Shown: piece after piece, positions 1 to 52,211 of the stretch
Numbering within the stretch: the first letter of the stretch is position 1
How the letters are laid out: each line of letters opens with the position of its first letter
Source: an uncultured Anaerovibrio sp.
GTDB taxonomy: Bacteria > Bacillota > Negativicutes > Selenomonadales > Selenomonadaceae
Assembly: GCA_902786545.1 (NCBI GenBank)
Contig: CADACU010000007.1
Coordinates: 1-52,211, forward strand
Reading direction: 5' to 3'
DNA: 52,211 bases
Program-made: the position numbers and the translations under genes
The notes under the pieces: model-generated
What the model was told of the DNA's origin: nothing
The model's input: only the letters and a program-made list of their open reading frames with translations
Databases searched by the model: none

Positions 1-810
<810 letters not shown>

Positions 811-826
811 GGAGGTTTACAGTTAA

Positions 827-1183
827 ATGGATGAAAATACTTTTGCTACATTATACAGCTATGCGCCAATTTTGCTGATGGTGCTGTTGTTTTATCTTCT
901 GTTGTATCGTCCACAGAAGAAGCAGCAGAAAAAACAGATGGATATGCTGTCCAGGCTGAAGAAGGGCACCAAAGTGGTTACTCGTGGCGGTATCATGGGT
1001 GTGGTGGATTCCGTAAAGGAAAACACTGTTATGATTGAGGTGGCCAAGGGAGTTGTCATTGAGGTAGCCAAGCCAATGATTGGCACTGACTATGAAACAA
1101 AGGACGAAGTGGAAAAGCAGCAGCAGGAAGCTGTAGAAAAATACAAGGCTGAAAAAGAGGCTGAGGAAGCAGCCAAAAAGTAA
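827..1183 (+). CDS. yajC: Preprotein translocase accessory subunit YajC
   Basis: YajC is a small single-span membrane protein that associates with SecDF and SecYEG. The 118-residue product has one N-terminal hydrophobic segment (about residues 8-26), then the family hallmark RPQKKQQKK, a conserved GTKVVTRGGIMGVV beta-rich core, and a long Lys/Glu-rich charged tail. The start has a strong GAGGAGG site just upstream. It lies 16 bp after tgt and 15 bp before the folate gene, so it is probably cotranscribed with both and with secDF. Confidence 0.95.
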   Translation: MDENTFATLYSYAPILLMVLLFYLLLYRPQKKQQKKQMDMLSRLKKGTKVVTRGGIMGVVDSVKENTVMIEVAKGVVIEVAKPMIGTDYETKDEVEKQQQEAVEKYKAEKEAEEAAKK

Positions 1184-1198
1184 AGGGTAAGGCAAGTT

Positions 1199-1789
1199 AT
1201 GGAAGTATCTGTGAAAGTGTACAAAAGGAGCCTGCGCCGGGAGGCACTGGCTCTTCGGCGGGCAATGAGCCGATATGAGCGGGAAAAGGAAAGCATTGCT
1301 GTGTTCAATCAGCTGAAGGAAATGGACTTTTATAAGTCGGCCAAATGTGTTTTCTGCTATGTATCGGTGGAGGATGAGGTTCACACCGGCAAAATTTTGC
1401 GCAGAGTTTTGGCTGATGGAAAAAAGCTGTGTGTTCCGTATATTCTTGATCCGGATGAGGGGCTTATGTCTGCTGCATGGCTGAAAAGTATCGCTGACCT
1501 TGCTCCGGGAACTTTTGGCATAAACACCGTGCGGGAACGGGATTATCAGGAGGTTCCCCATGATGAAATTGATCTGGTAATAGTTCCCGGTATTGCCTTT
1601 GACCGCAAGGGACACCGTGTGGGGATGGGGCGAGGTTTTTACGACAGATTTCTGAAAAAAGCGCAAAATGCTGACAAGGTGGCTATCGCCTTTGATTGTC
1701 AGATTTTTAATGATTTTGAAGTGGAAAGCTACGATGTTGCCGTAGATTATCTGCTTACAATGAACGGAGCTATCAAGTGCTCTGTTTAA
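1199..1789 (+). CDS. 5-formyltetrahydrofolate cyclo-ligase
   Basis: Catalyses ATP-dependent conversion of 5-formyl-THF to 5,10-methenyl-THF, recycling a storage folate. The 196-residue product matches the family length. Seen: an N-terminal basic segment (YKRSLRREALALRR), the internal CYVSVEDEVHT strand region, LVIVPGIAFDRKGHRVGMGRGFYDRFL, which is the family signature loop for ATP/phosphate, and a C-terminal VAIAFDCQ strand. It sits between yajC and secD with short spacers (15 and 27 bp), which suggests cotranscription but not a Sec role. A GTG at 1214 is an alternative start; the ATG is preferred for distance from the AAGGG-like site. Confidence 0.93.
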   Translation: MEVSVKVYKRSLRREALALRRAMSRYEREKESIAVFNQLKEMDFYKSAKCVFCYVSVEDEVHTGKILRRVLADGKKLCVPYILDPDEGLMSAAWLKSIADLAPGTFGINTVRERDYQEVPHDEIDLVIVPGIAFDRKGHRVGMGRGFYDRFLKKAQNADKVAIAFDCQIFNDFEVESYDVAVDYLLTMNGAIKCSV

Positions 1790-1816
1790 AATAATTTGAA
1801 AGAAGGATGGAAGTAG

Positions 1817-3064
1817 TTGAGAAGGGACAGTTTATTAAAGGTCCTGGCTGCTGTGGCAGTTATTGTCGGTGTGTTCTTTGCTTTTGTATCACCGCTGGCA
1901 CAGTCCATCAGACAGGGTCTTGACCTCCAGGGTGGTACCCATGTGGTCCTCGAAGCCGAGGATACCCCAGAGGCACAGGTAAATGAAGATGCCATGGAAC
2001 GCGTAGTGCGTATCATGGAAAAGCGAGTTAACGAGTTGGGCTTGGCAGAGCCAATAGTTCAGCGGCAGGGCGAACGCCGTATTATTGTTGAGCTGCCAGG
2101 TATCAAGGACCCGGATAAGGCTATTCAGGTTATTGGTAAGACCGCTATGCTGGAATTCAAGAATGACAAAGGTGAAACCGTTCTTACTGGTACTGACTTG
2201 AAGGATGCCCATGAGCAAACTGATGAGAAGGGCCAGCATGTGGTTGCTTTGGAATTCAGTGATGAGGGTGGTCAGAAGTTTGGCGATTTAACCGCTAAAA
2301 ATGTAGGCCGTAATATTGCCATTCTCTTGGATGGTGAGGTTTTAACCAATCCACGGGTAAATGAGCCGATTATGGGTGGCAAGGCAGTTATCACTGGTAA
2401 CAAGACCTTGGAAGAAGCCCACAATTTGGCTATTCTCCTCAGAAGTGGTTCTTTGCCGGTAAAGGTCAACATCATTGAAACTCGTACAGTTGGGCCTTCC
2501 CTTGGTCAGGATTCCAAGGATAAGTCCGTTGTGGCATTTGCTATTGGCTTGGGTGCGGTAGTACTCTTTATGATGTTGTTCTATCGTCTGCCGGGCTTTA
2601 TCGCCGACATCAGCCTGATGGCTTATGTTATTATGTTGCTGTTCAGCCTGAAAATGCTGGATGCAACCCTGACGCTGCCCGGTGTTGCAGGTATTATTTT
2701 GTCCATAGGTATGGCGGTAGATGCCAATGTGCTTATTTTTGAGCATTTCAAGGAAGAATTTTTAACGGGAAAAACCATGCGCCTGTCCATGGAGGCTGGT
2801 TTTGAACGGGCATTTACCACAATTTTTGACTCCAATATAACTACCATTATCGCTTCTGCAGTTTTGTTCTGCTTTGGTACCGGTAGTATCAAGGGCTTTG
2901 CCATTACCTTGGGCCTTGGTGTTGTGCTTTCAATGTTTACAGCTATTACCTTGACCCAGTTTATGATTAAAAATCTGATTGCAGCAAATCTTTTCAAAAA
3001 TCCAAAGATTTATGGTATAAACAAGCTGCCGGAGCAGACTGAGGAGGTGACCAAGCTTGGCTAA
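1817..3064 (+). CDS. secD: Protein translocase subunit SecD
   Basis: Membrane component that uses the proton gradient to help complete protein export. The 415-residue product has an N-terminal membrane segment, the GLDLQGGTHVVLEAE motif at the first periplasmic domain, a second beta-alpha domain (about 110-215), and a C-terminal bundle of five membrane segments including MAVDANVLIFEHFKEE, the SecD signature with the conserved acidic and Asn residues. The start is TTG, supported by AGAAGGATGG 7 bp upstream; no in-frame ATG lies near. It overlaps secF by 8 bp, so the two are translationally coupled. Confidence 0.96.
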   Translation: MRRDSLLKVLAAVAVIVGVFFAFVSPLAQSIRQGLDLQGGTHVVLEAEDTPEAQVNEDAMERVVRIMEKRVNELGLAEPIVQRQGERRIIVELPGIKDPDKAIQVIGKTAMLEFKNDKGETVLTGTDLKDAHEQTDEKGQHVVALEFSDEGGQKFGDLTAKNVGRNIAILLDGEVLTNPRVNEPIMGGKAVITGNKTLEEAHNLAILLRSGSLPVKVNIIETRTVGPSLGQDSKDKSVVAFAIGLGAVVLFMMLFYRLPGFIADISLMAYVIMLLFSLKMLDATLTLPGVAGIILSIGMAVDANVLIFEHFKEEFLTGKTMRLSMEAGFERAFTTIFDSNITTIIASAVLFCFGTGSIKGFAITLGLGVVLSMFTAITLTQFMIKNLIAANLFKNPKIYGINKLPEQTEEVTKLG

Positions 3065-4010
3065 GAAGAACAATGAACCAGAGGTTAAGATTCCTTTCGA
3101 CATAATGCGTCGGTCCAAGATTTGGTTCGCCATTTCCCTGCTGGTTATCATTCCTGGTATTATCAGTATGTTTGTTAATGGATTTAACTTCGGTATTGAT
3201 TTTACCGGTGGTACCATTATGGATATGCGCTTTGAAAAACAGGTTACTCTGGTGGAAATCCGTGATGTATTAAAGGAATATGGCTTGGATAATGCCACCA
3301 TTCAGCTTTCCGGTGAGGCCAGCAATGTTGAGTCCTCTGAAAATGTTATGATTCGTACCGTTGATCTGGAAGAAAATGACCGTAAGGCAATTATGGCCAG
3401 TCTAAAAGAGAAGGTAGGGAATTATACTGTACTTCGTGAGGAGAAAGTAGGCGCTACTATCGGTGGCGAGTTGATAATGGATGCCCTTATGGCAACGGTT
3501 ATTTCCTGGGTATTGATTATTTTCTATGTATCCTATCGCTTTGAGTGGCGCTTTGGCGTGTCCGCGGTATTGGCACTGGTTCACGATATTTTGGTAGTAT
3601 TGAGTATTTTTTCCTTTACCCAGAAGCAGGTGGACAGCTCCTTTGTGGCAGCTATCCTTACTGTGGTAGGTTATTCCATCAATGATACCATCGTAATATT
3701 CGACCGTATTAGAGAGAACTTGAAGCTGCACTTCCGCCGTGGTGGTGATTTGTATGCTTTGGCCAACCGCAGTATATTCCAGACCTTGACCCGTTCTTTG
3801 TATACGGTGTTTACCTGTCTGTTTACCACCTTTGCCCTGTATTGGTTCGGTGGTGACACTACCAAGGATTTTGCCTTTGCATTGATTTGCGGCTTTTTCA
3901 GCGGATGTTATTCTTCCATCTTTATTGCCAGCCCACTGTGGGTTATTATGCGTAATATTGCCGAGAAGGACAAGGCAGCCAGAAAGACTGCTACTCCGGC
4001 TGAGGTTTAA
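3057..4010 (+). CDS. secF: Protein translocase subunit SecF
   Basis: Partner of SecD. The 317-residue product has the N-terminal membrane segment, GFNFGIDFTGGTIMDMRF (the SecF counterpart of the SecD DLQGG motif), a small periplasmic domain, and a five-helix membrane bundle with TVVGYSINDTIVIFDRIREN, the SecF signature. The start is TTG inside the end of secD with GAGGAGGTGA directly upstream. A strong hairpin at 4046-4081 ends the unit. Confidence 0.96.
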   Translation: MAKKNNEPEVKIPFDIMRRSKIWFAISLLVIIPGIISMFVNGFNFGIDFTGGTIMDMRFEKQVTLVEIRDVLKEYGLDNATIQLSGEASNVESSENVMIRTVDLEENDRKAIMASLKEKVGNYTVLREEKVGATIGGELIMDALMATVISWVLIIFYVSYRFEWRFGVSAVLALVHDILVVLSIFSFTQKQVDSSFVAAILTVVGYSINDTIVIFDRIRENLKLHFRRGGDLYALANRSIFQTLTRSLYTVFTCLFTTFALYWFGGDTTKDFAFALICGFFSGCYSSIFIASPLWVIMRNIAEKDKAARKTATPAEV

Positions 4011-4045
4011 TATAAAGGAACAGGCTTGTGGTATAAAATTGCAAA

Positions 4046-4081
4046 GTAAAAGAGCGTTGACTTCGGTCAGCGCTCTTTTAC
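4046..4081. terminator. Bidirectional terminator between secF and lactate permease
   Basis: A 16-bp stem (GTAAAAGAGCGTTGAC with GTCAGCGCTCTTTTAC, one G-T wobble) closed by a TTCG tetraloop. The A-rich 5' edge and T-rich 3' edge let it end transcription on either strand, fitting the convergent genes secF and the permease. Confidence 0.9.
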
Positions 4082-4164
4082 TTAGGATTAGTTAGATAAA
4101 GGGAATATATAATAAGTGACCTATCGGGGTGGTAAACCACTTACTACCTAAATTGATACCGGCT

Positions 4165-5823
4165 CTATATAATGCCGGCAGACATGGCGGCCAGCATTGC
4201 TATGATAAGTATTACATACCATACAATCCAAGGTCCCGCCGCGGCTTTTATCAGTTTACCTTCCGCGCCTATAATGCCTGTAGTGGCACAGACGGCAACG
4301 ATATTATTGATGCAGACGATATTACCAATGGCACCGCCCTGGTTCTGAAGAGCAACGATGATAACCTGTGGTATGTTCAAAATAGTTGCTGTTTCAAACT
4401 GCAGCGGTGTAAACATAATGTTGGATACGGTATTGGAGCCAAACATAAAGGCGCCGATGGTACCAATGACTGGTGCAACATAGAAGTAGTTGGCGCCGGC
4501 CAGATCAGCCATACCTTTTGCCATGGATACCAGCATGGAATCCCAGCCTAACGGATTGGCGTTGGAGTAGCGATATATGTATACCATTGCAAAGCCGAAG
4601 AGCAATGCGATGGTGGCACCGTACAGCTGGTTGTAAGACTTTTTAACGATGCCTTTTACCTGAGTGGCATTCAAGCCATAGAAAGGTATTGAAATCAAAA
4701 CGACTAAAACGAACGGGAACAATCCAGGGTTGTTCAGATACTTCATGGCAAAGCCGGCACCCTCAACACCCATAATATTGTTCATGGAGAAGACGAAGCT
4801 GGTAATAACGCTCTTGAGACCGATCTCCGGGATACGGGTGAGCACCAGCCAAAGTGCGATGAGAAGATAAGGAGTCCAAGCCTTTAAGAGGGACATGGTA
4901 GGCTTATCTTCAGCTGAAGATGTGGAATCCTGTTTCCGTTCAGTACCAGGGAAACGCCAGGTCTCTTTTGGTACCAGAAAGCCTGCCTTGGCTGCCGCCA
5001 GGGTAGCGAATATAGTCACAGCACCGGCACAGATTGATACCAGCTCAGAGCCGATAAATCTGGCAACGATGAGATAAACAACATCAAATACGATAGAAGT
5101 AAACAGTGCGAATGGAAGTACCGGCAAGGAATACTTAAACAAGGATTTTTCTTCACCATACTGTCTGGTGATAAGGGCCAGAACTACCATAATAACGAAG
5201 AAGGTTCCTGCGGCCAGACCGATGGCTGTAGCCCATGATAAATCAAGCTTCCACGCTTCCAGATCCATCACGCCAATGGTAGGGAGGGTATCCTTCAAAA
5301 TTTCAGCAGCAGAGTTGGTTGGTGTACCGGCGGCACCAAAGGAAACCGGCGGAGAGTCCAAAATCAGACAGGAAACTGCGGCAGCCATTGGAGGAAAACC
5401 GAGACCAATCAACAGAGGTGCGCAGATAGCCGGTGGAGTACCAAAACCGGCAGCACCTTCGATAAAGGCTGACAAAGCGTAGCCAACAATGATCATCTGA
5501 ATGCGGGCATCTTCGGAAATGCCATTGAACATAGCTTCGATACGATGCATCGCCCCAGCTTCGTTCAGCATATTCATAAGAAGAATAGCACCAAAGATGA
5601 TTAACAAAGTATCAATGGATCCAAGAAAGCCGGTTATGGTATAAGCGGCTACATGAAGGAAGTCCATCTGCCAATAAAACAGTCCAATCAAGCTGATGGA
5701 CAGCCAGGCTATCGGCAGTACCTTTTTGGCCGGCATATTTACGCCAACTGTCAGAATAATAGTAAGAATAATTGGTATAGCGGCAATGATAGCTAACACA
5801 AACATCATCTCCTTGCATTTCAT
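4165..5823 (-). CDS. lutP: L-lactate permease (LctP/LldP family)
   Basis: A 552-residue polytopic membrane protein of the lactate permease family, which carries lactate (and often glycolate) with protons. Seen: about 13 hydrophobic segments, [22 protein letters not shown] near the N-terminus, [25 protein letters not shown] (the most conserved family segment), and near the C-terminus [15 protein letters not shown] and [21 protein letters not shown]. It is transcribed away from the lactate dehydrogenase genes across a shared AT-rich promoter region, which supports lactate as substrate. The start is uncertain: the only good AAGGAG lies inside this frame about 13 bases after the chosen ATG, so translation may begin a few codons later. 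Confidence 0.93.
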
Positions 5824-6192
5824 TCATAATATATAATGAAAACATCATATATGCTCATAACGGTTTGGAATGGTTTGATAAATGATGACCTATGAATGAA
5901 TCTCGATTTGTAAGATGATTCTTACCAAAATTTAAAAAAAATAAACATATGTATTAAGATTTATCATAATTATATTTTATTATTTTGTATTAAGCAAGTA
6001 AAAAAATCCAAATTGTCTGAATATTTTTTGTTGATTTAAAATTATTTGCCTTTGATTTTTAATTGTTTATAAGGAATTTTATCATATTGACAGACAATTT
6101 CTCTGCCATTATAATACAAAGTAAGTGGAAATGGTTTGACGATTTTTATTTGATGATTTTATCGGATGAATTTCTCTGAAGGGAGAGTAATT
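5824..6192. promoter_or_regulatory. Divergent promoter region of the lactate genes
   Basis: 369 bp without a gene, very AT-rich, between the permease (minus) and lutC (plus). It holds the lutC promoter (listed separately) and two near-identical copies of GGAATGGTTTGA, one at 5867-5878 close to the permease start and one (GGAAATGGTTTGA) at 6127-6139 just after the predicted lutC transcription start. Paired copies in these positions could be sites for one regulator of both units, but no regulator gene is next to them. I see no clear sigma-70 promoter for the permease strand. Confidence 0.5.
6087..6115 (+). promoter_or_regulatory. Consensus sigma-70 promoter for the lactate dehydrogenase operon
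   Basis: TTGACA at 6087-6092, a 17-bp spacer and TATAAT at 6110-6115: a perfect match in both boxes. Such a strong core promoter normally needs repression, which fits the possible operator at 6127-6139. Confidence 0.9.
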
Positions 6193-6807
6193 ATGGAAAA
6201 GGTGTGTGCAAACTGGCCGGGTGAAGCATTTATCAATGGTCTGGTAGATGCCAAGTACTGGACTGACTTTGAGACAAATGCCACTGCCGCAGCAGCTCAG
6301 GTTTATAAAGTAGCTGATTATGCAGCTGGCGAAGCAAAACTCAAAGAGGTATTAAAAGAGTATGCCCCGAAGGAAATCATTGCTGTTGGTGGCGAGGAAA
6401 ATCCAGCCCTCAAAGGAATTTACTCGAGATTGGGCACCGAAGGGGTGCAGGTCTATACTGAAAAATTCGACATTGCTGAACATGCTGCCAGCGCGGATGT
6501 GGGCATTTCAACAGCCGAATTTGGTGTAGGGGAGTCTGGAAGTCTTGTGGTAGATAACTATTCCTATGAAGCAAGAGTCACCAGCATGCTGCCATTTGTA
6601 AATGTTGTTTTTGTAAATGCTAATTATATGGTAGAAAACATTACAACTGCATGTCAGATTATTGGTAAGGTATTTAAGAAAGGCTATTGCGGATTTGTAA
6701 CTGGCCCTAGCCGTACAGCGGATATTGAGCGGGTATTGAGCCTTGGCGTTCATGGCCCTAACAAGCTCATTGTTATCGCTGTAGAGAATGAAGGGGGGGC
6801 TAACTGA
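6193..6807 (+). CDS. lutC: LUD-domain lactate utilization protein, LutC type
   Basis: Small LUD-domain subunit of the iron-sulfur L-lactate dehydrogenase. The 204-residue product ends in the family segment GPSRTADIERVLSLGVHGP and carries GVGESGSLVV in the middle, as LutC proteins do. The ATG at 6193 is chosen because the ribosome site GAAGGGAG lies just before it; an in-frame ATG 27 bases upstream would place that site inside the gene. The stop overlaps the next start by one base (TGATG), so it is coupled to the LutB-LutA fusion. Known parallel: the two-gene lactate dehydrogenase DVU3032-3033 of Desulfovibrio vulgaris. Confidence 0.9.
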   Translation: MEKVCANWPGEAFINGLVDAKYWTDFETNATAAAAQVYKVADYAAGEAKLKEVLKEYAPKEIIAVGGEENPALKGIYSRLGTEGVQVYTEKFDIAEHAASADVGISTAEFGVGESGSLVVDNYSYEARVTSMLPFVNVVFVNANYMVENITTACQIIGKVFKKGYCGFVTGPSRTADIERVLSLGVHGPNKLIVIAVENEGGAN

Positions 6808-8972
6808 TGGCAGAGCGGAATTTGAAGCAGGAAATAAAGGCGAAACTTAAAGATGACATTATGCAGGATGCACTGTCACGCTTTGCCGATCAGTATCCGG
6901 GTTCCCGTTTGAAATCATACGCTGGTCAGGATATTGAAGAGCTTCGGGAAAATTTACGCTGTATGAAGGCAGATGCCGTTGAGCACATCGATGAGCTGGC
7001 TGACAAGTTCGAAGAAAATGTCAAAGCCCGTGGCGGTGTAGTGTTCAGGGCAAAGGATGGGGATGCGGTAAAGAAATTCCTCATTCAGATTTGTAAGGAA
7101 AATGGTGTGAAGCGGGTTGTAAAATCCAAGTCCATGGCTTCGGAGGAAATACACCTGAATGAGTGCTTCACCGAAAATGATATTCGGGTAAAAGAAACAG
7201 ACCTTGGTGAGTGGATGATTGCCATAGCTGGGCAGAAACCATCCCATATGGTTATGCCGGCTATTCATCTCAACCGCTATCAGTGTGCCGAGATGTTTGA
7301 AAAGGAGCTTCAGGAGGAGGTTCCTGGTGAAGATATCCCATATATGATTCAAAAGGCCCGTCAGACTCTGCGGCAGGAGTTTTTGCAGGCTGATATGGGT
7401 ATAACCGGTGCAAACTTCGGTATTGCGGAAAACGGTGCCATCGGTTTGGTAACCAATGAGGGTAACGCCCGTCTGGTAACCACATTGCCAAGAATCCATG
7501 TGGTGCTTATCGGATACGAAAAGTTGATTCCAAAAACAGAGGATGCAGCGAAAATCTTGCGGCTGTTACCTCGTAATGGTACCTGCCAAAAGATGACCAG
7601 TTATATGACCCTCATTGACGGACCGACACCGGTCATGTACAAGAAGGATGGTCAGTGGGTCGAGGAGAACCGCAAGCAGTATGTGATTTTGCTGGACAAT
7701 GGTCGCCTGGAGACTGCCCATGATCCGGTTATGAAGCAGGTATATCAGTGTGTACGCTGTGCATCCTGTCTGAATGTGTGCCCTATCTGGACTTTGGTAG
7801 GCGGCCATGTTTATGGTCATATTTACTCCGGCGGTATTGGGGCTATTTTGACTGGTCTGTTAAATGGTATAGAAAACTTTAATCAGTTCAGTGATTTGTG
7901 TATTGGCTGTCGGACCTGTACCACGGTATGTCCGGGCAAGATTCCGATTCCTGACCTTATTGACGAACTGAGAAACAGATATGTTAAAAAGCATGGCGTG
8001 CCAACTATGGATAAGTCCTTCTTTGATAATGTACTTAATGACAGAGGATTGTTCCATAAACTGCTTTTGAAGGCTGGTTCCGTTGGACAGGCACCATTCA
8101 AGTCAGGCAAGTTCATCCGTCATTTGCCATTGTTCTTTGCGGGGATGACCAAGGGACGGAGCCTGCCAACTATTGCTGATACGCCGCTGAGAGACCGGAT
8201 GGCCAAGCTGGAAAAGAAAAATCCATCCCATCCTAAGAAAAAGGTTGCCTTCTTCAGCGGCTGTAATACTGACTTTGTATTTGCTGATACCGGTGAAAAT
8301 GTAGTAAAAGTATTGCAGAGCCTGGGCATGGAAGTTGTATATCCGATGGGGCAGAGCTGCTGTGGTAAGCCGATTTTGGGTGTTGGTGACCGGGAAACCG
8401 GTATGAAGGCCGCTAAACGGAATATTGAAGCACTGGAAAGCGTAAATCCGGATGTAATCATTTCCTCCTGCCCAACCTGTGCTGAGACTCTCAGTGAAAC
8501 CTACGAACAGCTCTTTAAGGACGATCCTGAGTGGGGTCCAAGGGCCAAGGCGTTCTGCGCCAAGGTTCGGGAGTTCTCCAGCTTTGTAGCGGAAGAATAC
8601 AAGGCTCAGGGCAAGCTCCTGCCGGCAGCTGGTGGTGAAAAGGTTACTTATCATGACTCCTGCCATATGAAGCGGGGACTGGGGGTATTCGAGGAACCAA
8701 GAGCTCTTCTGAATGCTACGCCTGGCGTTGAGCTGGTTGAAATGAAGAACTGCGATAAATGCTGTGGTATGGCTGGTTCCTTTGGTATGAAGTATTCTGA
8801 GGTTTCCATCCCTATGTTGGAGGAAAAAGTGCAGAATATCAAAGATACCGGGGCCACTACCTGCGTGGTTGCCTGCCCATCCTGTATGATGCAAATTGGC
8901 GGTGGTCTTGATAACCAAAATACAGGAATAAAGGTAAAGCATATTGCAGATGTACTGGCTGAAAAGTTATAA
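6807..8972 (+). CDS. L-lactate dehydrogenase, LutB-LutA fusion (LUD + 2[4Fe-4S] + CCG domains)
   Basis: A 721-residue fusion of the subunits that are separate LutB and LutA in Bacillus. Domains in order: LUD domain (about 1-290; GITGANFGIAENGAIGLVTNEGNARL), a two-cluster ferredoxin domain with C315/C318/C321/C325-P and C365/C368/C371/C375-P, and two cysteine-rich CCG domains of the heterodisulfide-reductase type with C518-C519-G and C652-C653-G. Such proteins oxidise L-lactate to pyruvate and pass electrons through the clusters. Size and layout match DVU3033 of Desulfovibrio. It is coupled to lutC. The stop codon falls at the left edge of an intergenic repeat, so the last codons border repeat DNA. 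Confidence 0.92.
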   Translation: MAERNLKQEIKAKLKDDIMQDALSRFADQYPGSRLKSYAGQDIEELRENLRCMKADAVEHIDELADKFEENVKARGGVVFRAKDGDAVKKFLIQICKENGVKRVVKSKSMASEEIHLNECFTENDIRVKETDLGEWMIAIAGQKPSHMVMPAIHLNRYQCAEMFEKELQEEVPGEDIPYMIQKARQTLRQEFLQADMGITGANFGIAENGAIGLVTNEGNARLVTTLPRIHVVLIGYEKLIPKTEDAAKILRLLPRNGTCQKMTSYMTLIDGPTPVMYKKDGQWVEENRKQYVILLDNGRLETAHDPVMKQVYQCVRCASCLNVCPIWTLVGGHVYGHIYSGGIGAILTGLLNGIENFNQFSDLCIGCRTCTTVCPGKIPIPDLIDELRNRYVKKHGVPTMDKSFFDNVLNDRGLFHKLLLKAGSVGQAPFKSGKFIRHLPLFFAGMTKGRSLPTIADTPLRDRMAKLEKKNPSHPKKKVAFFSGCNTDFVFADTGENVVKVLQSLGMEVVYPMGQSCCGKPILGVGDRETGMKAAKRNIEALESVNPDVIISSCPTCAETLSETYEQLFKDDPEWGPRAKAFCAKVREFSSFVAEEYKAQGKLLPAAGGEKVTYHDSCHMKRGLGVFEEPRALLNATPGVELVEMKNCDKCCGMAGSFGMKYSEVSIPMLEEKVQNIKDTGATTCVVACPSCMMQIGGGLDNQNTGIKVKHIADVLAEKL

Positions 8973-9193
8973 CGAGATATATCTTATACCATCGTTGCGA
9001 CGCGAAGCTAGTCCTGGAAGGAAAACGCTAAAGTGAATATTTTTCCTTTTTCAAAGGAAAAAATTGAACAACTGCGTTATACCGAGATATCTTTTAAACC
9101 ATCGGTGCGACGCGAAGCTAGTCCTGGAAGGAAAACGCGAAAAGGTATATTTTCCCATATATAATGGGAAAATCTGAACAACTGCGTTATAAT
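8966..9193 (+). repeat. Structured intergenic repeat, family 1, two tandem copies
   Basis: Copies at about 8966-9080 and 9076-9193. Each has (i) a first hairpin whose base is AACGA/TCGTT in copy 1 and ACCGA/TCGGT in copy 2, (ii) a shared middle GCGACGCGAAGCTAGTCCTG, (iii) AACGC pairing with GCGTT near the right end, enclosing (iv) a second hairpin of unrelated sequence in each copy (TTTCCTTT/AAAGGAAA; ATTTTCCCAT/ATGGGAAAAT), and (v) the tail GAACAACTGCGTTAT. The outer edges TTATAACG and CGTTATAA are inverted copies. The last copy ends in TATAAT (9188-9193) ahead of etfB. Family and function unknown. Confidence 0.8.
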
Positions 9194-9214
9194 ATATACT
9201 TGTAAGGGGAATTG

Positions 9215-9242
9215 TCCGGGGTAGGGTCGAAGCTGCCCCGGA
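9215..9242 (+). promoter_or_regulatory. 5' leader hairpin of etfB
   Basis: TCCGGGG (9215-9221) pairs with CCCCGGA (9236-9242) across a 14-base loop, 31 bp before the etfB start. There is no T-run, so it is not a standard terminator. It may stabilise or regulate the etf mRNA (inference). Confidence 0.45.
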
Positions 9243-9273
9243 TGATAAATGAAAAGTATGAGGAGGATTATTC

Positions 9274-10065
9274 ATGGAAATTCTGGTGTGTATTAAACAG
9301 GTTCCTGGCTCCAACAAGGTTGAAGTTGATCCTGTTACCGGAGTATTGAAGCGTAATGGTGCAGATAGCAAAATGAATCCATATGATCTGTATGCGCTTG
9401 AATGTGGACTGAAACTGAAAGAGAAGTACGGTGGCCGAGTGAGTGTTATTACCATGGGACCACCACAGGCTCAAGCAATTATAAAGGAAGCGTATTCCAT
9501 GGGGGCAGATGCGGGTGCTATCGTATCTGACCGGGCATTTGGTGGAGCTGATGTATTGGCTACTGCCCATACCCTTGCCCAGGGTATCAAGAAATTTGGC
9601 AAGTTTGATATTATTCTTTGCGGACTCCAGACTACAGATGGTGATACAGCTCAGGTTGGTCCTGAAGTATCCGAGCAGCTGGATATTCCATGCGTATGTA
9701 ATGTAAAAGAGATTAAGGAAGTCGAGGGTGACAGTATACTTGTGGATATGGAAATGGCACAGGATATTGAGCATTTGAAGGTTTCCTTCCCTTGCCTTAT
9801 CACTGTTCAGAAGGATATTGTGCAGCCACGCCTTCCATCCTATTTGAAGAAAAAGGAAACTGAGAACAAGGAAATCGTTATGTATACCTTAAAGGATATG
9901 GATGACCAGAATAAGAACAACTATGGTCTCAACGGTTCTGCAACTCAGGTTCAGCGTATATTCCCACCTACATCCGACAAGGTTCAGGTTACCTGGGATG
10001 ATTCTGCTGATGTATTGGCAGAGAAAATTTACGACGCCATCAAGAGCAGAAAATTGTTAGGATAA
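9274..10065 (+). CDS. etfB: Electron transfer flavoprotein beta subunit (LctB-type)
   Basis: A 263-residue EtfB, the nucleotide-binding partner of EtfA; in bifurcating Etfs this subunit also carries a second FAD and binds NAD(H). Seen: MEILVCIKQVPG start, KMNPYDLYALE, and GLQTTDGDTAQVGPEVSEQL, the EtfB signature. A strong AGGAGG precedes the ATG. It is followed 12 bp later by a ferredoxin-tailed EtfA and an overlapping FAD dehydrogenase, the gene order lctB-lctC-lctD of Acetobacterium woodii, where the complex drives lactate oxidation with NAD by consuming reduced ferredoxin. That role is inferred here from gene order and domain match. Confidence 0.93.
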   Translation: MEILVCIKQVPGSNKVEVDPVTGVLKRNGADSKMNPYDLYALECGLKLKEKYGGRVSVITMGPPQAQAIIKEAYSMGADAGAIVSDRAFGGADVLATAHTLAQGIKKFGKFDIILCGLQTTDGDTAQVGPEVSEQLDIPCVCNVKEIKEVEGDSILVDMEMAQDIEHLKVSFPCLITVQKDIVQPRLPSYLKKKETENKEIVMYTLKDMDDQNKNNYGLNGSATQVQRIFPPTSDKVQVTWDDSADVLAEKIYDAIKSRKLLG

Positions 10066-10077
10066 GGGGGATTAACG

Positions 10078-11274
10078 ATGGGAAAACTGATAGTACATCA
10101 GGACAAAGTAACTGATATTAAGGCAATGGTTTCCATTTGCCCATTTAATGCCCTTGAGGAAAAGGATGGCAAGCTGGAAGTCAATGCAGGCTGTAAGTTG
10201 TGCAAGCTCTGTGTGAAGAAGGGCCAGCCTGGTGCAATGGAATTCGTGGAAGAAGAAGTAAAGACTGTTGATAAGTCTTTGTGGAAGGGTATTACTGTTT
10301 ATGTTGATCATGTAAATGGTGAAATACATCCGGTAACCTTCGAGTTGCTTGGTAAGGCCGGAGAGCTTGCCAAAAAAATTAACCATCCTGTATATGCAAT
10401 CTTTATTGGCAGTGATATTGAAAATAAGGCTGAAGAATTGCTTCATTACGGTGCAGACAAGGTTTTTGTAGTAGATGCACCGGAGCTGAAGGATTTCCAG
10501 ATGGAGTCCTATACAGCAGCCTTTGAGGCATTTATCAACGAGATTAAGCCTTCGGCTATTCTGGTAGGTGCCACTCCGGTAGGCCGCCAGCTGGCTCCTA
10601 GAGTTGCTTCCAGATTTAACACTGGTCTGACCGCAGACTGCACCATTTTGGATATTCATGAAAATACTGATTTGGTACAGATTCGTCCGGCTTTTGGCGG
10701 TAACATTATGGCTGAGATTTTGACACCGAACTCCAGACCTCAGCTGGCTACTGTCCGTTATAAGATTATGGATGCGCCGGAGCGCAGTGCTGAGGCCAAG
10801 GGTGAAATCGTCAAGATTAGCGTTGCAGCTGATAAGCTCAAGACCCGTACCCAGGTTCTTGGCATTACCCAGAAGCAGAAGGAAAAGAGCATTGAAAATG
10901 CTGATATTCTGGTGGTTGCCGGTCGCGGTCTGAAGAAGAAGGAGGACCTTGATTTGGTTCGTCAGTTGGCTGATGCGCTGGGCGGCGACATTGCCTGCAC
11001 CAGACCATTGGCAGAGGCTGGGTGGCTTGACGCAAAGCATCAGATTGGTCTTTCGGGCCGTACCGTTCGTCCAAGACTCATTATTACCTGTGGTGTATCC
11101 GGTGCAATTCAGTTTGTAGCGGGTATGAACAACTCCGAAAACATTTTTGCTATCAACACTGACCCGAATGCGGGCATCTTCAAGGTAGCAAACTACGCTG
11201 TTATTGGCGATATTTATGAAGTTATTCCAAAGCTCATTGAGCAGGTTAAACAGGGAAAGGGTGTTAAGGCATGA
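10078..11274 (+). CDS. etfA: Electron transfer flavoprotein alpha subunit with N-terminal [4Fe-4S] domain (LctC-type)
   Basis: A 398-residue EtfA carrying a ferredoxin-like extension of about 65 residues. In that extension only C21 (followed by Pro) and C39-x2-C42-x2-C45 remain, exactly the four ligands of one cluster of a two-cluster ferredoxin; the other cluster's CxxCxxC is lost. LctC of the A. woodii lactate dehydrogenase complex is likewise reported to have such an extension. The rest is ordinary EtfA, ending in the FAD-binding stretch [15 protein letters not shown] and [20 protein letters not shown]. It overlaps the next gene by ATGA, so the dehydrogenase is translationally coupled. Confidence 0.92.
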
Positions 11275-12674
11275 GCGAATACAAGGTTTTAGATGCTTCC
11301 GATTTAGAGGCTATTAGCCAGTTTGTGCCTCGTGAGCGCATTCTTTGGGCTGATGAAATAAACGAAGAATACAGTCATGATGAGTTGAGTGCAGATGCTT
11401 CCTATCCTGAGATGGTAGTTCGTATTACCTCTGCTGAGGAAGCCTCCAAGGTTATGAGATATGCCAATGAAAAGCATATCGCTGTTACTCCGAGAGGTGC
11501 CGGCACTGGCTTGGTTGGTTCCTCCGTGGCAGTGGAAAAGGGTATTATGATTGATACTACCCTGATGAACCACTTTTTGGAGCTGGATGAAAAGAACTTG
11601 ACTCTGACGGTAGAGCCAGGTGTACTGCTGATGGAAATCGGTCAGTATGTTGAAGAAAAGGGCCTGTTCTATCCACCTGATCCAGGTGAGAAGACCGCAA
11701 CTATTGGTGGTAATATCAGCACCAATGCCGGTGGTATGCGGGCTGTAAAATACGGTGTAACCAGAGATTATGTCCGTGGCCTGGAGATTGTATTGGCTGA
11801 CGGTACTATTATGGAAGTAGGCGGCAAGGTTGTAAAGAACAGCTCCGGCTATGATTTGAAGGACTTGATTGTTGGTTCCGAAGGTACTTTGTGCCTGGTA
11901 ACTAAGGCTATCCTTAGACTGTTGCCATTGCCACAGAAGAATGTAAGTCTTCTTATTCCATTCCCAACCTTGGCGCAGGCTATTGGCACTGTTCCATTGA
12001 TTGTAAGCTCCAAGGTTATCCCTACGGCTGTAGAGTTTATGGAGCGGGAGGTTATTATGGACTCTGAGGAATATCTGGGCAAGAAGTTCCCGGATAATCA
12101 GGCCGATGCCTATCTCCTGCTGAAGTTTGATGGAGCTTCTGTAGAAGAAATCAGTAAGTATTATGATAGTGTAGCTCAGATTTGTTTGGAGCAGGGAGCA
12201 CTGGATCTGCTGATTGCTGATACCGACGAGCGCGCCGAAGCAATCTGGAAGGCCAGAGGTGCTTTCCTGGAAGCTATCAAGGGTTCCACCAGTATGATGG
12301 ATGAGGTAGATGTAGTTGTTCCAAGAAGCTGCGTAAACGAGTTTGTAGAGTTTATCCATGACCTGAGAAAGGAAATGGGAATCCGGATTAAGAGCTTTGG
12401 TCATGCCGGTGATGGTAACCTGCATGTTTACATCCTGCGTGATGATATGGATGACAAGAAGTGGGCTGAGATGCTGGGCAAGGCTATGGAGCGGATGTAT
12501 CTCAAGGCTCGTGAGCTCAAGGGACAGGTTTCCGGTGAGCATGGTATTGGCTTGGCCAAGAAGCCATATCTGAAGGAAAGTCTCCCACAGGAGTCCTTGA
12601 AGTTGATGCAGGGCATTAAGAAGGCTTTCGACCCGAACAATATTTTAAACCCTCATAAAGTATGTTTCGATTGA
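11271..12674 (+). CDS. FAD-linked lactate dehydrogenase (GlcD/LctD family)
   Basis: A 467-residue FAD oxidoreductase of the GlcD/D-lactate dehydrogenase family. Seen: the PP-loop-like FAD site [16 protein letters not shown] (about 75), [30 protein letters not shown], and near the C-terminus the catalytic/metal region [15 protein letters not shown] and [11 protein letters not shown], all diagnostic. It probably feeds lactate electrons to the preceding EtfAB. Family members use D- or L-lactate or glycolate, and sequence alone does not settle the stereoisomer. A terminator follows at 12709-12742. Confidence 0.9.
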
Positions 12675-12708
12675 TGCCTTTACCATAATTTTTCCTTTAG
12701 TAGGGAAG

Positions 12709-12742
12709 TCGCCGCAAAAGAAATTTTGCGGCGATTTCTTTT
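12709..12742 (+). terminator. Terminator of the etfBA-dehydrogenase unit
   Basis: A perfect 11-bp stem TCGCCGCAAAA / TTTTGCGGCGA with a GAAA loop, followed by TTTCTTTT, 35 bp after the dehydrogenase stop. Confidence 0.92.
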
Positions 12743-12756
12743 GCAATTAAAAGGGT

Positions 12757-12945
12757 GGCAAAATTTGAACTATTGCGTTATGTCGAGTTACTTTTAAACT
12801 TCGACGAAACGCCAAAGAGGAATAATTTTCCATTTTAATGGAAAATTTTGAACAACTGCGTTATGTCGAGTTATTTTTATACTTCGACGAAACGCTAAAT
12901 AAGAATATTTTGCCTATGGCAAAATTTGAACAACTGCGTTATAAT
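12757..12945 (+). repeat. Structured intergenic repeat, family 1, one tail and two copies
   Basis: A tail fragment (12757-12781, ending TTGCGTTAT), then copies at about 12778-12864 and 12861-12945. First hairpins: GTCGAGTT paired with AACTTCGAC (one bulge). Second hairpins: AATTTTCCATT/AATGGAAAATT in one copy and ATTTTGCC/GGCAAAAT in the other, each enclosed by AACGC/GCGTT. The last copy ends in TATAAT (12940-12945) just before ybaK. The DNA happens to be open in the ybaK frame and would encode a repetitive NFEQLRY-type peptide, which is not real coding. Confidence 0.8.
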
Positions 12946-12978
12946 TACAAAAGTACACTTGGACAGGAGTATGTTTAT

Positions 12979-13455
12979 ATGAAGGTAAAGAAAACTAATG
13001 CTGCACGGATACTGGATAATCTGAAAATATCGTACGAAATAAAGGAGTATGAGGTGGATTTAGATGACCTGAGTGCAGTGCATGTGGCGGCTTCCACCGG
13101 TATGGATGTAAAGATGGTGTTTAAAACATTGGTGTGCCGTGGAGATAAGACAGGTGTACTTATGGCGTGTATACCTGGTGATGGCGAACTGGATTTTAAG
13201 GCTCTGGCCAAGCTTTCAGGCAACAAAAGCGTGGAAATGGTAGCCCTGAAAGAGGTTTTGGGGCTGACCGGCTATGTGCGGGGCGGTTGTTCTCCATTGG
13301 GAGCCAAGAAGAATTATCCGGTGTATCTGGATGAGTCCAGTGGGAATTACCCAGCCATTGCCATTAGTGCCGGTATACGGGGACAGCAGCTTATCCTGTC
13401 GCCCGATGATTTGGTTCAGGCGGTAAAGGCTACTGTGGGAAAAGTTATTCGCTAA
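12979..13455 (+). CDS. ybaK: Cys-tRNA(Pro)/Cys-tRNA deacylase, YbaK/EbsC family
   Basis: Hydrolyses Cys mischarged onto tRNA-Pro in trans. The 158-residue product fits the family length. Seen: KTNAARILDNLKISYEIKEYEV at the start, KMVFKTLVCRGDKTGVLMACIPGDGELDFKALAKLSG, and GGCSPLGAKKNYPVYLDES, the family hallmark. The frame is open 47 codons further upstream, but those codons are translated repeat DNA; the ATG at 12979 has AGGAG 11 bases before it and gives a family-like N-terminus. It is 21 bp ahead of thrC. Confidence 0.92.
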   Translation: MKVKKTNAARILDNLKISYEIKEYEVDLDDLSAVHVAASTGMDVKMVFKTLVCRGDKTGVLMACIPGDGELDFKALAKLSGNKSVEMVALKEVLGLTGYVRGGCSPLGAKKNYPVYLDESSGNYPAIAISAGIRGQQLILSPDDLVQAVKATVGKVIR

Positions 13456-13476
13456 TAATTTCTTAGGGGTGAAAGA

Positions 13477-14952
13477 ATGAAATACATCAGCACAAGAGGC
13501 AACAATCAGGAATTAACGGCAGCAGAGGCCATTATACAGGGCTTGGCCGAGGATGGGGGACTCTTTGTTCCGGAGTCTATGCCAAAGGTGAATATGGCCT
13601 TTATTGAAGGATTGAAAAATCTTTCCTATCAGCAGCGGGCCGTAAAGGTTCTTAGTCAGTTCTTGACGGATTATACCCAGACCGAGATAGAGGGCTGCGT
13701 GGAAAGAGCCTATGGTGACCAAAAATTCGATGATGCTGCCATTGCACCGGTCAATATGCTTAAAAATGTATCAGTGCTGGAATTGTGGCATGGTCCAACC
13801 AGCGCCTTTAAGGATATGGCCCTGCAGCTGCTTCCACAGTTGTTGTCGACTGCCCTGAAGAAGACCAAGGCAAAAAACGAAGTAATGATTCTGGTGGCAA
13901 CCTCCGGCGATACAGGCAAGGCTGCTTTGGAGGGGTTTAAGGATGTGCCGCAGACCAAGATTATGGTATTTTATCCGGATAATGGTGTGAGCCGTATTCA
14001 GCGGCTGCAGATGGTGACCCAGCAGGGGGGGAATGTGGCCGTTACGGCGGTAAAGGGAAATTTTGATGATGCCCAGAGCGGTGTAAAGGAAATTTTCAGT
14101 GACAAGGCGTTCAATGCCCGGCTAAATGAAAAGGGCGTGTCATTGTCATCGGCCAATTCTATAAACTGGGGCCGGCTGGTTCCCCAGATAGTGTATTATT
14201 TCAGTGCTTATGCTGATCTGCTGAAGGCAGGCAAGATTAAGGCGGGAGACCAAATCAGCTTCGTGGTGCCGACAGGCAATTTTGGCGATATTTTGGCCGG
14301 CTTTTATGCACGGGAAATGGGCCTGCCGGTTAAAAAGCTGGTATGTGCCTCCAATGCCAATAATGTACTGACAGATTTCCTCAATACCGGTATTTATGAT
14401 CGGAACCGGGATTTTTATAAAACCATCAGCCCTTCTATGGATATACTGATTTCCAGTAATTTGGAGCGCCTTTTATACCATATTACCAATGATACGGCTA
14501 AGGTAGCCGGTTGGATGAAGGAGCTGGCCGAAACCGGCAAATATGATGTGGGGGCGGAGGTGTTAGCCCGGATAAAGGAGATTTTTGCCGCTGACTGGTC
14601 GAATGATGACGCCACCAAGGCCATGATTGCCAAGGAATACCAGCAGGAAAAATATGTGGCTGATCCACATACTGCTGTGGCCTGGAACGCTTTTGAAAAA
14701 ATGGCTGACAAGGAAAATGTGATAATTGTTTCCACAGCCAGTCCGTATAAATTCAACGAGAGTGTGCTGACGGCTTTGTCAAAGGATATTGCCGGCAAGA
14801 ATGAGTTCCAGCTGCTGGATGAATTGGCGGCCATTAACAGCTTTGCTATACCGGAGGGACTGGGAAATTTGAAAAATGCTGAAATCCGTCATAATCAGGT
14901 TGTAAATAAAAGTGAAATGACAAAGGCAGTTTTAAATTTCGCCCTAAAATAA
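13477..14952 (+). CDS. thrC: Threonine synthase
   Basis: Converts O-phosphohomoserine to threonine with PLP. The 491-residue product is of the longer type. Seen: KYISTRGN start, ELWHGPTSAFKDMALQLLPQ with the PLP lysine K112, VATSGDTGKAALEGFK (phosphate-binding loop), VVPTGNFGDILAGFYAREMG, and NDTAKVAGWM. RBS-like AGGGGTGAAAG precedes the ATG. No homoserine kinase or dehydrogenase is adjacent. It follows ybaK closely and may share its transcript. Confidence 0.95.
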   Translation: MKYISTRGNNQELTAAEAIIQGLAEDGGLFVPESMPKVNMAFIEGLKNLSYQQRAVKVLSQFLTDYTQTEIEGCVERAYGDQKFDDAAIAPVNMLKNVSVLELWHGPTSAFKDMALQLLPQLLSTALKKTKAKNEVMILVATSGDTGKAALEGFKDVPQTKIMVFYPDNGVSRIQRLQMVTQQGGNVAVTAVKGNFDDAQSGVKEIFSDKAFNARLNEKGVSLSSANSINWGRLVPQIVYYFSAYADLLKAGKIKAGDQISFVVPTGNFGDILAGFYAREMGLPVKKLVCASNANNVLTDFLNTGIYDRNRDFYKTISPSMDILISSNLERLLYHITNDTAKVAGWMKELAETGKYDVGAEVLARIKEIFAADWSNDDATKAMIAKEYQQEKYVADPHTAVAWNAFEKMADKENVIIVSTASPYKFNESVLTALSKDIAGKNEFQLLDELAAINSFAIPEGLGNLKNAEIRHNQVVNKSEMTKAVLNFALK

Positions 14953-15008
14953 TATAAAATAATAATAAATGCATTGGATATTTATAAGAAAAGAATAATT
15001 AACAATTT

Positions 15009-15037
15009 TTGACAAAGCTAAGCAAAAAGTTTAATAT
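15009..15037 (+). promoter_or_regulatory. Promoter of pckA
   Basis: TTGACA (15009-15014), a 17-bp spacer and TAATAT (15032-15037), with a further TATAAT shifted by 3 bases (15035-15040). It predicts a leader of about 140 nt, which contains a 7-bp stem GATTTTC/GAAAATC and a short leader frame. Confidence 0.75.
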
Positions 15038-15146
15038 AATAGCAGGATTTTCTGACTTCGTTGGAAAATCGTTTATTAAATCATAAATGCTATAAATGAT
15101 TCACCTTGAGTTTGGGCCTTTTGGCTTAGGGAGGTGGTGAGTTTTT

Positions 15147-15176
15147 ATGGCAAATTTATTTAAAAGAAAGAGGTAG
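15147..15176 (+). CDS. Possible 9-residue leader peptide before pckA
   Basis: An ATG-initiated frame encoding MANLFKRKR, preceded by GGGAGGTGGTGAG at good spacing, ends with TAG 8 bases before the pckA ATG. The pckA ribosome site (AAAGAGG) lies inside its last codons, so translation of the leader would affect pckA initiation. No direct evidence that it is translated. Confidence 0.4.
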
Positions 15177-15184
15177 ATAGCAAA

Positions 15185-16786
15185 ATGGCAACTATTGACT
15201 TGACAAAGTATGGTATCACTGGTACTACTGAGATTCTCCACAATCCTTCCTATGAGGTATTGTTTGAAGAGGAGACCAAGGCTGGCCTCGAGGGCTATGA
15301 TGTTGGAACAGTTACTGAGCTTGGTGCTGTAAATGTTATGACTGGTATTTACACTGGCCGTTCTCCTAAAGATAAGTACATCGTTATGGACGAAAATTCC
15401 AAGGATAAGGTTTGGTGGACTTCCGACGAGTACAAGAATGATAACCATCCTATGTCTGAGGACGTATGGGCAACTGTTAAGGATATCGCCAAGAAAGAGC
15501 TCTGCAACAAGAAGCTCTATGTTGTTGATGCTTTCTGCGGTGCTAATAAAGATACCCGTATGGCAGTTCGTTTCATCGTTGAGGTTGCATGGCAGGCTCA
15601 CTTTGTAACCAATATGTTTATCCAGCCTACTGCTGAGGAGCTGGAGAGCTTTGAGCCAGACTTTGTTGTTTATAACGCTTCCAAGGCTAAGGTAGCTAAC
15701 TACAAGGAGCTCGGTCTGAACTCCGAGACCTGCGTTGCTTTCAACACTACCTCCAAGGAACAGGTTATCATCAACACCTGGTATGGTGGTGAGATGAAGA
15801 AGGGTATGTTCTCTATGATGAACTACTTCCTCCCACTCCAGGGTATTGCTTCCATGCATTGCTCCGCTAACTGCGATATGAATGGCGAGAACACTGCAAT
15901 TTTCTTCGGTCTCTCCGGTACTGGTAAGACCACCCTGTCCACTGATCCTAAGCGTAAGCTCATCGGTGACGACGAGCATGGTTGGGACGACAAGGGCGTA
16001 TTCAACTTTGAGGGCGGCTGCTATGCAAAGGTTATCAACCTTGACAAGGAGTCCGAGCCAGACATTTACAACGCTATCAAGAGAAATGCACTTCTCGAGA
16101 ATGTAACTGTAGATGCTAATGGTAAGATTGACTTTGCTGATAAGAGCGTTACTGAGAACACTCGTGTATCTTATCCTATTAACCATATCAAGAACATTCA
16201 GCCAGGTTCCACTGCACCAGCTGCTAAGAATGTAATTTTCTTGTCTGCTGACGCATTTGGCGTTCTTCCTCCAGTTTCTATCCTGACTCCAGAGCAGACT
16301 CAGTACTACTTCCTCTCTGGCTTCACTGCTAAGCTGGCAGGTACCGAGCGTGGCATCACTGAGCCAACTCCTACCTTCTCCGCTTGCTTCGGTCAGGCAT
16401 TCCTCGAGCTGCACCCTACCAAGTACGGTGAGGAGCTCGTTAAGAAGATGAATGCTAACGGTGCGAAGGCATATCTCGTAAACACTGGTTGGAATGGTAC
16501 CGGTAAGCGTATCACCATTAAGGATACCCGTGGTATTATCGACGCTATCCTGAACGGTGACATTAAGACCGCTCCTACCAAGAAGATTCCTATGTTCAAC
16601 TTCGAGGTACCTACCGAGCTGCCAGGCGTTGATCCTAAGATCCTCGACCCTCGTGACACCTATGCAGATGTTTCCGAGTGGGAGACCAAGGCTAAGGATT
16701 TGGCTGGCCGCTTCATTAAGAATTTTGGCAAGTACACCGGCAATGCTGCTGGTAAGGCTCTTGTTGCTGCTGGTCCTCAGCTGTAA
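15185..16786 (+). CDS. pckA: Phosphoenolpyruvate carboxykinase (ATP)
   Basis: Interconverts oxaloacetate plus ATP with PEP, CO2 and ADP. In rumen-type fermenters it often runs towards oxaloacetate for succinate/propionate. The 533-residue product carries [12 protein letters not shown], the P-loop [11 protein letters not shown], the metal-binding [11 protein letters not shown], and [21 protein letters not shown]. The codons are strongly biased (many GTT, CTC, AAG), unlike most neighbours and typical of a highly expressed gene. It has its own promoter and terminator, so it is monocistronic apart from the possible leader. Confidence 0.97.
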
Positions 16787-16823
16787 TATTTGCTGCTTGT
16801 TCAAGGCGATTGCATTAAAAACG

Positions 16824-16853
16824 AAGAGAGTCCCGTATCTGGGGCTCTCTTTT
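16824..16853 (+). terminator. Terminator of pckA
   Basis: AAGAGAGTCCC pairs with GGGGCTCTCTT (one G-T) across a 6-base loop and runs into TTT, 37 bp after the pckA stop. A family-1 repeat starts right after it. Confidence 0.88.
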
Positions 16854-16854
16854 G

Positions 16855-17003
16855 TGTTATAACGAGCTTTAAGATGTCCCCACCTCTTTAGGTGGGGGGG
16901 AACAAACTTTAACAGCTGGCGAGTATATCTCCCAGCTCGTTGAAACGCTAATTGGAAGATTTTTCTTCTTAAAGAAGAAAAATTTGAACAATGGCGTTAT
17001 AAT
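16855..17003 (+). repeat. Structured intergenic repeat, family 1, single long copy
   Basis: Starts GTTATAACGAGCT and ends GGCGTTATAAT. The outer first hairpin is AACGAGCT/AGCTCGTT and has extra internal hairpins (CCCCACCTCTTTAGGTGGGG; a GAG/CTC pair). It is then followed by GAAACGC, a second hairpin ATTTTTCTTCTT/AAGAAGAAAAAT, and TTGAACAATGGCGTTAT. Same plan as the copies at 8966 and 12757 with entirely different stem sequences. Its terminal TATAAT (16998-17003) sits 24 bp before the response regulator. Confidence 0.78.
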
Positions 17004-17026
17004 ATATTAAAAAAGGGGGGATGGAT

Positions 17027-17755
17027 ATGAATATTGCCGTGGTTGATGATAATGATATGGACCGGAACAATGTAATAAACTATTGTCAACAGTATATTTC
17101 TGATCACTATCCCCAGGATAAAAATTTTATCAATATAAAAACCTTTGCCAGTGGTGAGGAATTGGTGGAGTCTTATAAATCCGGAAAATTTGATTTATTG
17201 GTGTTGGATATATATATGACGGGAATTTCCGGCCTGGAAACGGCAAAGAAGATCCGTGATGTGGATTCAGATGTCAGCATCATTTTTTTGACCAGTAGTG
17301 ATGAGCACCTGTTGGAAGGCTACAGGGTGTTTGCTACGGGATATTTTATCAAGCCACTGAAGGACCACGAAGAGGAATTTGCTGCCACCTTCAATCATAT
17401 TTTTCCTAAATTGTTGAAAAACAGAGGAGGAATAACCATCAGGGTAAAAGGGTCTCTGGTGGATGTTTCCTATAGCGATGTAATGTATGTGGATGTCAGT
17501 GATGCCCATAATATCGATATTCATTTTAACAACAAGGTGTTATCGTCTCCCATGTCCTATGGGGAATTGGCAGAGATGCTGTTAAAGGAAGAACGGTTTT
17601 TGGAGTGTCATCATCGCATCATTGTCAATATGGATTATATTGAGGTAATGGAGCAGGAGGAATTCATATTAAAGGATAACAGCCATATTCCGATCAGTCG
17701 CCGTAAGCGCCAGGATGTAAAGGTGGCTTATATGAATCATATAATCAGCAAATAG
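17027..17755 (+). CDS. LytTR-family response regulator
   Basis: A 242-residue two-component regulator of the AgrA/LytR class. Receiver domain (1-125): acidic pair VVDDND, phospho-acceptor Asp in LLVLDIYMTGISG (about residue 57), LTSSDEH and the Lys of FIKPLK. LytTR DNA-binding domain (about 135-235): ECHHRIIVNMDYIEVMEQEEFILKDNSHIPISRRKR. ATG 17027 is preferred over 17021 because GGGGGG abuts the latter. It converges on the two kinase genes, and a hairpin overlaps both stop codons. LytTR proteins bind paired direct repeats about two turns apart; such a pair lies at 20035-20069, suggesting the target. Confidence 0.93.
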   Translation: MNIAVVDDNDMDRNNVINYCQQYISDHYPQDKNFINIKTFASGEELVESYKSGKFDLLVLDIYMTGISGLETAKKIRDVDSDVSIIFLTSSDEHLLEGYRVFATGYFIKPLKDHEEEFAATFNHIFPKLLKNRGGITIRVKGSLVDVSYSDVMYVDVSDAHNIDIHFNNKVLSSPMSYGELAEMLLKEERFLECHHRIIVNMDYIEVMEQEEFILKDNSHIPISRRKRQDVKVAYMNHIISK

Positions 17756-17785
17756 AAAGGGTGAGGTCAATTGGCCTCACCCTTT
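17756..17785. terminator. Bidirectional terminator touching both convergent stop codons
   Basis: An 11-bp perfect stem AAAGGGTGAGG / CCTCACCCTTT with an 8-base loop. It begins right after the regulator's TAG and overlaps the TAA of the kinase on the other strand. It shows that the short kinase gene has a proper end here rather than a lost 3' half. Confidence 0.92.
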
Positions 17786-18662
17786 AGCTTTTTTCCAACA
17801 GTTTCTTTTGGGCTTCAATATGCTTTTTTATGCTCTCATAGTCGCCTTTTTCCAGCAGGGCATATATCAGACGATAACTATGACGCAGGTCATGGCGCAG
17901 TACAGAAATGGCTTTTTCATTTTCCTGTACCATTTTGGTATGCTTCGTGAGATTTTGCAGCTGTCTGGTAAGCCGTTCTTTGGTCTGGGTCAGCTGACGG
18001 TACTGAATTGCCTCCCGGGAATTATAATGAACCAGGGAATAGACGATGAAGAAAAACAGGGGAATGGACAGTCTGGTCAATCTGTCACTTAATTCCGGCA
18101 GAAAGGTGACATTGGTGATGGAGATAATGCATCCAATATAGAATGACACTGGTAACAGGGCAATATACCATTGAAGTTTGGTATCAGAAATGAATTGTTT
18201 GTCAGGCAGCAGACTGGTAAAGAGCTTTTCCCCCCATGGGTAAATCAACAAAAAGAGGCCAATCCACAGGGTAAGCTGCAATGGAAGTAATCTGGCTGTC
18301 ATGGTGGAATATATAAGGGTGAGAATAATGCTGGCCACTGAATGAAGCATAAACGCATAAAGGGCCTGAATGCCTATAACAAAGAAGTGCTGGGCCAGAT
18401 GGCGGGGGATAAGAATAACAGAGAGAATAAAATATGGTGTCATACCAAAGAAAAACAGCAGCTTGAAGGTGCGCATGGATATTCCATAGACACTTGTAAC
18501 ATAAATATTTATCATCAAGCCGGCTATGCTCCATAAAAGCAGTGCTTTCCATAGTCTGGCGGTGAGCTTTCGGTTTAAAATCCGACTGAAGGGAAGATAG
18601 CGGAAATAGGCACCGGCGAGATGTATCAGCGTTGTTAAAATGGCATAGGCGAATATCAACAT
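17784..18662 (-). CDS. Sensor kinase half with phospho-acceptor His but no ATPase domain
   Basis: 292 residues: about six N-terminal membrane segments (1-200), a coiled linker, and a dimerisation/His-phosphorylation helix with LRHDLRHSYRLIYALLEKG (His about residue 256) of the HPK10 (AgrC-like) type. It then stops 33 residues later, with no N, G1 or G2 boxes. A terminator overlaps its stop, so it is not simply frameshifted. It starts 7 bp inside the end of the upstream kinase gene with GGAGGGATG before its ATG, so the two are coupled. The upstream partner has an intact ATPase domain but no His. The likely role is to be phosphorylated in trans by that partner and pass phosphate to the LytTR regulator (inference). 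Confidence 0.85.
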   Translation of the reverse strand: MLIFAYAILTTLIHLAGAYFRYLPFSRILNRKLTARLWKALLLWSIAGLMINIYVTSVYGISMRTFKLLFFFGMTPYFILSVILIPRHLAQHFFVIGIQALYAFMLHSVASIILTLIYSTMTARLLPLQLTLWIGLFLLIYPWGEKLFTSLLPDKQFISDTKLQWYIALLPVSFYIGCIISITNVTFLPELSDRLTRLSIPLFFFIVYSLVHYNSREAIQYRQLTQTKERLTRQLQNLTKHTKMVQENEKAISVLRHDLRHSYRLIYALLEKGDYESIKKHIEAQKKLLEKS

Positions 18663-19996
18663 GGTTTATCATCCCTCCAATACATGAATAGGCGCACCCG
18701 ACCTTCATTCTGGGTAAAGGTGGCATAACCCTTGTATTTTTCCAAAAACATTTTCAGGGAAACCATACCAATACCGTGGCCTTTGCGGGTGGCCCGGGGT
18801 AGGCCCTCTTTATCCAAATCTATAGGTGTGCCGCAATGGTTGCTGATGGAGAGGACGCATTGATGACCGTTATGTTGTATAGTCAAAGCTATTTCCGCAT
18901 TGTTATCGTTTGATTTTGGGGAACGGAGGGTTGCCTGCAGGGCATTTTCCAGCAAATTGGATAACAAAATGCCTAAATCATTTTCATCCGTGGCCAGATT
19001 GGCCGGCAGGTTAACCTTGGTGGTAAAGGTAATTCCAAGCCGTTGGGCTCGGGAATAATAGATGGAAATAGCAGTGTTGATAATGGGATAGTCGGAATAG
19101 GACATAACTGTGGCGGCTGGTAGCTTAAGCTCCTGTTGCCGTAAGTATTCCCGTATTTCATCCGCTTTTTGGGCATCAATCAGCTCCAGTATGTGATCGT
19201 AGCTGGTAAGAAAGCCTTGGCGGAACTTTTTTATGAGAGATTTATTTTTTTGAAGCAAAAGGCGGTGCTCCACCAAAGATACCATTTCATTGGATAAATG
19301 CTGGTTGTTTTTCTGCAGCAATTTTTTTTCATTGTAATACCTGGTAGCAATTTGAACATAGTGAAAACAGCACAGAAAAACCACCAGGAGATAAAATCTG
19401 GAAAGCAATAACTCCCAGGAATGCCAAAGAATTTTATCAGTTGACAACAGGGTTTGGGCAACGGAAATGGACAGGGGCAGGCTGGCGATATAGAGGCCGA
19501 TATTCTTCTCCTGAAAAAAATCCCGTGACGGAAGCAAGCGGGCGAACATTTGCCGTTCCCAAGGAAGCAGCAGAATAAACAACAGCAGATTGGATAGGGT
19601 ATGGATTATCAGTGCCTGATCATAGGGTGTTTCATAAAACCATAAGGTAAGTACCATATCACTGGTGCTGTGCAATAAAAAGCTCCATAGCGCTGACATT
19701 CCCAACACGAAAATATGCAGGGAAATATGGCCGGGAATAAGCCGTAAAAAGATTAGAAAATATGGAATCCAGCCTAGCATAAGCAGATATTTATAAGCCA
19801 TAATGGTAAAGCCACTGTAGGCTAATACACCAAAATACAGTGGAAGGGAAATAAGCCCCCAGCTGAGAACCCATTGCAGAAGACGACGAATTTCCTGCTG
19901 AGACATATCAGGTTTAAAGGCCAAATACCACAGGTAAGTATGGCAAAGCTGTACTATGGTAATCAAAAAAACCAATGGAATAATCAATATATTCAT
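18656..19996 (-). CDS. Sensor kinase half with ATPase domain but phospho-acceptor His replaced
   Basis: 446 residues: six or so N-terminal membrane segments (1-215), a coiled linker, a dimerisation helix and a GHKL ATPase domain (about 325-440) with the N-box LLSNLLENALQATL and the G2 box RKGHGIGMVSLKMFLEKYKG. Aligned with its neighbour, the region that reads LRHDLRHSY there reads FRQGFLTSY here: His becomes Gln and the adjacent catalytic Asp becomes Gly. It therefore should bind ATP but cannot autophosphorylate at the usual site. RBS TGAGGT precedes the ATG. It is the first gene of a coupled pair and is divergent from the lipoprotein gene. Confidence 0.87.
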   Translation of the reverse strand: MNILIIPLVFLITIVQLCHTYLWYLAFKPDMSQQEIRRLLQWVLSWGLISLPLYFGVLAYSGFTIMAYKYLLMLGWIPYFLIFLRLIPGHISLHIFVLGMSALWSFLLHSTSDMVLTLWFYETPYDQALIIHTLSNLLLFILLLPWERQMFARLLPSRDFFQEKNIGLYIASLPLSISVAQTLLSTDKILWHSWELLLSRFYLLVVFLCCFHYVQIATRYYNEKKLLQKNNQHLSNEMVSLVEHRLLLQKNKSLIKKFRQGFLTSYDHILELIDAQKADEIREYLRQQELKLPAATVMSYSDYPIINTAISIYYSRAQRLGITFTTKVNLPANLATDENDLGILLSNLLENALQATLRSPKSNDNNAEIALTIQHNGHQCVLSISNHCGTPIDLDKEGLPRATRKGHGIGMVSLKMFLEKYKGYATFTQNEGRVRLFMYWRDDKPC

Positions 19997-20034
19997 AAAT
20001 ACCTCACGGTAAAAAAGTCAAAAGGTATAAAAAT

Positions 20035-20069
20035 CGACCACTTTTAACAAAAAACGACCACTTTTAACA
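20035..20069 (+). promoter_or_regulatory. Paired direct repeats, candidate LytTR binding site
   Basis: Two exact copies of CGACCACTTTTAACA at 20035-20049 and 20055-20069, 20 bp apart start to start. This is about two helical turns, the layout bound by LytTR regulators. The pair ends 6 bp before the predicted -35 of the lipoprotein gene, an activator position. The next-door LytTR regulator is the likely ligand (inference). Confidence 0.6.
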
Positions 20070-20075
20070 GAAGTA

Positions 20076-20104
20076 TTGAAGTAAAAAAATAGTTTTGCTA
20101 AAGT
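20076..20104 (+). promoter_or_regulatory. Weak promoter of the lipoprotein gene
   Basis: TTGAAG (20076-20081), a 17-bp spacer and TAAAGT (20099-20104). Both boxes are imperfect, as expected for an activated promoter. It predicts a leader of about 80 nt. Confidence 0.5.
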
Positions 20105-20191
20105 AAAAGTGTCCGTAGGGAGATGCGAAATCTCCCATAAAACACAATACCACGAAGGTATAAATTTATCAAGGTTGAGGGGGAAAAACGG

Positions 20192-20845
20192 ATGTTGAAA
20201 AAATTATTATTGTCTGTGGTTGCATTGCTTGCTGTATTTGCAATCGCCGGATGCGGTGCCGACAAGCCAAAGGACAGCGCTGACAAAGCCATCTTGGGTT
20301 ATTCTGAGATAATGGCTTACGGTGTATCTGATAGCATGGCGGCTACAGGTATGACCAAGAAACAGGAGGAGGAAATTCAGGAAGCGGTTATTGGTGATTT
20401 GCTGAAGGCATTTGCCCAGTTCCCACTGAATGATGCCAATGTTCAGACTGTAACTACTTCATACATCACCAAGATGAAGGCAGCTATGCAGATTAAGACT
20501 GAGATTACGAAAGATGATGCTGAGCATCCAGTAGTTAAAGTTACTGCCAATGTAATTGATCAGGCGGGTGCTGCTAACTTGGCCAATACGAATGCGGATA
20601 TTCAGGCTCTTGGTGTAGTATTAGGCGCCCTGCAGGCTAACGGCTATACTGTGGAGCAGTTCAAGCAGGACCCGGATTTCCAGAAGGCTACTATTGAATG
20701 TATTGAAAACTATATCAATGAGTTCCCGCTGAAGATGGGTCAGACTTATGAGTGCAAGTGCGAAATCGTTAAGGGCGACGATGGCAAAACTTATTGGGCT
20801 CCGGTTGATGTGGACGGCCTGAAGAAGTTTGTTAATGGTAATTGA
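20192..20845 (+). CDS. Putative lipoprotein of unknown function
   Basis: A 217-residue secreted lipoprotein: basic start MLKKLLL, a hydrophobic stretch and the lipobox AIAGC at about residue 21, then a soluble alpha-rich domain with ADKAILGYSEIMAYGVSDSMAATGM and a C-terminal TYECKCEIVKGDDGKTYWAPVD. It loosely resembles small lipoproteins of the DUF5105 kind, but I cannot name a function. GAGGGGG precedes the ATG. It lies divergent from the split kinase and behind the paired direct repeats, so it is the best candidate target of the LytTR regulator. Confidence 0.8.
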   Translation: MLKKLLLSVVALLAVFAIAGCGADKPKDSADKAILGYSEIMAYGVSDSMAATGMTKKQEEEIQEAVIGDLLKAFAQFPLNDANVQTVTTSYITKMKAAMQIKTEITKDDAEHPVVKVTANVIDQAGAANLANTNADIQALGVVLGALQANGYTVEQFKQDPDFQKATIECIENYINEFPLKMGQTYECKCEIVKGDDGKTYWAPVDVDGLKKFVNGN

Positions 20846-20890
20846 TTAAAATGTAAGGGATTATATATTTTGTAAAGGAGGTTGTATAAT

Positions 20891-21088
20891 ATGAAAAAGA
20901 AAATTGGTATGGTATTGGCTGCTATGGTATTTGCTTTAGGGGCATAGATGGCTAGTGCAGCATCTTTGGTAGGTACTGCTCCAGAGCTTAACCTGTTGGA
21001 TGAGGAAGAGATTATTATCGTAGATGAGCCTGTAGAGTCCGGTGACCTTATCGTGACCGAAGATGGCGATGTTTACGAAGTAGAATAA
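20891..21088 (+). pseudogene. Small secreted acidic peptide gene with in-frame amber in the signal peptide
   Basis: With AAAGGAGG at 20874-20881, an ATG at 20891 opens MKKKIGMVLAAMVFALGA, then TAG at 20945-20947, then in the same frame MASAASLVGTAPELNLL and a very acidic tail to a TAA at 21086. Together these make a standard signal peptide (cleavage after ASA) and a mature peptide of about 43 residues. One base change (for example CAG to TAG) explains the break. Reinitiation at the ATG right after the TAG would give the peptide without most of its signal. The gene follows the lipoprotein by 45 bp and precedes a terminator. Function unknown; suppression or a sequencing error would restore it. 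Confidence 0.65.
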
Positions 21089-21110
21089 GAATAGCTGGTA
21101 TCCATATTTT

Positions 21111-21142
21111 AACACCTGTCCGTTTTTGGGCAGGTGTTTTTA
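21111..21142 (+). terminator. Terminator after the lipoprotein/peptide unit
   Basis: AACACCTGTCC pairs with GGCAGGTGTT through an internal mismatch, followed by a T-rich run (TTTTTATTT). Confidence 0.88.
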
Positions 21143-21193
21143 TTTCTATTTCAATGAGACTTTGTCCTGACAGGGGAATATTTTAAAATACAT

Positions 21194-21221
21194 TTGACAA
21201 ATGTTTGTACAATAGTATAAT
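21194..21221 (+). promoter_or_regulatory. Promoter of the cobalamin uptake operon
   Basis: TTGACA (21194-21199), a 16-bp spacer and TATAAT (21216-21221), about 35 bp before the riboswitch. Confidence 0.85.
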
Positions 21222-21254
21222 TAAGAAGGTTTTAATCAAAATTTAATATTTGGG

Positions 21255-21450
21255 AACAGGTGTCGTATGCGTTTGCATTTAGACTTAATAGAGAAGCTGG
21301 TAAAGTCCAGCACGGTCCCGCCACTGTAAGAGGAGTTTAGCTGCAGGTTTGGCCACTGGAGTATTCTGGGAAGGCGCAGCGAAGCGATGAATCAAGTCAG
21401 GAGAACTGCCTGTTTTTCAATCACCGTTTTTACCTGCGAGCGACAGGAAG
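21255..21450 (+). ncRNA. Cobalamin (AdoCbl/B12) riboswitch
   Basis: Recognised by the conserved core GGTCCCGCCACTGTAAG, the upstream GAAGCTGGTAAAGTCCAGC, and the 3' portion with AAGTCAGGAGAACTGCCTG. It lies in the leader of a btuFDC-like operon and is followed by two terminator-like hairpins, so high cobalamin should switch expression off. The ends are approximate. Confidence 0.93.
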
Positions 21451-21493
21451 GGGATTTTTGAGGACTTATATGATTATTTAAGACCTTTGTTCT

Positions 21494-21525
21494 GCTTTTC
21501 TGCCTTTTTGGACGAAAAGCTTTTT
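21494..21525 (+). terminator. First terminator hairpin of the B12 leader
   Basis: GCTTTTC (21494-21500) pairs with GAAAAGC (21514-21520), followed by TTTTTC. With the second hairpin it forms a tandem expression platform. Confidence 0.65.
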
Positions 21526-21538
21526 CTTTGTGTGGTTA

Positions 21539-21580
21539 AAAACGGTTAGGATTTGATGCCTGACCGTTTTGTTATTTTTG
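21539..21580 (+). terminator. Second, strong terminator of the B12 leader
   Basis: AAAACGGTTAGG pairs with CCTGACCGTTTT (one G-T) around an 8-base loop, followed by GTTATTTTT, 25 bp before btuF. Likely the main off-switch of the riboswitch. Confidence 0.85.
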
Positions 21581-21604
21581 GGTAAAAACGAGGAGAATGG
21601 TTGA

Positions 21605-22588
21605 ATGAAGTATTTTATTAAATTATTTGCCGTTGTGACAGTACTTATTGTGCTTTGTGCTTCTGGTTGCAGCAAACAGCCGGCCGCATCCTCTGATGAA
21701 TATGAGGTCACTGATTGCCAGGGAACGGTGGTGCATTTTAAGGAAAAGCCCAAACGAATTGTCACGGCCACCAAGGGGACAGACACCATCGTACTGGGAT
21801 TAGTAAAACCGGATAAGATGGTTGCCTGCGACCGGAATTTGGATGATCCAAATAGCTCCAATATGCTGGAGCTGGTCAAGGAAATACCAAACCGCGTGCA
21901 CCTGCCAAAATTGGAGGAGTTGCTGGTTTTGCAGCCTGATTTGGTTATAGCGGTTGATTGGGGCAATTTGGACTATGTCCAATCCTTGCGGGACATGGGC
22001 ATAAATGTGGTGGTAGTCCGAGGAGCAAAAAATTTATCTGATGTAAAAGAGAATATTACCCTTATTTCTGCCGCTCTGGGTGAACCGGAAAAGGGCCAGC
22101 AGCTTATTTCCCAAATGGAAGCGCGCTTGAATGCGCTCAAGGAAAAAGTTGACCGGTTAGTTCCCCGGGACCAGCGCCAGCGGGCCGTTTTAATATCCCG
22201 GGTGGCGTATTATGGAGGTAAAGGCTGTATATATGATGATGCCTGCCAGTGGGCCGGTGTTATCAATGGTCTGGCGGAGGCCGGATTGCATCGGGGGACC
22301 AATCTTACCAAAGAAATGATTGTAAAAATTGATCCGGATGTTTTGTTTTTGCCTAGCTATTCGATGCGCGGCCTGGCTGATAAACAGTCTTTTCGGGATA
22401 ATTACATAAAGGATCCGTCATTGCAGCATGTCAAGGCCATTAAGAATGGCAAGGTGCGGGAGCCGCGGGATGCATATATTTATTCTGCGTCACAGGATTT
22501 TTGCTTTGGAGCACAAGAAATTGCCTATTGTGCCTATGGAGATGAATTTAAGCAGGATGATCAACAACATTTGTCGGTGGCGGAGTGA
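21605..22588 (+). CDS. btuF: ABC transporter substrate-binding lipoprotein, cobalamin type
   Basis: A 327-residue lipoprotein of the BtuF/FepB fold. Lipobox LCASGC at about residue 22; then VTDCQGTVVHFKEKPKRIVTA, IVLGLVKPDKMVACD, LEELLVLQPDLVIAVDWGN, and ILISR...GLAEAGLHRGTNLTKEMIVKIDPDVLFLP, all standard for periplasmic-binding family 2. Placement behind a B12 riboswitch points to cobalamin or a cobinamide precursor. A GAGGAG site precedes the ATG. It is followed by the ATPase after 3 bp. Confidence 0.88.
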   Translation: MKYFIKLFAVVTVLIVLCASGCSKQPAASSDEYEVTDCQGTVVHFKEKPKRIVTATKGTDTIVLGLVKPDKMVACDRNLDDPNSSNMLELVKEIPNRVHLPKLEELLVLQPDLVIAVDWGNLDYVQSLRDMGINVVVVRGAKNLSDVKENITLISAALGEPEKGQQLISQMEARLNALKEKVDRLVPRDQRQRAVLISRVAYYGGKGCIYDDACQWAGVINGLAEAGLHRGTNLTKEMIVKIDPDVLFLPSYSMRGLADKQSFRDNYIKDPSLQHVKAIKNGKVREPRDAYIYSASQDFCFGAQEIAYCAYGDEFKQDDQQHLSVAE

Positions 22589-22591
22589 GCA

Positions 22592-23452
22592 ATGAAAGAA
22601 TTATTAAAGGTTGATAACATAACCACTGGTTATGAAGATAATAAAATATTGACAGATATATCTTTTTCGGTGAATAAAGGTGAGTTTTTAGGTATCATCG
22701 GCAAAAATGGTGCCGGTAAGAGTACCCTTTTAAAGGCCCTCCGGGGCTTTTTGCCGGTAAAGCAGGGTAGTATCCGGCTGTTTGACCGGGAACTTTCTGA
22801 ATACCAGCAGTGGGAATTGGCCGCTAAAATAGCCTATCTTCAGCAGCAGATTGAGCTTACCTTTGATTATACTGCCCGGGATATGGTGCTGGCTGGCCGT
22901 TATCCATATATGAAATGGTATGAACAGCCAGGCGAAAAGGATATAGAAATAACTGAAGCCTGTATGAAATACACCGGGGTGCTGGAGCTGGCTGATACTC
23001 CCATCCGGGCCATGTCCGGCGGACAACGCCAGCGGGTGCTTTTGGCCAAGATATTGGCCCAGCAGACGCCGGTCCTGTTTTTGGATGAACCGGCCGCTGG
23101 CCTGGATCTCTTTTATCAGGAGGAGATTTTCCGATTTTGTCAGGAGATGTGCAGCCGGGGCAAGACAGTGATTATGGTAGTGCATGAGCTAAATCTGGCA
23201 GCCAGATATTGTTCCCGGGTGATGCTTATAAATAATGGGAACATAATAGCTGATGATGTGCCACAGTCGGTTCTTACCGATCAGCTGTTAACGAAGGCCT
23301 ATGGAGTGGATATTCGTTCCCTTATAAATCCGGAAACTGGTCATGCCGATATTTTTACAGTGCCAACCAAGCTGGATGCCAATAAACAGCAGCTGTTGGA
23401 TATAATAGTGGGCATGGATGAAAATGGGGCAGAAGGGAATGGTGAGTCATGA
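22592..23452 (+). CDS. btuD: ABC transporter ATP-binding protein, cobalamin type
   Basis: A 286-residue ATPase: Walker A GKNGAGKSTLLKALRG, Q-loop LQQQIELTFDYTARDMVLAGRYPYMKW (FecE/BtuD type), signature MSGGQRQRVLLAKILAQ, Walker B VLFLDEPAAGLD, and the His of VVHELNLAARYC. A C-terminal extension of about 50 residues carries no obvious domain. It overlaps the permease gene by 4 bp (ATGA). The unit is under the B12 riboswitch. Confidence 0.92.
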   Translation: MKELLKVDNITTGYEDNKILTDISFSVNKGEFLGIIGKNGAGKSTLLKALRGFLPVKQGSIRLFDRELSEYQQWELAAKIAYLQQQIELTFDYTARDMVLAGRYPYMKWYEQPGEKDIEITEACMKYTGVLELADTPIRAMSGGQRQRVLLAKILAQQTPVLFLDEPAAGLDLFYQEEIFRFCQEMCSRGKTVIMVVHELNLAARYCSRVMLINNGNIIADDVPQSVLTDQLLTKAYGVDIRSLINPETGHADIFTVPTKLDANKQQLLDIIVGMDENGAEGNGES

Positions 23453-24477
23453 GGATATATCATCTGAAGCTTGTCATAACCGGTCTGTTAACATTCCTTG
23501 CCATAGTAATTTGCTTTTCCCTGTCAGCCGGTCAATATGATTTGGGCTTTATGCAGGTGGTGGCCTGGGGCTTCCATCAGCTGGGAATACCGGTTTTGAA
23601 TGATTTGTCTATTACCCCGCAGCAGGAGGCGGTTCTGTTGTACATAAGAGCCCCTCGTACTGTGGTGGGCCTTTTGGTGGGAGCAGGACTGGCCGCTTCC
23701 GGGGCTGTTTTGCAGGGGTTGTTTAGCAATCCCTTGGCGGATCCGGGCATAATCGGTGTGTCCAGCGGGGCTACCCTTGGTGCCGTGACGGCTATATGCC
23801 TAGGTATTAACGCTGTGAGCATGTTTGGTTTACCATTATTTGCTTTTGTGGGAGCGATTACAGCTGTAAGCCTGACAATTGGCCTGTCAGCCCGTAATGG
23901 ACGAATTCCGGTTTTGACTTTGCTGTTGGCCGGTGTAGTGGTGGGAATGCTATTTAGTGCTGTTACAGCAGCTCTTTTGACAGTAATGGATGACCACAAG
24001 GTGCAGCAGTACCTGTTTTGGACCATTGGCAGTTTGGATTATCGTCGGTGGGAGCATGTGCTTATGGGTGTGGTACCGATAAGCATGGGAATAATCATTA
24101 TGCTATTGATGGCCAGACATTTAAATATATTGGCCCTTGGCGAGGCTGAAGCCAAGGCCGTGGGGATGCCGGTGGCCAAATATCGGCTGATTTTGTTGGC
24201 TGTGGCGGCACTGACTACTGCATCCAGCGTATGTATCAGCGGCAGTATTGGTTTTGTGGGACTGATTATTCCCCATATGATGCGTATACTGGTGGGGCCT
24301 AATCACCGCCATTTGTTACCGGCCAGCATATTGGCCGGGGCAGTATTTTTGGTATTTTGTGATAGTATCGGCCGGACCATACTCACTAACACGGAGATAA
24401 ATGTGGGTATAATGACGGCTGTACTGGGTACACCGTATTTCTTATTCCTATTAAGAAAGCATACAGATTTACAATAA
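23449..24477 (+). CDS. btuC: ABC transporter permease, FecCD/BtuC family
   Basis: A 342-residue permease with about ten membrane segments. Family marks: YIRAPRTVVGLLVGAGLAASGAVLQGLFSNPLADPGIIGVSSGATLGAV, LGEAEAKAVGMPVAKYR (the ATPase coupling region), and SGSIGFVGLIIPHMMRILVGPNHRHLLPAS. It completes the cobalamin importer and is translationally coupled to btuD. Confidence 0.94.
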   Translation: MRIYHLKLVITGLLTFLAIVICFSLSAGQYDLGFMQVVAWGFHQLGIPVLNDLSITPQQEAVLLYIRAPRTVVGLLVGAGLAASGAVLQGLFSNPLADPGIIGVSSGATLGAVTAICLGINAVSMFGLPLFAFVGAITAVSLTIGLSARNGRIPVLTLLLAGVVVGMLFSAVTAALLTVMDDHKVQQYLFWTIGSLDYRRWEHVLMGVVPISMGIIIMLLMARHLNILALGEAEAKAVGMPVAKYRLILLAVAALTTASSVCISGSIGFVGLIIPHMMRILVGPNHRHLLPASILAGAVFLVFCDSIGRTILTNTEINVGIMTAVLGTPYFLFLLRKHTDLQ

Positions 24478-24483
24478 CAATAA

Positions 24484-24540
24484 CCTTAGCCTTCTCCTAT
24501 GGAGAAGGTGGCAGCCGAAGGCTGACGGATGAGGTTGACA
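24484..24540 (+). repeat. Intergenic palindromic repeat, family 2
   Basis: CCTTCTCC-TAT-GGAGAAGG hairpin, then TGGC, a small hairpin AGCC-GAA-GGCT, then GACGGATGAGGT. Related copies at 29835-29881 and 40491-40536 (other strand) and 51779-51832 have different stem sequences. It lies between btuC and the receptor gene. Confidence 0.75.
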
Positions 24541-24558
24541 TATATATACATATATTTT

Positions 24559-24718
24559 TACAAACATTTTTGGAGGAGAAACGGAAATGAAGAACAAGAA
24601 GTATTTGAGCATGGCCCTGGCTTTGGCTGTAATGGCCACCAGCTCAAGCGTACTGGCTGCTGATGTGGCCGATTTTGGCGACGAGGATGTGGTAGTGACT
24701 GCTACCAGAACAGAAAAA
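24559..24718 (+). repeat. Left arm of a 160-bp inverted repeat covering a receptor 5' end
   Basis: From TTTACAAACATTTTT through the ribosome site, signal peptide and TonB box of the receptor. Nearly identical (about a dozen differences by eye) to the reverse complement of about 29663-29823. The longest exact shared run is about 45 bp. Confidence 0.85.
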
Positions 24719-26677
24719 AGAGACATTGATGTACCTGCATCCACTGAGGTTATTACTGCAGAACAAATCAGGGACATGGGTGCTAACAGTGTAGCTGATG
24801 CACTTTCTAAGACAAATGGGTTTTCCTTTAAATCATTTGGCCAGCTTAATGCAGCTATGGGTACTATGACTAATGAGCTTAGTATTCGCGGTATTGATAA
24901 TGGTACATTGGTAATGATTAACGGTGTACCAGTAACCATGCGTACTAAGTATGATGTTTCTGCTATTCCAGCCGGTATCATTGAGCGTATTGAAGTTATC
25001 AAGGGAGCTGGTTCCACCCTGTATGGCTCTCAAGCAATGGCTGGTGTAGTAAATATAATTACCAAGAATAATGAAGAACCGTTTGCTAATAATGTGTTTG
25101 TTGGTTTTGGTACGCAGGGTCAGCAACATTATGGTGTAAATGCGACTGTAGAAAAGGCAAGTGTACATTATAATAAGCAGAAATGGACTGGCAGTCATGA
25201 TGCAACGGTTTCTGATTTTGATTACAATGGTAATGGCACAACCGCAGCTGATCGGCATAAATTTAAGGGCGAGACTCACACATGGATTCGCGATGTAGAA
25301 AAAACATCTGTTGGATTCAATGTTAAAGTTAACGATCGGTTTAATGTAATGTACGAGTACAATGATTCTTTGGGGACATATGACAGATACATTACTGATT
25401 TGGCTGCTACTAATGAATATAAAGCAGGTGGTGAATATGGAGATCTTCACGCAGAAGTAGGAGATTTCTTTAATTCAAGACGATATAACACTTCACAGCA
25501 TAATATTCAGGCCATATATAAGGATGATTTGTGGAATACAAAGTTCTTCTACAATACTGGCACAATTAAATCTACCGGACCAAGTGCCTATAGTGTAAGC
25601 GCCTCCTTTAACTCTAAAAAAGGCACGGCAACTCCAAGTTATAACACAAATAATGGATGGTATGATAATAATAAGAAGAAAGTATTGTACAACACCTTAG
25701 AAAAAAATATAACTTATGGTACTGATATCCAGCGTACTTGGCATATTAGTGACGCTACCACTGTGGTGGCTGGTGCCAATGGACAGCGGGAAAGATATGA
25801 AGCTTGCTATACACCTTATACTACAGGAACATCTCATAAGCTTTTCGAACGGAATGTTTGGGCGTTATTTGCCCAGGTAGACCATAACTTTGATGCTAAA
25901 AATAACATCATTGTCGGTGCAAGAGAAACTTGGACCAGTGCCACTAATTTGAATTATAACAATTTCTCTGGCTCATTGGCCTATACCCATAAGCTGAACG
26001 ATGAGAATAATCTTTATGCGGCTGTAAACCAATCATTTATTTTGCCAACCTTTGCTCAAATGTATGGTGCATCTGACCAGGCTATTCCTAATCCTGGCTT
26101 GAAGCCACAGAAGGGTATTAATTACGAATTGGGTTGGAAACACAATCATGGAGTGCATACCTATAAGGCAGCTATCTTTAAGACAAATATAGCTGATAAT
26201 ATTGCCGCTACTTGGAATAAGACTAAAGAAGAATATACTTACAACAATGAAGATTTCAAGAATACCGGCTTGGAACTTTCTTGGAATATTGCTCCAGAGA
26301 CCAGCAAGTTTTCCTTTAACTATGGTCTTACTTGGCAGAATCCACAGGTTAAGTCTGACAAAAAGCAATATTGGGATAGAAAATTCGGCAGATTGCAGCT
26401 TACTGGTGCTGTAAAGTATAAGGTCAGCAAGTTTACTGGTGAACTTACGGCATCCTACCTCTGTGACCGTGTAAATACGCCGTCTTCTGAACGGTCCTTT
26501 GCGGCTAAACCATATCTCCTTACCGGTTTGAACCTTATTTATAGTCCGACCGATAAGAGTGATATTACATTGAGCATTGATAATGTATTGAACCGTAGGG
26601 ATAATGTAACTCATTCTTCCTCCATCTACTATACTGCTCCAATCAGCTGCATGTTGACTTATAATATGAAGTTCTAA
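24587..26677 (+). CDS. btuB: TonB-dependent outer-membrane receptor, BtuB-like
   Basis: A 696-residue outer-membrane receptor. Signal peptide MKNKKYLSMALALAVMATS cleaved near VLA-AD; TonB box DVVVTATR, close to that of BtuB; plug domain (about 45-165) with MINGVPVTMR, IERIEVIKGAGSTLYGSQAMAGVVNIITK; then a beta-barrel with an NP.L.P.KG.NYELGWK segment and a terminal Phe (YNMKF). It lies 109 bp behind the B12 importer and is probably on the riboswitch-controlled transcript, so cobalamin is the likely ligand. The first 43 residues are identical to those of the inverted receptor at 27836-29794, while the barrels differ. Confidence 0.88.
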   Translation: MKNKKYLSMALALAVMATSSSVLAADVADFGDEDVVVTATRTEKRDIDVPASTEVITAEQIRDMGANSVADALSKTNGFSFKSFGQLNAAMGTMTNELSIRGIDNGTLVMINGVPVTMRTKYDVSAIPAGIIERIEVIKGAGSTLYGSQAMAGVVNIITKNNEEPFANNVFVGFGTQGQQHYGVNATVEKASVHYNKQKWTGSHDATVSDFDYNGNGTTAADRHKFKGETHTWIRDVEKTSVGFNVKVNDRFNVMYEYNDSLGTYDRYITDLAATNEYKAGGEYGDLHAEVGDFFNSRRYNTSQHNIQAIYKDDLWNTKFFYNTGTIKSTGPSAYSVSASFNSKKGTATPSYNTNNGWYDNNKKKVLYNTLEKNITYGTDIQRTWHISDATTVVAGANGQRERYEACYTPYTTGTSHKLFERNVWALFAQVDHNFDAKNNIIVGARETWTSATNLNYNNFSGSLAYTHKLNDENNLYAAVNQSFILPTFAQMYGASDQAIPNPGLKPQKGINYELGWKHNHGVHTYKAAIFKTNIADNIAATWNKTKEEYTYNNEDFKNTGLELSWNIAPETSKFSFNYGLTWQNPQVKSDKKQYWDRKFGRLQLTGAVKYKVSKFTGELTASYLCDRVNTPSSERSFAAKPYLLTGLNLIYSPTDKSDITLSIDNVLNRRDNVTHSSSIYYTAPISCMLTYNMKF

Positions 26678-26693
26678 GTTAACAATAGGAATA

Positions 26694-26741
26694 AAATAGG
26701 GAACTTTTTGTTACAAAAAACAATAAAAAAGTTCCCTATTT
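26694..26741. terminator. Long palindrome: receptor terminator and possible operator
   Basis: A perfect 16-bp inverted repeat AAATAGGGAACTTTTT / AAAAAGTTCCCTATTT with a 16-base centre and a T-rich exit, 16 bp after the receptor stop, so a good terminator. Its core TAGGGAACTTT is repeated in the next palindrome. Confidence 0.85.
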
Positions 26742-26753
26742 TTATATTGAATT

Positions 26754-26796
26754 TTAGGGAACTTTTTTATAGAATTATATAAAGAAAGTTCCCTAA
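26754..26796. promoter_or_regulatory. Second TAGGGAACTTT palindrome in the Fic promoter
   Basis: A perfect 12-bp inverted repeat TTAGGGAACTTT / AAAGTTCCCTAA flanking a 19-base AT-rich centre. The left arm lies between a possible -35 (TTGAAT, 26747-26752) and -10 (TATAGA, 26768-26773; short 15-bp spacer); the right arm abuts the AAAGGAGG of the Fic gene. It looks like an operator. Confidence 0.6.
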
Positions 26797-26811
26797 AGGA
26801 GGCTGGCTTAT

Positions 26812-27750
26812 ATGGCAACTGAATTCGATATAATCCAAAATTTGCTACAGGAAAAGGCAGATTATCAGGCAAGATTAAACCTTCTTCCTTTTGATGGTTC
26901 CCCGGAAGTAAAGGAAAAGGGAAACGGCAAATATCTTTATGTCAGGAAACGGATTGGCAGCAGACTCACATCAACCTATGTTGATGTATATTCTGATGAT
27001 CTCTATCAGTTATTATTGAGAAATGCCAAGGAAGCCAGAGATTTAAACAAACAGATTAGGCGTGTAGACAGGGAGCTTATAAAGAACGGCTATATCAAGG
27101 CAGAACTTCCTCCAGCTGTATTGAATAATCTGGATTTTGCCCGGGCAAATATGAAGGCCAATATTTATGATCAGGCTATATTGGAAGGCGTTGCAACTAC
27201 TTTTCCGCAAACAGCAGAAATCATTGAAAATGGAACTGTTCACGGTATGACTGCCAACGATGTGCAAAAAATATTAAATTTAAAACATGCCTGGGAATTT
27301 ATTCTTGACGAAGATGTCATTCAGGCTGAAAGCAATTTTTATTTGCTTAGTCATATAGCAAGACTTATCAATGAAGGTTTTTTTCAAAATGGTGGCCGTT
27401 TGCGAGGAATACCTGTTACTATTGGTGGTACCCAATATGCTCCACCACTGCCAATAGAGTCAGTGGTTATTGAAAAAATACATGAGATTGTGCAGTCTGA
27501 TAAACCGGTTGTTGATCGGGCGATTGAATTATGTATGTATTGTATGAGAACACAGGCATTTCTTGATGGTAATAAACGGGCAGCAATTATATTTGCTAAT
27601 CATTTTATGATTGGTCATGGTGCTGGTTTATTGATTATACCGGAAAAAGATGTAACGGAGTTCAAGCAATATTTGGTAAAGTATTATGAAAGTGCCGATA
27701 TAAAAGAAATAGGTAACTTTCTAAAAGAAAAATGTTGGAAGCGGCTATAA
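26812..27750 (+). CDS. Fic/DOC-family protein with substituted catalytic His
   Basis: A 312-residue protein. The N-terminal part (1-100) is charged with KGNGKYLYVRKRIGSRLTSTYVDVYSDD and a coiled stretch. The Fic domain follows (about 110-300), with AILEGVATTF resembling the inhibitory-helix motif and TQAFLDGNKRAAIIFANHFMIG as the active-site loop. The Fic signature is HPFx(D/E)GN(G/K)R; here the His position is Gln (Q248) while the phosphate-binding GNKR is kept. Fic enzymes AMPylate or otherwise modify proteins through that His, so activity should be lost or altered. AAAGGAGG precedes the ATG. It sits between two receptors behind unusual palindromes, and the base composition is more AT-rich than its neighbours. 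Confidence 0.82.
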   Translation: MATEFDIIQNLLQEKADYQARLNLLPFDGSPEVKEKGNGKYLYVRKRIGSRLTSTYVDVYSDDLYQLLLRNAKEARDLNKQIRRVDRELIKNGYIKAELPPAVLNNLDFARANMKANIYDQAILEGVATTFPQTAEIIENGTVHGMTANDVQKILNLKHAWEFILDEDVIQAESNFYLLSHIARLINEGFFQNGGRLRGIPVTIGGTQYAPPLPIESVVIEKIHEIVQSDKPVVDRAIELCMYCMRTQAFLDGNKRAAIIFANHFMIGHGAGLLIIPEKDVTEFKQYLVKYYESADIKEIGNFLKEKCWKRL

Positions 27751-27754
27751 TACA

Positions 27755-27781
27755 AATGGCGGACCATTAAGGTCCGCCATT
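27755..27781. terminator. Terminator between Fic gene and second receptor
   Basis: AATGGCGGACC pairs with GGTCCGCCATT around ATTAA, followed by CTTAATTTTTTT. Serves the convergent pair. Confidence 0.9.
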
Positions 27782-27835
27782 CTTAATTTTTTTCAGATAC
27801 TTTTAAATGTACACATCTGCATATTACATTTCAAA

Positions 27836-29794
27836 TCAGAACTTATAGGTGAAGTTCAGCATTACAGTCATTGGCGCACAATAGTAATCAGAAGAAGAAT
27901 TGGATGTGCGATCACGACGGCTGAGAAGGTTATCTATCATCAAACTGAGTTCATTACGATTGTCCGGAGTGTAAATGAAATTCAAACTGGAAAGAAGATA
28001 TGGCTTAACCGGCTCATTTTGTTTAGATTGAGACTGGTATCTGGAGCACATATAGGTAAAGTTCAGATTTGTCTTAAATTTCTTGAACTTGTAGCCAATA
28101 CCGCCATCCAGCTGCAAACGGCCATAAACATTTTCCCATTTATTCATCATGGCACCCTTCTTGTCATCGTTGCTCTTGCTCTGTGGGTGCTGCCAGATGA
28201 TACCATAATTATAGCTCCACTTGTCATTCCCATCGATTTTGCAGGACAGTTCAATACCGGTATTGCGGAAATCCACATTAGTGTATTGCCAAACTGGATT
28301 TTCAGGATCTGTGTCTTTGTCATATGTAGCAGTAATATTATCCTTTACATCCAGATGGAACAAAGCGGCCTTCCAGGTGTGGCTGCCACGGTTCTGCTTC
28401 CACCCCAGCTCATAATTGATACCCTTGGCCGGTTTCAAATCAGGATTTGGAATTCCGTAATCTGATTCCTTGTACATTTCAGAATATGTTGGCATCTTGA
28501 AGGATTGGGCAACCGAAAGATACAAATTATTCTCCGCATTCATTTTATGTACCCAGGAACCGGACATACTGAAGTTGCTATAATTCATATTTTTTGTAGC
28601 ACCGGTTGTCCAAGTCTCTCTGGCACCAAAGATAACATTGTTCTTTGAGTCAAAATCATGTTCAACCTGAGTAAATGCTGCCCAAATATTTCTTGCAGCA
28701 GTTTTAGGTTTTTCATTGATATAACTGTTGTATCCTTCCCGCTCCCCACTGAGGCCAGCAATCAGACTGGTAGCACCATTAAGCTGCCACTTTTTCTGTG
28801 CATCAAGACCATAGGAGTTATTCTTTTCCTTAGTATGATATGGAGTTCCTTCATATTTAAATTTATCGGTCCAGCCCTTATTTTCTATAAAGTTGATATT
28901 ATTAAACAGGGAAATTTTCCAATCGTTATCATGGAAAATTGCCTGCATATTATGATTTATAGTATTAAATCTTCTGGACTGATATCTGTCGCCAACCTTG
29001 GCTTTACCGGTATATCCTGCTAAGGTATCAGTAATATAGCGGTCATGGTAACTCATGTTTTCAGAAAAATTATAGTATACATCCCACACAGGACTCAGTG
29101 AACCAGCTATACTCAGATTTTCCTTTGATGCATCATAACTATAATAGCGTAATTCAGCTTTTGATGAAATGGCTGGTGAACTTACATCGTGTTTTTTCCC
29201 TATCATAGACTTAGTATAACCAATACGCCATTTGTCATCCCCCACATTAACGCCATATTTGTAAGAGCTTCTGTTGCCTAAACCCACAAATACAGAATTG
29301 GCATCAGTGTTTTTCTTTAGGATAATATTAACTACGCCACCAATCGCCTTCGAACCATATAATACGGAGCCGTTACCCTTGATTACCTCAATACGCTCAA
29401 TATTTTCAGCAGCAATAGAACCTAAATCATAATTACCGCGATATTCCATAGGCGTACCGTTAATCATTACCAATGTACCATCCTTATAGCCGCGAACGAT
29501 AACATCATTGGTCATTGTACCCATATTGCCATTAGCCGCACTAAGGCTATCATACTGGATACCGTTGAGATATTTCAGTACATCTGTAGCGGAGTTAACC
29601 CCCATCTCCTTAATTTTCTCGGCAGTAACTACTTCAGTACCGGCAGCAACATCAACATCCTTCTTTTCTGTTCTGGTGGCAGTTACAACCACATCCTCAT
29701 CGCCAAAGTCTGCCACATCAGCAGCCAGTACGCTTGAGCTGGTGGCCATTACAGCCAGGGCCAAAGCCATGCTCAAATACTTCTTGTTCTTCAT
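27836..29794 (-). CDS. Second TonB-dependent outer-membrane receptor, BtuB-like
   Basis: 652 residues, same plan as the receptor at 24587: identical signal peptide and TonB box through ATRTEK, plug with MINGTPMEYRG and IERIEVIKGNGSVLYGSKAIGGVVNIILK, a barrel with NPDLKPAKGINYELGWKQN, and a terminal Phe (FTYKF). The frame is open 29 codons upstream, but that part is repeat DNA; the ATG at 29794 sits 8 bases after GAAGGAG. It has no riboswitch upstream, so its ligand may be another cobamide, haem or a siderophore. It points towards the first receptor, so the two 5' ends form an inverted repeat. Confidence 0.88.
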   Translation of the reverse strand: MKNKKYLSMALALAVMATSSSVLAADVADFGDEDVVVTATRTEKKDVDVAAGTEVVTAEKIKEMGVNSATDVLKYLNGIQYDSLSAANGNMGTMTNDVIVRGYKDGTLVMINGTPMEYRGNYDLGSIAAENIERIEVIKGNGSVLYGSKAIGGVVNIILKKNTDANSVFVGLGNRSSYKYGVNVGDDKWRIGYTKSMIGKKHDVSSPAISSKAELRYYSYDASKENLSIAGSLSPVWDVYYNFSENMSYHDRYITDTLAGYTGKAKVGDRYQSRRFNTINHNMQAIFHDNDWKISLFNNINFIENKGWTDKFKYEGTPYHTKEKNNSYGLDAQKKWQLNGATSLIAGLSGEREGYNSYINEKPKTAARNIWAAFTQVEHDFDSKNNVIFGARETWTTGATKNMNYSNFSMSGSWVHKMNAENNLYLSVAQSFKMPTYSEMYKESDYGIPNPDLKPAKGINYELGWKQNRGSHTWKAALFHLDVKDNITATYDKDTDPENPVWQYTNVDFRNTGIELSCKIDGNDKWSYNYGIIWQHPQSKSNDDKKGAMMNKWENVYGRLQLDGGIGYKFKKFKTNLNFTYMCSRYQSQSKQNEPVKPYLLSSLNFIYTPDNRNELSLMIDNLLSRRDRTSNSSSDYYCAPMTVMLNFTYKF

Positions 29795-29823
29795 TTCCAT
29801 TTCTCCTTCAAAAATGTTTGTAA
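29663..29823 (-). repeat. Right arm of the inverted repeat of receptor 5' ends
   Basis: Reverse complement matches 24559-24718 from TTTACAAACATTTTT to the CAGAAAA after the TonB box, with scattered, mainly synonymous differences. It encloses about 4.9 kb containing both barrels and the Fic gene. Confidence 0.85.
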
Positions 29824-29834
29824 AATATATATAA

Positions 29835-29881
29835 ACCTCACCCACCGCACGCGGTCCCCCCCTCCCCATAGGGGAGGGCAA
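29835..29881 (-). repeat. Intergenic palindromic repeat, family 2
   Basis: On the minus strand: CCCTCCCC-TAT-GGGGAGGG, then CCGC-GT-GCGG, then GGGTGAGGT. Same plan as 24484-24540 and in the same place relative to the receptor gene, so the duplicated unit includes it. Confidence 0.72.
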
Positions 29882-30246
29882 GATTTAGTGCAAATAACAA
29901 ATAATTGTCTTCCCCTTGCGACGCGAAGCTAGTCCTGTAAAAAGGTAAGGACCTAAGGCACTGGAAGCAAAGCTCCGTCAGTAGGCGCGAAGCGCTCGGA
30001 TAAGGTTATTTTAAATCTGTGTGGCGTCTTAGCAGGTATAAGAAGTGTAGAGGAAACGATGGAAAGCTGGATGAACACTTGATTTTTGGAGGTATGGCAT
30101 AAGATGCATTTTATGGTGAAAAACAGCAAAAAACAATTGACATTGCAAAACTACTATAATAATATAATTATGCTGAAAATTAAGATGTGGTTTTAAAAGG
30201 GAGCGTAGGACTCCTTTTTCTATGTAATGGGAGGAATTTTAATACT
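29882..30246 (+). other. Intergenic region before typA with repeat debris and promoter
   Basis: No gene seen. 29916-29937 repeats the family-1 core (TTGCGACGCGAAGCTAGTCC). 29960-30010 is a degenerate family-2-like piece with GGCGCGAAGCGCTCGGATAAGGTT. The rest up to the typA promoter at 30137 shows nothing recognisable. Between promoter and gene there is an imperfect hairpin AAAAGGGAG/CTCCTTTT (30196-30218). Confidence 0.6.
30137..30165 (+). promoter_or_regulatory. Promoter of typA
   Basis: TTGACA (30137-30142), a 17-bp spacer and TAATAT (30160-30165) embedded in a TATAATAATATAAT run. Same boxes as the pckA promoter. Confidence 0.75.
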
Positions 30247-32070
30247 ATGAGTATGAATGAAAATTTGAGAAATATTGCGATTATAGCTCATGTTGACCAT
30301 GGCAAGACTACCCTGGTAGATGCTATGCTGCAGCAGAGCCATATTTTCCGTTCCAATGAGCAGGTTGCGGAGCGCGTAATGGACTCCGGCGATTTGGAGC
30401 GTGAGCGTGGTATTACTATTCTTTCCAAAAATACTGCTGTTATGTATGAAGGAACTAAGATTAACATTGTAGATACCCCGGGCCATGCTGATTTCGGTGG
30501 CGAAGTTGAGCGTGTACTGAATATGGTTGACGGTGTTTTGCTGTTGGTTGATGCCTTTGAGGGCCCTATGCCACAGACCAAGTATGTATTGCGCAAGGCC
30601 TTGGAGCAGGGCTTGAAGCCAATCGTGGTTATCAACAAGATTGACCGGCCTGACCAGCGGGTTGACGATGTATATGATGAAGTTCTGGAGCTCTTTATGG
30701 AGCTGGATGCAGATGATGAACAGCTGGATTTCCCATGCATTTATGCTACTGCCCGGGATGGTGTAGCCAAGTACAGCATGGAGGACACCAATGACAATCT
30801 GGTTCCTTTGATGGAGACTATCGTGAAGGAAATTCCTTGCCCACATGGCGATGCAGAAGGCCCTCTTCAGATGATGGTTACCACTCTTGAGGCTGATGAA
30901 TATGTAGGTAAGGTGGCTGTAGGCCGTATTATCCGTGGCAGCGTGAAGCCAAACCAGTCTGTTGTGCTTTTGGATGGCGATTCTGAGACCAAGGCGAAGG
31001 TTGGTAAGGTGTATACTTATCAGGGACTGAACCGGGTGGAGGTCAATGAGGCTTCCATGGGTGAGATCGTTTGTCTTACCGGCCTTGGTAATGTAAGCAT
31101 TGGTTATACGGTTGCTGATGCTGAAAACCCAGAGGCACTGCCTAGCATCAATATTGATGAGCCTACTCTGTCTATGACCTTTGGGGTTAATACCAGCCCA
31201 TTTGCCGGTCGTGAGGGGCAGTTTGTTACCTCCCGTCATTTGCGGGACCGTCTTTTCAAGGAAGTTGAGACCAATGTTTCCCTGCGGGTAGAGGAGACTG
31301 ATTCTGCGGATGTATTCAAGGTTTCCGGCCGTGGTGAGCTGCATTTGTCTATTTTGATTGAAACAATGCGCCGTGAAGGCTATGAACTGCAGGTGGGTAA
31401 GCCAGAGGTAGTTTATAAGACCATTAACGGTCAGAAGTGTGAGCCAATGGAGAATTTGACCATTGAGGTTCCACAGGAATATATGGGGACTGTTATGGAG
31501 TCCCTGGGTACCCGTAAGGCTGAGTTGGCCAATATGACCGAGGTTTCCGGCTATATGCGCATGGAATTTTTGATTCCGGCCCGTGGTCTTATCGGCTTTA
31601 GAAGTGAGCTCTTGACCAATACCAAGGGTAACGGTATTATGAACCATGTATTTTCCGGCTATGTGCCATTCAAGGGAGAAATTCCAGGTCGTACCCGTGG
31701 TTCCTTGGTAGCCTTTGAGCAGGGTGAAACTACTGGTTATGGTATCTATAACCTGCAGGATCGTGGTACAATGTTTATTTCCCCGGGTCAGGCCGTTTAT
31801 GAGGGCATGATTGTGGGAGAAAATACCAGAGAAATTGATATGGATATCAATCCTTGCAAGGCAAAGCATGTTTCCAATATGCGTACCTCAGCTTCTGATG
31901 AAGCTATTCGATTGGTTCCACCTAAAATTTTGAGCTTGGAGCAGGCTTTGGAATACATTAACGATGATGAGCTGGTAGAGGTTACTCCTGAGAGCATCAG
32001 ACTGCGCAAAACCGTGCTGGATAAGGTTGCTCGTGGTCGTGCCAGCAAAAATGCCCGCAAGGGGAACTAA
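30247..32070 (+). CDS. typA: Translational GTPase TypA/BipA
   Basis: Ribosome-associated GTPase of the elongation factor class, involved in ribosome assembly and stress. The 607-residue product matches the family. G1 AHVDHGKTT, switch region [13 protein letters not shown]3 [17 protein letters not shown]4 NKIDRPDQR, then the beta-barrel, two alpha-beta domains and the TypA-specific C-terminus ([33 protein letters not shown]). The ATG at 30247 is used because GGGAGG is 12 bases upstream; an in-frame ATG two codons later is possible. The frame extends further 5' without a ribosome site. Confidence 0.97.
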
Positions 32071-32117
32071 GCTAAAAGTCTTAGGCCTTTTGACTCATTT
32101 TTAAAAAATACAAAAAA

Positions 32118-32161
32118 TTCGCAAAATCAGCAGGACAAAACCTGCTGATAGCGAATATAAT
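32118..32161 (+). promoter_or_regulatory. Palindrome over a putative sepF promoter
   Basis: Nested inverted repeat ATTCGC...GCGAAT with inner ATCAGCAGG / CCTGCTGAT. TATAAT at 32156-32161 lies at its right edge and AGGACA (32132-32137, 18-bp spacer) is a possible -35, so the palindrome could be an operator. On the minus strand the stem runs into a T-rich stretch, but no gene reads that way. It may also serve as a typA terminator, though it lacks a T-run on the plus strand. Confidence 0.4.
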
Positions 32162-32254
32162 AGTATCTAGCCCCATATGGGCAAAAAAGTATCGTTTTTT
32201 GTTTTTATACCATTCATTTTATTTTTTGAAATTATTCATTGGAGGGTGGACATT

Positions 32255-32725
32255 GTGGGTTTCTTAAAGCGGTTGGCGGACTATGTTGCCCCAGTCGATG
32301 TAGAGGACGAAATCTATATCGATGAGGAAGAAGAAGTCGTAGCAGAACAGGAGAGTGTACGCAAGGTAGTTGGCGGCAGTAGCGTGGATGCTAGTAGGCC
32401 AATGGCGGCGGCACCTGCAAAGCGGCCTAATCTTACTTTGCACACCAACAACAGCACCAAGGCCAGCGAACTGAAAATCAAGATTTTCGTTCCTCAGCGC
32501 TTTGATGATGTCCGTGAGATTGCTGATGTTCTGAAGTCAAAGAACGCTGCAGTAGTTAATTACGAGCGGGTTGAGCTTCCGGAGCAGCAGAGAATCTGCG
32601 ATTTCCTGAACGGTGTTTGCTATGTTCAGGAGGGCTTTTTGCATCGCATTTCCAACACTATGGTGATTTATGCACCACATGGTGTGGAAATAGATGAAAT
32701 GAAGTCTGTTGGTGCGGTTTTATAA
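32255..32725 (+). CDS. sepF: Cell division protein SepF
   Basis: SepF bundles FtsZ filaments and anchors them at the membrane. The 156-residue product has the N-terminal amphipathic helix MGFLKRLADYVAP (membrane-binding), an acidic linker, and a C-terminal SepF domain (KIFVPQRFDDVREIADVLKSKNAAVVNYE, ICDFLNGVCYVQEGFLHRISNTMVIYAPHGVEI). The start is GTG at 32255 with GGAGGGTGG before it; the ATG at 32177 would add a hydrophobic N-terminus that SepF never has and lacks a ribosome site. It stands alone rather than in the usual ylm cluster. Confidence 0.92.
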   Translation: MGFLKRLADYVAPVDVEDEIYIDEEEEVVAEQESVRKVVGGSSVDASRPMAAAPAKRPNLTLHTNNSTKASELKIKIFVPQRFDDVREIADVLKSKNAAVVNYERVELPEQQRICDFLNGVCYVQEGFLHRISNTMVIYAPHGVEIDEMKSVGAVL

Positions 32726-32739
32726 TTTGGTTTTTCTTG

Positions 32740-32770
32740 AGAAACTGTTGTGTGAGCAACAGTTTCTTTG
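32740..32770 (+). terminator. Terminator of sepF
   Basis: AGAAACTGTTG / CAACAGTTTCT, 11-bp perfect stem, loop TGTGAG, followed by TTG; the short T-run makes it moderate. Confidence 0.8.
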
Positions 32771-32784
32771 CTTTGTGTAATTTA

Positions 32785-32813
32785 TTGACACAAATGGTGT
32801 TTTCCTATATAAT
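32785..32813 (+). promoter_or_regulatory. Consensus promoter of greA-lysS
   Basis: TTGACA (32785-32790), a 17-bp spacer, TATAAT (32808-32813): perfect sigma-70 match. A hairpin GAGTGCCA/TGGCACTC lies in the leader at 32833-32850. Confidence 0.92.
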
Positions 32814-32879
32814 TTTATAGTATATTTTTAGTGAGTGCCATTTGGCACTCATATTTGTTGAGTAAAGGAGTTATTAGTA

Positions 32880-33353
32880 ATGGCAGACAAGAGTGTACTT
32901 CTCACCAAGGATGGTTTGAAAAAACTGCAGGAAAGACTTGATGATTTAAAAAGTGTCAAAAGACTTGAGGTGGCTGAGCGCTTGAAAGCTGCTATAGCTT
33001 TGGGTGACCTTTCCGAGAACTCCGAATACGATGATGCCAAAAATGAACAGGCGTGGTTGGAAGGCGAAATCAAGGATTTGGAAGAAAAAATCCGCAATGC
33101 GAAACTCATCGAAGATAATGCTGATTCTGATGTAGTGTCCATGGGTTCCAAGGTTGTACTGAAGGACCTGGAATTTGATGAGACTGAGGTATATCAGCTG
33201 GTAGGCTCTACTGAGGCTGACCCGGATGAGGGTAAAATTTCCAACGAATCTCCTGTAGGTATTGCTATCAACGGCAAATCTATTGGTGAGGTTGTGGAAG
33301 TTCAGGTTGGCGAAAATATCATTAAGTACGAGATAGTGGAAATTAAGCGTTGA
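32880..33353 (+). CDS. greA: Transcription elongation factor GreA
   Basis: Rescues backtracked RNA polymerase by stimulating transcript cleavage. 157 residues: N-terminal coiled coil with the tip [24 protein letters not shown] (the acidic tip residues are kept) and the C-terminal FKBP-like domain ([43 protein letters not shown]). AAAGGAG precedes the ATG. The common Firmicute greA-lysS pair. Confidence 0.96.
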
Positions 33354-33373
33354 TTGATTTGGAGATAGATAAA

Positions 33374-34876
33374 GTGGCAGAGAAGAATGAGAATGCTCCT
33401 GTTCAGGAGGATATGAATGAATTGCTGAAGGTTCGTCGGGAGAAGCTGGCAGCCTTCAGGGAAATGGGTGTGGCACCATTCGGTCACCGTTTTGAGGTTT
33501 CCCACCATAATGCCAGAATACTGGAGCAGTATGCTGGTCTGGAGGGGGAGGCCGAGAGCGAAGAAGAGGTTTCCATTGCTGGCCGTCTGATGGCCATTCG
33601 TGGTCATGGCAAGGCAAGCTTTTCTGTTTTGATGGACCGTACCAGCCGTATACAGATTTACTTCAAGCTGGATGTTTTGGGTGAAGAGAAATACAAGCAG
33701 TTCAAGCTGCTGGATATTGGTGATATTATCGGCGTAAAGGGGCATGTATTCCGCACCCGCCGGGGTGAGCTGACAGTTCGCGTAGATGACTTCGATTTGT
33801 TGTCCAAGTCCTTGCGTCCGTTGCCAGAGAAGTTCCATGGGCTCACTGATACGGAAATCCGGTATCGCCAGCGGTATGTTGACCTTATTATGAATCCGGA
33901 GGTTATGGATACCTTTATTGCCCGGACCAATATTATCAAATCCATCCGCAACTATCTTGATTCCCGTGATTTTCTGGAGGTGGAGACTCCGGTATTGGGG
34001 ACTATTGCCGGTGGTGCAGCGGCCCGTCCGTTTATTACCCATCATAATACCCTTGATATTGATATGTACCTTAGAATTGCTACTGAGCTTAACCTGAAGC
34101 GTCTGGTAGTAGGCGGTATGGAGCGGGTTTATGAAATCGGCCGTGTCTTCCGTAATGAGGGCATGGATGTCCGTCACAACCCTGAGTTTACTTCGATTGA
34201 GATTTATCAGGCCTATGCTGACTATAATGATTTGATGGATGTTACAGAGGGGATTGTCCGGGATGCGGCTATGGCCGTATGTGGCAGCCTGCAGGTGGAT
34301 TATCAGGGTACGACCATTGATTATTCCAGCTTTAAGCGTATCAGTATGAATGATGCGGTAAAGGATGCCACTGGCAAGGATTTCCTCAGCTGCGAAACTG
34401 TGGAAGAGGCCCGGAAGATGGCTGATGAAATCGGTGTTCCGTATGAGAAGCACTTTGGCATTGGCGGTATTTTGAATGCTGCCTTTGAGGAAAAGGTGGA
34501 AGAAACTTTGATTCAGCCTACCTTTATTACTGGTCATCCAACCGAAATTTCTCCATTGGCTAAGCGCAATCCGGAGGACCCACGGATTACTGACCGGTTT
34601 GAGTGCTTTGTCTATGGCCGTGAGCTGGCCAATGGCTTTACTGAGCTTAACGACCCTATCGATCAGGAGGGGCGGTTCCTGGACCAGCTGAAGCAGCGTG
34701 AGGCTGGGGATGATGAAGCTCATATGATGGATCGTGACTTTATTGTTGCCCTGGAATATGGTTTGCCACCAACAGGCGGCTTGGGTATCGGCATTGATCG
34801 TCTGGTGATGTTCCTTACTGATAGTGCGTCCATTCGTGATGTGTTGCTGTTCCCAACAATGAAGCCTATCGACTAA
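33374..34876 (+). CDS. lysS: Lysyl-tRNA synthetase, class II
   Basis: Charges tRNA-Lys. About 500 residues: OB-fold anticodon domain (about 55-165; [22 protein letters not shown]), motif 2 [26 protein letters not shown], and motif 3 [26 protein letters not shown]. The GTG at 33374 is chosen because GGAG lies 9 bases before it; a TTG overlapping the greA stop would add eight residues without a good site. Cotranscribed with greA. Confidence 0.96.
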
Positions 34877-34895
34877 ATTAGATATTTAATGCAAA

Positions 34896-34932
34896 AGAGG
34901 ATTTTTCTGAATATGTTTCGGAAAAGTCCTCT
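34896..34932 (+). terminator. Hairpin between lysS and trkH
   Basis: AGAGGATTTTTCTG pairs with CGGAAAAGTCCTCT using two G-T wobbles. It lacks a T-run after the stem, so it is a weak terminator or a leader structure of the potassium genes. Confidence 0.55.
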
Positions 34933-34955
34933 GTTCGTATAGGATGAAGTGTATT

Positions 34956-36314
34956 ATGAATACAAATTTCAATCTGGGCAGTTTAATACTTCGGATGAAC
35001 CGCAGCATGGTGGTAGGGGGAAGCTTTGCCGCTGTTATCTTTATTGGGGCGGTGTTGCTTATGCTGCCTATTACTCATACTGAGGGGGGCTGGCTGCCCT
35101 TTGTGGATGCATTATTTACTGCCACATCGGCCACCTGCGTAGTCGGACTGGTAGTAGTCGATACCGGCACATATTTTAATCTGTTGGGGCAGTTGGTTAT
35201 TATCCTGCTTATTCAGATAGGTGGTGTAGGGGTAATGACCCTCACTACCATGATTATTCTGGGTATGGGTCAGAAAATGGGGTTAAAGGAAAAGCTTTTG
35301 ATGAATGAAGCCCTTGGGGCGGACGGCCCGGCGGGAGTTATTGGTCTGGCCAGACAGATTATTGGCTATACCTTGTGCATAGAGCTGTTATTTGGCACTA
35401 TTTTGGCTCTGCATTTTTATTTTAATGTGGGAATGGGGCTTCAATCCATATATTATGGTTATTGGCATTCAATTTCGGCATTTTGCAATGCCGGCTTTGA
35501 TTTGATGGGTAATTTCAACAGCTTTACGGCATTTCGGGGGGATTATGTCATCAATATTTGTATTATCCTGCTGATTACCTTGGGGGGTCTTGGCTTTATG
35601 GTTGAGGGGGATATCATCAAAAAGCGTTGCTGGCGGAAGTTGCGGCTTCAGTCCAAGGTGGTTTTGACCAGCTATTTTATCCTGTCCATCGGTGGCGCGT
35701 TTGTTATATGGCTATTTGAATATACCAATCCGGATACTTTGGCCAATCTGCCGGAGGGGGAGAAATTCCTGGCATCACTGTTTCAGTCTGTTACCGTTCG
35801 GACGGCCGGCTTTAATACCATAGATGCATCGTTGCTCAATGAAGATACCCTGCTGTTTTTGATGCTACTGATGTTCATTGGTGGAGCACCTGCATCCACA
35901 GCAGGTGGCATCAAGGTCACCACCTTTGCCGTAATAATTATGGCCTGTATTGCCCTTTTGCGGGGGAAAAAGGATGTGGTTATGTTCCGGCGCCGTATAA
36001 GTGAAGAGATTATTCATAAAAGTCTGGGAATTTTCGTATTATGTCTGTTGTGGCTGGGATTGGCCTTCTTCCTGTTGCTGTCCTTCGATAAGGGAGAAAA
36101 TCATTTTCATCTGGTTATGTGTGAGCTGTTCTCGGCTTTTGGTACAGTGGGCTTGGGGGTAAATATAACACCCCAGTGGGATGTATTCAGTAAATTGGTA
36201 CTGATTATGACTATGTTTATTGGCAGAATAGGTATTCTTACCTTTGTGATGGCATTTTTGGAAAAGAAGCCATCCAGTTTAAAGTATCCATATGAGGATA
36301 TGGTGATCGGATAA
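34956..36314 (+). CDS. Potassium uptake channel subunit, TrkH/KtrB family
   Basis: 452-residue K+ translocating membrane protein built of four M1-P-M2 repeats. The selectivity-filter stretches are visible: SATCVVGLVVVDTG, SAFCNAGFDLMG, VRTAGFNTID, and FSAFGTVGLGVNITP, each with the key Gly. An intervening GGAPASTAGGIKVTTFAV segment is the intramembrane gate region of KtrB. ATG 34956 follows AGGA by 11 bases; an ATG at 34944 in frame has no site. It pairs with the RCK subunit 12 bp downstream. Confidence 0.93.
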   Translation: MNTNFNLGSLILRMNRSMVVGGSFAAVIFIGAVLLMLPITHTEGGWLPFVDALFTATSATCVVGLVVVDTGTYFNLLGQLVIILLIQIGGVGVMTLTTMIILGMGQKMGLKEKLLMNEALGADGPAGVIGLARQIIGYTLCIELLFGTILALHFYFNVGMGLQSIYYGYWHSISAFCNAGFDLMGNFNSFTAFRGDYVINICIILLITLGGLGFMVEGDIIKKRCWRKLRLQSKVVLTSYFILSIGGAFVIWLFEYTNPDTLANLPEGEKFLASLFQSVTVRTAGFNTIDASLLNEDTLLFLMLLMFIGGAPASTAGGIKVTTFAVIIMACIALLRGKKDVVMFRRRISEEIIHKSLGIFVLCLLWLGLAFFLLLSFDKGENHFHLVMCELFSAFGTVGLGVNITPQWDVFSKLVLIMTMFIGRIGILTFVMAFLEKKPSSLKYPYEDMVIG

Positions 36315-36326
36315 GGAGAGCGGAAA

Positions 36327-36986
36327 ATGGCTGAAAAAAGACAATTTCTGGTGGCTGGTTTAGGAAGATTTGGGCGGAGTATCGCTCTGGCCTTGGAAGA
36401 ATTGGGATGCGATGTTATTGCCATAGATGCCAACGAGCAGACGGTACAGTCGTTAAGTGAGAATTTGACCTATGTGGTGTGTGGCAATGCCGCTGATGAA
36501 AAAGTGCTGCACGATTTGGGGGCCGCTTCCGTTGATGTGGCAATAATTGGTATGGGGGATATTCAGGGGAGTGTGCTCTGTACATTGATTTTAAAGGAAA
36601 TGGGCGTTAAAACAATTGTTGCGGTAGCCAACGATGATCTGCACGGCAAGACCCTGGAGAAAATCGGTGCAAATAAAATAATCTATCCGCAACGGGATAC
36701 GGCCCGTAGATTGGCTGCTCATCTGTATTCGGATAAAATTCTTGATTATATCGATGTGTCAGATGAAACGGCGTTAATCCGTCTGAAGGTGCCGGATGAG
36801 CTGATAGGAAAATCCCTTATTGAAGCCAACCTTAGGGCCAAGTACAATGTTTATGTTACCAGTATCAAGCGGGGACCGGAAAATATCGTTAATCCAAAGG
36901 CTGACGAGGTGTTTCAGACAGGGGACTATATGATTGTTTATGGGACAAAACACAGCATCGCGGTTATTGGTAAAGATTACGCGTAA
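36327..36986 (+). CDS. Potassium uptake regulatory subunit, TrkA/KtrA family
   Basis: A 219-residue cytosolic gating ring protein. RCK_N Rossmann fold with GLGRFGRSIALALEELGCDVIAIDANEQ (nucleotide binding) and VCGNAADEKVLHDLGA, ALIRLKVPDELIGKSLIEANLRAKYNVYV in the RCK_C domain. GGAGAG precedes the ATG. It forms an operon with the channel gene and is closed by a strong terminator. Confidence 0.94.
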   Translation: MAEKRQFLVAGLGRFGRSIALALEELGCDVIAIDANEQTVQSLSENLTYVVCGNAADEKVLHDLGAASVDVAIIGMGDIQGSVLCTLILKEMGVKTIVAVANDDLHGKTLEKIGANKIIYPQRDTARRLAAHLYSDKILDYIDVSDETALIRLKVPDELIGKSLIEANLRAKYNVYVTSIKRGPENIVNPKADEVFQTGDYMIVYGTKHSIAVIGKDYA

Positions 36987-36992
36987 GGCAGA

Positions 36993-37031
36993 AAAAATCG
37001 GCTATTCATTTTTGTTGAATAGCCGATTTTT
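36993..37031. terminator. Bidirectional terminator after trkA
   Basis: A perfect 16-bp stem AAAAATCGGCTATTCA / TGAATAGCCGATTTTT with a 7-base loop; serves the convergent gene too. Confidence 0.93.
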
Positions 37032-37042
37032 CATTTATCGAT

Positions 37043-38176
37043 TTATAGCTTTATAATAATATTCTTGGTATACATAAACTCAGCCACAATCAGGCACAGG
37101 ACCAGCCATAGTACTGTATACAGTAAAGTCGTGGCAAAGGCATTGGTTGCCACAAAAACATAATGATGATAAAGCCATGTGTAAAGTGGTTCGCCGTGAC
37201 TGGAAATGGTATACATCAGCGCAACACCGATTTCCGTCAGAAGGTAGATAAACAGCGGATTTCGACCAATGGCCTGAAATGGATGGAATAATGACTGAAA
37301 GAAACGGCTATCGGAGCGGGCTTCCACAAAGGCCAGCACCATTACATCAATTCCTGTTACAGTAAGGACATAGGGGGCGGTCCACAAAGGCTTGCTGACA
37401 ATTTCAACATAGCTCCACAAATAACCGGTTATCAAAAGAAACAGGCCGGTGGTAAACAGCTTTTTATGAATTTTATTTTTGGCAAAAATGGAAACCGGAT
37501 TATTTTTTAAAGTAAGTCCCACAATCATACCTATCAGAGCTGTTGCTGTGGCATTTATGGTCCCCCACAGACCTTCCGGGTCAAAGGGTTGGTTGAGATA
37601 TGTGTGGGCGGTACCCAAGGTGAGCTGGTCAATATAAATACTGATATTGGCCAATTCGTTGTATGGGTCAGCACCGTTGTATAAATGATAGGCAACAGTG
37701 GAAAATATCATTAAGGAAAAGGCTAATGGCCATAATAGTAGCTGGTGTGGCATAATTTTATAAATAATTGTACTGATGAAGTACACCAGGGCCAATCGTT
37801 GCAGTACCCCGAAAGGGCGATAGCTGGCAGTAACATCAGCTAAATATTGGGACAGACTGTAGTCCGTATGGGCCAAAACATTTAATAGGCCGGGTAAATG
37901 GTTCAGCAGCAGGCCCAACAGAAAAAGTATAATGGAACGGCGTAGCATTTTACCAAACCAGCCTGTGCCAGACAGTCCTTTGGAAAATATCATGGATACC
38001 CCCATGGTAAAGACAAAGCTGGGGAAAGCCATATCCAACAAGGTCAGTCCTTCCCAGTCCTTATGCAGCAGCTGGGGCATAGTGTAATTTGTATCCGGGG
38101 ACAAATTCCCCATAATCATAATGGCAATAGCCAGTCCCCGAAGTATATCAAGGGATACATACCGTGTAGTATTCAT
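37043..38176 (-). CDS. Membrane acyltransferase-like protein (DUF5009/COG4299, HGSNAT-related)
   Basis: A 377-residue polytopic protein with about ten membrane segments. The N-terminus RYVSLDILRGLAIAIMIMGN is the hallmark of the family related to heparan-alpha-glucosaminide N-acetyltransferase; LDMAFPSFVFTMGVSM and GVLQRLALVYFIS follow, with GRNPLFIYLLTEIG in the C-terminal half. Members are thought to move acetyl groups across the membrane to sugars, but the substrate here is unknown. AAAGGTG supports the ATG at 38176 rather than a GTG three codons earlier. It is monocistronic, convergent with trkA. Confidence 0.85.
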   Translation of the reverse strand: MNTTRYVSLDILRGLAIAIMIMGNLSPDTNYTMPQLLHKDWEGLTLLDMAFPSFVFTMGVSMIFSKGLSGTGWFGKMLRRSIILFLLGLLLNHLPGLLNVLAHTDYSLSQYLADVTASYRPFGVLQRLALVYFISTIIYKIMPHQLLLWPLAFSLMIFSTVAYHLYNGADPYNELANISIYIDQLTLGTAHTYLNQPFDPEGLWGTINATATALIGMIVGLTLKNNPVSIFAKNKIHKKLFTTGLFLLITGYLWSYVEIVSKPLWTAPYVLTVTGIDVMVLAFVEARSDSRFFQSLFHPFQAIGRNPLFIYLLTEIGVALMYTISSHGEPLYTWLYHHYVFVATNAFATTLLYTVLWLVLCLIVAEFMYTKNIIIKL

Positions 38177-38262
38177 CAGCAACACCTTTATTTTTTTAAG
38201 TCTTAAAATTTATAACGCATATCATTGTAGGTGAAATGGTAAAAAGTTGTTTGTTTTAGCTA

Positions 38263-38291
38263 TTTACTGTTGGAGAAAAATATAATATACT
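38263..38291 (+). promoter_or_regulatory. Possible promoter of the small HTH gene
   Basis: TTTACT (38263-38268), a 17-bp spacer, TATACT (38286-38291), in the divergent region with the acyltransferase gene. Modest match. Confidence 0.4.
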
Positions 38292-38330
38292 ATAGAAAAG
38301 TAGGACGAAGGTCCAAAGAAGGGAGTGAGA

Positions 38331-38585
38331 ATGATGTCGATGGTAAGTGATCGCCTTTTGGAAATTAGACGAGCCACTATGCCAGATGCTCCCCGCGCAG
38401 CATTTGCCGATTATATTGGGCTGGGACCAAAGGTGTACAGCCAATATGAAAGTGGTGAGGAGCGGGTACCATTGGCTATTATTTCCGAGATTTCAAGCAA
38501 AATTGGTCTCCCGGAGGAAATAGTAGACGGTACTGCACAGTTCGATGATTTTTACAAAAGTATTTGTAAGTTGCTGTTTCAGTAG
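38331..38585 (+). CDS. Small XRE-type helix-turn-helix protein
   Basis: An 84-residue protein. AFADYIGLGPKVYSQYESGEERVPLAIISEISSKIGL fits an XRE/Cro helix-turn-helix (recognition helix then the YESG-PL turn), so it probably binds DNA. No ligand domain. The ATG at 38331 is 6 bases after GAAGGGAG; an ATG at 38334 is equally possible. No clear partner gene, so the target is unknown; the divergent acyltransferase promoter is one possibility. Confidence 0.65.
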   Translation: MMSMVSDRLLEIRRATMPDAPRAAFADYIGLGPKVYSQYESGEERVPLAIISEISSKIGLPEEIVDGTAQFDDFYKSICKLLFQ

Positions 38586-38809
38586 AAACAAGCCGGCTTA
38601 TCATCGGTAAAACTCCTTTGGCTTTTCTCGTGGAGGGGAAAAGAAAGGAAAGGTTTTATTAAAATTTTATGTTTATTTCATAATTTTAGTATATTATTGT
38701 CTCAAGTTAAAGTGTTTACTAAAATCATTTTATCTTGGGATTTTTATTTTGTCTGTATTGAATGTTTATGTTATTATAGTTAAAAGATATTTGTTTGGGG
38801 GTGACCAGA

Positions 38810-39010
38810 TTGCGTATTGAGAAAGATTTCAGAAACAATCACCGTTTGCGGGAGTGGTTGGAAACTATGTCATGGGAGCATGAGACGGAGGAGCAGTTTT
38901 ACGAATGGTTGGAAAAGTTCTTTGAGGAAGGCAATCGGGTTTCTGTCAAAGGGGCAGCCTGTGATGTACAGGATTGTATTGATTTGTTCGAGTCTGACAA
39001 AGATACATAA
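38810..39010 (+). CDS. Small hypothetical protein
   Basis: A 66-residue acidic soluble protein, rich in Trp, Glu and Phe (REWLETMSWEHETEEQFYEWLEKFFEEG), ending in DVQDCIDLFES. No family recognised. The start is taken as TTG at 38810, with GGGGGTGA directly upstream; a TTG at 38795 would overlap that site. The preceding 224 bp (38586-38809) are AT-rich with no feature I can name. Coding status rests on the ribosome site and composition only. Confidence 0.45.
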   Translation: MRIEKDFRNNHRLREWLETMSWEHETEEQFYEWLEKFFEEGNRVSVKGAACDVQDCIDLFESDKDT

Positions 39011-39037
39011 AGATATGTATTGTTTTCATCAGTTTTA

Positions 39038-39066
39038 TTGAACTTGACAAATTAACAATGTATAAT
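39038..39066 (+). promoter_or_regulatory. Promoter of D-serine dehydratase with hairpin at the start site
   Basis: TTGAAC (39038-39043), a 17-bp spacer, TATAAT (39061-39066). A hairpin TAGCGTGG/CCACGCTA at 39069-39093 falls at the expected 5' end of the transcript and may protect it or act as an operator. Confidence 0.75.
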
Positions 39067-39133
39067 ACTAGCGTGGTATTTTGTGCCACGCTATTTGTAT
39101 GCAATAAAGTATATTGGAAAGGATGTTTATGTC

Positions 39134-40474
39134 ATGGAACTTGATAGCCTTTCATCCCTTGAAAAACGCGAAATATTGTTTAAAGATATTAAAAATGCCA
39201 TTGAGGTAGAGTGGATAAATACTTTCAAATTACCGAATGACGAGGCCATTATTCGTTCGACTCTTACCATGTCGGATGTTGATTCGGCGGAGGCCCGTTT
39301 GCGGCGATTTGCCCCGTTTATTCGGATGGCCTTCCCGGAAACTATTGAGGATAAAGGAATCATTGAATCACCGTTGGTGGAAGTGCCGGATTTGAAAAAA
39401 GCCCTTAACAGCTCCAAGCTTGATGCCAATATTCGCGGCAAACTGTATATGAAGCTGGATAATGAGCTGCCGGTGGCCGGTTCAGTGAAGGCCAGAGGTG
39501 GTATCTATGAGGTTTTGAAGCATACCGAGGAATTGGCTGTTAAGGGTGGCGTCATTGACAGCTATGAGGATGATTACTGTAAGCTGGCCAGCCCGGCCGG
39601 CAAGGCTTTTTTTGCAACGAAAAAGCTGCAGGTGGGTTCCACCGGAAATTTAGGCTTGAGTATCGGTATAAGCGGTGCCGCCATCGGCTATGAAACTATT
39701 GTGCATATGTCTTCCGATGCGGCAGAATGGAAAAAAGAGCTGCTGCGCAGCAAAGGCGTGCGGGTAGTGGAATATGGTGGTGATTATACCGAGGCAGTAG
39801 CCAATGGTCGGGCGGATTCAGCCAATGACCCGGACAGTTATTTCATTGATGATGAAAACTCCACGGATTTGTTCCTGGGGTATGCAGTGGCGGCCAAGCG
39901 TCTGCAGAAGCAGCTGCGGCAACAACATATTACCGTTGACAAGGAGCATCCGTTATTTGTGTATATCCCCTGTGGAGTGGGGGGAGCACCGGGAGGAATA
40001 ACCTTCGGTCTGCGGCAGTTTTTGGGCAACCATGTTCATTGCTTTTTTGTGGAGCCAACTCAGGCTCCTTGTATGTTACTGGGTATGGTGACCGGTCTGT
40101 ACAATAATATTTCTGTTCAGGATATCGGTCTTTCGGGCAAGACCTGCGCAGATGGGTTGGCTGTAGGGCGCCCATCGGCTTTTGTGGGGGATTTCATTAA
40201 GCCTTTCCTGTCGGGAATAATAACCGTTAAGGACAAGCGTCTGTTTGAGTATATGCGCCTTTTATGGAATTCCGAAAGGATTTTTATTGAGCCAAGCTCA
40301 TGTGCGGCTATTCACGGACCATATGCCATGACTCATTCCAGTGAGATGGCAGATTATTGCTATGACAATAAGCTGAACCGTAATATGGATAATGCTACCC
40401 ATATTATTTGGGCAACTGGTGGCAGTTTGGTACCGGAGGATATCCGCCAGGAAATGCTGGCAAAAAGGGTATAA
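39134..40474 (+). CDS. dsdA: D-serine dehydratase
   Basis: PLP enzyme that deaminates D-serine to pyruvate and ammonia. The 446-residue product is close to E. coli DsdA in length. Seen: LKLDNELPVAGSVKARGG-type motif with the PLP lysine K119, GSTGNLGLSIGISGAAIGY (phosphate loop), PCGVGGAPGGITFGL, and GLSGKTCADGLAVGRPS. The ATG at 39134 lies 10 bases after GGAAAGGA; 17 further upstream codons are open but have no ribosome site. No permease or LysR regulator (dsdX, dsdC) is next to it. Confidence 0.93.
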   Translation: MELDSLSSLEKREILFKDIKNAIEVEWINTFKLPNDEAIIRSTLTMSDVDSAEARLRRFAPFIRMAFPETIEDKGIIESPLVEVPDLKKALNSSKLDANIRGKLYMKLDNELPVAGSVKARGGIYEVLKHTEELAVKGGVIDSYEDDYCKLASPAGKAFFATKKLQVGSTGNLGLSIGISGAAIGYETIVHMSSDAAEWKKELLRSKGVRVVEYGGDYTEAVANGRADSANDPDSYFIDDENSTDLFLGYAVAAKRLQKQLRQQHITVDKEHPLFVYIPCGVGGAPGGITFGLRQFLGNHVHCFFVEPTQAPCMLLGMVTGLYNNISVQDIGLSGKTCADGLAVGRPSAFVGDFIKPFLSGIITVKDKRLFEYMRLLWNSERIFIEPSSCAAIHGPYAMTHSSEMADYCYDNKLNRNMDNATHIIWATGGSLVPEDIRQEMLAKRV

Positions 40475-40490
40475 TGTTAAAACTTATCCG

Positions 40491-40536
40491 TCGGCCTGAT
40501 GGTGCGGATACCTTCCCTAAGGGAAGACTGAATAAT
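40491..40536 (-). repeat. Intergenic palindromic repeat, family 2 (degenerate)
   Basis: Minus strand reads CTTCCCTTAGGGAAGG, a spacer with TATCCGCACC, then GACGGATAAGTT. It fits the family plan with a decayed second hairpin. Located between dsdA and the hydrogenase genes. Confidence 0.6.
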
Positions 40537-40557
40537 ACTTGATTTGGAGCTGGAAAA

Positions 40558-42546
40558 ATGGATTTTATGTTAATTTCCCTGCTGATTTATCTCGTGGGAA
40601 CTGTAACGATTGTTTGGCCAAAACGGACCGAGCTGGCGGCCCATTATTTTGGGATGATTTGCTCAGTAGTGGCCAGCGGATTGGTGGCGTATTCCGCCTT
40701 GATGTATCTGCTGTTTCCGTCCGGTAGCTGGCTTGTTGATACATATTGGGGCAGTTATTCACTGCAGGCTGATGCGTGGAGCAGTGCGTTTTTGCTGCTT
40801 ACCGGTGTGGCCGGGGTAATAATTAGTATTTATGCGATGGATTATGCCCGTGGGTATCTGGGCCACCGTATCAGACTGTTAAGTGGTCTGTGGAATTTAT
40901 TTCTGCTGTCCATTGTGGCTGTGCTGATTTCCGGTGATGCCTTTACTTTTATTGTGTCTTGGGAAATTATGGCCCTGGTGTCATTTTTGTTGGTAAATCA
41001 CGAAGCAGGGAAGAAGAAGACGGTCAGTGCGGCGTATCAGTATATGGTAATGACCCATATTGGTACGGCGGCTATTATGGTGGCTTTTTATCTTATCGGC
41101 AGCCATTCCCTGAGTTTCTCGTTTGGGGATATGGCCAACAATAATTTAAACGGCTTTATGAAGGATGTGGCCTTTCTCTGTGCTTTCTTGGGCTTTGCCT
41201 TAAAATCCGGTCTTATGCCGCTGCATATTTGGCTTCCTAACGCTCATCCGGCAGCGCCAAGCCATGTATCAGCCCTGATGAGTGGTGTTATGCTGAAGGT
41301 GGCCCTGTACGGTTTCGGCCGATTTGCCTTCCAGTTTATTGGTATGGATGTGTTCTGGCATGGGCTGATTGTTATGGTAATTGGCTTGATTTCCGCTTTC
41401 CTTGGGGTGCTGTATGCCACCATGGAAGTGGATATGAAACGAATTTTGGCATATTCCTCCGTGGAAAATATGGGGATTATTTTTTCGGCCTTTGGCTGTG
41501 GAATGGTGCTGTACGCTATGCAGCTTCATTCTATATGCGTTATTGCTTTTACGGCGGCCTTGGTTCACGCGGTGAGCCATAGTCTGATGAAGGGCTTGCT
41601 CTTTATGAGTGCCGGTTCGGTAATGCACGCTACAGGCAGCAAGAATATTGAATTGATGGGGGGGCTTATTAAGAAGATGCCTTATACAGCCCTGTTCACC
41701 CTGATTGGTTCGATGTCCTTGTCATCTCTGCCGTTTACCAGCGGTCTGGTAGGGGAATGGCTTACTCTGCAAAGCTTTATTACGCTGGCGCAGCAGGCCG
41801 GCAATCCGGAGCTTAGATTACTGGTTATCTTTGCCTTCGTTATGCTGGGACTCACCGGCGCCACGGCGCTGGGCTGTTTCGTCAGAATGTATGGTACGGC
41901 CTTTTTGGGCAGGGCACGGTCCAATATTGTGGATAAAGCCCACGAAATGCCGGTATTTATGCTGGTAGGGATGGGCCTTGAAGCGGTGCTTATTGTGGCC
42001 ATTGGTGTAATGCCGGATATTTTGGTAAATATTATGCAGCAGATTTTTTCCGGTTTTGCAGTGGTGTCTATGGGCACGCCGCTGGGCATCATCTGGGGTG
42101 GCAGCGGTCACTATGCGATTTATAGCCCGGGAATTATTTTCGCCGTATTTGTTTTAATGGGGTTGTTTATGGTGGCAGCTTTGTATCGGTCAGGTACCTT
42201 TGTGAGAAAGGATGTTACCTGGAACTGCGGCACAGTGCCAACCAGCCGTCAGCAATATTCGGCTACCGGCTTTAGCAAACCGTTGCGGCGGGCCTTCGAG
42301 GATATTCTCACTCCGAAGCGTCGGCTGACTTATTTGCGCAAGGAGCATGCTTATTTTGGCCGCAAGCTCCGATATGATCTGGAAATTCCTGATCTGTTCA
42401 ATGATAAGCTGTATAAGCCTATTCAGCAGTTGATGATAAATTATTCCTCCGCTTTCCATAGAGTGCAGGAGGGAAGTGTAAGCATTTATATCGGCTATAC
42501 TATGATAGCTATGATTGTGGTACTGATTTGGGGGGTATTGTTATAA
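40558..42546 (+). CDS. hyfB: Hydrogenase-4 antiporter-like membrane subunit HyfB
   Basis: A 662-residue NuoL/MrpA-like subunit with about 15 membrane segments, expected to move protons or sodium. Seen: FTFIVSWEIMALVSFLLVNHE with the conserved Glu, GFALKSGLMPLHIWLPNAHPAAPSHVSALMSG with the conserved Lys, EVDMKRILAYSSVENMGIIF, and AVSHSLMKGLLFMSAGSVMHATGS. A long C-terminal cytoplasmic stretch (TPKRRLTYLRKE) precedes a last helix. First gene of a six-gene tightly packed operon; the stop overlaps the hyfC ATG by one base. Confidence 0.92.
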   Translation: MDFMLISLLIYLVGTVTIVWPKRTELAAHYFGMICSVVASGLVAYSALMYLLFPSGSWLVDTYWGSYSLQADAWSSAFLLLTGVAGVIISIYAMDYARGYLGHRIRLLSGLWNLFLLSIVAVLISGDAFTFIVSWEIMALVSFLLVNHEAGKKKTVSAAYQYMVMTHIGTAAIMVAFYLIGSHSLSFSFGDMANNNLNGFMKDVAFLCAFLGFALKSGLMPLHIWLPNAHPAAPSHVSALMSGVMLKVALYGFGRFAFQFIGMDVFWHGLIVMVIGLISAFLGVLYATMEVDMKRILAYSSVENMGIIFSAFGCGMVLYAMQLHSICVIAFTAALVHAVSHSLMKGLLFMSAGSVMHATGSKNIELMGGLIKKMPYTALFTLIGSMSLSSLPFTSGLVGEWLTLQSFITLAQQAGNPELRLLVIFAFVMLGLTGATALGCFVRMYGTAFLGRARSNIVDKAHEMPVFMLVGMGLEAVLIVAIGVMPDILVNIMQQIFSGFAVVSMGTPLGIIWGGSGHYAIYSPGIIFAVFVLMGLFMVAALYRSGTFVRKDVTWNCGTVPTSRQQYSATGFSKPLRRAFEDILTPKRRLTYLRKEHAYFGRKLRYDLEIPDLFNDKLYKPIQQLMINYSSAFHRVQEGSVSIYIGYTMIAMIVVLIWGVLL

Positions 42547-43430
42547 TGGAAACTTTAATGACAAGCCTGGGCCTGAATTTGGTACAGGGCTTATTGCTGC
42601 TGGTATTTGCCCCATTGGTGGCGGGGATTATCAATAAGACCAAGGCTTTTTTGCAGAAGAGAAAAGGTGCCAGCATTTTTCAGGAATATTTTGATATCTG
42701 TAAATGGTGGAAAAAGGCCACGGTGCTTACCCCATATACCAGTGTTATTTTCGTATTGGCACCAGTGGTGTATTTTATGACCAGCCTGTTTGCGGCTACC
42801 ATGGTACCGGGCTTTTTGACCGGCCAGTTCAGTGTAGGCGATGCCTTTGTTTTTGTGTATATTTTAGCCTTGGGCCGGTTCTTTATGACCCTTTCCTCCA
42901 TGGATGCGGCTACTTCCTTTGGTGGTATGGGTGGTTCCCGCGAGGTTTATATTTCTGTATTGGTTGAGCCGGCCATTATGTTGGCTATCCTGATTAACAG
43001 TATTCGGTACCATTCAACTACCTTGTCCAGCATGGTGATTGATTATGATGGGGCGTATTTTACTATTTCGGCGGTACTGGCCTGCATTGCCTTTTTCCTG
43101 GTTATGCTGGCAGAAAACAGCCGCCTGCCGGTGGATAACCCGGATACCCATCTGGAGCTTACCATGATTCATGAGGGCATGACCCTGGAATATTCCGGTA
43201 AGCTGTTATCCCTTATCCATTTGGGCAGTTTTTTGAAAATCATTGTTTTCCTTACTATGTTTGGGGCTCTCTATGTGCCAATCAATATTCCATTGGCGGT
43301 AAAGATTTTGCTGGGAGCCATTATCATTGGTATTGTGGAAACCCTTAACAATAAGATGCGCCTGTTTAAGGTGCGGGTATATCTGGGAGCCGCATTAGTG
43401 TTGCTTTTGCTGGCTATCATTGCGGAATAG
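42546..43430 (+). CDS. hyfC: Hydrogenase-4 membrane anchor HyfC (NuoH-like)
   Basis: A 294-residue NuoH/HycD-type membrane subunit that seats the soluble hydrogenase arm. Seen: an early RKGASIFQEYFDICKWWKK, MDAATSFGGMGGSREVYISVLVEPAIML, and LAENSRLPVDNPDTHLELTMIHEGMTLEYSG, the family signature. GGGGGTATTG inside hyfB serves as ribosome site. Five open codons upstream of the ATG are not needed. Confidence 0.93.
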   Translation: METLMTSLGLNLVQGLLLLVFAPLVAGIINKTKAFLQKRKGASIFQEYFDICKWWKKATVLTPYTSVIFVLAPVVYFMTSLFAATMVPGFLTGQFSVGDAFVFVYILALGRFFMTLSSMDAATSFGGMGGSREVYISVLVEPAIMLAILINSIRYHSTTLSSMVIDYDGAYFTISAVLACIAFFLVMLAENSRLPVDNPDTHLELTMIHEGMTLEYSGKLLSLIHLGSFLKIIVFLTMFGALYVPINIPLAVKILLGAIIIGIVETLNNKMRLFKVRVYLGAALVLLLLAIIAE

Positions 43431-43445
43431 GGAGGTCACCAAATA

Positions 43446-44075
43446 ATGGAATATTTAGTAGTTTTCTTGGTTCTGGTGGTTTTCCTTCAGACCAGAATAA
43501 CGGACTTGAAACGGGCAGTTATATGTCTGGGCAGCCAGTCCTTTATAATTGCGATTGCCTGCTTTGTGTTGGGATTATCCAACAGTCAGGGCATTCACGC
43601 CATCTTGCCGGGAGTTCTTACCCTTATTGTCAAGGTGCTGTTCATTCCGGGGGCAGTTTATCGACTGGTGGGCAAGCTGAAAAATGAGCGGGAAATTCTG
43701 TCGGCCAGCAATGTTAATTATTCCACCATGGCTGCGGCCCTGTTTTTGGTTTTGGGCTATGTAATAGTTGAGCGGCTGTTGCCTGGGTCGGCTGGCCGGG
43801 ATATTATTGCAGCGTCTATTTTGATGATAATGACCGGCCTTTCACTGATGGTGCTACGTAAGAGAGCTATCATTCAGATTGTAGGGCTTATTACTTTGGA
43901 AAACGGTATATACCTGCTGGGCCTTTTGATGACGGAGGGCTTGCCACTGGTGGTAGAGCTGGGTGTATTCCTCGATGTGTTGATTGCTGTAGTCGTGCTG
44001 GTTATTTTGACATCAAGGATGAGACTTTCCTTTATGACAACTGATACCAGTGTAATGAAAAAACTGAAGGGGTAA
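43446..44075 (+). CDS. hyfE: Hydrogenase-4 membrane subunit HyfE
   Basis: A 209-residue subunit with about seven membrane segments, NuoK-like. Seen: GIHAILPGVLTLIVKVLFIPGAVYRLV and VGLITLENGIYLLGLLMTEGLPLVVELGVFLDVLIAVVVL, with the buried Glu residues typical of NuoK. GGGAGGTC precedes the ATG. 3 bp before hyfF. Confidence 0.9.
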   Translation: MEYLVVFLVLVVFLQTRITDLKRAVICLGSQSFIIAIACFVLGLSNSQGIHAILPGVLTLIVKVLFIPGAVYRLVGKLKNEREILSASNVNYSTMAAALFLVLGYVIVERLLPGSAGRDIIAASILMIMTGLSLMVLRKRAIIQIVGLITLENGIYLLGLLMTEGLPLVVELGVFLDVLIAVVVLVILTSRMRLSFMTTDTSVMKKLKG

Positions 44076-44078
44076 AAA

Positions 44079-45581
44079 ATGAATTATTGCATAACAGATT
44101 TATTATATTTCATACTTGCCCTGCCAGTGATATTCAGCGGGGTGGCGGCCACCAACTGCTTGGGCAAGGATTTGTTGCATTGGCTGAACAGGCTTGTGGC
44201 TACTGCGGTGGCCGGAGCCATTGTGATGCTGACATTGAGCTTTGATCCGGATATGCCGTACATTGGCCGGTACATATATCTGGATGCGCTCAGTATGTGG
44301 ATGATGATTATTATTGGTACTCTGTATTTTGCCTTCGCCTGGACCAGTAAGGCCTATCTGGATCGGGATACCAATAAGCGATATGGCTATCTGCGCCGGT
44401 TTGGTCGGCTGGAGGGGCGTTTTTATGCCCTGTCCCACATCTTTGTGTGGATTATGTTTGTTGTGGTATTGGTAAATAATCTTGGGCTTATGTGGGTGGC
44501 CATAGAGGCGACTACACTGGTATCAGCTCTGCTGGTGGCCTTTAAGTTTACCCGTACTTCTCTGGAAGCAACCTGGAAATATGTTATGGTCTGCACTGTG
44601 GGTATTTGTCTGGCCCTGCTGGGGACCATTATCGTGTATTATATTCAGCTGAACAATATTGGCACAGCCAATCCGTTGGACTGGTTGTATCTGGCCCAGC
44701 ACAGCGGGGAAATAAACCCGGCAATGGCCAAGTTTGCCTTTTGCTTCCTTTTTGTGGGCTATGGTACGAAAATCGGTTTGGCACCAATGCATGCCTGGCT
44801 GCCGGATGCCCATTCTGAGGCCCCGGCCCTGACCAGCGGCCTGTTATCCGGCTCCCTGTGTATTTGTGCTATCTATGTACTGATACGAAATATAATTATT
44901 TTAATGCCGGCTATTGGTATTGACTTTATCAGTGGCCTGTGCCTGTTTTTTGGTATTTTTACCATTGCTGTGGCTGTGCCATTTGTGGTGGTACAGCGGG
45001 ATATCAAGCGTATGCTGGCTTATTCTTCCATGGAGAATTTTGGTCTGATGGTAGCGGGCTTGGGCCTGTTTGTGCCTGTAGCAGCTCAGGCTATGCTCTT
45101 GCATATGTTCAATCATGCCTTAGTTAAGTATTCGCTGTTTTATACGGCCGGGACTATTATGGAGGAATACGGTACCAAAAATATGATGCGTATTCACGGT
45201 ATGATGGTTCAGGTGCCAAAGACAGCCTGCTTTTTGTTGCTTAGCATTGTGGCTATTTTGGGTATGCCACCATTTGGTGTATTCTTCAGCAAATTTTATA
45301 TGATATACGGTTTTTTCACTGCTGACCATCCTTGGATGGGAATTATTACGCTGGTACTGCTGGCGGGGATGCTGATTGGTATTCTGTATCACATTCTGCG
45401 GATGCTGGGCAGTCAGCCAAAGCGTAAATCCTCCGGTGAGCTGTTTGGCGTAGTGGATTCAGTGGTTATTGCGGCTTTGCTTCTGTTTAGCTGTGTGGCT
45501 AGTGCCGGTTTGAGTGAAATTACGGTACTCAATCATTTGCTGGAAAGTGCTGCTAGGATTGTATTGGGAGGTGTAGCATAA
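44079..45581 (+). CDS. hyfF: Hydrogenase-4 antiporter-like membrane subunit HyfF
   Basis: A 500-residue NuoM/NuoN-like proton-translocating subunit with about 14 membrane segments. Seen: NNLGLMWVAIEATTLVSALLVAF (conserved Glu), FVGYGTKIGLAPMHAWLPDAHSEAPALTSGLLSG (conserved Lys), QRDIKRMLAYSSMENFGLMVAGLG, and LLHMFNHALVKYSLFYTAGTIMEEYGTKNM. No HyfD-type gene is present, so this complex has two rather than three antiporter-like subunits. The stop overlaps the hyfG start by one base. Confidence 0.92.
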   Translation: MNYCITDLLYFILALPVIFSGVAATNCLGKDLLHWLNRLVATAVAGAIVMLTLSFDPDMPYIGRYIYLDALSMWMMIIIGTLYFAFAWTSKAYLDRDTNKRYGYLRRFGRLEGRFYALSHIFVWIMFVVVLVNNLGLMWVAIEATTLVSALLVAFKFTRTSLEATWKYVMVCTVGICLALLGTIIVYYIQLNNIGTANPLDWLYLAQHSGEINPAMAKFAFCFLFVGYGTKIGLAPMHAWLPDAHSEAPALTSGLLSGSLCICAIYVLIRNIIILMPAIGIDFISGLCLFFGIFTIAVAVPFVVVQRDIKRMLAYSSMENFGLMVAGLGLFVPVAAQAMLLHMFNHALVKYSLFYTAGTIMEEYGTKNMMRIHGMMVQVPKTACFLLLSIVAILGMPPFGVFFSKFYMIYGFFTADHPWMGIITLVLLAGMLIGILYHILRMLGSQPKRKSSGELFGVVDSVVIAALLLFSCVASAGLSEITVLNHLLESAARIVLGGVA

Positions 45582-47083
45582 TGATGACTACTATTATGCC
45601 GGAAGCTATCCTGATGGCGGCAGAAAAATATTCGGCTAACGGAGCGCACCCTTTAACGGCCATGTTCGGCCGGGATGAAACAGCATCCGGGGTGGGCTAT
45701 GTAATATATTGTTATTTTGAATTTCCGGAAACAAAGACAATGGATGGGTTTAAGGTGGTCTTTAACCCAAATGGTTCTTTGGAATATGACAGTATTACCC
45801 ATATAGTACCGGCGGCAGCCTGGTATGAACGGGAGATAAAGGATATGTTTGGTCTGGTACCGAAGGGACATCCGGACCTTAGACCGTTGGTACTGCATGA
45901 AAGTTTTCCGGAGGATTTTTATCCTCTGCGGAAAAATGTACAGGTCAATGCCAAGGTGCGGGGGGACCGGAAGTTTAAGGTTCGTACCGCCAAGGGGGAA
46001 GGCCTGTTTGAGGTACCGGTAGGTCCAATTCATGCCGGAATAATTGAGCCGGGTCATTTTCGGTTCAGTCAGGCTGGGGAGGCTATGCTGCAGCTGGATG
46101 CCAAGCTGTTCTTTACCCACCGGGGCATTGAAAAGGCTGTGGAAGGGAAGTCACCATATGAGGCTCTGCCAATTGTTGAGCGAATTTGTGGTGCCTGCAG
46201 TATTGCCAATACTTGGAGCTTTTGCCAGGCCGTGGAGAAGATTTGCGGGATAAGTGTGCCCAGACGGGCGGAGATTATCCGTACTCTCCTGATGGAGCTG
46301 GAGCGCATTGCAAATCATGTGGGTGATTTGGGCAATATCCCGGCTGGTGTAGGCTTTAATCCGGCCATTAGTCTAGGGGGCCGGCTGAAGGAAAAAGTGA
46401 TGCGTCTTTGTGAGGAAGTAGCCGGCAACCGGTTCCTTCGGGGGATGATTATACCTGGCGGTGTAGCCATGGATGTAGATGAAGCTCTGTCGGAGCGGAT
46501 ACATGAAGTAGTGGATGATGTGGCCGACGGCGTAGAGGATTTGTCCATTATGTTTGCTGAGCAGGAAAATTTCCAAAACCGGGTTCAGACCACAGGAATT
46601 ATTCGCAGTCAGACCGCCATTGATTTGGCCATGGTAGGGGTGGGAGCCCGGGCCAGTGGCTATGCTCATGACAGTCGCAGTGATTTTGACTATGGCGTGT
46701 ACAGTGAACTGAATTTTAAGCCTTATACCAAGACTATGGGGGATGTGGCGGCCCGTTTGCTGGTGCGTATAGGTGAGCTGTCAGCTTCCTTTGAAATGGT
46801 GGATGCTCTTCTGGATATGCTTAGTGTTTGTGGTGAGACGGAGCTGTCAGTTGAACTAAACTACACCGAAGGGGCTGATTGGGGCATCAGTGAATCCGCC
46901 CGGGGCAGTAATTTTCATTATGTAGCATTGGATAAGGACGGTCGTATTGACCGGCTCTTTGTCCGCAGTGCATCCTATCCGAACTGGCCGGCGCTCACGG
47001 TGGCGGTCCAGGGGGATATTATTCCGGATTTTCCGTTGATAAATAAGAGCTTTGAGCTGTGCTATGCCTGCATAGACCGATAA
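45581..47083 (+). CDS. hyfG: Hydrogenase-4 large subunit HyfG with NuoC-like N-terminus
   Basis: A 500-residue catalytic subunit. The N-terminal 30-kDa NuoC-like part (1-125; AAAWYEREIKDMFGLVPKGHPDLRPLVLHESFPEDFYPLRK) is fused to the large subunit. The two Ni-binding CxxC motifs are both present: ERICGACS (C203, C206) and the C-terminal ELCYACIDR (C494, C497), so a genuine [NiFe] site is possible rather than a complex I-type remnant. The protein ends three residues after the last Cys with no cleavable tail, as in group 4 enzymes. Maturation (hyp) genes are not in the window. Confidence 0.92.
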   Translation: MMTTIMPEAILMAAEKYSANGAHPLTAMFGRDETASGVGYVIYCYFEFPETKTMDGFKVVFNPNGSLEYDSITHIVPAAAWYEREIKDMFGLVPKGHPDLRPLVLHESFPEDFYPLRKNVQVNAKVRGDRKFKVRTAKGEGLFEVPVGPIHAGIIEPGHFRFSQAGEAMLQLDAKLFFTHRGIEKAVEGKSPYEALPIVERICGACSIANTWSFCQAVEKICGISVPRRAEIIRTLLMELERIANHVGDLGNIPAGVGFNPAISLGGRLKEKVMRLCEEVAGNRFLRGMIIPGGVAMDVDEALSERIHEVVDDVADGVEDLSIMFAEQENFQNRVQTTGIIRSQTAIDLAMVGVGARASGYAHDSRSDFDYGVYSELNFKPYTKTMGDVAARLLVRIGELSASFEMVDALLDMLSVCGETELSVELNYTEGADWGISESARGSNFHYVALDKDGRIDRLFVRSASYPNWPALTVAVQGDIIPDFPLINKSFELCYACIDR

Positions 47084-47103
47084 AGGAGAGATGAGTAAAA
47101 GCT

Positions 47104-47850
47104 ATGTTTAAGGTTTTGGAACGAATTTTTAAAGACAAGCTTGCTACTGAGCAAATCTCTCTGGCAGGCAGTGACCGATATAGAGGCCCAATTGAAGGAA
47201 CGGCTGAGGCATCGACGCTGGAGCTATGCAGCAATGTTTGCCCGGTAAAGGCATTTGCGGTCAATGGCGATAAATATACTATAGATTATAAAAAATGCAT
47301 TTTTTGTGGCCGTTGCGTGGAGGCTTGTGCCCAAAAGGCCATTACCGAGGGGCAGAATCCAGGTCTATCCCATAAGCATATTGATGCTATGCCGTATCTT
47401 ATTGAGGCAGGGCAGGAGGCTTTGCAGGATGTGTTAAAGGAAAAGCTGGGCCGTTCTTTGCATGTGCGGCATTTGGATGCTGGATCCTGCAATGCCTGTG
47501 ATTTTGAAATGGGAGCAACAGGCAATCCATATTATGACCTGGCCCGTTATGGGGTGCATTTTGTGGCTTCGCCCCGGCATGCTGATTTGCTGATGGTGAC
47601 CGGAGTGGTGACCCGCAATCTGGAGATGGCGTTAAAAATGAGTTATGAAGCTATGCCGGAGCCACGGCTGGTAATGGCCTGTGGGGCCTGCGCTGCCGGT
47701 GGAGAAACCTATGGTGATACCTATGCCATAGTAGGGGCGGCTGATCAGGTTGTTCCGGTAGATCTTTATGTGCCGGGCTGTCCGCCGAGACCATCGGCGA
47801 TGATAGTGGCCTTGCTGGCGGCGGCTGATATGCTGAAAAAGCGTATATAA
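47104..47850 (+). CDS. Fused ferredoxin/small subunit of hydrogenase-4 (HyfH-HyfI)
   Basis: 248 residues. The N-terminal part (about 35-90) is a HyfH-like ferredoxin with LCSNVCPVKAF and CIFCGRCVEACAQKAI, enough Cys for at least one [4Fe-4S] cluster. The C-terminal part (about 115-248) is the NuoB/HyfI small subunit with GSCNACDFEMGATGNPYYDLARYG (C129, C132), CGACAAGG (C193, C196) and VPGCPPRP (C226). In E. coli these are separate genes. AAGGAGAG supports the ATG. Last gene of the operon; the cluster probably oxidises ferredoxin to H2 while pumping ions (inference). Confidence 0.9.
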   Translation: MFKVLERIFKDKLATEQISLAGSDRYRGPIEGTAEASTLELCSNVCPVKAFAVNGDKYTIDYKKCIFCGRCVEACAQKAITEGQNPGLSHKHIDAMPYLIEAGQEALQDVLKEKLGRSLHVRHLDAGSCNACDFEMGATGNPYYDLARYGVHFVASPRHADLLMVTGVVTRNLEMALKMSYEAMPEPRLVMACGACAAGGETYGDTYAIVGAADQVVPVDLYVPGCPPRPSAMIVALLAAADMLKKRI

Positions 47851-47889
47851 AGCATTGAAGGCTATTGGTGAATGGAAATAATCTAAAAC

Positions 47890-47918
47890 TTGACACCGAT
47901 GTGGTACCCTGTTATACT
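47890..47918 (+). promoter_or_regulatory. Promoter of the ZTP-riboswitch transporter unit
   Basis: TTGACA (47890-47895), a 17-bp spacer, TATACT (47913-47918). Strong match, with a leader of about 180 nt holding the riboswitch. Confidence 0.85.
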
Positions 47919-47937
47919 GATGGTGTTGAAAAGTTTA

Positions 47938-48016
47938 TAGACCGTGCAGGACTGACGGAATAAGGTGGAATTGACCACATGTACTGCAGGGTTGTGATGT
48001 GCCGACCGTCTGGGCA
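47938..48016 (+). ncRNA. ZTP (pfl) riboswitch
   Basis: Built as in known ZTP riboswitches: an outer stem TGCAG/CTGCA (47945 and 47983), inside it ACTGACGG, then a hairpin GTGG-AATTGA-CCAC, and a 3' element CCGTCTGGGCA. The usual pairing GGCGG/CCGCC appears here as GACGG/CCGTC, a compensated change that supports the fold. It senses ZMP/ZTP, which rise when 10-formyl-THF is short. It is followed by an overlapping terminator, so ligand should turn the gene on. Confidence 0.85.
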
Positions 48017-48042
48017 GAGAGATTTTGTCCGGGCGGTTTTTT
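48005..48042 (+). terminator. Riboswitch-controlled terminator
   Basis: ACCGTCTGGGC pairs with GTCCGGGCGGT (wobbles included) and is followed by six T. Its left arm is the 3' conserved element of the aptamer, so aptamer and terminator exclude each other. Confidence 0.85.
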
Positions 48043-48104
48043 GTTTTGGCAAAGAATGCCGGAGAAAAGCTCTTTTCTGGTTTTTACAGAAAGGATGGTT
48101 TATA

Positions 48105-49313
48105 ATGCGTAATCGTTGGTTAATTGCTTTGGCAGCGGTGGGGATTCACATTTCCATTGGCAGCGTGTATGCATGGAGCGTGCTTACCAGGCCAATAATG
48201 GAGGAGATGGGGTTTACTCTTTCTGAAACCACCTGGATTTTCTCTATTGCAATTCTTTTTCTTGGTACATCAGCTGGCTTTTTGGGACGGTTTGTGGAAA
48301 AACACGGTCCAAGAATCAGCGGGTTATTGTCAATGATGTTTTTTTGTACCGGTATGCTGGGGTCAGCACTGGCCCTTTCCCTGCACAGCTTGCCCTTGCT
48401 GTATCTTTTTTATGGAGTTATAGGTGGTATCGGACTTGGTGTGGGGTATATTACCCCGGTTTCTACTTTGGTTAAATATTTTCCAAATCATCGGGGCTTT
48501 GCCACTGGTCTGGCTATTATGGGATTTGGCTTTGCCGCGCTCATTGCCGGTCCGGCGATGCAGTGGCTGACTGTTGAATTTGGCCTTGTAAATAATTTCA
48601 TTATTTTGGGCATAATCTATATGGTTATCATGGGGGCCTCCGCCCTTTATCTTAAGCCACCGGTGGCTGTAAAAAGCGATAAGCAGGCAACTGGACTTTA
48701 TGCAGGCTATACGGCGGATGAGGCTGTAAAAACCTGGCAGTTTGCTGCATTGTGGTGGGTATTCTTTGTAAATATTACCTGTGGCATTGGCCTGTTGGCC
48801 GTGGCTTCCCCTATGGCTCAGCAGGTGGTGGGAATGGATGCGGCCGGTGCGGCGGCTATGGTTGGGATTATTGGTTTGCTGAACGGTGGTGGGCGGATTA
48901 TCTGGTCCACCATATCCGACTATCTTGGCCGGGGAATTACATATATGTTGTTCTTTTTAATTGAAGTAGCTGCTTTCTGGCTGTTGGCCGGTACCCGTGA
49001 TATTGTAGTTTTTCAGGCATTGGTATTTTTGATTATCAGTTGCTATGGTGGAGGGTTTTCCTGTATGCCGGCCTACCTGTCCGATATCTTTGGAACCAGG
49101 GAATTGAGTGCCATTCATGGACGGGTTTTGACAGCCTGGGGCTTGGCTGGGGTTGTTGGTCCAACCATCGTGTCCGTTTTTTGGGAATATACTCATAGCT
49201 ATACCAACACAATGATGTTTTTTGCCGGTTGTTTTGTGTTGAATTTTATTATAGCAACAGTGTTAAAACATCATAGTGCAAATGAGTTCAATGTTGTGGC
49301 TGAGCCAAAATAA
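48105..49313 (+). CDS. MFS transporter, OFA (oxalate/formate antiporter) family
   Basis: A 402-residue 12-helix transporter. GIHISIGSVYAWSVLTRPI at the start is the OFA family mark; GGIGLGVGYITPVSTLVKYFPNHRGFATGLAIMGFGFAALI and DIFGTRELSAIHGRVLTAWGLAGVVGP follow. AAAGGATGG precedes the ATG at 48105; the frame is open 42 codons further up but that stretch is the riboswitch. The ligand is unknown within the family (oxalate, formate, pyruvate or other carboxylates); ZTP control hints at formate or one-carbon supply (inference). Confidence 0.88.
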   Translation: MRNRWLIALAAVGIHISIGSVYAWSVLTRPIMEEMGFTLSETTWIFSIAILFLGTSAGFLGRFVEKHGPRISGLLSMMFFCTGMLGSALALSLHSLPLLYLFYGVIGGIGLGVGYITPVSTLVKYFPNHRGFATGLAIMGFGFAALIAGPAMQWLTVEFGLVNNFIILGIIYMVIMGASALYLKPPVAVKSDKQATGLYAGYTADEAVKTWQFAALWWVFFVNITCGIGLLAVASPMAQQVVGMDAAGAAAMVGIIGLLNGGGRIIWSTISDYLGRGITYMLFFLIEVAAFWLLAGTRDIVVFQALVFLIISCYGGGFSCMPAYLSDIFGTRELSAIHGRVLTAWGLAGVVGPTIVSVFWEYTHSYTNTMMFFAGCFVLNFIIATVLKHHSANEFNVVAEPK

Positions 49314-49346
49314 TCCGTGCAGTACGCGTGGGCAGATATAATTTCG

Positions 49347-49386
49347 ATCCCCTTTGAGGATACTAAGTGTCTTCAGAGGGGATTTT
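49347..49386 (+). terminator. Terminator of the OFA transporter
   Basis: ATCCCCT...AGGGGAT outer stem with an inner pairing GATAC/GTGTC and a short T-run after it. Confidence 0.85.
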
Positions 49387-49518
49387 ATAATAATTATGCG
49401 GTTTGTCCTATATATATTTACTAGAAAATATAGCGTGATAATGTTAATATATTGATGTGTGATGCATTATATAGTAAAAATGTTCAGAGTGAAATTTGTG
49501 AGAAGGAGTCCCAGATAA

Positions 49519-50568
49519 ATGGACATTATATCGACAAGTTCACGACCAAAATATCATGTGGGCAATATTGGCCATACACTTATGGACGAGCTTAGACGGA
49601 TATATGGCAATAACATTAAAGATATTGTTAATGTGGACGAAGATGAACTGAAGGTCCTCAGCGAAAAGGGGCAACTGTCCCGGGGGGCTGTGCAGGCAAT
49701 TTTTCGGGTCAGGGGAAAGATTGCTCCGGTGACCTATTTGGGTTACTTGAAGGATGAAGTGATGAGTGATCCATATCTTCGGTCCAATTACTATTTTGGT
49801 AGCGGTAAGCTGTGGCGGGTTATCCTAAATTCCAATACTATACAGCCAGTTTTTAAGGCAGCGGAGTCCCTGGCAGGAGATGGCCTGATGGATACCATGC
49901 ACCGTATTGCGGAAGCAGATCGGCGTCGTCCCTTTGATTTGCGGGCAGGCAAGCTGTTGAGAATATATATTTTTCGCATTACCAATGAAGAATATATTTA
50001 TCTGATAAGCTGGCCATTGATAATTGATAAACACTGGACACCTCATAATTTGTTTCATCATCCCATGATTGTGAGCAGCCATATGGAGGAGTTCAGTATT
50101 GCTGAAACCCGTGATATGGAGGACAATGAGATAGAAAAGAATCTGGTGCTTCTAAGCGAAGTGCCGATGCTGCTTAGCTTGGATAAAGCGGCGCTCAGGT
50201 CCTTGCTGGATTCCTGTTGGGTGTCTTCATATCAAAAGGATGATGTCATTTTAAACGAAAACGATAATCAGACCGCTCTGTTGTTGCTGCTGAGTGGTAG
50301 TGTAGCCCGATATTGCAAGGGGAATGATGAGTGGATGAAGCCCCTGGATGTGACCTATGATGGACAGCTATTAAATCCTCAGGCGGTACTGGGGGTTCCT
50401 TCCTCCTTCTTGTTGGAGGCGTTCGATGAGTGCCAGATTTTAAACATCCCAAGGATGCAGTTCAAGCATTTGCTGCAGAACCATAATGATGTAGGTTGGC
50501 AGGTGCTGAAGGCAGTTACCCGGGAATTGGAGCAATATCAAAAGCGTTGGTGCAAGGAGCAGGCATAA
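49519..50568 (+). CDS. cNMP-binding-domain protein with condensation-like N-terminal domain
   Basis: 349 residues with two parts. The N-terminal half (about 55-190) reads like the first lobe of an NRPS condensation domain: FRVRGKIAPVTYLGYL, DPYLRSNYYF, then EADRRRPFDLRAGKLLRIYIFRI and EEYIYLISWPLIIDKHW, where active enzymes have HHxxxDG; both His and the Gly are missing, so it should be catalytically dead. The C-terminal half (about 210-345) is a Crp-type cyclic nucleotide-binding fold (VPMLLSLDKAALRSLLDSCWVSSYQKDDVILNEND, LLLLLSGSVARYCKG) ending at the dimer helix, with no DNA-binding HTH. GAGAAGGAG precedes the ATG. Monocistronic. Role unknown; perhaps a ligand-binding adaptor. Confidence 0.72.
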   Translation: MDIISTSSRPKYHVGNIGHTLMDELRRIYGNNIKDIVNVDEDELKVLSEKGQLSRGAVQAIFRVRGKIAPVTYLGYLKDEVMSDPYLRSNYYFGSGKLWRVILNSNTIQPVFKAAESLAGDGLMDTMHRIAEADRRRPFDLRAGKLLRIYIFRITNEEYIYLISWPLIIDKHWTPHNLFHHPMIVSSHMEEFSIAETRDMEDNEIEKNLVLLSEVPMLLSLDKAALRSLLDSCWVSSYQKDDVILNENDNQTALLLLLSGSVARYCKGNDEWMKPLDVTYDGQLLNPQAVLGVPSSFLLEAFDECQILNIPRMQFKHLLQNHNDVGWQVLKAVTRELEQYQKRWCKEQA

Positions 50569-50588
50569 TAAAGCCTGCTCTTTTTTTT
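50557..50588 (+). terminator. Terminator overlapping the cNMP-protein stop codon
   Basis: GAGCAGGC / GCCTGCTC with the TAA stop in the loop and eight T after the stem. Confidence 0.92.
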
Positions 50589-50606
50589 ATTTTTGCAGTT
50601 CAAATA

Positions 50607-50646
50607 TTGACAAGTATATTTATATATCGTAATATATAAATATACT
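50607..50646 (+). promoter_or_regulatory. ArsR promoter with perfect operator palindrome
   Basis: TTGACA (50607-50612), a 17-bp spacer and TAATAT (50630-50635). A perfect 15-bp inverted repeat AGTATATTTATATAT / ATATATAAATATACT (50613-50627 and 50632-50646) fills the spacer and covers the -10, the classic layout for autorepression by an ArsR protein. Confidence 0.85.
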
Positions 50647-50661
50647 GATGGAGGTGGAAAA

Positions 50662-50973
50662 ATGGTTATAGATTTGAAAAATATGGAAGAAAAGGCCGAA
50701 CTGTTAAAGGTTATCGCTCATCCGATAAGGTTATGCATTGTGCGGGGGCTGTGGAAAAACGGTGGCTGTAATGTAACACATATGCAATGCTGTCTGGATG
50801 TACCTCAGTCTACTGTTTCCCAGCATTTGGGCAAGCTGCGTCAGGCCGGAGTTATTGAGGGGGAACGCAATGGCCTGGAAATAACCTATAAGCTGAAGGA
50901 TGAACGGGTAAAGTCTATTTTGGCTTGCCTGTTTGGTGAGGAAGAATTGGAAAACAATCAGGAGGAAAAATAA
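50662..50973 (+). CDS. ArsR-family transcriptional regulator
   Basis: A 103-residue winged-helix repressor: HPIRLCIVRGLWKNGGCNVTHMQCCLDVPQSTVSQHLGKLRQAGVIEGERNGLEITYKL. The classic ELCVCDL metal site is absent, but there are Cys at several places (LC, GGC, QCC), so a thiol, persulfide or metal signal is possible. GGAGGTGG precedes the ATG. The palindrome over its own promoter implies that it controls the ferredoxin, Fe-S membrane protein and flavoprotein genes behind it. Confidence 0.88.
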   Translation: MVIDLKNMEEKAELLKVIAHPIRLCIVRGLWKNGGCNVTHMQCCLDVPQSTVSQHLGKLRQAGVIEGERNGLEITYKLKDERVKSILACLFGEEELENNQEEK

Positions 50974-50975
50974 GT

Positions 50976-51179
50976 ATGGGAAAATTATCGCCTCGTCATG
51001 CGGTGGTTAATCGGGATATATGTGTAGCGTGTGGTACCTGTGTGGATGTGTGTCCGATGGGGGCTATGCAGATAGTACAGGGAAGCTACGCCTGCCCTGT
51101 TGAGGAAAAATGTGTGGGTTGCGGGATGTGTGCCAAGGAGTGTCCGGCTACAGCCATCAAGGTGGAGGTGCGGGAATGA
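50976..51179 (+). CDS. Two-cluster [4Fe-4S] ferredoxin
   Basis: 67 residues with two complete motifs, CVACGTCVDVCP and CVGCGMCAKECP, so a small electron carrier. It starts 2 bp after the ArsR stop and its stop overlaps the next ATG (ATGA). Likely electron partner of the products encoded next to it. Confidence 0.92.
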   Translation: MGKLSPRHAVVNRDICVACGTCVDVCPMGAMQIVQGSYACPVEEKCVGCGMCAKECPATAIKVEVRE

Positions 51180-51748
51180 AACAGCAGCGTCATTGGTACC
51201 ATTATCTGTGGATATGGTCGGTTATATACTTTTCTCTGGGCTTTGTAAACATTCTCTTTGCTTGGCTGGGGCTTATCAGTTTTTGTCTGCCATTGATTTT
51301 TGCCATTGGAGGTGGCAATAAGCTGTTTTGCAACCGGTATTGTGACCGGGGCCAGTTCCTCAGGGTTATGGGTAGTCAGGTGGGATTGTCCCGCCGGCGA
51401 GACATGCCGGAGTGGATGAAGGGGAAAATTTTCCGTTATGGTTTTATGGCTTTTTTCTTTGCTATGTTCTTTAATATTATCTACACATCATATTTGGTTG
51501 GCAGTGAAATACAGTCTTTGCAGGATGTGGTAACACTGCTTTGGAGTTTTCAGTTGCCGTGGAACTGGACCTATTCGGCCGGGGTTAGCCCGTGGGTGGC
51601 TCAGTTTGCCTTTGGCCTATACAGTCTGATGCTGACTTCGGAAGTTATCGCCATAGCAGCTATGCTGGTTTATAAGCCGCGGTCCTGGTGTGTATTCTGT
51701 CCAATGGGGACCTTAACCCAGACGATTTGTAAGGCCAAGCTGAGGTAG
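51176..51748 (+). CDS. Membrane 4Fe-4S-binding protein, NapH/polyferredoxin-like
   Basis: 190 residues with about four membrane segments and two Cys motifs, FCNRYCDRGQFL (about residue 55) and WCVFCPMGTLTQ near the C-terminus, which resemble the CxxxCP sites of NapH-like electron transfer membrane proteins but without the ferredoxin domain, here supplied by the separate ferredoxin gene just upstream. It could pass electrons between the membrane and the ferredoxin (inference). The open frame extends 22 codons upstream, but the coupled ATG at 51176 is the right start. Confidence 0.85.
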   Translation: MKQQRHWYHYLWIWSVIYFSLGFVNILFAWLGLISFCLPLIFAIGGGNKLFCNRYCDRGQFLRVMGSQVGLSRRRDMPEWMKGKIFRYGFMAFFFAMFFNIIYTSYLVGSEIQSLQDVVTLLWSFQLPWNWTYSAGVSPWVAQFAFGLYSLMLTSEVIAIAAMLVYKPRSWCVFCPMGTLTQTICKAKLR

Positions 51749-51778
51749 TAGAAATTAAGAATTAGGAATTAGGAATTT

Positions 51779-51832
51779 CTCCTTGGCTCCCTTGGGGGAG
51801 CTGGCATCTATAGATGACTGAAGGGGTAGTAA
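51779..51832 (+). repeat. Intergenic palindromic repeat, family 2, with short tandem repeats before it
   Basis: GGCTCCC-TTGG-GGGAGCTGGC, then the small hairpin ATCTATAGAT, then GACTGAAGGGGT. The preceding 51749-51778 carries GAATTAG-type tandem units. The repeat separates the Fe-S protein from the flavoprotein. Confidence 0.65.
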
Positions 51833-51882
51833 TAGGAATGAGTAATTATGAATCAACCAAGTTTTTAGAAGGGACGAAGCAT

Positions 51883-52211
51883 ATGAAGAAATATTTGATT
51901 GTCGGTGGGGTGGCTGGCGGAGCTACAGCAGCGGCCCGGTTGCGCCGCTTGGACGAAACGGCCCGGATAATTCTTTTTGAGCGGGGGGAGGATATTTCCT
52001 TTGCAAATTGTGGCCTGCCATATTATGTGGGGGGGACAATTGAAGAGCGGGATGACCTGCTGGTGATGAATCCCCGTAGCTTCAATAATCTGTTCAATGT
52101 TGAGGTGCGCAATCACAGTGAGGTTATTGCCGTTGCACCGGACCGCAAGATGGTCACTGTGCGAAGTACTGAAGGGGAATATGAGGAAGAATACGATGCC
52201 TTGCTGTTGGC
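51883..52211 (+). CDS. CoA-disulfide reductase/NADH oxidase-type flavoprotein, 3' partial
   Basis: The first 109 residues of an FAD-dependent pyridine nucleotide-disulfide oxidoreductase. Seen: the FAD loop KKYLIVGGVAGGATAAARLRRLDE and SFANCGLPYYVGG, the redox-active single Cys motif of CoA-disulfide reductases and NADH oxidases. AGAAGGG precedes the ATG. The gene runs off the right edge. Likely role: reduce CoA disulfide, persulfides or oxygen with NAD(P)H, fitting the ArsR-controlled redox operon, though a repeat separates it from that unit. Confidence 0.92.
   Translation, partial: MKKYLIVGGVAGGATAAARLRRLDETARIILFERGEDISFANCGLPYYVGGTIEERDDLLVMNPRSFNNLFNVEVRNHSEVIAVAPDRKMVTVRSTEGEYEEEYDALLL

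Follow-up and report, generated by a model that had tools for sequence, protein, structure and literature searches.

Results

Organization of the kinase locus

The window, the whole stretch of 52,211 nucleotides that was analysed, comes from an uncultured Anaerovibrio sp., a rumen bacterium whose relatives also carry the kinase pair described here. Two sensor genes lie on its minus strand, an upstream gene (18656-19996) encoding a 446-aa protein and a downstream gene (17784-18662) encoding a 292-aa protein, hereafter the long and the short protein. Open reading frames, alignments and structure models, together with Pfam for the former, identify the long protein as the predicted ATPase subunit of an AgrC-type membrane kinase that lacks the phospho-acceptor His, and the short protein as the predicted His subunit, a membrane protein that stops after the DHp hairpin. 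The two genes overlap by 7 nt (18656-18662, minus strand), with the same overlap at a second split locus, which suggests translational coupling. A LytTR response regulator gene (17021-17755, plus strand; PF00072, 5.4e-16; PF04397, 2.4e-12) is convergent with the pair, as an earlier sequence-only reading of this DNA had stated. Its product is the predicted phosphate receiver (D63), and the receiver Asp and Lys are kept in all seven aligned LytTR regulators. A terminator-like hairpin common to the convergent genes (17756-17785, scoring on both strands in terminator prediction) covers 2 nt of the stop codon of the short gene, which agrees with the overlap of terminator and stop described in that reading.

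On the other side of the pair, a LytTR-type direct repeat, AAAGTGGTC-N11-AAAGTGGTC (20036-20064, minus strand), recognized through pattern searches and locus alignments as a predicted operator, sits between the kinase operon and a divergent lipoprotein gene. The latter, an open reading frame of 217 aa (20192-20845, plus strand), adjoins the repeat and is a candidate target. It is followed by the gene of a small secreted acidic protein (20891-21088, plus strand), which is broken here by an in-frame TAG and has intact copies in relatives. A cobalamin riboswitch (RF00174, 102 bits; 21241-21427, plus strand) precedes a run of genes beginning at 21605.

An ATPase without His beside a His without ATPase

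The sequence-only reading had proposed that the upstream gene retains a full ATPase domain while its phospho-acceptor His and catalytic Asp are gone, and both points were borne out. The long protein matches HATPase_c_5 (PF14501, E 1.2e-10) over residues 339-434, encoded at 18695-18982 on the minus strand, with intact N and G boxes (NLLENA and GHGIGM); N347, E350, N351, N386, G406, H407, G408 and G410 are invariant in the 14 rows of the alignment of long proteins (alignment A1). Its DHp motif reads FRQGFLTSY, and the alignment columns place Q260 and G261 (codons at 19214-19219, minus strand) where His and Asp are expected. Moreover, in a profile alignment to structure, the FRHD of AgrC (6e52) aligns onto this stretch. 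The model of the long protein (mean pLDDT 81.5) consists of a membrane bundle, DHp helices at residues 194-274 and 278-294, which are modelled at moderate confidence (pLDDT about 58-76), and then an ATPase fold. Its closest PDB folds are structures of the S. aureus AgrC kinase module, 6e52 (E 2.5e-8) and 6e95 (E 3.9e-8), and the same module was the only match of the long-protein profile to PDB sequences at E 0.01. The long protein has the architecture of the AgrC-type (HPK10) kinases, namely a multi-helix membrane part, a DHp and HATPase_c_5, except for the phospho-acceptor His that these carry in the same protein; its position is taken by Q260, and the His sits in the partner.

The converse claim, that the downstream gene keeps RHDLRHS and ends before any ATPase box, holds as well. 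The short protein carries the motif RHDLRHSY, in which H257 (codon at 17892-17894, minus strand) is the predicted phospho-acceptor. It gave four Pfam matches at E up to 1, all below the cut-offs and none to an ATPase family, the best being to SPOB_a, a DHp model (E 0.0023). Its model (mean pLDDT 87.5) shows a membrane bundle and DHp helices at residues 191-271 and 275-291, with nothing beyond the second helix, and neither the model nor the profile found a significant match in the PDB. R256, H257, D258, R260 and H261 are invariant in 14 of 14 partner rows, and also in 26 of 26 rows of which four are intact kinases. Both structures were predicted as single chains. As seen in sequence or model, each protein has its own multi-helix membrane part and DHp hairpin, with the ATPase in the long protein only and the His-Asp in the short protein only.

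Conservation in Anaerovibrio and a second split locus

Both genes of the pair are present in eight of the 16 Anaerovibrio genomes, the genome of the window included; in the other eight, neither gene was matched at E 1e-5. The complementary loss is full in seven of the eight pair-bearing genomes and partial in G010, where the long gene has kept the His and lost the Asp (NHNF) and the partner is still 431 aa long, with a decayed ATPase domain. Over two locus types, the His is absent from 13 of 14 long proteins while the key ATPase residues are invariant in all 14; in the assembly of G008 the long gene is broken, and its longer piece alone was aligned. Between the two closest genomes, dN/dS (NG86) was about 0.09 for the long gene (0.088/0.952) and about 0.08 for the short gene (0.068/0.853), values that indicate purifying selection on both. 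The same gene ends recur in independent genomes, named isolates among them (L057-L059 and L088 for the window-type locus), which makes a frameshift or a false stop unlikely. The artefactual stop or frameshift that the sequence-only reading had considered as an objection did not appear, and assembly error was rejected on the same grounds.

A relative of the long protein, 40% identical to it, is encoded on another contig of the same genome in a second split locus (L004). There, a 442-aa gene reads KKQQENLLKTY at the His site, and its partner is a 101-aa gene whose product has the motif RHDLRHHYRLLYALL and, to judge from its sequence, one membrane helix. These genes overlap by 7 nt (L004:4587-4593) and face a LytTR regulator. 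In this genome, which is 91.7% complete, the two HATPase_c_5 proteins and the two LytTR proteins found all belong to the split loci, and a search for an intact paralogue of the kinase family gave none. Help from such a paralogue was rejected for the HATPase_c_5 family, the one covered by this count, within the 91.7% of the genome that is available. G005 has a window-type pair, a single HATPase_c_5 protein, which is the product of the long gene, and no second split locus; one pair therefore suffices by itself.

Co-occurring losses in the Selenomonadaceae

Whether His loss and ATPase loss go together in related bacteria was a question raised by the sequence-only reading, and in the Selenomonadaceae they do. 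A profile search found kinase relatives in 92 of 189 family genomes, and an order-level search covered the same 189 genomes. The sample comprised 94 stretches, 80 (L139-L218) hand-picked among the matches listed and 14 loci of the own genus; 11 places of group g21 and 11 weaker or fragmentary places were left out, L019 (the second half of L010) was excluded from the counts, and L214 contains no match. Catalytic residues were read for each ORF that matched. An ATPase was taken as intact when its N and G boxes read N, E/D, N, A/S/T, N, G, H/R, G, G. This gave 80 genes, outside which fell L146, L144, L170, L172, L157, L215, L182, L186 and contig-cut genes. His followed by Asp/Glu was missing from 41 of the 80, and the other 39 had the His. 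A neighbour with a His but without an intact ATPase stood beside 38 of the 41 His-less genes versus 2 of the 39 His-bearing ones (Fisher p 1.5e-16, a value that is overstated since related loci were treated as independent). His and ATPase were found on separate conserved genes, adjacent in 38 of 38 pairs, and both polarities retain one His and one ATPase. Where the ATPase gene comes first, the partner was short in 11 pairs, a mini protein in 12 and full-length but decayed in 3; where the His gene comes first, it was short in 10 and decayed in 2, partner types being assigned from frame lengths and, for L142, by hand. The His position of the long proteins is variously replaced by Q, E, S, N, D and others.

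The two His-bearing genes with such a neighbour are those of L141 and L209, and the three exceptions among the 41 are the His-free pair L149, the locus L197, which begins at a contig end, and L216, a single kinase reading RHN. At L141, the upstream gene combines RHDLKESY with an intact ATPase, beside a gene with RHDLRHSY and a decayed ATPase, an early-looking stage of the split. Complete mutual dependence is not fixed everywhere, judging from this upstream gene, which keeps RHD together with its ATPase, and from the His kept in the long gene of G010.

Some loci depart from the common plan. The tandem pairs L149 (G169:C25) and L182 (G079:C1) have the phospho-acceptor His in neither gene; G169 also has two ordinary split systems (L147 and L148), which might lend L149 a His. 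At L158, L174 and L175 (G120 and G122), the upstream gene is without His and most ATPase box residues and the downstream gene keeps HE and the ATPase boxes, apparently a dead twin beside a possibly live kinase.

A single intact kinase at this place in related genomes, which the sequence-only reading had regarded as evidence against a split, was not encountered; intact single kinases are present at other Selenomonadaceae loci. Among AgrC-like genes of other lineages, 11 loci were scanned, and His then Asp/Glu occurred in one and the same protein with NLLENA in all ten that gave a protein (nine from Clostridia and one from Steroidobacter).

Evolutionary history of the split

In the tree of the membrane part (124 rows), the upstream and downstream genes of the pairs form two supported groups (SH-aLRT 98 and 96). 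L197 and L175, which were counted as first genes, fall in the downstream group because their contigs start there; the L209 pair branches apart as a duplication of its own. Anaerovibrio has the ATPase half upstream. The opposite polarity, with the His half upstream, is found in a clade of 13 rows, drawn from 12 group-g10 genomes, and also in G185 and G118, and the Anaerovibrio polarity recurs in five other g10 genomes (G061, G065, G068, G082 and G103). Since g10 holds both polarities, the switch runs between lineages and not between tidy genera. A single clade was rejected for the ATPase-only genes as a whole, both on the membrane part (p 4.8e-6) and on the ATPase part alone (p 1.1e-7), as well as for the His-only partners (p 4.5e-43), in tests whose groups were named after the residues had been seen and for which L216 was removed from the ATPase-only rows. 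The ATPase-part tree argues against a single origin followed by exchange of C-terminal tails (p 1.1e-7). All trees came from quick searches with midpoint rooting; support is weak for part of the deep branches, with 34 of the 120 inner branches open in the membrane-part tree, and minis and short fragments are absent from them. The common ancestors were probably intact, because a His or domain, once lost, is unlikely to be regained. The split has probably settled at least twice, in opposite directions, and the topology suggests a tandem duplication that was resolved in opposite polarities, with full-length intermediates.

A candidate operator and its neighbouring genes

The repeat pattern, which was derived from the site at 20036-20064 itself, matches once in the window against 0.02 matches expected, with no second copy. 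LytTR sites are described as two 9-11-nt repeats with an 11-13-nt spacer (PMC4847170), and activation of the own operon via such repeats is reported for LytTR systems (PMC6193735). The repeat found here follows this plan, and its role as an operator is predicted from sequence. With at most two mismatches, it occurs in 8 of 8 genus genomes with the pair and in 0 of 8 without it (Fisher p 1.6e-4); a backward control pattern gave five matches in total, three of them in the genome of the window, where the true pattern matches once. In G005, the sole match stands beside a secreted-protein gene, and the operon has a different repeat. The core AAAGTG with a period of 20-22, chosen after the first alignments had been inspected, stands upstream of 24 of the 37 split loci, 3 of the 16 other loci and none of the 34 single-kinase loci; backward-core controls gave 0. 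It was found ahead of pairs of both polarities and is absent from 13 of the 37 split loci.

A relative of the lipoprotein is encoded at six of seven operon-side repeats, the missing case being G010, where the stretch is short. The gene of the small secreted acidic protein is present in 9 of the 16 genus genomes, including all eight with the pair, and there one copy lies near the kinase operon; its product may act as a signal for the system or be one of its targets. In G002, G005 and G006, large secreted proteins whose long signal region is unusual (SPLGxD...KGLKGxMALALAxSLW) are encoded next to copies of the predicted operator (loci L221, L228, L229, L233, L236 and L241), and those of L221, L229 and L236 had no Pfam match above the cut-off.

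Discussion

From the distribution of His and ATPase over adjacent genes, we infer that the two proteins form one kinase. Taken as a whole, the data are best explained by an obligate heterodimeric AgrC-type kinase with phosphorylation in trans and a LytTR output, originating by duplication and complementary loss, an explanation that we hold to be probable. Pairing of the long with the short protein would involve the membrane helices and those of the DHp hairpins and yield a mixed four-helix bundle, where the ATPase of the long protein would phosphorylate, in trans, H257 on its partner. The latter would then hand the phosphate to D63 of the LytTR regulator, which might bind the repeat of 20-bp period and thereby control the kinase operon and/or the divergent lipoprotein gene, as well as further secreted-protein genes in some relatives. 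Such a system may have arisen when an intact kinase was duplicated in tandem and the copies underwent complementary loss of His and ATPase; elsewhere this loss would have run in the opposite polarity, and in one branch it would go together with a His half as small as some 100 aa. The pairs L149 and L182, with a His in neither gene, count against this explanation.

The short or mini protein might alternatively be a phosphotransferase fed by a different kinase, in a relay like that of Spo0B, with the long protein serving as a regulator or phosphatase only. The short protein has a DHp hairpin and lacks an ATPase, its best, sub-threshold Pfam match is SPOB_a, and its G010 counterpart has a decayed ATPase domain, as has Spo0B. 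Such a relay is nevertheless unlikely in view of the key ATPase residues of the long protein, which are invariant in 14 of 14 cases, of a genome that has no other HATPase_c_5 kinase, and of genes that stand side by side in 38 of 38 pairs. The free substitution at the His position of the long protein and the two pairs without His could also indicate that the long protein is a pseudokinase, which senses ATP or titrates the short protein in a pair that no longer signals by phosphate; given that R-H-D-x-R-H is invariant in the aligned partners and that the receiver Asp of the regulators is conserved, we consider this very improbable. Metagenome bins are the source of several loci, and stops occur in some genes (e.g. 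in G008 and G079), but with dN/dS about 0.1, conserved ends in named isolates and one His plus one ATPase kept in both polarities, it is hardly credible that the pair represents two degenerating kinase copies or an assembly error.

Beyond the proposed heterodimeric kinase of the window, it is likely that such kinases evolved repeatedly in one family, through tandem duplicates, complementary degeneration and opposite roles, from an intact kinase over intermediates to a 100-aa membrane-anchored phospho-acceptor, and that this allows two sensors to gate one phosphate. If true, a homodimeric enzyme can turn into an obligate heterodimer, its autophosphorylation being fixed as trans and two sensors being coupled to one output. 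With the split resolved in opposite ways by different lineages, the duplication-degeneration-complementation model would become directly testable, and the pair would be a ready-made two-part kinase for synthetic circuits.

Among known systems, AgrC of S. aureus (6e52/6e95) offers the solved kinase core closest to the long protein. AgrC is a membrane kinase working with a LytTR regulator, but it has His and ATPase in one protein; engineered AgrC heterodimers of complementary mutants exist in the literature. Spo0B of Bacillus subtilis, a DHp hairpin with a decayed ATPase domain, acts as a phosphotransferase, and the G010 partner looks alike. Spo0B is, however, soluble, and its phosphate comes from a response regulator and not from an ATPase twin.

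Kinases naturally divided between two proteins have been described as well. According to PMC7656254, Hik36/Hik43 (PilL-N/PilL-C) of Synechocystis is, like the kinase proposed for Anaerovibrio, one kinase spread over two genes, whose products interact in a two-hybrid assay; unlike it, this is a split CheA homologue with an HPt domain, and the genes are distant in the genome. Amin et al. noted, as a potential only, that HisKA and HATPase could be split in the same manner, and counted 1556 of 42417 HisKA proteins in SMART without a HATPase domain (PMC3591291). No AgrC-type split kinase was found, by title or start of abstract, among the matches listed from open-access literature, and the Pfam matches at E up to 1 for our pair included none of the CheA domains (P1 or P3-P4-P5). 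The split kinase that has been characterized is CheA3/CheA4 of Rhodobacter sphaeroides, of which neither protein autophosphorylates alone and the mixture does (PMC3591291). Phospho-acceptor and ATPase lie on two proteins in both systems. CheA3/CheA4 belongs to the CheA class, with a separate P1 domain and a cytoplasmic chemotaxis cluster, whereas the Anaerovibrio pair would be a DHp-type membrane kinase, each half of which has retained its membrane part and DHp hairpin; in the mini-type His half, the membrane part is a single helix. The natural split kinases described in the sources consulted are of the CheA type.
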